This document shows positions 1-50,506 of a DNA stretch of 50,506 nucleotides, one piece after another. Both the position numbers and the translations under genes were made by a program. Under the pieces are notes generated by a model. The model was not told where the DNA came from. It searched no databases and was given only the letters and a program-made list of their open reading frames with translations. Source of the stretch: Akkermansia muciniphila (GTDB taxonomy: Bacteria > Verrucomicrobiota > Verrucomicrobiia > Verrucomicrobiales > Verrucomicrobiaceae); contig CAMAZK010000004.1 of assembly GCA_945863205.1 (NCBI GenBank), forward strand, positions 1 through 50,506. The letters run 5' to 3'. Position 1 is the first letter of the stretch. Every line of letters starts with the position of its first letter.

Positions 1-2
1 CT

Positions 3-620
3 GCTCAGCAGCAGGCAAGCCAGCAGCAGGAGATGGCCCAGCGCCAGGCCGCGGAAGAAGCCCGGCAGCGCGCAGCAGCGGAAGCGGCGCAGGCCCAGGA
101 AATGCAGCAACGTCAGGTAGAAGCATTGGCGGCCCAACAACGCGCTCAAGAGGAGGCCGCGCGTGCTGAGGCCATGCTACAACAAAGCCAAACCGAGGAA
201 CGAGCACGCCGAGAACAAGAAATGGCGGCCCAGCGCCAAGCCGAAGAGCAGGCACGCCAGGCACAGGAAATGGCTCAACGTCAGGCTCAGGAGGAGGCAC
301 GTCGTCAGGCCGAAGCAGAGATGCGCCGCGCCCAGGAGGCCGCCCAGCGCCAGGCCGAAGAGCAGGCACGTCAGGCACAAGAAATGGCTCAACGTCAGGC
401 TCAGGACGAGGCACGTCGTCAGGCCGAAGCAGAGATGCGCCGCGCCCAGGAAGCCGCCCAGCGCCAGGCCGAAGAGCAGGCACGCCAAGCGCAGGAAATG
501 GCTCAACGTCAAGCCGAGGAACAAGCGCGGCGGGCCGCCGAAGAACAGGCCAGGCGTGCCCAGGAGGAAGCCGTGCGGGCCGCCCAAGAGGCGGCCCGGA
601 ACCAGCCTTCAGGTTCTTGA
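3..620 (+). CDS. Partial (5' truncated) Gln/Ala/Glu/Arg-rich coiled-coil protein, C-terminal part
   Basis: Frame 3 is open from the window edge to the TGA at 618-620; highly charged heptad-like QAEEQARQAQEMAQRQ repeats. Confidence 0.7.
   Translation, partial: AQQQASQQQEMAQRQAAEEARQRAAAEAAQAQEMQQRQVEALAAQQRAQEEAARAEAMLQQSQTEERARREQEMAAQRQAEEQARQAQEMAQRQAQEEARRQAEAEMRRAQEAAQRQAEEQARQAQEMAQRQAQDEARRQAEAEMRRAQEAAQRQAEEQARQAQEMAQRQAEEQARRAAEEQARRAQEEAVRAAQEAARNQPSGS
240..530 (+). repeat. 114-bp (38-codon) tandem coding repeat, two full units (240-353, 354-467) and a partial third unit from 468
   Basis: Near-identical DNA units starting gccgaagagcaggcacg at 240, 354 and 468; protein unit AEEQARQAQEMAQRQAQEEARRQAEAEMRRAQEAAQRQ. 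Confidence 0.9.
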
Positions 621-651
621 GAGGCGCCGGTGACGCCCCTCACTCCTGACG

Positions 652-1221
652 TTAAACGAGATCGGCCCGGGTGAAGGCGGCGACGACGGGGTAACCGGCG
701 CTTTCGATAGCTTCGCGTCCGCCTTCAGAGCGATCGACGAGGATGAGCGCGAAGGCGACCTTGCCGCCCTCCTGCTCGATGGCCTCGATGGCTTTCAGGG
801 TGGAGCCGCCGGTGGTGATCACGTCATCGACGACGACGACAGGCTGTTCAGTGATGAAGTTGCCCTCGATGCGCTTGCCGCGGCCGTGGCCCTTCGGCTC
901 CTTGCGGACGACGAAGGCCTGCACCGGAGGATTGTCCCCGGCCATGCCGGAACTCATGGCGACGGCGAGCGTGATGGGATCCGCGCCCATGGTCAGGCCG
1001 CCGAGGGACCCGATCGCCAGCCCGCGTTTGGCCTCTTCCTGGCGCAGCAGGTCATGCAGCACGCGGCCGACGAGCACCGCGCCGCGGGAATCGAGCGTGG
1101 TCACGCGGCAATCGACGTAAAGATCGCTCTCCTTGCCGGAGGCGAGGGTGAATTTGCCGGTCTTGACGGACTTGGCCTTGAGGAGGGTGCGAAGTTCTTC
1201 GCGGTCTTGCTGGAGGGACAT
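652..1221 (-). CDS. pyrE: Orotate phosphoribosyltransferase
   Basis: PRPP-binding motif VVVVDDVITTGGSTLKAIE and KTGKFTLASGKESDLYVDCR N-terminus. Confidence 0.93.
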   Translation of the reverse strand: MSLQQDREELRTLLKAKSVKTGKFTLASGKESDLYVDCRVTTLDSRGAVLVGRVLHDLLRQEEAKRGLAIGSLGGLTMGADPITLAVAMSSGMAGDNPPVQAFVVRKEPKGHGRGKRIEGNFITEQPVVVVDDVITTGGSTLKAIEAIEQEGGKVAFALILVDRSEGGREAIESAGYPVVAAFTRADLV

Positions 1222-1226
1222 GGGGA

Positions 1227-1940
1227 CTAGTTGCTGGATTCTGGATTCGGGTTGGTTTCGGAAGTTTCTTCGTCGGCGGGCGCTTCGGTGTCTTCGGAGA
1301 CTGCTGGAGGTTCCTCCACGGCAGGTGGACCGGACGAGTCGGCACTGTCTGACGAATCAGCCGGCGCGTCCGCCGCAGGGACGACGCCGTCCACGGTCAG
1401 CGTCACGCCAACGGCTTTTGCAGCTTCGGCGGCGGGACCGCCGAAGGCGAGGATGGTGGCGACTTCCTCCTGAATCTGGACGACTTCGTCGAGCAGCAGT
1501 TCAGGATCGCGCACGATGAAGATTTCACCGGTCTTCTTATTCTCGTAAAAGAGCATCTTGGCACCTTCGACCTCCTTTTCGGCGGTCTGGACGATCTGGC
1601 GCTTCCGCTCCAGCATGAGGGCCAGGATGTAGCGGGCGTTCTCCGTTTTGGGATCGCCCTCCTCGATGAAGCGCTGCAGCAGCTCCATGGCGCTGGCCTT
1701 GGACGTGATCTCAGGCCGGGCTTCGGCGATGACCTTTTGATAGGGGCCCTTCCACGAGGCGATGGGCTTGCGGGCTTCGAGTTCACGCGGCCAGGCTTCC
1801 GTGCAGATGTCCCGACGTACGTAGCCGTTTTCCTCCGGATCGAAGTAAATGGCGGTGTGGAAAATCTCACCGTCCTCAAAGGGGCGGGCGGTGGCGGCAC
1901 ATTCATGCGCACGGCTGCGGATGGACCAGATTTGCTGCAT
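1227..1940 (-). CDS. Conserved hypothetical protein with acidic Pro/Ala/Ser-rich C-terminus
   Basis: 237-aa ORF directly upstream of pyrE on the same strand (5-bp gap). Confidence 0.7.
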   Translation of the reverse strand: MQQIWSIRSRAHECAATARPFEDGEIFHTAIYFDPEENGYVRRDICTEAWPRELEARKPIASWKGPYQKVIAEARPEITSKASAMELLQRFIEEGDPKTENARYILALMLERKRQIVQTAEKEVEGAKMLFYENKKTGEIFIVRDPELLLDEVVQIQEEVATILAFGGPAAEAAKAVGVTLTVDGVVPAADAPADSSDSADSSGPPAVEEPPAVSEDTEAPADEETSETNPNPESSN

Positions 1941-1971
1941 CGACGACGGTTAGAGTTTCAGGTTGGAAGTT

Positions 1972-3690
1972 TCAAGTGGCGGAGGCGCCAGGCAGCGCCG
2001 CCCTGCGATTGCGCGGCCGGGCGATCTGCGCCTTCGCCTTGCGGAGGGAGAATTTGATCCGCGGCAGATCGCGATTCTCGGAGCGGTAGCAGAAGAGAAC
2101 GTAGCCGAGCGTGCCAAACAGCAGGTGCGGCACCCAGACAGTGAACCACGGCGGCAGGTGGCCGCCCTTCCCGAGGTTCAGGAACAGGTTGTTCACGAAC
2201 ATGAAGATGAAAAAGATGAAAACGCTGCCGGCGATGCCCCCGACCGATCCGCGCCGCGAGTAGGCCACGCCCAGCGGCGCGGCGACGAGAACGAGAGCGA
2301 AGGCCTGCAGCGGCATGGCGAAACGATGCCACAAGTGCGTGCGGAAGGGCGCCAGCTTGTCCGCGGCGGCCTTCGGGTGCGCCTGGAGGTAGGAGACGAT
2401 TTCCGGGACGCTCATGTAGTCCGCCTTCAAGGCATAGCTGACGATGCTCCACGGCGTCTCCTCGATGCCGGCGACGGACAGCACGCTCGTGCCGTCTTCC
2501 CGCCGGGGGAAGGGGCGGACTTCGGCGACGCTGCCTTTTTCATAGATCAGCTCCCTGCCGTTGAAGAAATGCCAGCCGCCACGAGATGACCAGGTGGCGC
2601 TGCCGGCCAGGATGGTTCGCGCCGGGGTGCCGTCCACATTTTCCTCCCGCAACTGCACGCCGTGCATGCGGCCGCGGTCGTTGCGCATGGAAAAGGGGAA
2701 GGTGGCGGCGAACCAGGTGCGGTGCGTCTGTTCGTTCCGGAACATGATGGAGGTGGCCATGATGGAATCGGCCTCTTTTTCCTCCAGAGCACGCACCACG
2801 GCCTTCCGGTTCCCCTCGGCACGCGGTGCCCAGTAATAGTTGGCAGCGATGCTGATCACGACGGCGTAGCCGGTGGTCAGGAAAATGGGGCGCAAGACCT
2901 GCGCCAGGCTGCGCCCCGCACCTAGCATGGAGATGAGCTCGTTCGCCCGCGACATCCGGGTCAGCGAGTAGAGCGTCGCCAGCAGCAGCGCCACCGGCAT
3001 GATGGTCACGTAAATGTAGGGCAGCAGCGCCAGATAAAAGCCCAGCACCACGCCGAAGCTGGAGTTCGCCGTCTGGAAGTCCTTCAGATTGTCCAGCAGA
3101 TCCATGATGATCCACAGGGAGCTGAAAGACACGAAACAGAACGCCAGCGGCTGGACGAAGGTGCGCAGCGTGTAGCGCTCAAGGATGAAGGTTTTGCGGT
3201 AGTATTGCAGCGCCAGGGGCAGCGATCCCACCGCCAGCCCGATGAAGACGAGCTTGAAGGTAAAGGCCTGGGGCACGGGCGGCTCGCCCATCTCCGTCAT
3301 GTGCGAGTGGGCGATGTAGTCCACCAACTCGCTGGCGATCGCCCACAGCGCCACGGAAACCGAGGCGATGGTGACCGGTGCCATCAGCCGGGTGAGATTC
3401 CCCCACCGCCGCCAGATCATGATCAGCAGCAGCGGCACGCCGATGGAAACCCACAGATTCAGATAGGGCAGGATGCGGGACAGCACCCGGACGCTCTCCG
3501 GCACGTCCACGTGCGCTTCCGTGGCCTGCAAGATGGCCTCACCGGCCACGTCGTCCGGGTGGGTGCGGTGCCAGTCAGAGATGACCGCCAGTGCCAGCAG
3601 ACTGAGCGCCACCACGAATAAAGAACGCCCCACGTAGGGGAGTTCGCGTGCCTTCTTCGAGGCCTGGATCAGTCGGTGCAGCCACTTCAT
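1972..3690 (-). CDS. LptF/LptG (YjgP/YjgQ)-family permease with extra N-terminal membrane region
   Basis: RYTLRTFVQPLAFCFVSFSSLWIIMDLLDNL and C-terminal TM segments typical of LptF/G; start at MKWLHRL (3690) preferred. Confidence 0.8.
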   Translation of the reverse strand: MKWLHRLIQASKKARELPYVGRSLFVVALSLLALAVISDWHRTHPDDVAGEAILQATEAHVDVPESVRVLSRILPYLNLWVSIGVPLLLIMIWRRWGNLTRLMAPVTIASVSVALWAIASELVDYIAHSHMTEMGEPPVPQAFTFKLVFIGLAVGSLPLALQYYRKTFILERYTLRTFVQPLAFCFVSFSSLWIIMDLLDNLKDFQTANSSFGVVLGFYLALLPYIYVTIMPVALLLATLYSLTRMSRANELISMLGAGRSLAQVLRPIFLTTGYAVVISIAANYYWAPRAEGNRKAVVRALEEKEADSIMATSIMFRNEQTHRTWFAATFPFSMRNDRGRMHGVQLREENVDGTPARTILAGSATWSSRGGWHFFNGRELIYEKGSVAEVRPFPRREDGTSVLSVAGIEETPWSIVSYALKADYMSVPEIVSYLQAHPKAAADKLAPFRTHLWHRFAMPLQAFALVLVAAPLGVAYSRRGSVGGIAGSVFIFFIFMFVNNLFLNLGKGGHLPPWFTVWVPHLLFGTLGYVLFCYRSENRDLPRIKFSLRKAKAQIARPRNRRAALPGASAT

Positions 3691-3765
3691 GCCGGGAGGG
3701 AGGTCGAGAGTCGGCCAGAGCGCGGATGGCGTCAAGGCGGCACGGCCTTTGCGTCCATTTAGCCG

Positions 3766-4011
3766 CTAACCTCCCTGCACCGGGGGCATGATCGCCACCT
3801 CGCCGCCGTCGTGCAGCAGCGCGTCGCGTTTCACGTACGTCTGGTCGAGCGCAAGCAGCAGGCTGTTCTCCCAGCCGCGCAATTTCGGCCAGCGGGCTTC
3901 GATTTGAAGCAACAGATCGGCCATCGTGCTGCCAGCGGGCAGTTCGAGCGCGATTTCATCGGCTCCCGTGATGTCCCGCAGGACGGAGAAAAAGAGCACG
4001 CGCAGCTTCAT
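3766..4011 (-). CDS. moaD: MoaD-like molybdopterin synthase sulfur carrier subunit
   Basis: 81 aa, MKLRVLFFSVLRDITGADE start and C-terminal PPVQGG (diglycine) end. Confidence 0.85.
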   Translation of the reverse strand: MKLRVLFFSVLRDITGADEIALELPAGSTMADLLLQIEARWPKLRGWENSLLLALDQTYVKRDALLHDGGEVAIMPPVQGG

Positions 4012-4565
4012 GACGGCTGGCCGGGGTTCAAGATGCCGATGCAGGGCAGATTGCGGAAGCGCCCCTGGTAGTCCATGCCGTAGCCCACGACGAATTCGTC
4101 GTCGATTTCGAAGCCGGCGTCTTTGAGCGGCACCTCGCGGAGGCGCTCGCGCCGTTTGCTGAGCAGCACGCAGGTGCGCAGCGAGGCAGGCTGCTGGACG
4201 CGGATGCGCTCGCTGATCACGCTGAGCGTCAAGCCGGTGTCGAGGATGTCATCCAGCAAGAGGACGTCCTGATCACGCAGATCGACACCGGCGGGCCAGT
4301 TCACCTTCACCTCGCCCGTGGTGGCCGTGCCGCCCTGGTAGCTGCTCGCGCTCAGGGTGTGCATGCGCACGGGCATTTCGAGCTGGCGCAGCAGATCGGC
4401 CACAAAAAACAGCGCCCCGTCCATCAGCGCCACGACGGTCACGACTTTGCCCGCGAGTTCCGCGTTCAATCGCGCCGCCATCTCCGAAATGCGCACACTG
4501 ATCTGCGCCGGCGTGAGCAGGACGCGTTCGAGATCTTGGATGACGCCGGTGACGGGGGGTGACAT
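4008..4565 (-). CDS. hpt: Hypoxanthine phosphoribosyltransferase
   Basis: VLLLDDILDTGLTLS PRPP motif; start MSPPVTGVIQDLERVLL at 4565; 4-bp overlap with moaD. Confidence 0.88.
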   Translation of the reverse strand: MSPPVTGVIQDLERVLLTPAQISVRISEMAARLNAELAGKVVTVVALMDGALFFVADLLRQLEMPVRMHTLSASSYQGGTATTGEVKVNWPAGVDLRDQDVLLLDDILDTGLTLSVISERIRVQQPASLRTCVLLSKRRERLREVPLKDAGFEIDDEFVVGYGMDYQGRFRNLPCIGILNPGQPS

Positions 4566-4638
4566 GGGACAAAAGAGTGCGCAAAAGGCCAAAGCTGACG
4601 TAGCAAAGACCACAGCGCAGGCGTTTCTTCTAACTCGC

Positions 4639-5292
4639 ATGAATCCAACTGACAAACCGAACCTGCCTGACCTGCGCGTAAGCTACGACCAGGGCGAACT
4701 CGACGAGCACAGCGCCCCCGCCGATCCCGTGGAGCTCTTTACCCATTGGATCAACGACGCCCTCGCCCACCGGCTGCCGGAGCCGAACGCCTTCAGCCTG
4801 GCCACGAGCGGCCTCGACGGCACGCCGACGGTGCGCACGGTTCTTTTGAAGGGCATCGACGAGCGTGGCTTTCATTTCTACACGAACTACGAGAGCCGGA
4901 AGGGCCGGGAGATCGCCGCTGATGCACGGGTCGCCGCCTGCTTCCTGTGGACGGATCGTCATCACCAAGTCTGCCTCAAGGGAACCATGTCGAAGCTGGA
5001 GCGTGCAGATGCCGAGGCCTATTTCGCCAGCCGGCCCTACGGTCATCAAATCGGCGCCTGGGTGTCCGAACAAAGTGCCGAGATCCCCGGCCGCGAATGG
5101 CTGGAGCAGCGGGATGCCGAGATGAAGGCGAAGTATCCCGAAGGCCAAGTGCCCTGCCCGCCTTTCTGGGGCGGCTACACGCTGCTGCCGGATGAAATGG
5201 AGTTCTGGCAGGGCCGCGTGAGCCGCCTGCACGACCGCATCCGCTACCGCAAAGAAGGCGACGTGTGGGTGAGGGTGCGTTTGAGCCCGTAG
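4639..5292 (+). CDS. pdxH: Pyridoxamine 5'-phosphate oxidase
   Basis: MNPTDKPNLPDLRVSYDQGELDE..., SLATSGLDGTPTVRTVLLKGIDERGFHFYTNYESRKG, C-terminal DRIRYRKEGDVWVRVRLSP. Confidence 0.95.
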   Translation: MNPTDKPNLPDLRVSYDQGELDEHSAPADPVELFTHWINDALAHRLPEPNAFSLATSGLDGTPTVRTVLLKGIDERGFHFYTNYESRKGREIAADARVAACFLWTDRHHQVCLKGTMSKLERADAEAYFASRPYGHQIGAWVSEQSAEIPGREWLEQRDAEMKAKYPEGQVPCPPFWGGYTLLPDEMEFWQGRVSRLHDRIRYRKEGDVWVRVRLSP

Positions 5293-5305
5293 CTGTGAAA
5301 AGTTG

Positions 5306-5350
5306 CCCTGCTCCTGTGGAACAGGGGGGCCTTGTTGCACAGAAACAAGG
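5306..5350. repeat. Double-hairpin repeat, copy 1 (two 21-nt imperfect hairpins)
   Basis: CCCTGCTCCTGTGGAACAGGG-GGG-CCTTGTTGCACAGAAACAAGG; reverse complement matches the copy at 10935-10978. Confidence 0.8.
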
Positions 5351-5401
5351 CTACATTCATGGGCTCAGAAAAAGCCCAACTCGCCGCTTGCCTTTCGGTA
5401 T

Positions 5402-5419
5402 TTTCAGTTTCTAATGAAA
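5402..5419. promoter_or_regulatory. Candidate operator TTTCAGT-TTCT-AATGAAA in front of the GbsR/MarR regulator start
   Basis: Imperfect dyad matching the perfect dyad at 5962-5979; ends 2 bp before the regulator ATG. Confidence 0.5.
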
Positions 5420-5421
5420 AC

Positions 5422-5943
5422 ATGAGCGACGAGCTACCACCCTGGGAAAAGGCACGCGAGGAATTCGTGGCCCAGTGGGGCTCGCTCGGCACCCAGTGGG
5501 GCATCAACCGCACGATGGCCATGATTCACGCCCTGCTCATGACCGCCCCGCAGCCCATGTGCACGGACGAGGTCATGGAAAAGCTGGAAATCAGCCGGGG
5601 CAACGCCCACACGAACCTCAAGGACCTCGTCGGCTGGAACCTCGTGCGCATCATCACCAAGAAAGGCGACCGCAAGGAGTACTTCGAGGCCGAAAAGGAT
5701 GTCTGGAAGATTTTCATCACCATTTCGAAAGAGCGCAAACGCCGGGAGATCGAGCCCGCCATCCGCCTGCTGCGAGATTGTGCAGCTCAGACGAAGGACG
5801 AAGCCGCCGGTCCCGGTCGCGATTTCCACCAGCAGATGAAGGACCTCGACGAGTTCCTCAGCTTCGGGGTCAAGGTCGGGGACACCGTCATCTCCATGAA
5901 GCACGCCTCCGCCCTCCAGTGGGCCATGCGCCTCCTTGGTTGA
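5422..5943 (+). CDS. GbsR/MarR-type HTH transcriptional regulator
   Basis: MSDELPPWEKAREEFVAQWGSLGTQWGINRTMAMIHALL...ISRGNAHTNLKDLVGWNLV winged-HTH signature. Confidence 0.8.
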   Translation: MSDELPPWEKAREEFVAQWGSLGTQWGINRTMAMIHALLMTAPQPMCTDEVMEKLEISRGNAHTNLKDLVGWNLVRIITKKGDRKEYFEAEKDVWKIFITISKERKRREIEPAIRLLRDCAAQTKDEAAGPGRDFHQQMKDLDEFLSFGVKVGDTVISMKHASALQWAMRLLG

Positions 5944-5961
5944 TGTTTTCATGCCTACATG

Positions 5962-5979
5962 TTTCAGTAAATACTGAAA
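5962..5979. promoter_or_regulatory. Candidate operator, perfect dyad TTTCAGT-AAAT-ACTGAAA
   Basis: 7-bp perfect inverted repeat between the regulator and the downstream membrane-protein genes. Confidence 0.55.
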
Positions 5980-6009
5980 GTTCAGAACTAATCTAAACCA
6001 CACACCACC

Positions 6010-6426
6010 ATGAACGAAACCGTCATCAGCTACACCCTCTACCTCATCCTCGCCGTCAGCATGACGGTCTGGGTGGCGCGCACCCTGCACAAAAGCGGCC
6101 GCATCTTCCTCGTCGATTGCTTCCACGGGAACACGGAACTCGCCGACAGCGTCAATCACCTGCTGCTCGTCGGCTTCTACCTCATGAACATCGGCTTTGT
6201 GTCGCTGTATCTCAAAACCGCCGATGAAATCACCGGCGCACGCGGCGTCTTCGAGGCGCTCAGCGGGAAGATGGGCGTCGTGCTGCTGGTGCTCGGCGGC
6301 ATGCACTTCTTCAACCTCTACGTCTTCACCAAAATGCGCCGCCGCGCCACGCTCGCGAACCTGCCACCGCCTGTTCCGCCGATGCATCGAGTCAGCAAAG
6401 CGCACGACATTCTCGACACGCTGTGA
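6010..6426 (+). CDS. Small integral membrane protein
   Basis: 138 aa, hydrophobic segments. Confidence 0.65.
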   Translation: MNETVISYTLYLILAVSMTVWVARTLHKSGRIFLVDCFHGNTELADSVNHLLLVGFYLMNIGFVSLYLKTADEITGARGVFEALSGKMGVVLLVLGGMHFFNLYVFTKMRRRATLANLPPPVPPMHRVSKAHDILDTL

Positions 6427-6896
6427 ATACCTTCGGTAATAAAGTGAAGCTCTCGTTTCTCGCGATGTTGTGCGGCTGGATCGCCTGCAACATCGCGCTG
6501 TGGCTGGCCTACGGCGTGGTGGTGCTTGTTCAAGGGGAAGCTCTTTTTGAAGCTTACAGGCTCGACGTGACCTTGATCTTCCTCGTGCTCACAGGGCTGA
6601 GTATCATGTGGGCATGGCTGATCATATTTTTGCCAGTGGATTTGATCATTCGGGACACATCTAAACTAAGGCACCCAAAGACAGCAGCACTGGCAGGGCT
6701 GGTATCAGCTTTAATCTATGTGGGTTGCTTGATGCTGATACCATACTCACAGGCTCTTTTGGATGAGGGGGTTTGGCCAGTTTTTGCATGCTTGCGTTCG
6801 GAGCAGCCATTACAGGCGCTGTCGCGGCTTATGTCCGTGTCCGAACGGATCAACCCAAACGCCACACATGATGAACACGCTCACCATCTTCTATGA
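6423..6896 (+). CDS. Putative membrane protein (GTG start overlapping the previous stop)
   Basis: 157 aa with several hydrophobic segments; GTGA overlap. Confidence 0.6.
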   Translation: MNTFGNKVKLSFLAMLCGWIACNIALWLAYGVVVLVQGEALFEAYRLDVTLIFLVLTGLSIMWAWLIIFLPVDLIIRDTSKLRHPKTAALAGLVSALIYVGCLMLIPYSQALLDEGVWPVFACLRSEQPLQALSRLMSVSERINPNATHDEHAHHLL

Positions 6897-7314
6897 TGCC
6901 CGCTGCGGTCTCTGCTCGCGCTTCCGACGCTGGATGCTCGAACAGCCCGCTTATGTGAGCCTCGATTTCATGCCCTACGACTCCGATCAGGCACGCAAAC
7001 GCTGCCCCGATCTCCCCAACCTCCGCGCCGATCAGGAAATCGTCGTCATGGGTGATGGCGGCTCGCTCTGGCAGGGCGCGGGAGCTTGGGTGACGTGCTT
7101 GTGGGCCTTGCGTGAGTATCGCGAGTGGTCCCTGCGGCTTGCCAACCCCGGCATGCAGCAGATCGCCCGCCGCGTGGTGCATTGGATCTCCAGCAACCGC
7201 ATCGGCCTCTCGCATTTGCTGCGTTTGCGCAGCGACGATGCTCTGAGGGCACAGATCGCCCAGGTGACCTGCGATGATGGAACGTGTGCGCTGCCAGCTC
7301 GAAACGCGGCTTGA
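6868..7314 (+). CDS. DCC-family (DUF393) thiol-disulfide oxidoreductase-like protein
   Basis: MNTLTIFYDARCGLCSRFRRWMLEQ: YDxxCGxCxxF motif. Confidence 0.8.
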   Translation: MMNTLTIFYDARCGLCSRFRRWMLEQPAYVSLDFMPYDSDQARKRCPDLPNLRADQEIVVMGDGGSLWQGAGAWVTCLWALREYREWSLRLANPGMQQIARRVVHWISSNRIGLSHLLRLRSDDALRAQIAQVTCDDGTCALPARNAA

Positions 7315-7346
7315 TCAAAGTCGCTGGTCTGCGCTGTAATCGTCGC

Positions 7347-10328
7347 ATGACTTTCACCCGCGCTGCCGTCCTCGCATTGGGCCTCACCTCGGCGCTCCAT
7401 GCCGCCGACACGCGCCTTGTGCGCGAGACTGAAGCACTGACGCCAGAACAAGAGCGCGACGCGCTCCATGTGCCGCCCGGCTTCGAGGTTCAGCTCTTCG
7501 CCAGCGAGCCGATGATCAACAAGCCGATCAACATGGCCTTCGATGCACGCGGCCGCCTGTGGGTGTCATCGACGGTCGAATATCCGTATGCCGCCGACAA
7601 AGCACGCTGGTCCGACGCCCAAGGCACCCGCGTTAAAGACAGCCGCGATGCGATCAAGATCCTCGAAGACACGGACGGCAATGGCAAAGCCGACAAAGTC
7701 ACCAACTTCGCCGACGGCCTGAACATTCCCACCGGCGTGCTCCCCTGGCACAAGCCGGAGCACAAGGCCGGTTGCATCGCCTGGAGCATCCCGAACATCT
7801 GGTACTTCGCCGACACCGACGGCGATAACATCGCCGACCATCGCGAGATCCTCTTCGGCCCGCTCGGCTACGAAAAGGACACCCACGGCATGTGCAGCAG
7901 CTTCCGTCTCGGCCTCGACGGATGGGTGTATGCGACGCATGGATTTAATAACACCAGCCGGTTTGAGGTGACAGCCGAGCGATGGGAGGAACCGGCTGGA
8001 ATGACGAATTCTCGAATTCCGAATGACGAAAGAAGCCCGAATGCCCCAAACCCGAAATCCAGCGATTCGTCATTCGAGCCTCGTCATTCATTCGTCATTC
8101 CACATTCGTCATTCGACATTCCTGGCCGCCGCCTCGAACTCCAATCCGGCAACGTGTTTCGTTTTCGTCCCGATGGCTCCAAGGTCGAGCGCTACACCAG
8201 CGGCCAGGTCAATCCTTTCGGCCTCGCCTGGGACCGCTACGGGAACCTCTACAGCGCCGACTGCCACAGCTCGCCGATCTACCAGCTCATTCGCGGTGCC
8301 TGTTATCCCAGCTTTGGCAAACCGCACGATGGCCTCGGCTTCGCGCCCGTCATGTGCCAGCACACGCACGGCTCCACCGGCATCTGCGGCATCGTTTACA
8401 TCGACGGCGGGGTCTGGGGGCCGGAATGGGACGATCACACCTTCGTCGGCAACGTCGTCACATCGAAGGTGAACCACGACCACGTCACCTTCACCGGTAG
8501 CACCCCGAAGGCCACCGAGCAGCCCGACTTCCTCACCAGCGACGACCCCTGGTTCCGCCCCGTCGATCTCCAGCTCGGCCCCGACAACGCCCTCTACATC
8601 GCCGATTTCTACAACAGGATCATCGGCCACTACGAAGTGCCGCTGGATCATCCAGGGCGCGACAAGGAGCGCGGACGCATTTGGCGTGTCGTCAAAACCT
8701 CAGGCAGTTCCAAACGCCAGCCATCTGCTCTACCCGACCTTAGCGACTGGCGCTCCGCGTTGCAAAACCCCTCGCCCTTCGTGCAACGCGCCATTCTCGC
8801 AAACATGCTCGACGCACCGCAGATCGAAGCTCTCCCAATGCTCGTCGGCAACGACCAGAAGACACTGGCAGACGACGCCAGCCTCTCGCTCGCTTATCGC
8901 ATCGCCATTCGCGATCACCTCAAGCTCCCCGGCGCCTTTGCCCAGCTAGACCCCACCGCACGCGATCAAATCGCCGACATCGCCCTCGCCGTGCCCACCG
9001 CAGACGCCGCAGCCTTCCTGCTCCAGCGTTTGCAAAACGCCGCCCCGATCACTCCCGCCATCCTCACGCACATCGCCCGCCAAGGAGATCCCTCGCTCCT
9101 CCCTCAAGCCATCGCCCTCGCCAAACAATCATCCCTCCGAAACTCCACCCCTCCACTCCCCCTCCTCACCGCCCTCCACGACGGCCTCAGCGAACGCGGC
9201 ACAACTCCACCGACCGAACTCCTCTCCTGGGCTCAAGACCTCGCCAAACAGCTTCTCGAAGCTACCTCGCAAAAACCCGCACCCGCCTGGACCAGCACCG
9301 GAAACGCGAAATGGTCCCTCCAACCACGAAAACTCGCCGAAGGCGGCGAAGTCACCGTGCTCCAAAGCATGGCCAAAGGCGGAGGCGATGAAGAAAGCCG
9401 CACCGGCACGCTCCAATCGAAAACTTTCGATGCACCGGCCAAACTCACCCTCTGGCTCAACGGCCACCGCGGCTTCCCCACCGCCAAACCGCACGACAAA
9501 AACCTCGTCCGCATCGTCGAAGCCAAAACCGGCCAAACACTCGCCAGCGCCTTCCCCCCGCGCGATGACAAGCCCAAGCGCCTCGAACTCGATCTCTCCA
9601 AGCACGCCAGCAAACGCGTCCGCCTCGAAATCATCGACGGCGACAACGGCAAAGCCTACGCCTGGCTCGGCATCACCGGCATTGAGCCTGCCGTGGTCAG
9701 CGTGAATGATTTCCAAAGCGCCGACACCACGCGCGAAAGCCTCAAAACACTCGCCGTCATGCTTCAGCACAGCGCCCCGGCCGCGTTGCGTGAAAAACTA
9801 GCCACCTACCTGCCGCCGCGTCCCGCACCACCTCCGCTTCCGGTTTCGCCGGAGGAGAGAAAGCAGCTCGACGCGCTCATCGCCAGCCGCGTCGCCGCCT
9901 TTGCCGAAGCCAAGCCCGATCTCGAAACTGGAGCCAACGTCTTCAAGATGAACTGCGCCGCCTGCCATCAGATCAAGGGCGAAGGCGGCCTCATCGGCCC
10001 GCAGCTCGACGGCATCGGTGCGCGCGGTCCCGCCCGCCTTTCCGAGGACATCCTCGACCCCAATCGCAACGTCGATGCCCACTTTCACCTCCACACGCTG
10101 ACGATGAAGGACGGCAGCACCTTCGCTGGCTTTCTGAAGGCCGAGCTCGGCCAGATCCACCTCCTCGCCGACGCCGCGGGCAAAGAGCATCGCATCTCAA
10201 AGAACGACATCGCCAAGACCGAAATCACCCCTATCTCCCTCATGCCGCCCACGTTTGGGCAGACGCTGGATGAAACGATGTTCATCGACTTGATGGGGTA
10301 TCTGCTAAATGAGAAGGCCGGGAAGTAA
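7347..10328 (+). CDS. PVC-type membrane-bound dehydrogenase-like protein with C-terminal heme-binding domain
   Basis: FEVQLFASEPMINKPINMAFDARGRLWV, ...ILEDTDGNGKADK, C-terminal NCAACHQIKGEGGLIGPQLDG cytochrome c motif; start MTFTRAAVLALGL preferred. Confidence 0.85.
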   Translation: MTFTRAAVLALGLTSALHAADTRLVRETEALTPEQERDALHVPPGFEVQLFASEPMINKPINMAFDARGRLWVSSTVEYPYAADKARWSDAQGTRVKDSRDAIKILEDTDGNGKADKVTNFADGLNIPTGVLPWHKPEHKAGCIAWSIPNIWYFADTDGDNIADHREILFGPLGYEKDTHGMCSSFRLGLDGWVYATHGFNNTSRFEVTAERWEEPAGMTNSRIPNDERSPNAPNPKSSDSSFEPRHSFVIPHSSFDIPGRRLELQSGNVFRFRPDGSKVERYTSGQVNPFGLAWDRYGNLYSADCHSSPIYQLIRGACYPSFGKPHDGLGFAPVMCQHTHGSTGICGIVYIDGGVWGPEWDDHTFVGNVVTSKVNHDHVTFTGSTPKATEQPDFLTSDDPWFRPVDLQLGPDNALYIADFYNRIIGHYEVPLDHPGRDKERGRIWRVVKTSGSSKRQPSALPDLSDWRSALQNPSPFVQRAILANMLDAPQIEALPMLVGNDQKTLADDASLSLAYRIAIRDHLKLPGAFAQLDPTARDQIADIALAVPTADAAAFLLQRLQNAAPITPAILTHIARQGDPSLLPQAIALAKQSSLRNSTPPLPLLTALHDGLSERGTTPPTELLSWAQDLAKQLLEATSQKPAPAWTSTGNAKWSLQPRKLAEGGEVTVLQSMAKGGGDEESRTGTLQSKTFDAPAKLTLWLNGHRGFPTAKPHDKNLVRIVEAKTGQTLASAFPPRDDKPKRLELDLSKHASKRVRLEIIDGDNGKAYAWLGITGIEPAVVSVNDFQSADTTRESLKTLAVMLQHSAPAALREKLATYLPPRPAPPPLPVSPEERKQLDALIASRVAAFAEAKPDLETGANVFKMNCAACHQIKGEGGLIGPQLDGIGARGPARLSEDILDPNRNVDAHFHLHTLTMKDGSTFAGFLKAELGQIHLLADAAGKEHRISKNDIAKTEITPISLMPPTFGQTLDETMFIDLMGYLLNEKAGK
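8001..8123. repeat. GAATGACGAA/TTCGTCATTC palindromic repeat inserted in frame within the 7347-10328 gene
   Basis: Multiple GAATGACGAA on the left side and TTCGTCATTC on the right; encodes low-complexity MTNSRIPNDERSPNAPNPKSSDSSFEPRHSFVIPHSSFDIP in an otherwise conserved region. Confidence 0.75.
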
Positions 10329-10346
10329 CCGATCATCGTTCGCTGC

Positions 10347-10934
10347 ATGACTCGCTACCCTCTCTTTTCGATGCTTCTGAGCACTTTCGGCATTGCGTTC
10401 GCCGCCGAAGCACTCAAACCACACCCCAAAGCCTTGCCGAACAGTCACCCGCCGGGCGAGGTGGACCGGCCGGAGATGGTGAAGTTTATCGTGGCCGATC
10501 CGTCGGCGCTGCTGGGTGTTTTGGTGGATGAAGCGGACGCCGAACTTGTCGGCGAGTGGCAGTATTCCACGCACACGCCGCCGTATGTCGGAATCGGCTA
10601 CCTTCATGACATGAAGGCGGGGAAGGGGACTAAATCCGTGACCTTCACGCCGGAGCTGCCGCGAGCCGGCTGGTATGAGGTGCGACTGGCGCATTGTTAC
10701 AATGTGCGGCGCTCCACGAAAACGCCCGTGACCATCCACCACGCCGACGGCGACACGGCGGTAAGCATCAATCAGCAGCAGGAGCCCGAGCATGGGCGAC
10801 TCTTCCGCACGCTCGGCAGGTTTCGGTTTGAAGCGGGACGCAAAGGGTGGTTGCGAGTGTCGAACGATGGCACGGAAGGCGACAAGGTGGTCATCGCAGA
10901 CGCGGTGCAGTTTCTGCCGGTGGCAGGAAAGTAG
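10347..10934 (+). CDS. Golvesin/xanthan lyase C-terminal-like (CBD-like) domain protein
   Basis: GYLHDMKAGKGTKSVTFTPELPRAGWYEVRLAH...WLRVSNDGTEGDKVVIADAVQFLP. Confidence 0.65.
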   Translation: MTRYPLFSMLLSTFGIAFAAEALKPHPKALPNSHPPGEVDRPEMVKFIVADPSALLGVLVDEADAELVGEWQYSTHTPPYVGIGYLHDMKAGKGTKSVTFTPELPRAGWYEVRLAHCYNVRRSTKTPVTIHHADGDTAVSINQQQEPEHGRLFRTLGRFRFEAGRKGWLRVSNDGTEGDKVVIADAVQFLPVAGK

Positions 10935-10978
10935 CCTTGTTGCGGTGCAACAAGGTGCCCTGTTCCGCAGGAACAGGG
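10935..10978. repeat. Double-hairpin repeat, copy 2 (two perfect 9-bp-stem, 3-nt-loop hairpins)
   Basis: CCTTGTTGC-GGT-GCAACAAGG-TG-CCCTGTTCC-GCA-GGAACAGGG. Confidence 0.85.
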
Positions 10979-10991
10979 CTAGTTTAGAAAA

Positions 10992-11017
10992 AAGCCGGAG
11001 TCCTGCGACTCCGGCTT
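10992..11017 (-). terminator. Rho-independent terminator of the sigma factor gene, possibly bidirectional
   Basis: AAGCCGGAGT-CCTGCG-ACTCCGGCTT (10-bp stem), T-tract on the minus strand (TTTTTTCTAAAC). Confidence 0.8.
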
Positions 11018-11034
11018 CATGATTTTTCGAGATC

Positions 11035-11934
11035 TTATTCGTCCTCGGCTTCGGCGGCGGCTTTCTTCCGCTTCTTTTTGCCACCGGCGTTGCGCAGGGC
11101 CTTCGGAATCGGGTCTTCTTTTTTCTGCAGGGCACGACGCAGCTTGCGCAGCGCGATGTTCTGCAGCTGACGAATACGCTCACGAGTGACGCCGAACTCC
11201 TGGCCGACTTCTTCGAGCGTGCGCGGCTTTTGACCGGCGAGTCCGAAGCGGGCGTCGATGATCTTGCGTTCGCGCTCGTCGAGAACGGTGAGCAGGCCGT
11301 CGAGCTGGCCGTGCATGTTCTTGTGGGAGAGCAGCTCAAAGGGCGTCTGCGCATTTTCATCGCCCACGATTTCGCCGAACTCGGTGCTGTCGTCGTCGCT
11401 GATGGGCGCGTCGAGGGAGGCGGGCCGCATGGAGGCGACCTTGAGCTGGCTGAGTTTGGCGCGGTCGATGCCGATTTCGTCCGAAAGTTCGTCATCGGTC
11501 GGTTCACGACCGAGTTCTTCGGACATTGCCATGGCGACGCGGCGCATCTTGCTGATCTTGTCCACCATGTGGACGGGAAGACGGATCGTCTTCGACTGAT
11601 TAGCGAGCGCGCGTTTGATGGACTGTTTGATCCACCAAGCAGCGTAGGTGGAGAGCTTGCCGCCCTTGTTCGGGTCGAAACGTTCCACGGCCTTCATGAG
11701 GCCGATGTTTCCTTCAGAGATGAGGTCGAGAAGCGGCAGGCCGTAGTTGGCGTAGTCTTGGGCGATCTTCACCACAAGGCGGAGGTTCGCACGAATCATG
11801 TGCGAACGGGCCTCGGGGTCGCCCCGTTTGATGCGTTCAGCAAGTTCGACCTCCTGGTCGGGAGTCAGCAAGTCAGTCTTGCCGATCTCACGCAGGTAGA
11901 TCTTGATGCCTCCGTCGAGTTCCATATTGAGCAT
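11035..11934 (-). CDS. RNA polymerase sigma-70 family factor (regions 2-4, no region 1.1)
   Basis: ANLRLVVKIAQDYANYGLPLLDLISEGNIGLMKAVERFDPNKGGKLSTYAAWWIKQSIKRAL; EEVGQEFGVTRERIRQLQNIALRKLR. Confidence 0.92.
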   Translation of the reverse strand: MLNMELDGGIKIYLREIGKTDLLTPDQEVELAERIKRGDPEARSHMIRANLRLVVKIAQDYANYGLPLLDLISEGNIGLMKAVERFDPNKGGKLSTYAAWWIKQSIKRALANQSKTIRLPVHMVDKISKMRRVAMAMSEELGREPTDDELSDEIGIDRAKLSQLKVASMRPASLDAPISDDDSTEFGEIVGDENAQTPFELLSHKNMHGQLDGLLTVLDERERKIIDARFGLAGQKPRTLEEVGQEFGVTRERIRQLQNIALRKLRRALQKKEDPIPKALRNAGGKKKRKKAAAEAEDE

Positions 11935-12303
11935 TTATGAGGGTAATACGAAGCAAAGTGCAAAGTCTTTGCCCCCGGCCAGGGTGCAGGGGGTCGCGAT
12001 TATAAAGGAGGTTTCGCACTTGGCTCGTTTTATTTGAGCAAGTTTGCGGCCAGAATCAGTGCGGTAACGAAACGTGAGGGGCATGGGGCGGGAAATTCGC
12101 AGGACTCCTTCAACTAAACTTTGAAGGAATCGTCAATACTAATTCCAAAAAATATAAACATTCGCTAACAAAACGCCACTTGCCCGCCTTTTTTGCAAAA
12201 TTGGACTGCGGACTGCGCCCCGCATCTCGTTTGGCAGGTGCGCAGTGCCCTGCTTGACACCGCACCTTCCCGCCCCGATTTACTGCGCCCAAGAAAACCT
12301 GCC

Positions 12304-13299
12304 ATGCCCCGCCGAATCTCCTACCGCGACGCCATCCGTGAAGCCCTTGACGAAGAAATCGCTCGCGACCCGATGGTCGTGGTCATGGGCGAGGAGGTGG
12401 CGCAGTACAACGGCGCCTACAAGGTGACCCAGGGGCTCTGGGAAAAGTGGGGGGACAAGCGGCTCGTGGACACCCCGATCAGCGAGGCTGGTTTCATCGG
12501 CATGGGCATCGGCGCCAGCATGCTCGGCGTGCGCCCAGTGATGGAGCTGATGTTCTGGAGCTTTTACACCGTCGCCTGGGATCAAATCGTGAACAATGGC
12601 GCGATGGTGCGCTACATGTCCGGCGGCAAGATCAACTGCCCCATCGTCATCCGCGGTCCGGCCAACGGCGGCACCAGCGTCGGCGCGACGCACTCCCACA
12701 CGCCGGAGAATATCATGGCGAACTTCCCCGGGATGAAGTGCGTCTGCCCCAGCAACGCCTACGACGCCAAGGGCCTCATGAAGGCCGCCATCCGCGACAA
12801 TGACCCCGTCATGTTCATGGAGAGCACAAAGCTCTACGGGGAAGAGTGGGACGTTCCCGCCAACGACGAACTGCCGGACGGCGAGCTTTTCATCCCGCTC
12901 GGCCTGGCCGACGTGAAGCGCGAAGGTGCGGACATCAGCCTCATCGCCCACGGCAAAGCGGTCATCACCTGCCTGGAGGCTGCGCGGATTCTCGAAGAAG
13001 AGCACGGCATCAGCGCCGAGGTGGTCGATCTGCGCACCATCCGTCCCCTGGACGAGGACACCATCCTCGAATCCGTCGCCAAGACGCACCGCGCCATTTA
13101 CGTCGAGGAGAACAAACCCTACTGCGGCATCGGCGCCCAGATCGCCTACATGATCCAGGAGCGCATCTTTGACGAGCTGGACGCCCCCGTGCAGCGCGTG
13201 TGCAGCCTCGACGCCCCCGCCATCTACAGCCCGCCGCTGGAGGCCATCCAGCTCCCGACGGCCGAGGTCGTCGTGGCCAAGGCGCTCGGAATCTGCTAA
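12304..13299 (+). CDS. pdhB: Pyruvate dehydrogenase E1 component, beta subunit
   Basis: MPRRISYRDAIREALDEEIARDPMVVVMGEEVAQYNGAYKVTQGL..., LRTIRPLDEDTILESVAKT. Confidence 0.92.
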   Translation: MPRRISYRDAIREALDEEIARDPMVVVMGEEVAQYNGAYKVTQGLWEKWGDKRLVDTPISEAGFIGMGIGASMLGVRPVMELMFWSFYTVAWDQIVNNGAMVRYMSGGKINCPIVIRGPANGGTSVGATHSHTPENIMANFPGMKCVCPSNAYDAKGLMKAAIRDNDPVMFMESTKLYGEEWDVPANDELPDGELFIPLGLADVKREGADISLIAHGKAVITCLEAARILEEEHGISAEVVDLRTIRPLDEDTILESVAKTHRAIYVEENKPYCGIGAQIAYMIQERIFDELDAPVQRVCSLDAPAIYSPPLEAIQLPTAEVVVAKALGIC

Positions 13300-13311
13300 T
13301 CAAACGCCGAG

Positions 13312-13530
13312 ATGAAGTTCACACAGGTCTTCAAAAAAGTACCCGAGGGCTACGTCGGTTTCGTCGAGGAACTGCCGGGGGCCAACACACAGGGTGCGAC
13401 TCTCGAAGAAACTCGCGCCAATCTGCGCGAGGCCATCGAACTGGTCATGGAGGCCAACCGCGTTCTCGCCGAAGAGGAGATCGGCAGCGACGAAGTTCAT
13501 CGTGAAACCATGCTCCTGGCCGCCGCTTGA
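13312..13530 (+). CDS. hicB: HicB-like antitoxin
   Basis: YVGFVEELPGANTQGATLEETRANLREAIELVMEAN, the HicB partial RNase H-like fold motif. Confidence 0.85.
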   Translation: MKFTQVFKKVPEGYVGFVEELPGANTQGATLEETRANLREAIELVMEANRVLAEEEIGSDEVHRETMLLAAA

Positions 13531-13712
13531 AACTCCGTGATCTTCTCCGCCACCTGCATGAACACCGCTGCGAAATGCTGCGAGAAGGAGGAAATCACTC
13601 GCTTTACATCAATCGCGCCTCTCGCAAAAGCTCCTCAGTGCCGCGCCACCGCGAGATCAACGACTTCCTTGTGAATAAAATCTGCAAAGACCTCGAAATC
13701 CCCCGTCCTTAA
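13527..13712 (+). CDS. hicA: HicA-like toxin (mRNA interferase)
   Basis: 61 aa, dsRBD-like ...REGGNHSLYINRASRKSSSVPRHREINDFLVNKICKDL; TTG start overlapping the hicB stop. Confidence 0.82.
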   Translation: MKLRDLLRHLHEHRCEMLREGGNHSLYINRASRKSSSVPRHREINDFLVNKICKDLEIPRP

Positions 13713-13726
13713 CCCCTTCCTTAGCC

Positions 13727-15019
13727 ATGCCAAAATTCATCGAAATGCCCAAACTCAGTGACACCATGACCGAGGGAACCCTCGCCAAGTGGACCGTCAA
13801 GGAAGGTGACAAAGTCTCTGTGGGCAAAGCCATCGCCGACATCGAAACCGACAAGGCGACGATGGAGTATGCCAGCCCCTTCGAAGGCGTTCTGCACAAA
13901 TTCATCGCCATGCCCGGCGGCAAGGTCCCCCTCGGCGCTCCTTTGGCCGTCATCCTCGAAGAGGATGAGGCCGCTCCGGCCGATCTGGACGAACTCATCG
14001 CCAAAGCCCAGTCCGCTGCCGTTCCAGCTCCTGCGGCGGAGAAAAAGCCCTCCGGAGCGGCTGCCAAGGCCGCCTCCGCAGGCCCGCGCCTGCCACAGGC
14101 CCCACGTCACAAGAGCCGGGCTGCTGCCGGTGGCTCCAATGCCCGCGTCAAAGCTTCCCCTCTTGCCAGAAAAATCGCCGACGAGCGCGGCGTCGATCTC
14201 TCCACCCTCGTCGGTTCCGGCCCTGGCGGCCGAATTGTGCGTGATGATGTCGAAAACGCACCCGTCGGTGGCGCAGGCGGTGCCCGTGTGGCCGCCACGC
14301 CGGCCATCCGCCCGGTCATCGGACCCGAGGACGAACGCGTGCCCACCAGCAGCATGCGCAACATCATCGCCGAGCGCCTGCTCGCCTCGAAGACGCAAAT
14401 CCCGCACTTCTATCTCCAGATGGATGTCGATGCCGGACCGCTCATGGATTTCCGCGCCCACCTCAACGCCACGAACGAAAAGACCGGCGGCAACAAGTAC
14501 ACCGTCAACGACTTCATCCTGAAGGCCGTCATCCGCGCCGCCCAGGCCCAGCCCGCGATCAATGCCGCCTGGGATGGCGATGCGATCGTGAAATTCAAGT
14601 CCGTCGGCCTCAGCGTCGCCATCGCCATCGAGGACGGCCTCGTCACGCCGGTGATCAAGGAGGCGGAAAAGAAGACCCTGCTTGAAATCAGCCAGGGCGT
14701 CAAAGATCTCGCCGGCAAGGCCAAGAACAAGAAGCTCAGTCCGGATGACTTCGCCGGTGGCACGATCACCGTCTCAAACCTCGGAGCCTACGGCATCGAC
14801 CAGTTCGCCGCGATCATCAATCCCCCGCAGGCGGCCATCGTGGCCATCGGCAGCATCCGTTCGACCCCGGTCGTCAGTGACAAGGGTGAGATCGTCGTCG
14901 GCCGCCGCATGTGGGTGGGCCTCAGCGGCGACCATCGTGTTGTCGATGGCGCCGTGGCCGCCACCTTCCTCGCCGAGATGCGCAAGCTGCTGGAGAATCC
15001 GGCGCTGATGCTGGTGTAA
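13727..15019 (+). CDS. pdhC: Dihydrolipoamide acetyltransferase, PDH E2
   Basis: Lipoyl domain ETDKATMEY, peripheral subunit-binding domain, C-terminal catalytic GLSGDHRVVDGAVAA. Confidence 0.95.
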   Translation: MPKFIEMPKLSDTMTEGTLAKWTVKEGDKVSVGKAIADIETDKATMEYASPFEGVLHKFIAMPGGKVPLGAPLAVILEEDEAAPADLDELIAKAQSAAVPAPAAEKKPSGAAAKAASAGPRLPQAPRHKSRAAAGGSNARVKASPLARKIADERGVDLSTLVGSGPGGRIVRDDVENAPVGGAGGARVAATPAIRPVIGPEDERVPTSSMRNIIAERLLASKTQIPHFYLQMDVDAGPLMDFRAHLNATNEKTGGNKYTVNDFILKAVIRAAQAQPAINAAWDGDAIVKFKSVGLSVAIAIEDGLVTPVIKEAEKKTLLEISQGVKDLAGKAKNKKLSPDDFAGGTITVSNLGAYGIDQFAAIINPPQAAIVAIGSIRSTPVVSDKGEIVVGRRMWVGLSGDHRVVDGAVAATFLAEMRKLLENPALMLV

Positions 15020-15046
15020 GCACCAGCGCCGCAGACCGCCCAGCTC

Positions 15047-16195
15047 CTACCAGGAGCTGAGGTCGTCGTGCAGTTGGTCCATCTCCTGCGAAAAGACGGC
15101 CCGCTCCGGCATGTCCGGTTCACCATAGGGCACGACATTGACGACGTTCTTGCGGAGCGCGGTGATGCCGCTTTTGCCTTCGGTCTCCCGGATGGCCTTC
15201 CAGGCGCAGTCTGCGAAGCGTGCGGCGAGGATGCAATCCTGCGGCGTGGTGTGGCCGCCGCGCTGGAGGTGGCCGAGCACGGAGGGTCTGACCTCGAGAT
15301 CCGGAAACGGTGCGCCGGGACGCTGGAAATACTGCTGAAAGGCGTCCATCAGCACATAGGCGCGGTTCCGCTTCTGCGGCGGATCAAACTGCACCCCCTC
15401 CGCGACTAGCACGATGGCGTGGCCGCGGCCCCGCGTCATCGCGCCTTCGATTTTCGCGGCCAGGCGCTTCATGTCCTCTTCATTCAGCGGCCCCGGCTCC
15501 GGCGTGATGATCATTTCCGCACCGGAGGCGAGACCCGCCATACGGGCCAGGTCACCGCTCTCGCGGCCCATCGTCTCCAGCACCATCACCCGGCGGTGAC
15601 TGCGGGCGGTGTCGATGAAATGGTCCACCGCCCAGACAAGCGTGTGCACGGCCGTATCCACGCCGAGCGCCATGTCGGTGAACTGCAGGTCGTTGTCGAT
15701 CGTGGCGGGGATGCCGATGATCTGCAGGTCGCTTTCCTCGGCCAGCAGCTTGGCACCCGTCAGAGAGCCGTCACCGCCAACGACGATGAGTGCGCGCACG
15801 TTCAGCCCGGCGAGCAGCTGGAGCACCTTTTTGCGCACCTCCTTGTCATGGAACTCCAGGCAGCGGGCGGAGCCCAGAATGGTGCCGCCCTTTCCCATGA
15901 TGCCGCTCACGCTGGCGTGGTCCATTTGGATGAGATGAAGCTGTTCGGAGATCAATCCGGCGCGGCCCGGATGGTTGCAGATGTCCTGCTTCAGGCGGAC
16001 CAGCGCCTCGGCGTCTCCGTTCACGGCCCGGGCGGTGCGCACCAGGCCGCGGTAGCCGTCACGGATGCCGAGTACGGCCACTTTTTCACGGTTCAAACCA
16101 AGGCGCACCACGGCGCGGAGGAAGGCGTTCATGCCTGGGGAATCGCCGCCGCTGAAGAGCACGGCGACAGCCTGTTCGGGGTAGGTTGGGATCAT
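15047..16195 (-). CDS. pfkA: 6-phosphofructokinase
   Basis: VLFSGGDSPGMNAFLRAVVR, IVVGGDGSLTGAKLLAEE, PATIDNDLQFTDMALGVDTAV; start MIPTYPEQAVAVLF. Confidence 0.93.
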   Translation of the reverse strand: MIPTYPEQAVAVLFSGGDSPGMNAFLRAVVRLGLNREKVAVLGIRDGYRGLVRTARAVNGDAEALVRLKQDICNHPGRAGLISEQLHLIQMDHASVSGIMGKGGTILGSARCLEFHDKEVRKKVLQLLAGLNVRALIVVGGDGSLTGAKLLAEESDLQIIGIPATIDNDLQFTDMALGVDTAVHTLVWAVDHFIDTARSHRRVMVLETMGRESGDLARMAGLASGAEMIITPEPGPLNEEDMKRLAAKIEGAMTRGRGHAIVLVAEGVQFDPPQKRNRAYVLMDAFQQYFQRPGAPFPDLEVRPSVLGHLQRGGHTTPQDCILAARFADCAWKAIRETEGKSGITALRKNVVNVVPYGEPDMPERAVFSQEMDQLHDDLSSW

Positions 16196-17195
16196 GGGAG
16201 TGGTTGGGAGGAAGTGCCTTAGCGAGTACATCCGGACCCGCAAGCGACGCTTCAGCACTCGAAAATTCCCGTCCTTGCTACCCGGGCGGCGCGTGTTACT
16301 GGCGCGCGTGTCTCCCGCCTTCGCCACCACGCTGTTTCCGCTCATTGCCGCCCTTCTGTATGCCTTCGGGGCGCTCGTGCTGAAGCGCTCCAGCGATCTC
16401 GGCGTCGGCCTCTGGCGCACCACTTTCGTGGCCAATCTCATCGTCGCGGGGCTCTTTTCCTTCCTCTGGCTCCTCGGCGGGCCGCCGGTGGAGCGGGAGC
16501 TGCTGTGGCAGCCCGGGCTCATCGCCATGTGCCTGTTCGTCGGCCAAATCTCACAGTTCCTGGCGCTTGAAAAAGGGGACGTCTCCGTCGCGGTGCCCGT
16601 GTTCGGGTTGAAGGTCATCCTTGTCGCCTTTTTCACGCCCATCCTCATCGGGGATCCGGTGAGCGTGAAGCTGTGGGTCGCGGCCTTCTTGAGCGTGCTC
16701 GGGATCACGTTCCTGAACCAGAAGGACGCCGGAAGACCGCACAGGCACCTGCTGATCACCTTCGTGGCCGGCGGCGTCGGCGCCGCAGCCTTCGCGGTAT
16801 TCGACGTGCTGGTTCAGAAGTGGGGCCCCTACTGGGGTGTCGGCCGCCTGCTTCCCTGCATCTTCTGGATCAACGCTCTGCTCTCCTTCGGCCTGGTTTT
16901 CCGCTTTTCCGCACCGCTGAGCGCCATTCGCCCGCGGGCCTGGCCGTGGCTGGTCAGCGGTTCCGTGCTCCTCGGCAGTCAGAGCATCATCTTTGTGAGC
17001 ACCCTCGCCATCTTCGGCAAGGCCACCTCCGCCAACATCGTCTATGCCTCCCGCGGCCTGCTCAGCGTCGTGCTCGTGTGGATGATCGGCCACTGGTTCA
17101 TGAACGCCGAGCAGCACCTCGGCCCCAAGGTCATGCGCTGGCGACTCGCCGGAGCGCTGCTGATGATGAGCGCCATCGTGCTGGTGGTCGTGTGA
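16194..17195 (+). CDS. EamA/DMT-superfamily transporter-like membrane protein (true start probably downstream, ~16308)
   Basis: About ten hydrophobic segments, EamA-like pattern. Confidence 0.75.
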   Translation: MGVVGRKCLSEYIRTRKRRFSTRKFPSLLPGRRVLLARVSPAFATTLFPLIAALLYAFGALVLKRSSDLGVGLWRTTFVANLIVAGLFSFLWLLGGPPVERELLWQPGLIAMCLFVGQISQFLALEKGDVSVAVPVFGLKVILVAFFTPILIGDPVSVKLWVAAFLSVLGITFLNQKDAGRPHRHLLITFVAGGVGAAAFAVFDVLVQKWGPYWGVGRLLPCIFWINALLSFGLVFRFSAPLSAIRPRAWPWLVSGSVLLGSQSIIFVSTLAIFGKATSANIVYASRGLLSVVLVWMIGHWFMNAEQHLGPKVMRWRLAGALLMMSAIVLVVV

Positions 17196-17249
17196 TCAAA
17201 ACCGCCCCCGCCCCGTGGAATGCGGCGGGCAGCCGGATCTCGGTCCGGG

Positions 17250-17879
17250 TCAGTTCAGCTCCTTGATCCGGACATTGCGATACCAAACGCGCAGCGCCTC
17301 GTCCTGGAAGGCGATGTGGCCGAGGTTTGGGCGGTCGGCCATTTTGATGTCGTCCAGCGTGGTGTCGATGACGGTCTCCCCGTTGAAGACCACCTTCACG
17401 CTGCGACCTTTGACGGTGATCGTGTAGCGGTTCCACTCGCCGGCGGGCTTCACCATATTCTTCGACGGTCCGGTGCCGCGGACGATGCCGCCGCAGTCGT
17501 GGTGCCCGGGTTTCTCCAGACCGTAGGTGTCCAGGATCTGCACTTCGAATCCGGTCTTCACCGGCTCCTTCATGTCCGCCACGCGCATGAACACGCCGCT
17601 GTTGCCCTTGGCATTGATCTTGAATTCGAGGTCCAGCACGAAGTCGCCGTAGAGCTTCTCCGTCGCGATGTAGGCGTCGTAGCGTTGCCAGCCCTTCTCG
17701 CCTTCGCGAGGGTGCAGGGAGACGCTGCCGTCTTCTTCGACCAGCCAGTTGCCGGTCGTCTTCCAGCCGGTCAGGTCTTTGCCGTTGAACATTGGCACAA
17801 AGCCGGGCTCATCGGCGGCGGGATGCTGGGCGGAGGCGAGCGTGGCGGTCAGGAGGAAGGCGAGGAGGGTGCGTTTCAT
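17250..17879 (-). CDS. DUF1080 (3-keto-disaccharide hydrolase-like) secreted protein
   Basis: EPGFVPMFNGKDLTGWKTTGNWLVEEDGSVSL, GNSGVFMRV, signal peptide. Confidence 0.88.
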   Translation of the reverse strand: MKRTLLAFLLTATLASAQHPAADEPGFVPMFNGKDLTGWKTTGNWLVEEDGSVSLHPREGEKGWQRYDAYIATEKLYGDFVLDLEFKINAKGNSGVFMRVADMKEPVKTGFEVQILDTYGLEKPGHHDCGGIVRGTGPSKNMVKPAGEWNRYTITVKGRSVKVVFNGETVIDTTLDDIKMADRPNLGHIAFQDEALRVWYRNVRIKELN

Positions 17880-17940
17880 GCCTCAGACAAACGCGCTCAT
17901 TTTCCAGCTCTCGCGGTGAAGCTGACAGATCGGTGGTGTT

Positions 17941-19236
17941 TTGAATGGCCGGCGGCGCGATTTGCGCCGAGCGTGTCGGATGAGCGGCCCTGGACCATTT
18001 GTCGATCGCATCGCAGAATGCGGGGTGCCTGTCGGCATGTCAGCCGTGGAATCCAAGCACGTTCGTTTTTGCAACCTGACCGCTGTCTCCGCTCTCGTAT
18101 GCGCTCTGCTGTTCTGGGCTTTGGAAATGCCGGTCATCACCGACTGGGGCCGCACCACAGCCCTGGAGGCCGGCATCATCCTCGGCCGCGCTATCGCGGT
18201 TCTGCTGTTTCTGCTCCCGCTGTGGCTCAATCAGGCCTTTCGGCACACGGCCGCCAGACTTGCGCTCATACTGGTGTCGCTCGGGTTTGTGCTGAGTTCG
18301 AGTTTCATCTTTGCAGCCAGCGCTCCGGCCCACCTCTTTGTGATCGTGATCGCAGCAGCGGCGCTGGTGCTTTTCCCGGAGCGCGAGGCGGGGCATATGC
18401 GCGTGGTGGCCTTGATGTGTGCCGTCACGTTCGCGCTGATGCTCTGGTTGCGTCATCGCGACGAGCCCGTGATCACCGTCACCCGCCCGGAGGTGAGGCT
18501 GGCGATGGAGGTCCTCATTTCATTCGGAGCCCTCGTTCTGGCCCTGGTCATCATCCACGCCTTGCGCGCGACGGCCAGACGCTCGGAGCTGCTGGCGATT
18601 TACGAACAGGAACGGGCCGACCGCCTGCTGTTGAACATCCTCCCGGAGCAGATCGCCCGTCGTCTCAAGGACGATCCGAAGACCATCGCGGATGGCTTTC
18701 ATGATGTGACGGTTCTCTTTGCGGATCTCGTCGGCTTCACCCCCATGTCCGAAAAGATGTCTCCGAATGAGACCTTGCAACTCATGGACCGCGTCTTCTC
18801 CCGCTTCGACGATCTGGTGGATCAGTTCGGCCTCGAGAAGATCAAAACCGTCGGCGACGCCTACATGCTCGCCGGCGGACTGCCGGATCCGAATGCCTCG
18901 CATGCCGAAGACGTCGCCCGCATGGCGCTGGCGATGCAGGAGGAGGTTCGTAAATTTCATGGTCCGCATGGCGAGCCATTGAGCATCCGGATCGGCATCG
19001 CCACCGGGCCGGTGGTGGCGGGAGTGATCGGCCGCAAAAAATTCCTCTATGATCTGTGGGGCGACACGGTGAACACCGCCAGCCGCATGGAATCCTGCGG
19101 AGAGCCCGACACGATCCAGGTGAGCGAGACGACTTGGCGGCGGCTCCGTGGCGGCTTTACGTTCCGCGAGCGCGGAGAGATCGAGATCAAAGGCAAAGGC
19201 CGCGTGATGACGTGGTTTTTGGAAGGGGCCGCCTGA
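17941..19236 (+). CDS. Membrane-anchored class III adenylate/guanylate cyclase
   Basis: VTVLFADLVGFTPMSEKMSP...EKIKTVGDAYMLAGG...IRIGIATGPVVAGVIG...WGDTVNTASRMES; N-terminal TM segments; start may be internal. Confidence 0.9.
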   Translation: MNGRRRDLRRACRMSGPGPFVDRIAECGVPVGMSAVESKHVRFCNLTAVSALVCALLFWALEMPVITDWGRTTALEAGIILGRAIAVLLFLLPLWLNQAFRHTAARLALILVSLGFVLSSSFIFAASAPAHLFVIVIAAAALVLFPEREAGHMRVVALMCAVTFALMLWLRHRDEPVITVTRPEVRLAMEVLISFGALVLALVIIHALRATARRSELLAIYEQERADRLLLNILPEQIARRLKDDPKTIADGFHDVTVLFADLVGFTPMSEKMSPNETLQLMDRVFSRFDDLVDQFGLEKIKTVGDAYMLAGGLPDPNASHAEDVARMALAMQEEVRKFHGPHGEPLSIRIGIATGPVVAGVIGRKKFLYDLWGDTVNTASRMESCGEPDTIQVSETTWRRLRGGFTFRERGEIEIKGKGRVMTWFLEGAA

Positions 19237-19339
19237 TCTGCGGTTTTCCTCCGCATCCGCCGATCAAAAGATGATCCTGATCGGCAAATAAAGACGTCCG
19301 GCAGACATCACTTGATGGGGGGCTCCGAAGCTTGGGAGG

Positions 19340-21319
19340 TTACTCGCCGGTAGCCACGCCCGCCGCCTTCAGCACCGCCGCAGCCACCTCCTCGGGGGTG
19401 ACTTTTGTCATGCAGTCGTAGTGGCCGAAGGGGCACTCGCGCTCGAAGCAAGGACTGCAGGGGACCTTGTGCTGGATGACGGTGTGGCGGTCGCCGAGCG
19501 GGCCGGTTTCGATGGGGCAGGTGGAGCCGAAGATGCTGACGGTGGGAATGCCAAGCGCGGCGGCGAGGTGCATGGTGCCCGTGTCGTTGGTGAGCAGGAG
19601 CTGGCACTCGCGGAGCTTGGCGATGAGTTCGGAGAGGCGTGTTTTGCCGACGAGATTGTCATGCGGGGCCTGCAGCATGGCGGAGAGCTTTTCGCCCATT
19701 TCCTTCTCGCCGGGAGCGCCGAACAACTGCCAGCGGAACTGCGCATGTTTCGCGGAAATTTGATTCACCACGGCGGCGAAGCGCTCCAGCGGCCAGCGTT
19801 TCGCGGGGCCGTATTCCGCACCGGCGCAGACGCCGACGCGGATTGTGCCATCCGTGGAAACGGGCGGCACTCCGGCGTCCAACAGGCCCGGCTGGTTAAT
19901 GTCAGCGCCGATGCATTTCGCGATGTGCAGGTAGCGGTGGGCGTGGTGCTGCTTTTCACCGCCGGTCTTCGGCTCGGGGATGACTTGATTGAGCAGCTTC
20001 ACGCGGAAGGAGCCCTTGAATCCGAGGCGGCGCGGGATGCCGGCCAGCCAGATTTCCAGCGTGCTGCGGGTGGAGTTCGTGCAGAGCACGGCGGCGTCGA
20101 AATGCACCCCGGTGGCCTTGATGCGGCGGGCGACGGCGAACCAGCCCTCTTTGGCCGGCTTGGCGATGTAGCGCGAGACTTCCGGCATGGAGAGCCACAG
20201 CTCTTCGAGCTTGTCGGGACCGAGGACGGTGATCTTCGCGTCGGGGCGTCCGCGTTTGATGGCGCGCACCATGGGGAAGGCCATGCAGGCGTCGCCGAGC
20301 CAGTTCGGACTGCGGATGAGGATCTCAAAGGGCTGCAGGCGGTCCATGTCGTAGCCGGCGGAGAAGGACCAGCCGCGGCGGTAGCTGGAATTCGTGAGCA
20401 GGAAGTAGGGATTCGGCAGTTTCCAGCGGTTGTGCACCCAGAACCAGCTGGCGGGCTGCCGGCGGATAAGACGCTCCAGCGCTTGATTGATGGCCACGGT
20501 GGTGCCTTCGATCGTCGGTTTCGTCTCGGGATTGTGCAGCGGGCCATCGCAGACGAAGCGCCAGCGGGCGGGCCCGTCGTCATAGACCATCATGGGCAGG
20601 ATGAGCGCGTTCGCTCGCATGGCGCTGAGGGCGACGATGTTGGTGGTTGAGGCCAGCCGGTCGAAAAACGGGCACCACAGGCCGTGATAGCCGGCGTGCT
20701 GGTCCACGAGGATGCCGAGCATGCCCATGTCCCGCACATGGCGGATCGGTCCGGTGAAGCCCTCCTGGCGGTCGAAGAGCTTGTAGCCGAGTTTTTCACG
20801 CCGGCGCAGGACGAGCGCGTTCAGATAGGGATTGCGCAGCGGCTGGTAGATGCTGGCGGGGTGATGACCCTGGATGAAGATGGACGGCACCTGCGTCATG
20901 ACCTCCCAGCAGCTCGCATGCATGATGGGGTGCAGCAGCGGTATGCCGGCGTCAAAGGCCTCCTTCAGGTGGTGCATGTTTTCGGCGGTGACACGCCTGG
21001 CCACGGCCGCCTCGCTCATCAGCGGGATTTTGAAGCCGCAGAGGATGTTGGCAAAGAGGCTCTTGAAATGCTCCCTGGCGATGCCGCGCAGCTCGGCGGC
21101 GGATTTTTCACGACCGAAGGCGATGCGGAGATTGTGCAGGGCGAGGCGACGATACTTGCCGCCGAGAAAGTAGCCCAGGGTGCCCAGCGCCCGCCCCAGC
21201 CACCAGACAGCGACGAGCGGCAGCAGGTTCACGACAGCCTCCACGCACCGGAACAGCGCGTAAACCAGCCACTGCCCGGCGCGCTTGAAGAAACCGGAGG
21301 AATTCGCGTCGCTGCCCAT
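19340..21319 (-). CDS. Fusion: LpxL/HtrB-type lipid A acyltransferase (N-term) and WaaF-type ADP-heptose:LPS heptosyltransferase (C-term)
   Basis: N-term HASCWE (HX4E) acyltransferase motif; C-term ILIRSPNWLGDACMAFPMVRAIKRGRPDAKITVLGPD and LLTNDTGTMHLAAALGIPTVSIFGSTCPIETGP. Confidence 0.88.
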   Translation of the reverse strand: MGSDANSSGFFKRAGQWLVYALFRCVEAVVNLLPLVAVWWLGRALGTLGYFLGGKYRRLALHNLRIAFGREKSAAELRGIAREHFKSLFANILCGFKIPLMSEAAVARRVTAENMHHLKEAFDAGIPLLHPIMHASCWEVMTQVPSIFIQGHHPASIYQPLRNPYLNALVLRRREKLGYKLFDRQEGFTGPIRHVRDMGMLGILVDQHAGYHGLWCPFFDRLASTTNIVALSAMRANALILPMMVYDDGPARWRFVCDGPLHNPETKPTIEGTTVAINQALERLIRRQPASWFWVHNRWKLPNPYFLLTNSSYRRGWSFSAGYDMDRLQPFEILIRSPNWLGDACMAFPMVRAIKRGRPDAKITVLGPDKLEELWLSMPEVSRYIAKPAKEGWFAVARRIKATGVHFDAAVLCTNSTRSTLEIWLAGIPRRLGFKGSFRVKLLNQVIPEPKTGGEKQHHAHRYLHIAKCIGADINQPGLLDAGVPPVSTDGTIRVGVCAGAEYGPAKRWPLERFAAVVNQISAKHAQFRWQLFGAPGEKEMGEKLSAMLQAPHDNLVGKTRLSELIAKLRECQLLLTNDTGTMHLAAALGIPTVSIFGSTCPIETGPLGDRHTVIQHKVPCSPCFERECPFGHYDCMTKVTPEEVAAAVLKAAGVATGE

Positions 21320-21400
21320 GCGCGCTGTCTATGCCGCAGCGGTTCCAACAGCGCAAACCGTTCGTGCGAGATCCCCCCGCTGCGTCCCGTTTGCGTTTCC

Positions 21401-22732
21401 ATGAAATCGCCCATCCTCGGCCTGCTGCTGGCTTCAGCTTTCTCCCCACTGGCGGCGGCGACGCCGAATTTCGTCTTCATCATGGCCGACGACCTCGGCT
21501 GGGCGGACGTGGCCTTTCACGGCGGCAACGCACCCACGCCTCACCTCGACAAGCTGGCGGCGGAGGGCGTGGAACTGACGCAGCACTACGTCGCGCCGGT
21601 GTGCAGCCCCACCCGCACCGGCCTGCTGACCGGGCGCTGCTGGAGCCGCTTCGGCGTCACCAATCCGACGAACAGCCGCGCCCTGCCCTGGGACACCGTC
21701 ACGCTGCCGCGGGCGCTGAAAACCGTCGGCTACGACACCGCCATCACCGGGAAGTGGCACCTGGGCTCGAAGTCGGAATGGGGGCCGAATCATTACGGCT
21801 TCGATCACAGCTACGGCTCGCTGGCCGGTGGAGTGGGGCCTTATGACCACGCCTACAAGAAGGGCGAGTTTAGCGTGACCTGGCACCGGAATGAAAAGCT
21901 CATCACGGAAACCGGGCATGTGACCGATTTGATCACGAACGAAGCCTGCCTTTGGCTGGAGCAGCGCTCGGACAAGCCCTTCTTCCTCTACGTGCCCTTC
22001 ACGGCGGTGCACCTGCCGCTCAAGGAACCGCAGGAGTGGCTGGACAAGGTGCCCGCAGGCATCACCGGAGATGTTCCCCGCCACTACGCCGCCAGCATCA
22101 TGCACCTCGACGATTGCGTCGGCCGGATCGTCGCCGCTCTCGAAAAAGCGGGCAAGCGCGAGAGCACGCTGCTCGTCTTCACCAGTGACAACGGCGGAAG
22201 CTGGGCGGAGAACAACGACAAAAAGTATCCTGCGGATGACTACCCCGCCGGCAAGCTCCCCGGGAACAACAAGCCGCTGCGTGATCAGAAAGGCAGCATC
22301 TACGAGGGCGGCACCCGCGTGCCCTGCATCGCCAGTTGGCCCGGAAAGCTCAAAGCCGCCAGGCACGACGCACCGGCGCAGATCACCGACTGGATGCCGA
22401 CCTTCTGCGGCCTCGCCGGATTCAAACCGGAAAAGGACCTGAAGTGGGACGGCATCGACCTCTGGCCGCAGCTCGCTCAGGGAGCGGCCCCGCCGCAGCG
22501 CGTCATCTACACCGTCGCACCCGGTTTTCGGTCACGCTCGCTGCGTGCCGGGGACTTCAAGCTCGTCCTGCACGCGAAGTCCGGTGCCGAGAAGGCGGAG
22601 CTCTACGACATCGCCAAAGATCCGAACGAAACGACCGACCTCGCGGAGCCGATGCCGGCGAAACTGGCCGAACTCCGCGCCGCTTTGAACGCATTCGCGA
22701 AAGCCGACAAGGACGCCGTGGCGAACGACTGA
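21401..22732 (+). CDS. Sulfatase (FGly motif CSPTR)
   Basis: Signal peptide MKSPILGLLLASAFSPLAAA; PNFVFIMADDLGWADVAFHG; VCSPTRTGLLTGR; GKWHLG. Confidence 0.93.
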   Translation: MKSPILGLLLASAFSPLAAATPNFVFIMADDLGWADVAFHGGNAPTPHLDKLAAEGVELTQHYVAPVCSPTRTGLLTGRCWSRFGVTNPTNSRALPWDTVTLPRALKTVGYDTAITGKWHLGSKSEWGPNHYGFDHSYGSLAGGVGPYDHAYKKGEFSVTWHRNEKLITETGHVTDLITNEACLWLEQRSDKPFFLYVPFTAVHLPLKEPQEWLDKVPAGITGDVPRHYAASIMHLDDCVGRIVAALEKAGKRESTLLVFTSDNGGSWAENNDKKYPADDYPAGKLPGNNKPLRDQKGSIYEGGTRVPCIASWPGKLKAARHDAPAQITDWMPTFCGLAGFKPEKDLKWDGIDLWPQLAQGAAPPQRVIYTVAPGFRSRSLRAGDFKLVLHAKSGAEKAELYDIAKDPNETTDLAEPMPAKLAELRAALNAFAKADKDAVAND

Positions 22733-22759
22733 CGTCCCGACGCTCGATGATGCCTCCGA

Positions 22760-22845
22760 GACGCTCGGATTCAGCAGAGAGGGGCAGAGGATTGAATCAG
22801 TTCAAAAAACTCTGCCCTCTCTGCTACTCCGCCCCTCTGCGGCAA
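22760..22845. repeat. Palindromic repeat left of GxxExxY gene 1
   Basis: GACGCTCGGATTC, hairpin arms CAGAGAGGGGCAGAG (22775-22789)/CTCTGCCCTCTCTG (22810-22823), then CTCCGCCCCTCTGCGGCAAA. Confidence 0.8.
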
Positions 22846-22867
22846 ACACGAACCACCCACCCCTTCC

Positions 22868-23278
22868 ATGCTCACCGAACCGACCCCCTGCGAGAACGAT
22901 CTCGCCACTCAGATCATCGGCTGCGCGATGATCGTGCATCGTCACTTCGGGCCCGGTCTGGTCGAGAGCGTGTATGAAACCTGCCTCTGTCATGAACTTG
23001 CCAAGGCGGGCCTGGCGGTCGTTCGTCAGAAGCGCCAGCCGATTGTCTATGACGGCATCACTTTTGACGAACCGTTCAAAATGGATGTGTTCGTCAATGA
23101 CACGATCATCATAGAAAACAAAGTCGTCGAAACGGTCCTGCCGCTGCACAAAGCCCAGCTTCGCAGCTATTTGAAACTGGCCAACCGCCGCCTCGGCTTG
23201 TTGATCAACTTCAACGTCGAACGCCTCAAGGAAGGCATCCATCGTGTCGTCAACGGCAGCGCGACGTATGACCTGTGA
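22868..23278 (+). CDS. GxxExxY protein (PD-(D/E)XK nuclease-like, PDDEXK_3)
   Basis: IVHRHFGPGLVESVYETCLCHELAKAGL...FKMDVFVNDTIIIENKVVETVLPLHKAQLRSYLKLANRRLGLLINFNVERLKEGIHRVVN. Confidence 0.9.
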   Translation: MLTEPTPCENDLATQIIGCAMIVHRHFGPGLVESVYETCLCHELAKAGLAVVRQKRQPIVYDGITFDEPFKMDVFVNDTIIIENKVVETVLPLHKAQLRSYLKLANRRLGLLINFNVERLKEGIHRVVNGSATYDL

Positions 23279-23295
23279 GGACTCGGGGTTTGAGG

Positions 23296-23403
23296 GACGC
23301 TCGGATTCACCGCAGAGGGGCAAAGAAGCAGAGGCCGCAGAGAATCAGAATCCAACTCTGATCAAACTCTGCCACCTCTGCTCCTCCGCCCCTCTGCGGT
23401 AAA
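23296..23403. repeat. Palindromic repeat right of GxxExxY gene 1, direct copy of the left repeat
   Basis: GACGCTCGGATTC plus 34-nt arms 23309-23342 / 23367-23400 (29 of 34 complementary), ending CTCCGCCCCTCTGCGGTAAA. Confidence 0.85.
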
Positions 23404-23416
23404 ATCGCAACACCCA

Positions 23417-24904
23417 TCACTTCTTCTTTTTCGCCTTCTTCCCCTTCTCGCTCTTCCACAGCACGATGTCGGGGAAGTCGTTGCTTGATTCAGGGCCGGC
23501 GGTGCTGCGGCCTCGTTCGATGTCGGCTTGGAGGAAGTCGAGGAGTTGGCTCACGATCTCGGGTTTCGATTCGAAGAGGTTCGTGCTCTCGCCGATGTCG
23601 TCCTCCATGTGGTAGAGCTGGCCTTTGGGCCAGTCGGCGGGCGCTTTGGCCTCGGTGGGCGAGGACCAGCCGCCTGAGGCGCGGGCGAGCGCGAGCTTCC
23701 ACGGTCCCTGACGATAGGCGAAGTGGCCGCTGCTCGAGTGATGGACGACACCGTGACGCGTGGACACGATCTTTTCGCCGCTCAAGGCGGGCAGGAAGCT
23801 CACGCTGTCCTCGCAACTGCCCGCGGGCACCGGCTGGCCGATGATATCGGCGGCGGTGGCGAAGAAATCGACGAGGCAGATGAGCTGGTCGGATTTTGAG
23901 CCTGCGGCGGTCTTCCCGGGCCAGCGCACGATGAACGGGACTCGATGCCCGCCGTCCCAGATGTCGGCCTTCGAGCCGCGCAGGTTGGCGCTGACGAGGT
24001 GGCCCTGCTCGGCGAGCTTGTCGATCCCGGCGGCCTTCGAGCAGCCGTTGTCGCTGGTGAAGATGAACAGCGTGTTCTCGGTCATGCCGTTGCGCTCCAA
24101 GGCCTCCGACACCGCGACGACCACGTCATCGGTCTGCATCACGAAGTCGCCGTAATCGCCGAGGCCGCTGCGGCCCTGCCACTCCGGCGCGGGCACGATC
24201 GGCGTGTGCGGCGATCCGAGCGGCAGGTAGAGAAAGAAGGGCTCGTCCTTGCCCGCACGCGAGTCGATGAACTCCACCGCCTTGCGCTGCAGGCGTGGCA
24301 GCATGTGGATGACGGCGTCGTGCTCGATGACCGTGTCGCCCTCGATCACCGCCTCCATGTCGCGTGCGTGATGAAAGCCGTGGTAGCGGTCGAATCCGCG
24401 CGTGATCGGCCCGTCCGGGATCTTCGCGCCCACCGGCGGCGTGTCGAAATCCTTCGCGCTGTAAGGCTTGCCGCTCTTCGGATCGAGGTATTCGAAATTC
24501 AGATGCCACTTCCCGATCGCCGCCGTGTGATAACCCGAGCTCTTCAAGAAACTCGCCACCGTCGGACGATCCTTCGCGATCAGGCTCGGCGCAAAACCTT
24601 CCACCACGCCGCTCTGCAGCTTCGTGCGCCAACTGTAGCGCCCCGTCATCACGCCATAACGCGTCGGGCTGCACACCGACGAACCCGAATGCGCATCCGT
24701 GAAGATCATCCCCTGCGACGCCAGCCTGTCCGCGCCCGGCGTCGCGATCTTCCCATGCTCCGGGTTCAGGCAATGCACATCGCCATAACCGAGGTCATCG
24801 CAGATGAGGAAGACGATGTTCGGGCGCGGCGGAGCCGCGAATGAGAAATGCGGAAGGAGGAATGACGAAATGCAGACGGCAAAGATCAGCCAGAGGTGTT
24901 TCAT
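23417..24904 (-). CDS. Sulfatase (FGly motif CSPTR) with Lys-rich C-terminus
   Basis: SSVCSPTRYGVMTGR; IGKWHL; C-term EKGKKAKKKK; start MKHLWLIFAVCISSFLL. Confidence 0.92.
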   Translation of the reverse strand: MKHLWLIFAVCISSFLLPHFSFAAPPRPNIVFLICDDLGYGDVHCLNPEHGKIATPGADRLASQGMIFTDAHSGSSVCSPTRYGVMTGRYSWRTKLQSGVVEGFAPSLIAKDRPTVASFLKSSGYHTAAIGKWHLNFEYLDPKSGKPYSAKDFDTPPVGAKIPDGPITRGFDRYHGFHHARDMEAVIEGDTVIEHDAVIHMLPRLQRKAVEFIDSRAGKDEPFFLYLPLGSPHTPIVPAPEWQGRSGLGDYGDFVMQTDDVVVAVSEALERNGMTENTLFIFTSDNGCSKAAGIDKLAEQGHLVSANLRGSKADIWDGGHRVPFIVRWPGKTAAGSKSDQLICLVDFFATAADIIGQPVPAGSCEDSVSFLPALSGEKIVSTRHGVVHHSSSGHFAYRQGPWKLALARASGGWSSPTEAKAPADWPKGQLYHMEDDIGESTNLFESKPEIVSQLLDFLQADIERGRSTAGPESSNDFPDIVLWKSEKGKKAKKKK

Positions 24905-25110
24905 GCCGCCGAAAACGACGGCAGGCATGACTTCTGTCTACCAATGAGGCCCGGCCAGCCAGCCCTACACTTCCAACTGCACCCGAGCTTGACCTCCGGC
25001 GACTTTTTCGCTTCGATCAGCGCATTCAGTTAAAATCCAGTCCTCTCGTGAACGGTCCTGTTTTACCTAAACTCACGTTCGGCCAACCAACAACGCCACC
25101 CACCAGTTCG

Positions 25111-25596
25111 ATGGAAGCGAAGCACATCATCATTGCGGTAGCTGTTTTGGCCGTCGCCGTTGCCGTCTATCTTTCATTTGGTCGGCAGACATCCGGCACG
25201 ATGGTCGATCCCGGTTCCATCCAGCCCGGCCCGATTCGCCATGAGAGATTGGACGACGCTTTGGTTGCCCGAGTTCGGGCGTTTGAGCCTGTCTTGGCGG
25301 ACATTTATTTTATGTCCCACGAGAAGTGGCTTGAGGGATTTCAGCGAGACTTGAACCCTGAATCGGAGATTGCCATTTGGGAGAGCATAGCTGCCGCTTG
25401 GCAGAGGCTGCCTTCGCTTGGCACACTCACGCCTGACGAACGGAAGGAGGCTTTCGGTCTCTTACTCGTTCGCTCCGGTAGCGATGATGTTGACAGCACA
25501 CTCGCCGGTCTGAAGCTCCTTTCCAGAAGCAGGGCAGAGACACTACTTGGCTTTTACACCACTCCACCGAAGCCTGTCACCATCGCGCCACGATGA
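25111..25596 (+). CDS. Hypothetical protein with N-terminal TM segment
   Basis: MEAKHIIIAVAVLAVAVAVYLSF then a soluble helical region. Confidence 0.5.
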   Translation: MEAKHIIIAVAVLAVAVAVYLSFGRQTSGTMVDPGSIQPGPIRHERLDDALVARVRAFEPVLADIYFMSHEKWLEGFQRDLNPESEIAIWESIAAAWQRLPSLGTLTPDERKEAFGLLLVRSGSDDVDSTLAGLKLLSRSRAETLLGFYTTPPKPVTIAPR

Positions 25597-25700
25597 ACAG
25601 CCACTAGCTACAACCAAGGCCGAATCGGGTGGAAACAAGGCTAAAGCAGTGAACAAAGTGTCCGTCCCTCGGTGCTGATTCCAAACCGGCGGGAGTGACA

Positions 25701-25882
25701 TGGACTGCGGTAGCCTGCTGCCGTTTTCGGGAGGCCTGCCTGCTGGCCGTCGAGCGTATCAACGTGATGCCACGCCGGGACGCTCCCGCGTTTGAGCCAG
25801 CGGAGAGGCGGCTTCGGTGACCCGGAGACTTCGGCGGCAGCAGGGCTGCCTCGGAAAAGCGGCAGCAGGCTGCCGCAGTCCA
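25701..25882. repeat. ~180-bp palindrome-ended intergenic repeat
   Basis: TGGACTGCGGTAGCCTGCTGCCGTTTTCG (left) versus CGGAAAAGCGGCAGCAGGCTGCCGCAGTCCA (right). Confidence 0.75.
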
Positions 25883-25939
25883 TATGGCCGACGAATCAAC
25901 CGGGCAGTTGATCCATCTGCCACTCTAAAACCGGCTTCA

Positions 25940-26067
25940 TCACTCCGCCTTCTTCTTGTTCTTCCCCTTGCCCTTCTTCTCGGGCTTGTCCTTGCCGGCA
26001 CCGGATTCCATGAACTGCTGGTCGAGGGTGCCTTCAAGCTTCGCTTTCGCGTCATCGGCGCTGGCTA
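25940..26067 (-). pseudogene. Remnant of a sulfatase 3' end
   Basis: Encodes LASADDAKAKLEGTLDQQFMESGAGKDKPEKKGKGKNKKKAE*, parallel to the C-terminus of the 26737-28158 sulfatase; no upstream sulfatase domain. Confidence 0.7.
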
Positions 26068-26167
26068 AGGTTGAGCCCGGTCGCATGGCAGGGGATTCAC
26101 CTTTGGTTGGGCGCAACTTCAAGCCCGCCCAGCTTGACCGCTGTGGCGTCAGCAGTATTACCGCGGT

Positions 26168-26410
26168 ATGAATTTAGCCAAGATCGCCATTTCGATTGAG
26201 CCTGCGCTCCTGAAGCGGGTGGATTCCCTCGTGAGGCGTAAAGTGTTCCGCAGCCGCAGCGAAATATTTCAAGTGGCCGTCTCCGAGCAGATCGAACGCC
26301 TGGATGAAGACGCCCTGAGCCGTGAATGCGCCAAGCTTGATCCGGCCGAGGAACGGGCCTTCGCTGACATGGGACTCTCCAACGACCTCACCGAATGGCC
26401 AACATACTGA
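26168..26410 (+). CDS. Ribbon-helix-helix (CopG/MazE-like) antitoxin
   Basis: IAISIEPALLKRVDSLVRRKVFRSRSEIFQVAVSEQIERLD. Confidence 0.8.
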   Translation: MNLAKIAISIEPALLKRVDSLVRRKVFRSRSEIFQVAVSEQIERLDEDALSRECAKLDPAEERAFADMGLSNDLTEWPTY

Positions 26411-26736
26411 GGGGAGACATCTACTGGGCGGATCTTGATCCCACCGTCGGACACGAGCAGGCCGGCAGGAGACCTGTCCTCATCCTCAGCCGCTCGGCTT
26501 TCAACGACCGCTCCGGCACCGTGATCGCCGTGGCACTGACCAGCGCGTAGCCCCGCGCCGGGTTTCCGCTGACCCGGGAACTGACGAAGACAACATTGCC
26601 GAAACGAACCTGGGTGAAGATTTCCCAGGTGCGGACGATCTCCACTCAGCGTCTCGCCGGGAGACTGGCCTCCTGTCATGCGTCCGAAGTGCAGAGAGTT
26701 GTTGAGGGGCTGAATGAACTCATCGGCAAGCCCTGA
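26395..26736 (+). pseudogene. MazF/PemK-type toxin interrupted by an in-frame TAG at 26548-26550
   Basis: MANILRGDIYWADLDPTVGHEQAGRRPVLILSRSAFNDRSGTVIAVALTSA*PRAGFPLTRELTKTTLPKRTWVKISQVRTISTQRLAGRLAS...; frame preserved after the stop. Confidence 0.85.
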
Positions 26737-28158
26737 TCACTCCGTCTTCTTCTTGTTCTGCCCCTTGCCCTTCTTCTCGGGCTTGTCCTTGCCGGCGCCG
26801 GAGTCCATGAACTGCTTGTCCAGCTCGGCGGGGCGGGCGTCTTTGAACTGATCGAGGACGCCTTGCAGCTTCACCTTGGCGGCGGCTGCATCGGTGGCGA
26901 GGGCAATGGCTGCGATGTCACGTTTTTCGGACTCGTCGGTGAGCAGGTCGTAAAACTCACCGCTGCGGTAGAGCTTGAAGCGTTGGTCGAAGGCGTATTC
27001 GCGCACGGTCATGTCCTTGCTCTGACGCGGTGAGTACCAGATGTAGAGCCACTCGCGCGGCGTGCCGACTTCGCCTTTGAGCTGCGGGAGAAAGCTGACG
27101 CCATCGACGCCGGCGGGCGCCTCGACGCCCGTGGCGGCGCAGATGGTGGGCAGGAAGTCGGCGCAACTGACGAGGTCGGCGGAGACGCGGCCTTTTTTCA
27201 TGACCGCCGGCCAGCTGGCGATGCAGGGCACGTGCGTGCCGTGCGCGTTGGTGGAGCCCTTGCCGCCTTTGTAGTCGCGGCCCTGGAAGCGGCTGGTGAT
27301 GCCGCTGTTCGTGCCGTTGTCGCCGAGGAAAAGGATGAGCGTGTTCTCGCGGAGGCCGAGCTCGTCGAGCTTCGACACGATGCGGCCGACCATCTTGTCA
27401 ATGTAGGCGGTCATGTCGGCGAAGTGCTTCGGATTCTGCAGCTTCTGCTCGCTGCTGATCGTCGGATCATAGTTCGCGCTGTCCGGCGTGGGCTGGAACG
27501 GATTGTGCGTGAGGATCATCGGATAGTAGAGAAAGAAGGGCTTCTCGTTGCCAGGCGTATCCGCGCCTGCCCTTCGGGCTGCCTCCGGCAGGCTGTCTCG
27601 CTTCGCTCGGCTGTGCTTCTCGATGAAGCCGAGCGCGAAGTCGTTCACCAGCGTGGGGCCGTACTCGCCCTTCGTGAAGTCCTTCTCGACGCCGTTGTAT
27701 TCGAGGCCGGGATTCGTGTAGCGCGGCGGGCGGCGCGTCTGCTGCCAGAGGCAGGATTCCTCAAAACCGAAGTGCTGTGGCGAATCGAGCTCATGGCCGA
27801 GCTGCCACTTGCCGCAGATGCCGGTGGCGTAGCCTGCGTTTTTCATGATGTGGCCGAAGGTCGTCTCCTCGCGGCGCAGCGTGCCGAAGTTGAGGTAGTT
27901 GCGCACGTTGTAGCGCCCGGTCATGAGCTGCACGCGCGTGGGCGTGCACAGCGGCTGCGCGTGACAGTTCTCAAAGCGCACGCCCGATGCGGCCAGCTTG
28001 TCGAGATTCGGCGTCTGATACGACTCGCCCCCGTTCGCAGTGACGCACTCGTAGCCGAAGTCATCGACCATGATGAGGATGACGTTCGGACGCTGCTCCG
28101 CAGCGAATGACGAAACCAAAATTCCGAATGACGACACGAGGATGACGAGATGTTTCAT
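26737..28158 (-). CDS. Sulfatase (FGly motif CTPTR) with Lys-rich C-terminus
   Basis: CHAQPLCTPTRVQLMTGRYNVRNY; GKWQLGHE; C-term KDKPEKKGKGQNKKKTE. Confidence 0.92.
   Translation of the reverse strand: MKHLVILVSSFGILVSSFAAEQRPNVILIMVDDFGYECVTANGGESYQTPNLDKLAASGVRFENCHAQPLCTPTRVQLMTGRYNVRNYLNFGTLRREETTFGHIMKNAGYATGICGKWQLGHELDSPQHFGFEESCLWQQTRRPPRYTNPGLEYNGVEKDFTKGEYGPTLVNDFALGFIEKHSRAKRDSLPEAARRAGADTPGNEKPFFLYYPMILTHNPFQPTPDSANYDPTISSEQKLQNPKHFADMTAYIDKMVGRIVSKLDELGLRENTLILFLGDNGTNSGITSRFQGRDYKGGKGSTNAHGTHVPCIASWPAVMKKGRVSADLVSCADFLPTICAATGVEAPAGVDGVSFLPQLKGEVGTPREWLYIWYSPRQSKDMTVREYAFDQRFKLYRSGEFYDLLTDESEKRDIAAIALATDAAAAKVKLQGVLDQFKDARPAELDKQFMDSGAGKDKPEKKGKGQNKKKTE
27551..27614. repeat. 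Palindromic repeat inserted in frame within the 26737-28158 sulfatase
   Basis: GCCTGCC (27565-27571)/GGCAGGC (27587-27593) dyad; encodes RAKRDSLPEAARRAGADTPG between IEKHS and NEKPFFLYYPMI. Confidence 0.65.
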
Positions 28159-28177
28159 GAGCGGGGAGGCAAGGAGT

Positions 28178-29701
28178 TCACGGATCAACCAAGGTCGGCG
28201 CCCAAAGCGGACCTTCCTTCAACTCGGGCGTCTTGCCGTCGGCGGGGAAGGTGGCCTTCGCGGCGGCGCGGACTTGAGCGCTGAGTTCAGCGACGGTCTT
28301 CGCGTGCTCGGGTTTGGCGGCGAGGTTCACGAGTTCGCTGGGGTCGTTGTCGTGATCGTAGAGTTCCGTGCCTGCATTTCCCTCGTCCCACTCCGTGTAG
28401 CGCCAGCGCAGAGTGCGCAGGCTGTAGCCAAAGATGCGTTTGCCGTCCGAGGTCTTGTCGCGTGAAACGGTGGCGCGATTCTTTCCGCCGCCGCGTGAGA
28501 CCTGCGTGAGCGCCCAGCCGCGACCGACTGCATTTGGGTCGTTCAGCATCGGCACGAGGCTCTGTCCCTGGAGGTTGGCGGGCGCTTTGATGCCGGCGAG
28601 CTCCGTGAGCGTGGGATATAGATCGAGATGGCTGACCGGCGTGTTCACGACGGTGCCTTTGCCCTTCGTTCCCGGTGCGACGATGAGCATCGGCACGCGG
28701 GCGCTGCCTTCAAAGAGGCTCATCTTCTGCCACAGGCCGTGCTCGCCCATGTGGTAGCCGTGGTCGCTGGTGAAGACGATGATCGTGTTGTCAGCGAGGC
28801 CGTTTTTGTCGAGCGAATCGACCACGCGGCCGACCTGCGCGTCCATGAAGCTGATGCTGGCATAGTAGGCCTGCACACACTGCCGGCGCAGTTCGTCGGT
28901 GAGCTTGTCCTGTTCGTTTTTATGGCTGCCGAGAGCGGCGGCGGGCACTTCCGGCGGGTTTTTGTCCACGGTGGGATGCACGGGCATCTCCGCTTCTGGA
29001 TACCAGCCGAAGTACGGCACCTTCGGCGCGACGTAAGGCGTGTGCGGGCGGAAGAAACCGACCGCGAGGAAGAAGGGGCGGTCCTTCTGTTTCGCGCAGC
29101 GCTCCAGCACCCACTCGGCATCACGCGCCATGAGGCCGTCGGTGTGTTCGCCGTCATCCTTTGGCGAGGCATACCAGCTCAGCGTGCCGCCGAACTGTCC
29201 GGGCGTGAGCGTGAAGATTTTTGGCTCCTCTTCCATGCGATCGACGCCGGCGGGATTGAGTTCCAGCTCCCACGATCCGGGATCGTCATGGCCGTTCGTG
29301 CCGATCGATTTCGGCACGTTGTAGTGATAGAGCTTGCCGATGCGTGCCGCGAAGTAACCCGCCTGCCGGAAGGCCTGCGACATGCTGATGTGCGAGGGGA
29401 TTGTCTGGCGGAAGATTTGCGCATTGCTCAAGATGCCGGTGCTGTTCGGATACAAGCCGCAGAGCATGGAGTTCCGGCTAGGTCCGCAGAGCGGGAAGGT
29501 GCAGTAGGAGCGCTCGAACCTCACGCCACGCGCCGCCAGCTTGTCGATGTTCGGCGTCTTGGCGCGTGGATCGCCGTAGCAGCCGAGATAGTTGTTCAGG
29601 TCATCGGAGATGATGAAGAGGACGTTCGGCTGCGCCGAAAATGACGAATGCGGAATGACGAATGACGAAAGCAGCGTGGCTAGGAGTAGGATGCGTTTCA
29701 T
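28178..29701 (-). CDS. Sulfatase, iduronate-2-sulfatase-like (FGly motif CGPSR)
   Basis: FPLCGPSRNSMLCGLYPNSTG; FTSDHGYHMGEHGLWQKMSLFEGSARVPMLI; start MKRILLLATLLSSFV. Confidence 0.92.
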   Translation of the reverse strand: MKRILLLATLLSSFVIPHSSFSAQPNVLFIISDDLNNYLGCYGDPRAKTPNIDKLAARGVRFERSYCTFPLCGPSRNSMLCGLYPNSTGILSNAQIFRQTIPSHISMSQAFRQAGYFAARIGKLYHYNVPKSIGTNGHDDPGSWELELNPAGVDRMEEEPKIFTLTPGQFGGTLSWYASPKDDGEHTDGLMARDAEWVLERCAKQKDRPFFLAVGFFRPHTPYVAPKVPYFGWYPEAEMPVHPTVDKNPPEVPAAALGSHKNEQDKLTDELRRQCVQAYYASISFMDAQVGRVVDSLDKNGLADNTIIVFTSDHGYHMGEHGLWQKMSLFEGSARVPMLIVAPGTKGKGTVVNTPVSHLDLYPTLTELAGIKAPANLQGQSLVPMLNDPNAVGRGWALTQVSRGGGKNRATVSRDKTSDGKRIFGYSLRTLRWRYTEWDEGNAGTELYDHDNDPSELVNLAAKPEHAKTVAELSAQVRAAAKATFPADGKTPELKEGPLWAPTLVDP

Positions 29702-29720
29702 GGTTGGTGGAGGGATGGAA

Positions 29721-30678
29721 GACAGCAGAATGGGGACAGCAGAATCAAGAAACAGGTGAGATGGGGAGATGCGCATTCAGGAGATCATTCTGCTGTCTTT
29801 TCCGGGTCTGAAGTCATGGTGGTGATTTCAAGACGAGAACGGTTGAGATTGAGCCACTGGATTCCATCAAGCGACGGAGCGTGAGTCAGAAGTGCCGGGA
29901 GATGCCGTTGATAGCCCGCCTGTGGCCGGTGGAAACCTGTGATGACGAAAGCGTGGCGGGGGCTATGAAACTGGACAGAATGTGTGCCGAGAACCACGCC
30001 CCCAGAAATGATGTCCGTGCGGTGCAAACAGTGCTCCTCACCACCAAAGTGATGGAGGAGGGCTTCATTGTAGAGGCGGCAGTCGAGATGCGTGCCCCAG
30101 TCACGGATGACTTCTTTCAGGTGCGAAACCAGGCGTTCACAATTCTCACCGAGAGGATGCCATCCGGAGCTTCTTTGCGTGGGCTGGTGCCGACTCATGC
30201 CATGCAAGGCATTCTTCAGCAGTTTGCCGCGCACATCGTCTTCCCCAAAGTTGATCAGCTTCACCAGCCGAATGTCCTGGAGCATCGCGTAGTGCAAAGC
30301 CTGGGCTGAATGCTCCGAAAGCAGGGTTGCGACGGCTTTGAGCTCGTACAGCATCTCGTTCACCACAAGGTCGAGGTAGTAGGCCTTTTCAAAGCTGCCG
30401 TGAGTGACCTTCACCGGCACTTGAGTGAACACATCAAAGCCCTCGGCCCGTAACCGGGCGGCGATGTCGTTCTCATAAATCCGCTCGTCAAACAACCGTC
30501 CGAAGCGGTTCCTTGAGGCATAAGCGCAGCGCATCACCGCAGCATCAATCTCGCCGAATTCGCTGTCCGAGACGCTTCGGAGTTCGATGGTGCGGTGGAT
30601 GGACATGTTGGATAAGACAGCAGAATAAGAGCAGGAGATTGTTTCAGAAGGCCATTCTGCTGTCCCCATTCTGCTGTC
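29721..30678. mobile_element. Candidate 958-bp mobile unit with perfect 25-bp terminal inverted repeats carrying a GxxExxY gene
   Basis: GACAGCAGAATGGGGACAGCAGAAT (29721-29745) and its exact reverse complement (30654-30678); inner half-arms ATTCTGCTGTCTT (29787-29799) and AAGACAGCAGAAT (30614-30626). Confidence 0.65.
29785..30606 (-). CDS. GxxExxY-family (PD-(D/E)XK-like) protein with extended C-terminus
   Basis: FGRLFDERIYENDIAARLRAEGFDVFTQVPVKV...YYLDLVVNEMLYELKAVATLLSEHSAQALHYAMLQDIRLVKLINFG; start MSIHRTIELRS at 30606. Confidence 0.8.
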   Translation of the reverse strand: MSIHRTIELRSVSDSEFGEIDAAVMRCAYASRNRFGRLFDERIYENDIAARLRAEGFDVFTQVPVKVTHGSFEKAYYLDLVVNEMLYELKAVATLLSEHSAQALHYAMLQDIRLVKLINFGEDDVRGKLLKNALHGMSRHQPTQRSSGWHPLGENCERLVSHLKEVIRDWGTHLDCRLYNEALLHHFGGEEHCLHRTDIISGGVVLGTHSVQFHSPRHAFVITGFHRPQAGYQRHLPALLTHAPSLDGIQWLNLNRSRLEITTMTSDPEKTAE

Positions 30679-30690
30679 GAAAAATCAGGG

Positions 30691-32109
30691 TTACTTCTTC
30701 GCTTTCTTCCCGCCTTGCCACTTCGGCTCCCACTCAGCGAGCGGATCACGCGCGGTCTTCAGATACTCGCCGATCTTCGCGGCGATCTCGGGATGCTTGT
30801 CAGCGACATCGTTTTCTTCGGCGACGTCGTTTTCTTGATCGAAGAGCTGCACGGGCTTGTCGGGACCGCCCATGCGGATGCCTTTCCAGCGGCCCTGATA
30901 CAGAGCAGCCTGCTTGAACCCGCCTTCGTGAAACTCCCAGTAAAGGAACTCGTGGTCCTTCTGCCCGCCTTTTCCGGTGAGCAGAGGCACCAGGCTGATG
31001 CCGTCCGTCTTCCCCGGCGCGGGCGCACCGGCCAGTTCGGCGGCAGTGGGCATGAAGTCGGGGAAGTAGCCGACTCGGGCGGACTCGCCCGGCTTCACCG
31101 TGCCGGGCCACCAGGCGATGAAGGGCACGCGGATGCCGCCGTCCGTGAGGCTGCGCTTGATGCCGGTGTAGGGACCGTTGGGATCGAAGCGCTCGAGGTC
31201 GTGCTTGCTCTCGTTGTGCGGGCCGTTGTCACTGGTGAAAACGACGAGCGTGTTGTCGGCGATGCCGAGTTCCTTCAAATGCGTCATCATGCGGCCTACA
31301 TAGCCATCGAGACGCGAGATCATCGCGGCCTGTCCTTTGTCCTGCTTCGGCCAATCTTTGTCGGCGTAGGGGCCGTAGTCCGGCACATGCGCGCCATCGC
31401 CCAGTTCGCGGGCTCGCTCGTTATTGGCATGCGGGATGACCATGGCCCAGTAGAGGAAGAAGGGCGCAGCTTTGTTCTCCGTGACGAACTTGATGGCGTC
31501 ATCGGCGAAAAGGTCGTCCGCGTAGTGGATGGCGTCCGTGGCATAACCCGCGCCGTCTTCGCCCACGGGCACGATGATGTTCGAAAGCGGTTCCTTGCTC
31601 TCATTGCGCCAGAGGTAGTCGGGGAAGTGATTGTGCGCGTGGTGCTGGCTCAGGTAGCCGTAAAAGTAGTCGAAGCCCTGCTTGCGGGGCAGGCCCGTCT
31701 CTGCCTCACCGACATTGCCAAGACCCCATTTTCCGATGAGCGCCGTTTTGTAGCCTGCCTTCTTCAAAACGGACGGCACCGTGACATCACCCGGCTTCAA
31801 AGCCTGCGCTGCGGGATTGTCCCTGCCCGAGTTTCCGCGCACGCGCGTGTGACCGTGATGCAGGCCCGTCATCAGCACGCTGCGGGACGGCGCGCACACA
31901 GTGGCCCCAGCGTAGAAATGGGTGAAGCGCATCCCCTCCTTCGCCATGCGGTCGATATTCGGCGTGGTGATGACTTTTTGACCATAGCAACCGAGATCGG
32001 CGTAGCCGAGGTCGTCGGCCATGATCCAGATGAGGTTCGGCTGGGCCGAAAAGGCCGGGTGCGAGACCGCGAGGGACGAAAGAACGAGGAGAGAGCGAAA
32101 CAGCTTCAT
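30691..32109 (-). CDS. Sulfatase, arylsulfatase A-like (FGly motif CAPSR) with Lys-rich C-terminus
   Basis: YAGATVCAPSRSVLMTGLHHGHTRVRGN; IGKWGLGN; start MKLFRSLLVLSSLAVSH. Confidence 0.92.
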   Translation of the reverse strand: MKLFRSLLVLSSLAVSHPAFSAQPNLIWIMADDLGYADLGCYGQKVITTPNIDRMAKEGMRFTHFYAGATVCAPSRSVLMTGLHHGHTRVRGNSGRDNPAAQALKPGDVTVPSVLKKAGYKTALIGKWGLGNVGEAETGLPRKQGFDYFYGYLSQHHAHNHFPDYLWRNESKEPLSNIIVPVGEDGAGYATDAIHYADDLFADDAIKFVTENKAAPFFLYWAMVIPHANNERARELGDGAHVPDYGPYADKDWPKQDKGQAAMISRLDGYVGRMMTHLKELGIADNTLVVFTSDNGPHNESKHDLERFDPNGPYTGIKRSLTDGGIRVPFIAWWPGTVKPGESARVGYFPDFMPTAAELAGAPAPGKTDGISLVPLLTGKGGQKDHEFLYWEFHEGGFKQAALYQGRWKGIRMGGPDKPVQLFDQENDVAEENDVADKHPEIAAKIGEYLKTARDPLAEWEPKWQGGKKAKK

Positions 32110-32215
32110 GGGACGTGTGGCAACGACTCGCGAGGCTCCTTCTTCCATGCAAACTCGCAAGACCCGCAGGCACAGGTGAGCCGGTCGGACGAGCGCCACA
32201 CTCTTCCTGCGACGA

Positions 32216-33706
32216 TTACTTGTCCTTCGCCTTCTTGGTCTTCTTCGCCTTCTTCGCCGGGGCCGGTGGTGGCGGCAGGTCGTCGGAGGGCTGGTCGGAA
32301 AAGCGGAAGGGATCGTCGAGGCGGCGCATTTCGGAGAGGAGCAGCCCCTGCATCTCCTTGAGCTTGTCAGCGTGCTTCGGATCGCCGGCGAGGTTGGGCC
32401 GGCCATGCTCGGCTAGCAGCTCGTGCGGGTTTTCGGCGAGGTTGAAGAGCTGCGTTTCATTCACGCCACGATCCGGAGCCTCGTAGCGGATCAGTTTCCA
32501 GTCGCCCTGCTTGACGCAGCGCATCCCTGGCTTGCTGCCGCCGGCGTAGGAGCCGTAAAGCACGTCGCGGATGGTTGGCTTTTCGCCCATGAGCACGGGT
32601 TTGAAGCTGATTCCTTCATTGCTCTCCGGCGCGGCGACGCCGGCGATGTCGCAGAGCGTGGCGAGGATGTCGAGGAGGTAGATGTTTCCTTCCACACGGG
32701 TGCCGGCTTTGATGCCGGGGCCTTTGACGATGAAAGGCACGCGCCAGGTGTGCTGGTAGAGGTTTTGTTTGCCCATGAGGCCGTGGCGGCCGATCGACAT
32801 GCCATGGTCGGCGGTGTAGAAGATGTAGGTGTTGTCGAGTTCGCCGTCGGCTTCGAGCTGCTTCAGCACGCGGCCGATCTGGATGTCGATGTTCTCGCTG
32901 CAGGCATACTGACGGCCGATTTCGTTGCGAATGCTCGCCTCATCGCGGCGCTTCCACACGCCGCTGACGGCCACTTCATCGCGGACCTCGGCATGCGTCA
33001 TGTCAAAGGGGTGCGCCTTGAGATAATTCGCCGGCAGCGGCGGCTGCAAGGTGTGCAGGGAGGGCGGATTCGACTCGTCGGCGTGGTTCACGGCGCCGTA
33101 TTTCGCGAGCAGCTCGGGCCGGCCGTCGCGCGTGTCGTGAGGATGAGAGAAGCCGTAGTAGATGAGGAAAGGCTTGGTGTCCTTCGCGGCTTCACGATCA
33201 CCGAGGTAGTTCATGACCTGGTCACCATGCCAGGTGCTGCCGCTTTCGTCCGTGCCGCCGCGTTTCGAGGCATCATGACGCACGGTGAAGAGCTTGTTCG
33301 CCGCTTCGTAGCTGTTGCCTGTCTTGCAGGTCCGCATGGTGGCGTAATCGGCGCGATTGAAGACGGCGGGCATCGTGTTCTGCTCAAGCTGCGGCGGGCT
33401 CGTCTTCGCACCCCAAGGTGCGGGCGGCAGATGCCACACGGTGCGTCCGCTCATGATCATGTGCCGCGAAGGCATGCACACCGCGCCACTGAAAGAGCCC
33501 ATGTGATACGCGCCGTCAAAGACCATGCCCTCCGCCGCGAGCTTGTCGAGGTTCGGCGTCTGCAGCGTCGATTGCGGATTGTACATCTTCAAATCGAAGG
33601 GCGACTGGTCATCGACGAGGATGAAGAGAAAATTGGGACGCTTCTCCGCAGCGAACGATGCGGCAACGAAGAGAAATGAAGACAGGAAAACGAACAGTCG
33701 GGTCAT
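32216..33706 (-). CDS. Sulfatase (FGly motif CMPSR) with Lys-rich C-terminus
   Basis: GSFSGAVCMPSRHMIMSGR; YTADHGMSIGRHGLMGKQNLYQHTWRVPFIV; C-term PAPAKKAKKTKKAKDK. Confidence 0.92.
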   Translation of the reverse strand: MTRLFVFLSSFLFVAASFAAEKRPNFLFILVDDQSPFDLKMYNPQSTLQTPNLDKLAAEGMVFDGAYHMGSFSGAVCMPSRHMIMSGRTVWHLPPAPWGAKTSPPQLEQNTMPAVFNRADYATMRTCKTGNSYEAANKLFTVRHDASKRGGTDESGSTWHGDQVMNYLGDREAAKDTKPFLIYYGFSHPHDTRDGRPELLAKYGAVNHADESNPPSLHTLQPPLPANYLKAHPFDMTHAEVRDEVAVSGVWKRRDEASIRNEIGRQYACSENIDIQIGRVLKQLEADGELDNTYIFYTADHGMSIGRHGLMGKQNLYQHTWRVPFIVKGPGIKAGTRVEGNIYLLDILATLCDIAGVAAPESNEGISFKPVLMGEKPTIRDVLYGSYAGGSKPGMRCVKQGDWKLIRYEAPDRGVNETQLFNLAENPHELLAEHGRPNLAGDPKHADKLKEMQGLLLSEMRRLDDPFRFSDQPSDDLPPPPAPAKKAKKTKKAKDK

Positions 33707-33717
33707 GGTCGGGTGAA

Positions 33718-35589
33718 TCAGGGTTGGAGGGCGGCTTCGAGAGCGAAACGCACAAACATCGCCATCGTATCATCGGATTTCTCCGCCTCGCGCATGGTCT
33801 CCAGCACGCCTCGCATGTCGGCGTGGAGAGGACGCGCCGCCGGCCCGAGCAGTTCCAACGCGCGTGCGGCGTGCAGCGCGATCTCGCGCGAAGGATCACT
33901 CAAGGCCTCCCGCAGCACGGGCAGGGCGTCTGCGGCTTCATCATGACTGGCAAGCGCCGTGGCGGCCTCGATGCGGACGACGGGCGCGGCATCTTTCAAA
34001 GCCGCTCTCAGCGCGGCGCGGTCTTGTTCATTGAGTGCCGACCGTGCCCGCAAACCGAGCGCGGCCCAGTAGCGCACGCCAGCATCGGCATCTTGAAGCA
34101 GATCGCGCTGATGCGCGGCCTGATCGTCATGCCCGACCCCGGCTGCGGCATCGAGAAGCCGCGCGAGCGGATACCGCGTGTCCACCTGCGCGATGCTGCT
34201 GGGCGTTTCGCCTGGCTTGAGTCGCGACCACATGTCGGGCTCGGTGAGGAAGCCGGCATCGCGCGTCTCGACCTGCCACTGTCGGAGGGCGGTGCGCATC
34301 TGCTTCAGCGTGTCGAGCTGCGCGGCGTCATCAGCGAGGTTGTGAAGCTGCGCGGGATCGGCCTGCGTGTCGTAAAGCTCCTCCAGCGGCCGGCGTGGTG
34401 CGGCATACATGCGGGCACCGCCTTCGAGTTTGTTCTCTTTGGCGAGGCGCTTCAGCTCGCGGCGGAAGGTGGACTGATCCGAGTAGCCCTCCGGCTGCAT
34501 CCATGAGAGGTGCGGCATGAAATTGCGAATGTAGAGCCAGCGGCCGTCGCGCACGCTGCGTGCGACATCGAAGGCCTCGTCCACGCGATCGCGGGCACCA
34601 TAAACAAACTCGCGTGGCTTTCCCGCATCGGTGCCGAGGAAGGCGGTGCCTTGGAACTGCGTGAGTTTCTTCACGCCGCACAGGCTCAGCACTGTGGGAG
34701 CGAAGTCCACAAAGCTGACGAGCCGGTCCGAAACGGAACCGGGAGATGCAGGCGCGAGTTGTGCCCATTTTTTCGGAATACGCACGATGAGCGGCACGCG
34801 CAGGCCCGAGTCCTGCAGGCAGCGTTTCCCACGCGGCATGCCCATGCCGTGGTCGGCGTAAAAGAAGACGATCGTTTCCTCCGCGAGGCCATCGGCGGCG
34901 AGTTGATCGAGGATTTCGCCCGCCTGACGGTCCATGAACGTGATGCAGTCGTGGTAACGAGCCCACGCCTGCTTCGCGCCCGGCGTGTCCGGATAGAACG
35001 GCGGCGGAATCATGTGCGCGGGGCCGTGGCGCTCGCCCATGGACAGCTTCGAACCCACTTCCTTCTCGAACTCCTCCTGCGACCACGCGCTGGTGCGTGA
35101 TTGATGCGTGGTCATGAAGTTGAATACGGCGAAGAACGGCTGCCCGTCGCGTTTGCCACGCCAGTGCGCCTTGTTGGAGCTTTCGTCCCAGGCCCGGCGG
35201 ATGAACTCCTGCTCATCGCGCAGGTTGTAGTCGGTCTTCACGTTGTTCGTGCAGTAGTAGCCCGCCTCGCGCAGCGGCACGGTGAAGGGCTCCACATCCG
35301 CAGGCACCGGAAAAGCCGAGCGCAGCCGCTGCGTGCCGAGCGAGGTGGCATACATGCCGGTGATCAAACACGAGCGCGAAGGCGAGCACACCGGTGCCGT
35401 GGAAAAGGCGCGGTCGTAGCGCACGCCCTGCTTTGCGAATTCGTCGAGGCGCGGCGTCAGCGCCTGGTCATCACCATAGCAGCCCATGTTCGGGCTCATG
35501 TCCTCCGCGGTGAGCCACAGGATGTTCGGTCGCTCGACGGCATGCGCACTGCCCAGCAGCAGCGCGATCAGCAATGACACTCGTTTCAT
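33718..35589 (-). CDS. Sulfatase (FGly motif CSPSR) with C-terminal HEAT-like repeats
   Basis: STAPVCSPSRSCLITGMYATSLGTQ; YADHGMGMPRGKRCLQDSGLRVPLIV; C-terminal VRIEAATALASHDEAADALPVLREALSDPSREIALHAARALELLG. Confidence 0.92.
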   Translation of the reverse strand: MKRVSLLIALLLGSAHAVERPNILWLTAEDMSPNMGCYGDDQALTPRLDEFAKQGVRYDRAFSTAPVCSPSRSCLITGMYATSLGTQRLRSAFPVPADVEPFTVPLREAGYYCTNNVKTDYNLRDEQEFIRRAWDESSNKAHWRGKRDGQPFFAVFNFMTTHQSRTSAWSQEEFEKEVGSKLSMGERHGPAHMIPPPFYPDTPGAKQAWARYHDCITFMDRQAGEILDQLAADGLAEETIVFFYADHGMGMPRGKRCLQDSGLRVPLIVRIPKKWAQLAPASPGSVSDRLVSFVDFAPTVLSLCGVKKLTQFQGTAFLGTDAGKPREFVYGARDRVDEAFDVARSVRDGRWLYIRNFMPHLSWMQPEGYSDQSTFRRELKRLAKENKLEGGARMYAAPRRPLEELYDTQADPAQLHNLADDAAQLDTLKQMRTALRQWQVETRDAGFLTEPDMWSRLKPGETPSSIAQVDTRYPLARLLDAAAGVGHDDQAAHQRDLLQDADAGVRYWAALGLRARSALNEQDRAALRAALKDAAPVVRIEAATALASHDEAADALPVLREALSDPSREIALHAARALELLGPAARPLHADMRGVLETMREAEKSDDTMAMFVRFALEAALQP

Positions 35590-35679
35590 GGTGCCTGTGA
35601 ACGCCCCGTCCACCGTCTCTTATCAACCGATCACCTCAAGGGTTGCCATCCGGGCGTGATCCATGTTTGATGAACCATC

Positions 35680-37236
35680 ATGCGTCACCTCTTGTTCTTC
35701 TTTTCGTCATTCGCCATTCTGGTTTCGCCCGCCCGCAGCGCTTCGCGCAGCGATGCGGGCGGGTCATTCGCCGCGGAGCGGCCGAACGTCATCGTCATCA
35801 TGGCCGACGACCTCGGCTACGGCGATGTCGGCTGCTACGGAGCGCAGGCGATCAAGACGCCGAACATCGATCAACTGGCCGCCGAGGGCCTGCGCTTCAC
35901 CAGCGGCTACTGCAGCGCCTCCACCTGCACGCCCACGCGTTTTTCGTTTCTCACAGGCACCTACGCCTTCCGTCAAAAGGGCACCGGCATCGCCCCGCCG
36001 AGCGCTCCAGCCGTCATCAAGCCCGGCACGGACACCGTCGCATCGCTGCTGCAAAAGGGCGGCTATCAAACAGCCGTCATCGGCAAGTGGCATCTCGGCC
36101 TCGGCGATCCCGAACCGGACTGGAACGGCGACTTGAAACCCGGCCCACTCGAAATCGGATTCAACCACTGCTTCCTCCTGCCGACCACGAACGACCGCGT
36201 GCCGCAGGTTTACGTGCAAGATCATCGCGTGCTGAATCTCGATCCTAAAGATCCGCTCTGGGTCGGCAACAAGCTGCCTGCGGAAGATCATCCCACCGGC
36301 ATCTCTCATCGCGACACTTTGAAGATGGATTGGAGCCACGGCCACAACGGCACCATTCACAACGGCATCAGCCGCATCGGCTTTTACACCGGCGGCATGG
36401 CCGCGCGTTTCCGTGATGAAGATCTGGCGGACAAATGGGTGGAGCAGTCGAACCAGTGGATCGAAGCCAACAAAGGCAGCCCCTTCTTCCTCTTCTTCGC
36501 CGCGCATGACATTCATGTGCCGCGCATGCCGCACGAGCGCTTTCAGGGCGCCACGCCGCACGGTTTCCGCGGCGACTGCGTCGTCGAATTCGACTGGTGC
36601 GTGGGCGAACTGATGAAGACGCTCGACCGCCTCAAGCTTGCCGAGAACACGCTCGTCGTGCTCTGCTCCGACAACGGCCCCGTGCTCGACGACGGCTACC
36701 AAGACGACGCCGTGGAAAAGATCGGCGATCATCAGCCCGCCGGACCTTTCAGCGGCGGCAAATACAGCGTGCTCGAAGGCGGCACGCGCACGCCCTTCAT
36801 CACACGCTGGAAAAGCCGCATCCAGCCCGGCGTCTCGGAGCAGGTCGTCTGCACCATTGATCTTCCCGCCAGCCTCGCTGCGCTTGCGAACGTCGCACTG
36901 CCCAAGACTGCCTGCCGCGACAGTTTCAACGTGCTGCCCGCCCTGCTCGGTGAATCCGGCGCGAAAGGCCGTGATCACCTGCTGCAACAGGACAACGGCA
37001 GCGGCAACTTCGGACTCCGCATGGGCGACTGGAAGCTCGTGCGCATGAAGAACAAAGGCAAATCCCAGGCCACCGTCACGAAAAAGAAGCGCAAGAGCAA
37101 CGAGCGCCTGACCGCGCTCTACTTCCTGCCCGACGATCCCGGCGAAGAGAACGACCTCAGCGCGAAGAACCCGGAAAAGACAAAGGAACTCACCGACAAG
37201 CTCGAAGCATTGATTGCCGCCGAGGGCAGCCGTTGA
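35680..37236 (+). CDS. Sulfatase (FGly motif CTPTR)
   Basis: VIVIMADDLGYGDVGCYGAQAIKTPNIDQLAAEGLRF; STCTPTRFSFLTGTYAFRQKG; IGKWHLGLGDPE. Confidence 0.93.
   Translation: MRHLLFFFSSFAILVSPARSASRSDAGGSFAAERPNVIVIMADDLGYGDVGCYGAQAIKTPNIDQLAAEGLRFTSGYCSASTCTPTRFSFLTGTYAFRQKGTGIAPPSAPAVIKPGTDTVASLLQKGGYQTAVIGKWHLGLGDPEPDWNGDLKPGPLEIGFNHCFLLPTTNDRVPQVYVQDHRVLNLDPKDPLWVGNKLPAEDHPTGISHRDTLKMDWSHGHNGTIHNGISRIGFYTGGMAARFRDEDLADKWVEQSNQWIEANKGSPFFLFFAAHDIHVPRMPHERFQGATPHGFRGDCVVEFDWCVGELMKTLDRLKLAENTLVVLCSDNGPVLDDGYQDDAVEKIGDHQPAGPFSGGKYSVLEGGTRTPFITRWKSRIQPGVSEQVVCTIDLPASLAALANVALPKTACRDSFNVLPALLGESGAKGRDHLLQQDNGSGNFGLRMGDWKLVRMKNKGKSQATVTKKKRKSNERLTALYFLPDDPGEENDLSAKNPEKTKELTDKLEALIAAEGSR
35728..35763. 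repeat. 36-bp perfect-ended palindromic insertion in the sulfatase leader
   Basis: CCCGCCCGCA-GCGCTTCGCGCAGCGA-TGCGGGCGGG; encodes PARSASRSDAGG. Confidence 0.85.
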
Positions 37237-37257
37237 ATGCGCCAAAACCCCGCCGTG

Positions 37258-38889
37258 CTAACCGAGGCCGAAGAACAACGCCACGACGGCGGCGGAGTTG
37301 TTCAAGGAGTGTAGCATGACGGCGGGCCAAAGGCTGCGATACCGGATTCGCAGCATGGAAAGCAGCATTCCGATGAAGGCGATGGGGATCGCGACCTCCA
37401 GCCCGTGGATAAGTCCAAATACGATGGACACGAAAGCCACGCACCAGGCGACGGGCAGGCAGCGTCCCCACCAGTCCTGCAGCAGCCCGCGGAACACCAC
37501 CTCCTCCAAAAATGGAACGAAAAGGCCCCCCGCGAACACCGCACCCGCGAGTCCCAGCAGGGTGTCATGCTGCAGAAGTTTCGCGACCAGTTGCGAGTCC
37601 AGCGCCCGGCCCATCACGCGCTCGAACACCCAGGCATAGCCCACATTGAAGGCCTGAATGAGCAGAAACAAAAGGCAGCACCAACCGAAAATGCCCGGCC
37701 ACCCGGCACTGCGTGCTTCAGCCCCCGTCCGGGGTGCAACGAGGTAGTGGAGAGGAGCCCTCTGACCAGTGCACGCATAGACGAGCAGCAGCACGCCAAG
37801 CAGCGAAAAGCCTATCGCCAGCCATGACGGCACCAGGATCACCGCGCTCGCATAGAGTATCACGGTTGCCCACAGTGTGTTCATCCAGAAGCCGGGCGGC
37901 TTGCCACGCATGCAGCGTGTGATGAAAGCGACGATGAACAGCCACACCCAGCCCGCCGCCAATCCCGCGCCGACCAGGAGCTGCCCGTTTTCCTCGATCA
38001 GCCGACGAACACGCGAATTTTTCCCCAGGCCCATCCGGTCGAGCATGAACATCCAGTCGTCGCGCTTCAGCTCCTGGACCTTCCCGGATTTGGCCGCCCC
38101 TTCAATGCGCCGGTCTCGGATCCACTTTAGTTCAGCGTCTGTCAGTGACTCGTTTTCCAGCAACTCGGTGGCCAATTTGAACTGTTCGTCCCATTGCTCC
38201 CGCTCACGCAGAATCTGCAAACGGCCCTGATTGGCTTGCACGTCCGCAGGCGCCTTCTGAAGCCAGGCGTTCACGATCATCTCGGCCTCTTGAAGATCCT
38301 CCTCGGAGGTCTTCCCCCTCAACAAGGCGTTTACGCGGACACCACGCGCCCATTGACGGTCGCTTTCCCTGAGCCTCTGATCCTCCACCATTTCACCCGC
38401 GAGGTCGATCTGCGCCCGGCGGTCTTGGCGGACGATGTGCAGGCCCAGCAGCCGCACACGCAGCCGCGGATCATCCGGCAGCGCCTTTGCCCACGCATCC
38501 GTGATCGACTGAAGACGCCGCTGGCTGGAGTCCGGCGCTTGGCTGAAAAGCGAACCCGCGAGAGCGTCGGCGTATCCGAGCAGTTCCTGGCGTTGCGGCC
38601 CCGGCGGCGGAAGCGCCGCGAAGCCGTCTTTGATGACTGTGACGCAGGATTCGATGATTCTGTCCGCCAACTTTGAGTCCTCAGGATTCTTCCCCGCAGC
38701 GAGCCGGTTGTTGATCTCGAATGCCGCCCTGCAGGCCTGCAAGTCACCCGCTTCGAGCCGGGCAATGACGAGCGATGCCTCTTCGCGAGCCAGCGCTGCC
38801 TGCTCCGAGTCCTCCGCGCCGGCGAGCGACGAAATGAGGAGCAGGAAGACCAGCCAGCGCGAGCAGACATGAAGTAAGCAAGGTTTCAC
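37258..38889 (-). CDS. CPBP-family intramembrane metalloprotease with large N-terminal domain
   Basis: FVPFLEEVVFRGLLQDWWG (EExxxR) and FGLIHGLE histidine motif; multiple TM segments. Confidence 0.82.
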   Translation of the reverse strand: MKPCLLHVCSRWLVFLLLISSLAGAEDSEQAALAREEASLVIARLEAGDLQACRAAFEINNRLAAGKNPEDSKLADRIIESCVTVIKDGFAALPPPGPQRQELLGYADALAGSLFSQAPDSSQRRLQSITDAWAKALPDDPRLRVRLLGLHIVRQDRRAQIDLAGEMVEDQRLRESDRQWARGVRVNALLRGKTSEEDLQEAEMIVNAWLQKAPADVQANQGRLQILREREQWDEQFKLATELLENESLTDAELKWIRDRRIEGAAKSGKVQELKRDDWMFMLDRMGLGKNSRVRRLIEENGQLLVGAGLAAGWVWLFIVAFITRCMRGKPPGFWMNTLWATVILYASAVILVPSWLAIGFSLLGVLLLVYACTGQRAPLHYLVAPRTGAEARSAGWPGIFGWCCLLFLLIQAFNVGYAWVFERVMGRALDSQLVAKLLQHDTLLGLAGAVFAGGLFVPFLEEVVFRGLLQDWWGRCLPVAWCVAFVSIVFGLIHGLEVAIPIAFIGMLLSMLRIRYRSLWPAVMLHSLNNSAAVVALFFGLG

Positions 38890-38997
38890 GCCTTCCCCAG
38901 TGCCACGCTAAAGGCAGACATCAAGCTTTGGGATTTTCCACCGATTCAGGGCGACCACCGATTTGGGTTCAGTCGGTGAATCGTCAATGACAGCAGC

Positions 38998-41900
38998 CTA
39001 CTGAACGACCATCTCCCCCTTCATGATGACCCAGTGGCCGGGGAAGGTGCACATGTAGGGATAGGTGCCGGTTTTTTCGGGCGCTTTGAAGCGCAGGATC
39101 TCCCCGGCGTTCGGGAAGACGAGCTTGGTGTGATGCAGGATCTTGTCGGACTCGGGAATGAAATCACGCTCGATTCCCTTCGGATCCTTGGCCATCTCGT
39201 TGCCGGCCATGCCGACTTCTTCCAGCGCACCCGGCTGCACGATGGCAAGGTTGTGCGGCGTGGCGTCGGGATTGATCAGCGTGAGCTTCACCGGCTGGCC
39301 GGCCTTCACCGTGAACTTCGTGCGGGTGAACATCATGCGCTCCGGCAGGCAGGAGATACGGACCTCGGCGAGGCCCGCCTGCGCGTCAAACTTTGCCCCT
39401 TCCGCGTCGCTCATGCCGACGCTGGTGATCTTGATCTGCTCCTTCTTCGCGGAGGCTTTGAGGACGGGCTCGACCTTCGCCTTCAAGGCCTCGTCCGTCT
39501 GCCAGTGCCGCATCAGTGCGGCGGAGCCGAGTGCGCAGGTCGTCGCATACTTGAGGTGATCACCCATCGGCTGGTCGAGGATCGGCAGGATGGCGTCCAG
39601 CGCCTCGCGCGTGCCGATGTAGCTCGCGGCGTTCGCGGCCTGCATGCGCACGATGGCGTTCTCATCCTTCGCACGCGCAGCGAGCTGCCGGATGTCGCCG
39701 AGCGAGTGACGAAGTTGGTCTGTCGCTGCGGCGCGGGCCTGGGGCTCTTCGCAGTTGAGCAGTTCATCGAGCAAAGCGGGGCGCTGCTGGCCGATGCCGC
39801 GATAGGTCCACAGCGCTTCGAGCTGATGATGACGGAAGCGTGCGTCGTTCTTGTCCAGCGCGGCCACCCAGACGTCGAGCGCCTTGGCGACTTCACCGTG
39901 ATCACGCTCGCGAAGTTCACGCCGCGTCCAGTAGCGGTAGCGGTACTCGCGGCGCTTCAAAATGTCGAGCAAGGCGGGAACGGCAGCGCCGGCGATCTGC
40001 GGCGGCTCCTGCAGCGTCGCACCCTTTGGCACCACACGCCAGATGCGGCCGGAGGTGCGGTCGCGCCGCGGATCGCGGAGCGAGTACTGCGCATGACCTT
40101 TGACCGGATTGTACCAGTCGCTGATGTAAAGATCGCCGCGCGGTCCGAAGCGCAGATCGACGGGAATGAAGCTGAGGTTTTCGGAGAAGATCAGATCGGA
40201 GACGTACTCCTCCTCGAAGTGGTCGTCCTTCTCGATCCACTTGTGGATTTCGATGCGGTTCGTCGGCTTGTAGCGCGCCTTGATGAAGCCGCCCTGCATT
40301 TCCGCCGGCCACATCTCGAAATCGACGAAGTCATGGCCGCAGACTCCAGAATAGGCCGGGAGCTTGGTGGCGGGATGCTGCTGCGGATACGGCGGATTCG
40401 TGGCGTGGAAGGCATCGGCGAAGATCGGATGACTGGCGACGTGGTGGCCCCATTCGTCGTAGGTGACGCCCCAGGGATTCGTGTTCGGATAAGCGCCAAA
40501 GGCCGTCAGCCGCTGGTCGGCCGGGTGGTAGAGAAACCAGGAGCTGTTTTTCGCACGCACGGGACCGTAGGCGGTCTCGACCTGTGAGTTGTGAAAGATG
40601 GACTCGCGGAACATCAGATCGCCGTCGGGCGTCCAGATGAAGTCGTGCAGTGCATGATGACTGTCCTCGGTGCCAAAGCCGGTGAAAATGTGCTCACGGC
40701 TGTCGGCCTTGCCATCGCCATCGGTGTCGAGGATGCGGCTGAGGTGCGGCTCCTCGGAAACGAGGATGCCGTTCGGAATGAGTTCAAAGGACAGCGGAAT
40801 GTAGATGTCGTCCGCCCAAACCGAGCACTTGTCGGCTTTGCCGTCTTTGTCGGTGTCTTCGAGGATGACGATCTTGTCGCTTGGCTCCTGGCCGGGATAA
40901 ACGTGGGGATAAGAGGTGGAGCAGGAAACCCACAGCCGGCCCTTCGCATCCCAGCGCATGGAAATCGGACAGGCGACGTCCGGAAACTCTTCTTCGGAGG
41001 CGAAGAGATTCACCTCGAAGCGCGGATCAATCTTGAAGGCCTTCAATTCGTTCGCGGGCGTCATCCATTCGTTCGCGCCACGTGCCTCGACCACCTCGTC
41101 GAGCGGCGGGGTGTTGGAATCGTCCACCGGCTTGCCTTTGAACGACTGTCCTTTCGCGATGGCCCAGATGCGCTGGTCGCGATTCGCGGTCATGATCTCG
41201 AAGTTCCGCATCGCAGGCAGGAAATCGAGGTAGCCGTAGTCCTTGTTGCGACCGCCGGTGTAATAAAACGTGTTCAGCGGTCGGTAGCGCCGGAAGTACT
41301 GGCGGTCCTTGTCCACCACTGTCTCCCGCAGCTCCTCGTTCATCGGCGGTGCGGACTCGCCAAAGGTTTCGCGAAACACCGCATCGGCAACGAGCGCGTA
41401 GCCTTCGCCCGTGAGGTGGGCGCCGTTGATGGTGAGCATGGAGCCCGGATCGCGCAGTGCGGCGAGCGTGGGCGTGAAGAGATCGACAAAGCCCACCTTC
41501 TGTTCCGTGGCGACTTCGCGCATGGCCTTCGAGTAGGCGGCGATGCATTCGTTGTTCAGATCCGCCGCTGGCACGCCAGGCACGTTCTCATTCGCCACAG
41601 GCGAGAGCAGCACGATGCGCGGCCCGGTCTTGCCATTGAAGGCGCTGGTCTTCATGTCCAACAGCCAGGTGGTGAGACGCGCCTTGAATTCATCGAGACG
41701 CTCCAGCCCGCCGAAGGATTCGTTGTAGCCGAAGGCGGCGAAGATGACGTCGATCTTCTCGCGCGTCAGATGCTGCGGCACGGTGGCGAAGTTGTCAGGA
41801 CGCGGCTGCAGATCCACCTCGTCCGCCGACCACGCGAAGTTGCGGATCACGAGTGCATCATCGGGATGCGCGAGCTGGATGAGCGCCTCGATGTGACCGA

Positions 41901-42243
41901 ACTGCTGCGAACGATCCAGCAGCGTGTTACCGACAAGGGCGATGCGTGCGCCCTTTTCCAGCTTCAAGGGCAGCGTGGTCTCCAAGGCGCTCGTGCGCTC
42001 GGGATTCGCCGCCGAATCGGCGTAGATGCCAAACTTCGCGAGTTCCGGGTCTTGCGGCGGCGCGGGCTTGTCCGTCTTGCGGTTCTTCGCGTCTTTGTCG
42101 TTCTGGCTGCGTGACAAGGCGCTGGAGCCGCTTTCCGCCTTGGCTCCGGTTTGTTTTTTGGAAGCGGCATTTTCCACCGCGAAACTGGCGGAGCCGAGCA
42201 GCGCGGCGGCGGTGACGATGGAGAAACGAAGGGACATGTTCAT
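38998..42243 (-). CDS. Multidomain SGNH-hydrolase / PVC dehydrogenase-like / HEAT-like / plastocyanin-like cupredoxin protein
   Basis: ARIALVGNTLLDRSQQFGHIEALI (SGNH-like); FEVNLFASEEEFPDVACPISMRWDAKGRLWV; C-term PHNLAIVQPGA...YPYMCTFPGHWVIMKGEMVV (His/Cys/His/Met copper ligands). Confidence 0.82.
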   Translation of the reverse strand: MNMSLRFSIVTAAALLGSASFAVENAASKKQTGAKAESGSSALSRSQNDKDAKNRKTDKPAPPQDPELAKFGIYADSAANPERTSALETTLPLKLEKGARIALVGNTLLDRSQQFGHIEALIQLAHPDDALVIRNFAWSADEVDLQPRPDNFATVPQHLTREKIDVIFAAFGYNESFGGLERLDEFKARLTTWLLDMKTSAFNGKTGPRIVLLSPVANENVPGVPAADLNNECIAAYSKAMREVATEQKVGFVDLFTPTLAALRDPGSMLTINGAHLTGEGYALVADAVFRETFGESAPPMNEELRETVVDKDRQYFRRYRPLNTFYYTGGRNKDYGYLDFLPAMRNFEIMTANRDQRIWAIAKGQSFKGKPVDDSNTPPLDEVVEARGANEWMTPANELKAFKIDPRFEVNLFASEEEFPDVACPISMRWDAKGRLWVSCSTSYPHVYPGQEPSDKIVILEDTDKDGKADKCSVWADDIYIPLSFELIPNGILVSEEPHLSRILDTDGDGKADSREHIFTGFGTEDSHHALHDFIWTPDGDLMFRESIFHNSQVETAYGPVRAKNSSWFLYHPADQRLTAFGAYPNTNPWGVTYDEWGHHVASHPIFADAFHATNPPYPQQHPATKLPAYSGVCGHDFVDFEMWPAEMQGGFIKARYKPTNRIEIHKWIEKDDHFEEEYVSDLIFSENLSFIPVDLRFGPRGDLYISDWYNPVKGHAQYSLRDPRRDRTSGRIWRVVPKGATLQEPPQIAGAAVPALLDILKRREYRYRYWTRRELRERDHGEVAKALDVWVAALDKNDARFRHHQLEALWTYRGIGQQRPALLDELLNCEEPQARAAATDQLRHSLGDIRQLAARAKDENAIVRMQAANAASYIGTREALDAILPILDQPMGDHLKYATTCALGSAALMRHWQTDEALKAKVEPVLKASAKKEQIKITSVGMSDAEGAKFDAQAGLAEVRISCLPERMMFTRTKFTVKAGQPVKLTLINPDATPHNLAIVQPGALEEVGMAGNEMAKDPKGIERDFIPESDKILHHTKLVFPNAGEILRFKAPEKTGTYPYMCTFPGHWVIMKGEMVVQ

Positions 42244-42285
42244 GGTCATAGGATGGTGGTGCGAAGGGCGAAAAGTGTCACCGCC

Positions 42286-43659
42286 TCACTGAAGCTGCGG
42301 TTTACCGGGCACGAGCTCTGCCTGATGCTCCTTAACCGCTTGGTCGATCTGTGCAATCACCTCGGGGTGCTCCTTGGCAACATCGCGCTTTTCTGAAGGA
42401 TCAAGACCGAGGTGGAAAAGCATCGGCGGCTCATGCGCATCGGCTTTCGGCTGGCCATAGCCGGTCTGCGTTTTGAAATGCGCTTTCCACTCGCCGACGC
42501 GGCAGGCGAAGAGCTGGTCGCCGCGATAGTAAAAGAAGGGGCGCTGCTGCAGCGGCTTCGATTCAAACAGCAGCGGCGAGAGATCCACGCCATCGACCAG
42601 CACGTCGGGCGTCTTTGCACCGCCAAGCGCGACCGCCGTGGCGAAGAGGTCCATCGCGTTCGCCAGTTCGTGCGTGACGCCCGACTTGATGCGGCCCGGC
42701 ATCCACGCGATCCCCGGCACGCGCATGCCGCCTTCCCACGTGCTGCCCTTGCCGTCGTTCAGCAGTCCGGCGCTGCCGCCTTGATTGCCCATGATGAGCC
42801 AGGGGCCGTTGTCGCTGGTGAAAAAGACGAACGTGTTTTCCGCGATGCCGTTTTTCCTCAGCGCGTCCATCACCTGACCGACGCTCCAGTCGAGCTCCTC
42901 CACCGCATCGCCAAAGATGCCCGCGCGGCTTTTGCCCTTGAAGGCGGGCGAGGCAAACATCGGAACGTGCGGAAAGGTGTGCGCAAAGTAGAGGAAGAAC
43001 GGCTTGTCCTTCTTCTCGCTGATGAACTTCACCGCCTCTTCGGTGTAGCGCTTCGTCAGGGTGGTCTGCACGGCGGGCTTTTCGATCACCTCGCCATCGC
43101 GGAGCAGTGCGACGTTCCAGCCGTCCTCCGGCGGCATGGGTGATCCGGTCGATCCCTTCGGCAAGCCGGGCCGTGCATCCATGTCGTTCGAGTACGGCAG
43201 GCCAAACTGATGCTCAAAGCCCTGGTCCAGCGGACGCGATCCCTCGTGAATGCCGAGATGCCATTTGCCGACCTGCATCGTGGCGTAGCCTTTGTCCTTT
43301 AGCGCATCCGCGATGGTCACTTCATCCTTCGGCAGTCCGCCTTCCGAGTTCGGAAACAGCACGCGCCTGTTGCCACACATGCCGCTGCGGATGGGATAAC
43401 GTCCCGTCAGCAGCGCCGCGCGGCTCGGCGTGCAAACCTCCGCCGCCGAGTAGAAATCGGTAAAACGCAGCCCCTCATCGGCCATGCGGTCGAGATTCGG
43501 CGTGTGGATCGTCGGCGAGCCGTAGCAGCCCAGGTCGCCGTAGCCGAGGTCATCGGCAAAAATGATCACCACATTCGGAGTCGCGGCCAAAAGAGCCGGG
43601 CTGAATGCCAGGAGTGCGCAGAGAAGTCGGAGGAGCGAGGGGGATGAAAATCGGGCCAT
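42286..43659 (-). CDS. Sulfatase, arylsulfatase-like (FGly motif CTPSR)
   Basis: SAAEVCTPSRAALLTGRYPIRSGM; VGKWHLGIHEGSRPLDQGF; start MARFSSPSLLRLL. Confidence 0.93.
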   Translation of the reverse strand: MARFSSPSLLRLLCALLAFSPALLAATPNVVIIFADDLGYGDLGCYGSPTIHTPNLDRMADEGLRFTDFYSAAEVCTPSRAALLTGRYPIRSGMCGNRRVLFPNSEGGLPKDEVTIADALKDKGYATMQVGKWHLGIHEGSRPLDQGFEHQFGLPYSNDMDARPGLPKGSTGSPMPPEDGWNVALLRDGEVIEKPAVQTTLTKRYTEEAVKFISEKKDKPFFLYFAHTFPHVPMFASPAFKGKSRAGIFGDAVEELDWSVGQVMDALRKNGIAENTFVFFTSDNGPWLIMGNQGGSAGLLNDGKGSTWEGGMRVPGIAWMPGRIKSGVTHELANAMDLFATAVALGGAKTPDVLVDGVDLSPLLFESKPLQQRPFFYYRGDQLFACRVGEWKAHFKTQTGYGQPKADAHEPPMLFHLGLDPSEKRDVAKEHPEVIAQIDQAVKEHQAELVPGKPQLQ

Positions 43660-43706
43660 CGCGTCAAAACGCCGACAGAGGTGGAATATGTCAGCCAGTC
43701 GCGACG

Positions 43707-43858
43707 GCGTCGTGGAGTGCGGTGGCAAGCGCTAAAGCGCGACACCGCTGTCGCATGCCGGACGGTAGGCTTTGGCCTCAGGGCGTTCTTCCCGCGTTCG
43801 ACAGCGGTGTCGCCGATGCAAGGTGCCCTTGCATCTCTGCCACCGCACTCCACGACGC
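43707..43858. repeat. ~150-bp palindromic intergenic repeat
   Basis: GCGTCGTGGAGTGCGGTGGCA (43707-43727) / reverse complement (43838-43858); inner GCGACACCGCTGTCG (43739-43753) / CGACAGCGGTGTCGC (43799-43813). Confidence 0.9.
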
Positions 43859-43873
43859 TGCCGCGCGAGTCCG

Positions 43874-45310
43874 CTACCGGTTCCAGCGCTGGTAGGCCGA
43901 CGAAAAATGCATCGGCAGCCCGCCTTCCGCCTGCGTGTGGGTGGAGACGAAGTCGATGGTTTTCGCGTCCGCAGGAATCTCGACTTCAGCGCTGCCAAGG
44001 CCGTCCGCATTCAGAGTCAGCGGCACCGATTCCCAACGATCGTATTCCGTCGCCAAAGTGTAAGGCGGATGACGGTTCACGCACCAGGAGAGTGCATTGC
44101 GCTGCGGAACGGTCCCTGCCGCGATTTGGACGGTCACTCGCAGTCTGTTACCCAGCGCGACGACTTCGAGCTTGGGGGGCGTTGGCAGCGAGCGAGCATC
44201 AAAGAAGTGGTGCCGGGCGAAGGCGAACAGATTTTCATCCGCTTCCGGCTGCGAGGGCGTCTGCAGCGTGAAGCCGCTGGTCTTCGGTCCGCCGTGCTGA
44301 CCGCCGGGCAGGATGTAGGTCGGGAAATCGGGATGTTTTTCGCCGAGTTGTCGCAAAGCGGGGCACACATTGTCATTCGTGCCGACATGGTAAAAAAACG
44401 CCAGCCCGCGCTTCCGCGCGGCATCGAGATGCTTGGCGATCAAGCAGGCGTTCCATGCCTCATCGTTCATTTGCAGCATTTCAGCCTCCGACCAGCCTGC
44501 GGCGCTCGCTTCTTGAATCGTGATCGCTTGATCGCCACGCCGTTGATCCCGCTCCTCCAGCGCCTGGCGTGCCGTCTCCGGCAGTTCCGGCGGCAAATGA
44601 TCGAGAAACGCCGCATTCATCGCCTCCTCCTCCTTCAAGGCGCTGCCGCGCACGTAGGCACCGCCCGGATTGCCGAGCATCGGTGCAACAACCGGCAGAA
44701 TCGCCGTGAAACGATCATCATGAATGCCGCAGATGGCCGCGCCGACACCGCGCTTCGATCCGCCGGTGGCGAGTACCTTCTTCGGTTGGAAAACAGCGCT
44801 TTCCGCGGCCGCAGCGGTCAGCGCACGCATGTCGCTCATACCCCAAATCCACGCAGGCGTGAAACGCGCGTCCTTCGTCTTCAAAAGCTGCTGCTTCATG
44901 CCGAGATGCAGCATTCCCTTCGGCTCCATCGCATCGATCGTGCCCATCCCGACCAGCACGATGCCCACGCCGTGCTCCGTGAGAAGTTTCAGCATCGCGC
45001 CCGAAGACAGCGCCGGTTTCAAAGCGAGGCCCATGTTCCCCACGATGACGTTCGAGCAAGGAAACCCATCATCCGGCGCACAAAACGTCACCGGCAGCCG
45101 TACTTTCTGCCCCGGCCACCATTCGCAGACGGTGATCTCGACAAGCTTCTGCTTCACGCCCTTCACCTTCGCCGCGGGTTGCCAGTCCTGAATGACTTTC
45201 GTTTCCAAAGTCGCCGCGTCGCGAATCGCCGTGTGATCAAAAGCGGCGGGTGTGATGTCGGCGAAGGCTGATGTTAGCAGCAGGGCGAACGCGGAAAGAA
45301 TGGGTTTCAT
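43874..45310 (-). CDS. Secreted alpha/beta-hydrolase-like protein (PhoPQ-activated pathogenicity-related-like)
   Basis: KKVLATGGSKRGVGAAICGIHDDRFTAILPVVAP, HVGTNDNVCP, ILPGGQHGG; signal peptide at MKPILSAFALLLTSAFA. Confidence 0.7.
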   Translation of the reverse strand: MKPILSAFALLLTSAFADITPAAFDHTAIRDAATLETKVIQDWQPAAKVKGVKQKLVEITVCEWWPGQKVRLPVTFCAPDDGFPCSNVIVGNMGLALKPALSSGAMLKLLTEHGVGIVLVGMGTIDAMEPKGMLHLGMKQQLLKTKDARFTPAWIWGMSDMRALTAAAAESAVFQPKKVLATGGSKRGVGAAICGIHDDRFTAILPVVAPMLGNPGGAYVRGSALKEEEAMNAAFLDHLPPELPETARQALEERDQRRGDQAITIQEASAAGWSEAEMLQMNDEAWNACLIAKHLDAARKRGLAFFYHVGTNDNVCPALRQLGEKHPDFPTYILPGGQHGGPKTSGFTLQTPSQPEADENLFAFARHHFFDARSLPTPPKLEVVALGNRLRVTVQIAAGTVPQRNALSWCVNRHPPYTLATEYDRWESVPLTLNADGLGSAEVEIPADAKTIDFVSTHTQAEGGLPMHFSSAYQRWNR

Positions 45311-45408
45311 CGGCCGCAGAGAACGGCGGGACAACGCGTTTGTGTCACGATCAAAGAATCCGAACGCGTGATTGCGCGCTGCGGGTACCAGATGCTATTT
45401 GATCTCCG

Positions 45409-46116
45409 ATGCCTTCTTCCATCGACTTGCACACCTGGGTGACAGAACAAGCGACCGCACGTCCAATTCTGGCTGACCGCTATTTCACAGCGTTGGATGA
45501 TGGAGAAATGAGCCGTGCGCATTTCATCCAAACGCAAACGCAGTTCTTCTTCGCCGTGCGCTACTTCTCCCGGCCGATGGCAGCGCTCATGGCGCGAATG
45601 CCGAGTTCGGCGCTGCGCCAGGGCTTGATTCACAATCTCGCGGAGGAGCACGGCGCTGACGACGCCAAGCCAGGCCTGCTTGATCCGACTTTGGCGCATG
45701 ACCAGACCTTCACTCGCTTTCTTGCGAGCCTCGGCGTCACCTTGGATGGGACGCTTCATGAAGGTCCGGCGGTGCGCGCGTTCAACAATGCGCTGATGGG
45801 CGTCTGCCTGATGGAGCCAGTGGCACTCGCCTTCGGCTGCCTCGGCGTGATCGAGCACACCTTTGCAGGCATCTCCGCCAGGATTGCCAGCGTGGTAGTT
45901 CAGCGGGGTTGGATTCCTGAAGGAGAACTCGTTCACTACAACCTTCACGCGGAGATCGACGAGCGCCACGCGGCGGATTTTTTCAAGGTGGTGGCAAAGG
46001 ACTGGCAAACGAGTGACGCAGCTCGTGCCGAGATCATGGACGGTGTTCATACGGGTTTGCACGTCTTCGGACGATTGTATCAAGATCTCTGGGACGATGC
46101 CAGCCGCCGATCATGA
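45409..46116 (+). CDS. Heme-oxygenase-like diiron oxidase (iron-containing redox enzyme family)
   Basis: RYFSRPMAALMARMP, HNLAEEHGADD, FGCLGVIEHTF, LVHYNLHAEIDERHAADFFKV metal-ligand pattern. Confidence 0.8.
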   Translation: MPSSIDLHTWVTEQATARPILADRYFTALDDGEMSRAHFIQTQTQFFFAVRYFSRPMAALMARMPSSALRQGLIHNLAEEHGADDAKPGLLDPTLAHDQTFTRFLASLGVTLDGTLHEGPAVRAFNNALMGVCLMEPVALAFGCLGVIEHTFAGISARIASVVVQRGWIPEGELVHYNLHAEIDERHAADFFKVVAKDWQTSDAARAEIMDGVHTGLHVFGRLYQDLWDDASRRS

Positions 46117-47060
46117 ACACAAATCTCCCCGCGCTGTCTCCCGAGCTCCTGAGCGCCTGTCATCAGCGCCAGACGGGCCTTCATTTGGCGCGTGTGTCAT
46201 TGTTTGGAGTGCTGTTTCTCGTAGGCGCGGGCGGTGCCGTCGTGGCGGCGGAGCGGGTATCGGCCGCCTGGCAGTGGGTGCTGCTCCTGCCTCTTTACCT
46301 GCTCGCGGGTGCGTCGCTGCACGGGATCAGCTTGTTCACGCATGAAGCCGTTCACGGCACTCTGATGAAGAACCGCTGGTGGAATGGGGTGCTCGGCGCG
46401 CTTTGTGCGATGCCCGTTCTGCAAAATTTCTCCGCCTACCGCGTGCTGCACCTGCGCCACCATGCGCATCTGGGTGAAGAAAACGACCCTGACCACTACG
46501 CAGCCTATACCCATTGGACCTGGCTCATTTTCACGATGAACTGGTTGAGGCTGCTCGTCGGCTATCCCATCTACATCACCGCGATCCCGCTGCTCGGGCT
46601 GAAACATGGCCGCAGGGCGGAGCGAGTGGGCATTCTCATCGAGCTGGGCGCGACGGCGCTGCTGGTTTGGGCCTGCCTGCTTTGGCTGCCCACACACTGG
46701 CTGCTGCACGGTTGGCTGATCCCGATGATCTTCATCAACACGATGGTGAATATCCGCGGCATGAGCCAGCACACGCTGCTCGAGCATGCGAGTGACGAGG
46801 TGCTGGGCACGCGCACCATTCTCACGACGCCGCTGGTTCGCTTTTTCATGTGCAACGAGAACTACCACCTGGAGCATCACCTGTATCCTGGCGTTCCGTG
46901 GCATCACCTGCCGCAGGTCCATGAAGAGCTGCGCCAGCCTTTGCTCAAAGCCGGCGCTCCTTTCATCCCCTCGTACGCCTCGTTCGTCGTGGAGTTCGTG
47001 CGCGACAGCATTCGCCGCAGCCCGCTGGGCAGACAAGGGAGCTCGCGACAGCTCTCCTAG
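46113..47060 (+). CDS. Membrane fatty-acid desaturase-like diiron protein
   Basis: His boxes HEAVHGTLMKNRWWN, HLRHHAHLGEENDPDHY, NYHLEHHLYPGVPWHHLP. Confidence 0.9.
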   Translation: MNTNLPALSPELLSACHQRQTGLHLARVSLFGVLFLVGAGGAVVAAERVSAAWQWVLLLPLYLLAGASLHGISLFTHEAVHGTLMKNRWWNGVLGALCAMPVLQNFSAYRVLHLRHHAHLGEENDPDHYAAYTHWTWLIFTMNWLRLLVGYPIYITAIPLLGLKHGRRAERVGILIELGATALLVWACLLWLPTHWLLHGWLIPMIFINTMVNIRGMSQHTLLEHASDEVLGTRTILTTPLVRFFMCNENYHLEHHLYPGVPWHHLPQVHEELRQPLLKAGAPFIPSYASFVVEFVRDSIRRSPLGRQGSSRQLS

Positions 47061-47066
47061 TTCTCA

Positions 47067-47906
47067 ATGGAACGACGCATTCAGATCCACGAGTGGCTGT
47101 ATCTCGGCCTGGGAATCAGCGTGAGTGGTGCGCTCGCGCTGCGCACCGGGATGATCGCCGCTGCTTTGTCTGTTGGGATTCTCACGGGCGGCTATGCTTG
47201 GCTGCTCACGCGTACCCGCTGCGGAAGTGTGACGCGCTTGGTTGCCGCTTACGGCGTGACTTGGGCGCTTTATGCCGGTTCTTCTGTGCTTGTGGAATGG
47301 ATGCAAGTGCCGCTGCGCCACCAAGCGCTGCTTGATTGGGATAGGACGCTGTTTGGTGAAACTCCAGCTGTCACACTCTCCGATGGCTTGTCCCAAACCA
47401 GCCATGAACTGCTGGCGCTGGGTTACATGAGCTACCACGTGTATTTGCACTGGGCTTTGATCGAAGCCCTTTGCTCACGGAGCGATGGGATGCGAGCCGA
47501 TCTCGGCAGCCGACTATTTACCGCCTTCGGAATCGGTTTCATCGGCTACATCGCATTTCCCGCCGCACCACCCGCGACTGCCTTTCCCGAGCTGTTCGCG
47601 CAACCCCTGCAAGGAGGTCTGTTCATGCGCCTGAATGAATCCATCAACGCAGCCATGGCTTCCCGCTACGACGCCTTTCCCAGTCTGCACGCTCTCATAG
47701 CCGTGACGTTGCTGGCGTGGGACTGGAGTCGTTGCCGCCGACGTTTCTGGCTGATGCTCATGCCTTCCGTGCTGATGCTCGCAGCGACACTCGGCCTGCG
47801 TTTTCACTACGCCGTGGATTTGCTCGTCAGCGCGGCTCTGTTCATCATGCTTACCCTTGCCAATGCCCGACTCACCTCTCCATCACGCCGATCCATGGGC
47901 GCTTGA
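47067..47906 (+). CDS. PAP2-superfamily membrane phosphatase/phosphotransferase
   Basis: SRYDAFPSLHALIAVTLLAWDW...LRFHYAVDLLVSAAL (PSLH ... HYxxD). Confidence 0.82.
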   Translation: MERRIQIHEWLYLGLGISVSGALALRTGMIAAALSVGILTGGYAWLLTRTRCGSVTRLVAAYGVTWALYAGSSVLVEWMQVPLRHQALLDWDRTLFGETPAVTLSDGLSQTSHELLALGYMSYHVYLHWALIEALCSRSDGMRADLGSRLFTAFGIGFIGYIAFPAAPPATAFPELFAQPLQGGLFMRLNESINAAMASRYDAFPSLHALIAVTLLAWDWSRCRRRFWLMLMPSVLMLAATLGLRFHYAVDLLVSAALFIMLTLANARLTSPSRRSMGA

Positions 47907-48900
47907 AGCCGCCCGCTTGCCACTTGCCTTTGCCCAGGTGCGTGAAGATCCGCGCTTGGACGTGGAGATCGTCCGCTCGCTACCTGAGAACGCCACCATC
48001 GTCATGATCGCGTCCGGCGGCGAGACGCTGGTGGAACTCGCCCGCCTGCCTGTGCAGCGCATCCACGCGGTGGACATGAATGAGGCGCAACTAGCGCTCG
48101 CTCGATTGAAATGCCATCTCGCGACACACCAAACGCCAGACGACACCTGCCGCCTACTCGGGCACGAACCGCTGCCGCCTGTGGAGCGCGGGAATGCGAT
48201 GCGGCGAGTCTTGGATGAGATGTCATGGCCGGAAGATGTCTTCGGACCACCAGATTTGGTTTCCGAACTCGGTGTCGATCATGCTGGTCGCTACGAACGC
48301 TGTTTTGCGGAAATCCGCCGCGTTTTCAAAACTGATGACGAGTGGATGACTGGAATCAAGATCGAGGAGGCGTTGGAGAAAGTGATGTCCTTGCCAAACC
48401 TCACGGCGCTATTCGGACACGAGGCAACACAGAATCCGGCACGCCCATTTCACGAGCATTTCGCCCAGCGCACCCGCATCGCCATGAGCCGAACTGATGC
48501 ATCCGTGAATCCGTTTCTCTGGCAGATGTATCGGGGCCGCTTTGCGCCCGGATATCGCTACGACTGGATGCAAAACTCCGCGCCGCTGCGCGCGGAAGTG
48601 ATCTGGCATCATGGCCGCATGGCGGACGTGCTAAACGGTATGGCGGAAGAATGCGCCGACCTCGTGCATCTTTCGAACATTCTCGACTGGCTCAGCCCTG
48701 ATGATGCCCGCATGACTTTGGCCGCCGCACGGCGCGTATTGCGGCCCGGTGGTCGCATGATCATTCGTCAGTTGAACTCCAGCCTGTGCATCACCGCACT
48801 TGCTGACGACTGGCTTTGGAACACGCCACTCGCAGCGGATATGGAACGGCGGGATCGCAGCTTTTTCTACCCGCAGATTCACCTCGGCACCCGCACATGA
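47857..48900 (+). CDS. DUF3419 family, BtaA-like SAM-dependent 3-amino-3-carboxypropyltransferase
   Basis: ATIVMIASGGETLVELARLPVQRIHAVDMNEAQLALARLK; NPFLWQMYRGRFAPGYRYDWMQ; LVHLSNILDWLSPDDARMTLAAARRVLRPGGRMIIRQLN. Confidence 0.82.
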   Translation: MPMPDSPLHHADPWALEAARLPLAFAQVREDPRLDVEIVRSLPENATIVMIASGGETLVELARLPVQRIHAVDMNEAQLALARLKCHLATHQTPDDTCRLLGHEPLPPVERGNAMRRVLDEMSWPEDVFGPPDLVSELGVDHAGRYERCFAEIRRVFKTDDEWMTGIKIEEALEKVMSLPNLTALFGHEATQNPARPFHEHFAQRTRIAMSRTDASVNPFLWQMYRGRFAPGYRYDWMQNSAPLRAEVIWHHGRMADVLNGMAEECADLVHLSNILDWLSPDDARMTLAAARRVLRPGGRMIIRQLNSSLCITALADDWLWNTPLAADMERRDRSFFYPQIHLGTRT

Positions 48901-49817
48901 CACTCCACTGCATGCAGGACCCGCCGCCTGGGTGGATGGGCGAAGCCCTCGAACGTTTCGAGCGGCAGTTCAGCTATCCGCTTGGTGCCGGGCAGCGCTT
49001 TCGCATCTCCCACGGTCGCGACTACCTGCCGTTTTTCCAAGCGATGGGCACTGCCAGCGTGCTCGTTGTCGAACGGGCAGGCGAAGTGCTTGGAACGCTG
49101 ACTCGCGTCGAGCGCTTGACATCCCTCCTGGGTGACGACACGGCACCCAAACTCCTGCATTACCTCTGCGATCTCAAAGTGGCCGCAAGCGCCCGCGGCA
49201 GCCGGGCGCTCCCGCTGCTCATGCGCGAGACGCGGCGTCAGATCGAGGCCAGCGGCTCCCTTTCCTGCTACGCCATCGTCATGGGCGGCACAGGGCGACT
49301 CCCCACCGATTACACGGGCCGGGTCAGCATTCCTCGTTTCGAAAAGCTGGGAGACATCATGATCGTGCGTGTTTCCGCAGGAACATCGGAACCTCAATCA
49401 CTGAAGTCTGACGATTTTCCGCACATGGATAACTCGATCCGCATCACAGGCGGGCAGCATGCTCTCCGCTCGTCAATGACCCCGATCTCATTGCGCGAGG
49501 GCGATGCCAGCGCCGTGCTGGAAGATACGAGACGCGGAAAGCGCCTTTGGATCGACGGCGCGGGAGAACTGCTCTCCGCTCATCTCTCGCACTTCCAATT
49601 CCGAACGATTCAATCAGCAGCAGCTCTGCTAGAGAAAGCAGCCATCGAAGCCCAGCGCACAGGATTCCCTGCCTTCTTCACCGCCGTGCCTCAAGCTATA
49701 TGGAATCAGCTTCAACCAGCGCTCCATGCGCTGAGCGTGCAGGAATCTCCAGCCAGCATCTTCGGTCATCACTTGCCCTCGAACTGCGAATGGTGGATCG
49801 ACACTGCCGAGATTTAG
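48897..49817 (+). CDS. GNAT-like acyltransferase-fold protein
   Basis: ATG overlaps the preceding TGA; GEVLGTLTRVERLTSLLG..., LCDLKVAASARGSRALPLLMRETRRQI (GNAT-like beta-alpha pattern). Confidence 0.55.
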   Translation: MTLHCMQDPPPGWMGEALERFERQFSYPLGAGQRFRISHGRDYLPFFQAMGTASVLVVERAGEVLGTLTRVERLTSLLGDDTAPKLLHYLCDLKVAASARGSRALPLLMRETRRQIEASGSLSCYAIVMGGTGRLPTDYTGRVSIPRFEKLGDIMIVRVSAGTSEPQSLKSDDFPHMDNSIRITGGQHALRSSMTPISLREGDASAVLEDTRRGKRLWIDGAGELLSAHLSHFQFRTIQSAAALLEKAAIEAQRTGFPAFFTAVPQAIWNQLQPALHALSVQESPASIFGHHLPSNCEWWIDTAEI

Positions 49818-50506
49818 CGGTTAGGGACTTTCGGCACCTTTGAGTCGTCTCCAGGCGTCCACCAGGCGTCGAGTTGAGTCCGCATCAACTTCACCATATC
49901 CGGCTGCCCGACAGCGAGATTGTGTTTTTCTCCAGGATCGGCGACGACGTCGAACAGGGCGGTTTCGCTCAAATAGTCACCCCAGGCGCTCTTTCCGCTG
50001 GGGACGATGAGCTTGAAGTTGCCGCTGCGAATCCAGCGGTAGGCGATGTCACGTGAGGGATGGCCGAGGCTGCTGGCATCTCCGGGATAGATCTCGCCAA
50101 AGACGGGCTGGTCTTTGAGTTTGGATTCTCCGATGGCCGCCGACCACAGGCTGCGGCCTGACAATGATGCGATGGCATTCGGTTTGCCGATGGCCGCGAG
50201 CACCGTGGGCAGAAGATCGACGCTGCTGACGAGCTGCTCATGCGTCTCCGCTTTCGTGTGACTGTCCCAGCGGATCAGGATCGGCGTGCGCAGGCCGTCT
50301 TCGAAGGGCGAGTACTTGCTCTCGTGCGTGTGCGCGAACTCCTGCGGGCTCTTTTTCATGCGCTCGGGGCCGGGCGTCCAGCCGTTGTCCACGACGAAAA
50401 TGAAGAGCGTGTCCTTCGTGAGGCCGCGCTGCTCGATCATGGCCATCAAATCGCCCACCGTGTCGTCAAACTGGCTGACGGAGGCGAGGTACGGGATGCG
50501 ATTCTC
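49814..50506 (-). CDS. Sulfatase, C-terminal portion (5' end beyond window)
   Basis: TLFIFVVDNGWTPGPERMKKSP...YSPFEDGLRTPILIRWDS; frame remains open to the window edge. Confidence 0.88.
   Translation of the reverse strand, partial: ENRIPYLASVSQFDDTVGDLMAMIEQRGLTKDTLFIFVVDNGWTPGPERMKKSPQEFAHTHESKYSPFEDGLRTPILIRWDSHTKAETHEQLVSSVDLLPTVLAAIGKPNAIASLSGRSLWSAAIGESKLKDQPVFGEIYPGDASSLGHPSRDIAYRWIRSGNFKLIVPSGKSAWGDYLSETALFDVVADPGEKHNLAVGQPDMVKLMRTQLDAWWTPGDDSKVPKVPNR

Follow-up and report, generated by a model that had tools for sequence, protein, structure and literature searches.

A GxxExxY gene between two copies of one hairpin in Akkermansia muciniphila: a candidate minimal mobile element with a PD-(D/E)XK nuclease

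The window, i.e. the whole 50,506-nt stretch of Akkermansia muciniphila DNA analysed here, contains a GxxExxY gene that lies between two copies of one hairpin. We propose with moderate confidence that the resulting 958-bp unit (29721–30678) is a minimal mobile element of the order hairpin, GxxExxY gene, hairpin, the nuclease of which would move the unit itself and, in trans, gene-less solo hairpins. By analogy, the best reading is an element that works like REP/RAYT systems but with an unrelated nuclease. The proposal is built on the anatomy of the unit, the bracketing of GxxExxY genes throughout the family and across phyla, the covariation of the ends with the protein, the dispersal of solo hairpins in the genome and their presence or absence among congeners, and orthologous sulfatase gene pairs that lack the unit. 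The features of the unit and its flanks are as follows (positions in the window):

29721–29745, plus strand: left terminal inverted repeat, GACAGCAGAATGGGGACAGCAGAAT, containing two 11-mers GACAGCAGAAT spaced 14 nt
30654–30678, minus strand: right terminal inverted repeat, the perfect reverse complement of the left repeat
29719–29799, plus strand: left hairpin, with outer arm 29719–29745 and inner arm 29786–29799
30614–30678, plus strand: right hairpin, with inner arm 30614–30626 and outer arm 30653–30678
29785–30606, minus strand: GxxExxY gene of the long form, 273 aa from the conserved M-x-I start, 294 aa from 30669
30214–30567, minus strand: N-terminal PD-(D/E)XK domain with invariant D, ExK and QxxxY
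29812–30147, minus strand: C-terminal pseudo-nuclease domain, a predicted second copy of the fold without catalytic residues (no D/ExK in the alignment)
29702–29720, minus strand: 19-nt leader of sulfatase B, a probable recombination trace that matches the unit-adjoining leader of the congener G057 at 18 of 19 positions
28178–29701, minus strand: sulfatase B, downstream flank, start at 29701
30691–32406, minus strand: sulfatase A, upstream flank, a mechanically called open reading frame with its stop at 30691 and its true start probably further in

The two 25-bp repeats are separated by 908 nt, and we estimate the probability that a perfect inverted pair of this length arises by chance in about 1 kb to be on the order of 1e-9. 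Each 25-mer is built as a 14-nt direct repeat, (GACAGCAGAATGGG)x2, and both ends of the unit fold as hairpins (DNA z = -3.0 and -3.7), with none of 200 shuffles folding equally well. The unit has the terminal inverted repeats by which insertion sequences are classically recognised, though each end is itself palindromic. Because of this, any gene flanked by two copies of one hairpin will necessarily seem to have terminal inverted repeats, and the essential fact is therefore that the gene lies between two copies of one hairpin. Moreover, the final K-T-A-E-stop codons of the gene double as the left hairpin's inner arm, which makes hairpin and gene one compact unit. The reading frame can start at an ATG inside the right repeat, yielding 294 aa, or at 30606, where relatives have their conserved M-x-I, yielding 273 aa. 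The first-pass annotation, which had described exact 25-bp terminal repeats, inward half-arms that let each end fold on its own, a GxxExxY gene as the only content and a sulfatase start (29701) and stop (30691) as flanks, proved correct on all these points.

The protein of the unit matches TIGR04256 (E = 1.1e-17, 64.5 bits, cut-off 35) and PF13366, PDDEXK_3 (E = 8e-20, 71.7 bits, cut-off 22). No other Pfam or NCBIfam profile matched it, neither a Y1/HUH tyrosine transposase nor any other known transposase family (DDE, HUH, serine, tyrosine), and PF04754 or a related Rpn model gave no match at E-values up to 1. The earlier statement that there is no recognisable transposase overlooks the GxxExxY gene itself, the one partner that such ends consistently have from phylum to phylum. 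Identification as a known defence or phage gene was considered and rejected, the protein having no match in PADLOC or PHROGs. The catalytic residues D76, E85, K87, Q99 and Y103 vary hardly or not at all in an alignment of 29 long-form homologues. The structure of the long protein is predicted confidently (pLDDT 91.8) and contains the element order HHEEEHEE twice; in a profile comparison the second half aligns to the first across 99 columns (E = 9e-4). The second half lacks the catalytic residues, leaving one intact active site in two predicted PD-(D/E)XK-like folds. The long form hence looks like a nuclease fused to a pseudo-nuclease, while the short form is presumably a dimer. Sequence searches of the PDB returned no solved relative, and a fold search listed the Cas4-like SSO0001, CinB, MGME1 and AdnA as nearest solved folds with E-values that are all weak (best 2e-3), tentatively pointing to RecB/Cas4-like nucleases. 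CinB is itself a tandem PD-(D/E)XK protein.

The source genome contains six GxxExxY genes. Inverted repeats also bracket two further long-form genes; they follow the design seen in the unit but differ in sequence (GACAAAAAGATGAGAGACAAAAAAAT and GGTAAAAGATTTGGGGTAAAAAATT), so that three long-form genes of a single genome each have matched ends of their own. In the window itself, a short-form GxxExxY gene (22901–23251, plus strand) is bracketed at 22810–23403 by short-period hairpin repeats of the CTCTGC/GCAGAG type. To quantify bracketing, we compared the two 300-bp flanks of each gene and took the score of their best inverted match. Among 91 scorable GxxExxY loci of order-level relatives, which include orthologous copies and hence are not independent, 75 scored above the 99th percentile of 400 control intervals taken from the same loci. 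The 16 loci without such a bracket include several of a distinct subfamily of about 270 aa. In this subfamily (motif approximately GPGLDEADYE), which is perhaps domesticated, the loci L103, L112, L113 and L119 have no brackets. A set closer to independence, the 76 scorable named loci of a genome-wide scan covering about 17 phyla, gave 54 loci with scores above 30, compared to 2 of 608 controls, and 60 loci above the control 99th percentile. None of 30 PIN-domain genes, chosen as a negative control of similar size that is likewise small and patchy, scored above 30. Overall, 71–82% of loci are bracketed versus 0.3–1% of controls. Most long-form units (18/23) have a gene on each side that reads in the same direction as their own, in gene sets that are typically of the sulfatase or DUF1501/DUF1552/DUF1553 type. 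An exclusive tie to sulfatase genes was rejected, as other units adjoin sulfatases, DUF1501/1552/1553-type genes and oxidoreductases.

The ends vary together with the protein. Across 130 bracketed loci, end similarity increases steadily as protein similarity increases, and with pairs sharing outside flanks removed the correlation is rho = 0.43, a value reached in 0 of 999 permutations. The repeat period is 14–16 nt for the long protein and 8–9 nt for the short one, and units of the CGCAAAG type are common to related short forms of many phyla. A weaker point, as the three genomes concerned may be close relatives, comes from 39 congeners, in which proteins 80–100% identical to that of the unit occur only in the source genome, G015 and G057; these are also the richest in 25-mers at no more than one mismatch, with about 7–13 copies versus 0–2 elsewhere. 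G057 holds two long-form units, L192 (G057:C24) and L200 (G057:C254), with hairpins of different subtypes, GACAGCAG and GACAGRAG, and it also has solo hairpins of both subtypes.

Solo copies in the source genome were counted by pattern. The 25-mer has 17 sites at up to three mismatches, whereas the reversed control has none, and a degenerate form of it has 24. Inspected in place, the dispersed sites are gene-less hairpins of 60–100 bp that fold strongly (z of about -8 to -9) and lie mostly in short intergenic gaps, sometimes directly 3' of a stop codon, but also between convergent genes and inside a reading frame. The arms start with GACAG or GGCAG, have a 14-nt period and do not match the GTAG/CGTC tag of RAYT systems. 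At L206:2888-2947 a GACAG-type hairpin is apparently inserted in frame within an 874-aa open reading frame, which recalls the Rickettsia palindromic elements. Occurrence of the 25-mer genome-wide without GxxExxY genes had been named in the first-pass annotation as a finding that would refute its reading. Taken literally, this is what we see; it is nonetheless better read as a non-autonomous population, because the two ends of any one unit match one another and covary with the protein. The dispersal of the gene-less hairpins suggests that the nuclease may spread them much as RAYTs are thought to spread REPs. Of the two possibilities raised earlier, a minimal mobile element or one mobilised in trans, the former is the best reading for the unit, gene-less and potentially trans-mobilised copies do exist, and the gene-bearing units appear to move rarely.

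The evidence on movement comes from comparison among congeners. Sulfatases A and B flank the unit in the source genome. Their orthologues in G003 and G007 also form a pair but are separated by only 10 to about 25 bp and enclose no unit; in G057 and G015 the unit is found between two other sulfatases, C and D. After sulfatase A, G057 carries a solo hairpin exactly where the source genome has the unit, and G011 carries a decayed hairpin. At two orthologous sites of another cluster, solo hairpins are absent, present or of a different subtype depending on the congener. The suggested comparison with empty sites thus produced unit-less A–B pairs in G003 and G007, but no target duplication, the sites being too diverged; target-site duplications were sought at the A–B locus and at the orthologous solo sites, and none was established. 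GAA/TTC does adjoin each end of the unit, as had been noticed before, but it does not establish a target-site duplication: TTC/TTC comprises only 3 nt and may be chance, the unit-less sites are highly diverged and one flank of the unit is probably recombined.

A probable trace of recombination is the leader that separates sulfatase B from the unit (TTCCATCCCTCCACCAACC), which is identical at 18 of 19 positions to the unit-adjoining leader in G057 and differs from the sulfatase B leaders of unit-less relatives. On the 3' side of the gene, similarity to the G057 unit extends about 39 bp beyond the terminal repeat into sulfatase sequence. Both the foreign leader and the extended similarity suggest that homologous recombination probably placed or altered the source-genome copy, and the A–B locus alone is therefore no proof of transposition. 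Highly similar unit pairs within the genus are mostly found at orthologous sites, which argues that gene-bearing units move rarely and that their genes are, judging from these comparisons, inherited mostly vertically within the genus. Such rare movement has likewise been described for RAYTs. At a larger scale, the tree of the short form requires 33 changes of phylum for 17 phyla, consistent with horizontal spread.

In anatomy, the closest known systems are REP/RAYT (TnpA-REP, REPINs, REPtrons). In both, a single small nuclease gene is flanked on each side by a copy of a hairpin specific to the family, hairpins without a gene are numerous in intergenic gaps, each repeat type usually comes with one copy of the gene, and inheritance of the gene within a genus is mainly vertical. 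Unlike RAYTs, the GxxExxY protein is of the PD-(D/E)XK and not the HUH/Y1 type. REP palindromes carry an unpaired GTAG or CGTC tag (PMC3733652), whereas GxxExxY hairpins have neither and are made of direct repeats of 8–9 or 14–16 nt. The Y1-transposase (RAYT-like) loci of the same genome, L039-L041, have G+C-rich palindromic flanks of their own, and the hairpins as REPs of resident RAYTs were rejected on the ground that the Y1 loci carry other ends. The closest enzyme precedent is Rpn (recombination-promoting nuclease, Transposase_31), which shares the PD-(D/E)XK superfamily and a patchy distribution across many phyla but is a separate Pfam family, and its genes reportedly have no identifiable terminal inverted repeats or target duplications (PMC10327210). 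Intervening sequences of 23S rRNA with S23 (PF05635) also consist of a short open reading frame bounded by inverted repeats; S23, however, is a four-helix bundle and not a nuclease, and its classic examples lie inside 23S rRNA. Like MITEs, the solo hairpins are short, non-autonomous inverted repeats, but they differ in having no parent element with a known transposase and no established target duplications.

We infer binding, cleavage, transposition and nuclease-driven dispersal along the following lines. The protein would be a RecB-like PD-(D/E)XK nuclease that in the long form is joined to a second, catalytically inactive copy of its fold. It would recognise the short-period repeats of its own cognate hairpin and most likely nick or cut this hairpin upon extrusion as single-stranded DNA or as a cruciform. 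The gene-bearing unit would be moved or copied rarely and the gene-less solo hairpins, in trans, more often, with targets mostly in short gaps between genes, often right 3' of a stop codon inside an operon.

Several other explanations have to be weighed against this mobile element. The nuclease could cut chromosomal sites so that repair copies the locus bearing the hairpin or the unit, in a homing-like spread that involves no transposition reaction and in which hairpins and conserved leaders supply the homology. That the source-genome copy bears the leader of another sulfatase locus, that hairpin subtypes are exchanged at the same site between genomes, and that solo or decayed hairpins follow sulfatase A in G057 and G011 would all fit; solo hairpins at sites that are empty in relatives, and the different contexts in which related units are found across phyla, would not, and we regard homing-like spread as unlikely. 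An improbable alternative is that another enzyme, e.g. a RAYT/Y1 transposase, moves the hairpins while GxxExxY is cargo or a defence or toxin nuclease. Candidates for such an enzyme exist, given 13 Y1-transposase matches in the source genome, and the Rpn proteins, which also form a PD-(D/E)XK family and had been named transposases, turned out to be toxin-antitoxin proteins acting against phages (PMC10327210). The Y1 loci have different ends, however, and the Rpn genes reportedly lack the terminal inverted repeats seen here (PMC10327210). The protein has no PADLOC match, and covariation of the ends with the GxxExxY protein across phyla is not expected of a passenger.

The hairpins might instead act in operon transcripts, with the protein as an RNA-processing nuclease and the spread as a secondary effect, perhaps via RNA. 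The prevalent co-orientation of long-form units with both neighbouring genes and the similar anatomy of S23, a protein known from rRNA intervening sequences, agree with such a system, but the nearest folds are DNA nucleases and solo hairpins also occur between convergent genes and within a reading frame, which renders it very improbable in our view. Rfam gave only a sub-threshold match to mir-3569, and a known structured RNA was rejected. Finally, the repeats are abundant and intergenic and could flank a dispensable gene by chance; considering the excess of bracketed loci over controls, the complete lack of brackets at the PIN genes and the covariation of ends and protein, we give such a coincidence next to no credence.

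The bracketed anatomy extends to S23 genes. Among relatives, 19 of 30 S23 (PF05635) genes are bracketed versus 1 of 92 controls, and in Nostoc-type cyanobacteria 12 of 15 are bracketed by heptamer arrays, e.g. TGTCATT or AGTCAAA. At the S23 loci L142-L171 and L372-L386, all outside rRNA, 31 of 45 score above 30 with inverted arrays of heptamer period, the commonest best period of S23 brackets being 7. The cyanobacterial arrays resemble the STRR heptamers. Short-period intergenic repeats have so far been listed rather than explained: according to a 2018 survey, no other periodic repeat is as abundant in prokaryotic intergenic regions as tandem heptamers, for whose function it saw "no clear clue" (PMC6344855). 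It is conceivable, at somewhat less than even confidence, that GxxExxY with its repeats of 8–9 or 14–16 nt represents one branch of a general, unrecognised class of single-gene elements, each pairing a small protein with a short-period hairpin of its own, that S23 with its heptamers is another, and that this class is the source of much of the intergenic tandem-repeat content of bacteria for which there is no explanation so far.

GxxExxY genes are spread over many phyla, with no described function in the literature searched. This search, covering GxxExxY, PF13366/TIGR04256 and the repeat sequence outside preprints and most subscription journals, returned no relevant work: two papers use the name GxxExxY, neither of them concerning repeats, and PF13366 is mentioned once in passing. 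The pairing of GxxExxY genes with hairpins is widespread and apparently undescribed, and the mechanism given above is our interpretation of it. Once a given repeat family is tied to a given small protein, each of the two acquires a role that can be tested. If the proposal is correct, the unit would define a class of mobile elements with a PD-(D/E)XK nuclease as sole protein, in parallel to REP/RAYT. Should the wider class be real, it would cover the STRR-like heptamers of cyanobacteria, and the mobilisation of its GxxExxY branch would rest on a RecB-like nuclease chemistry without precedent in transposition.
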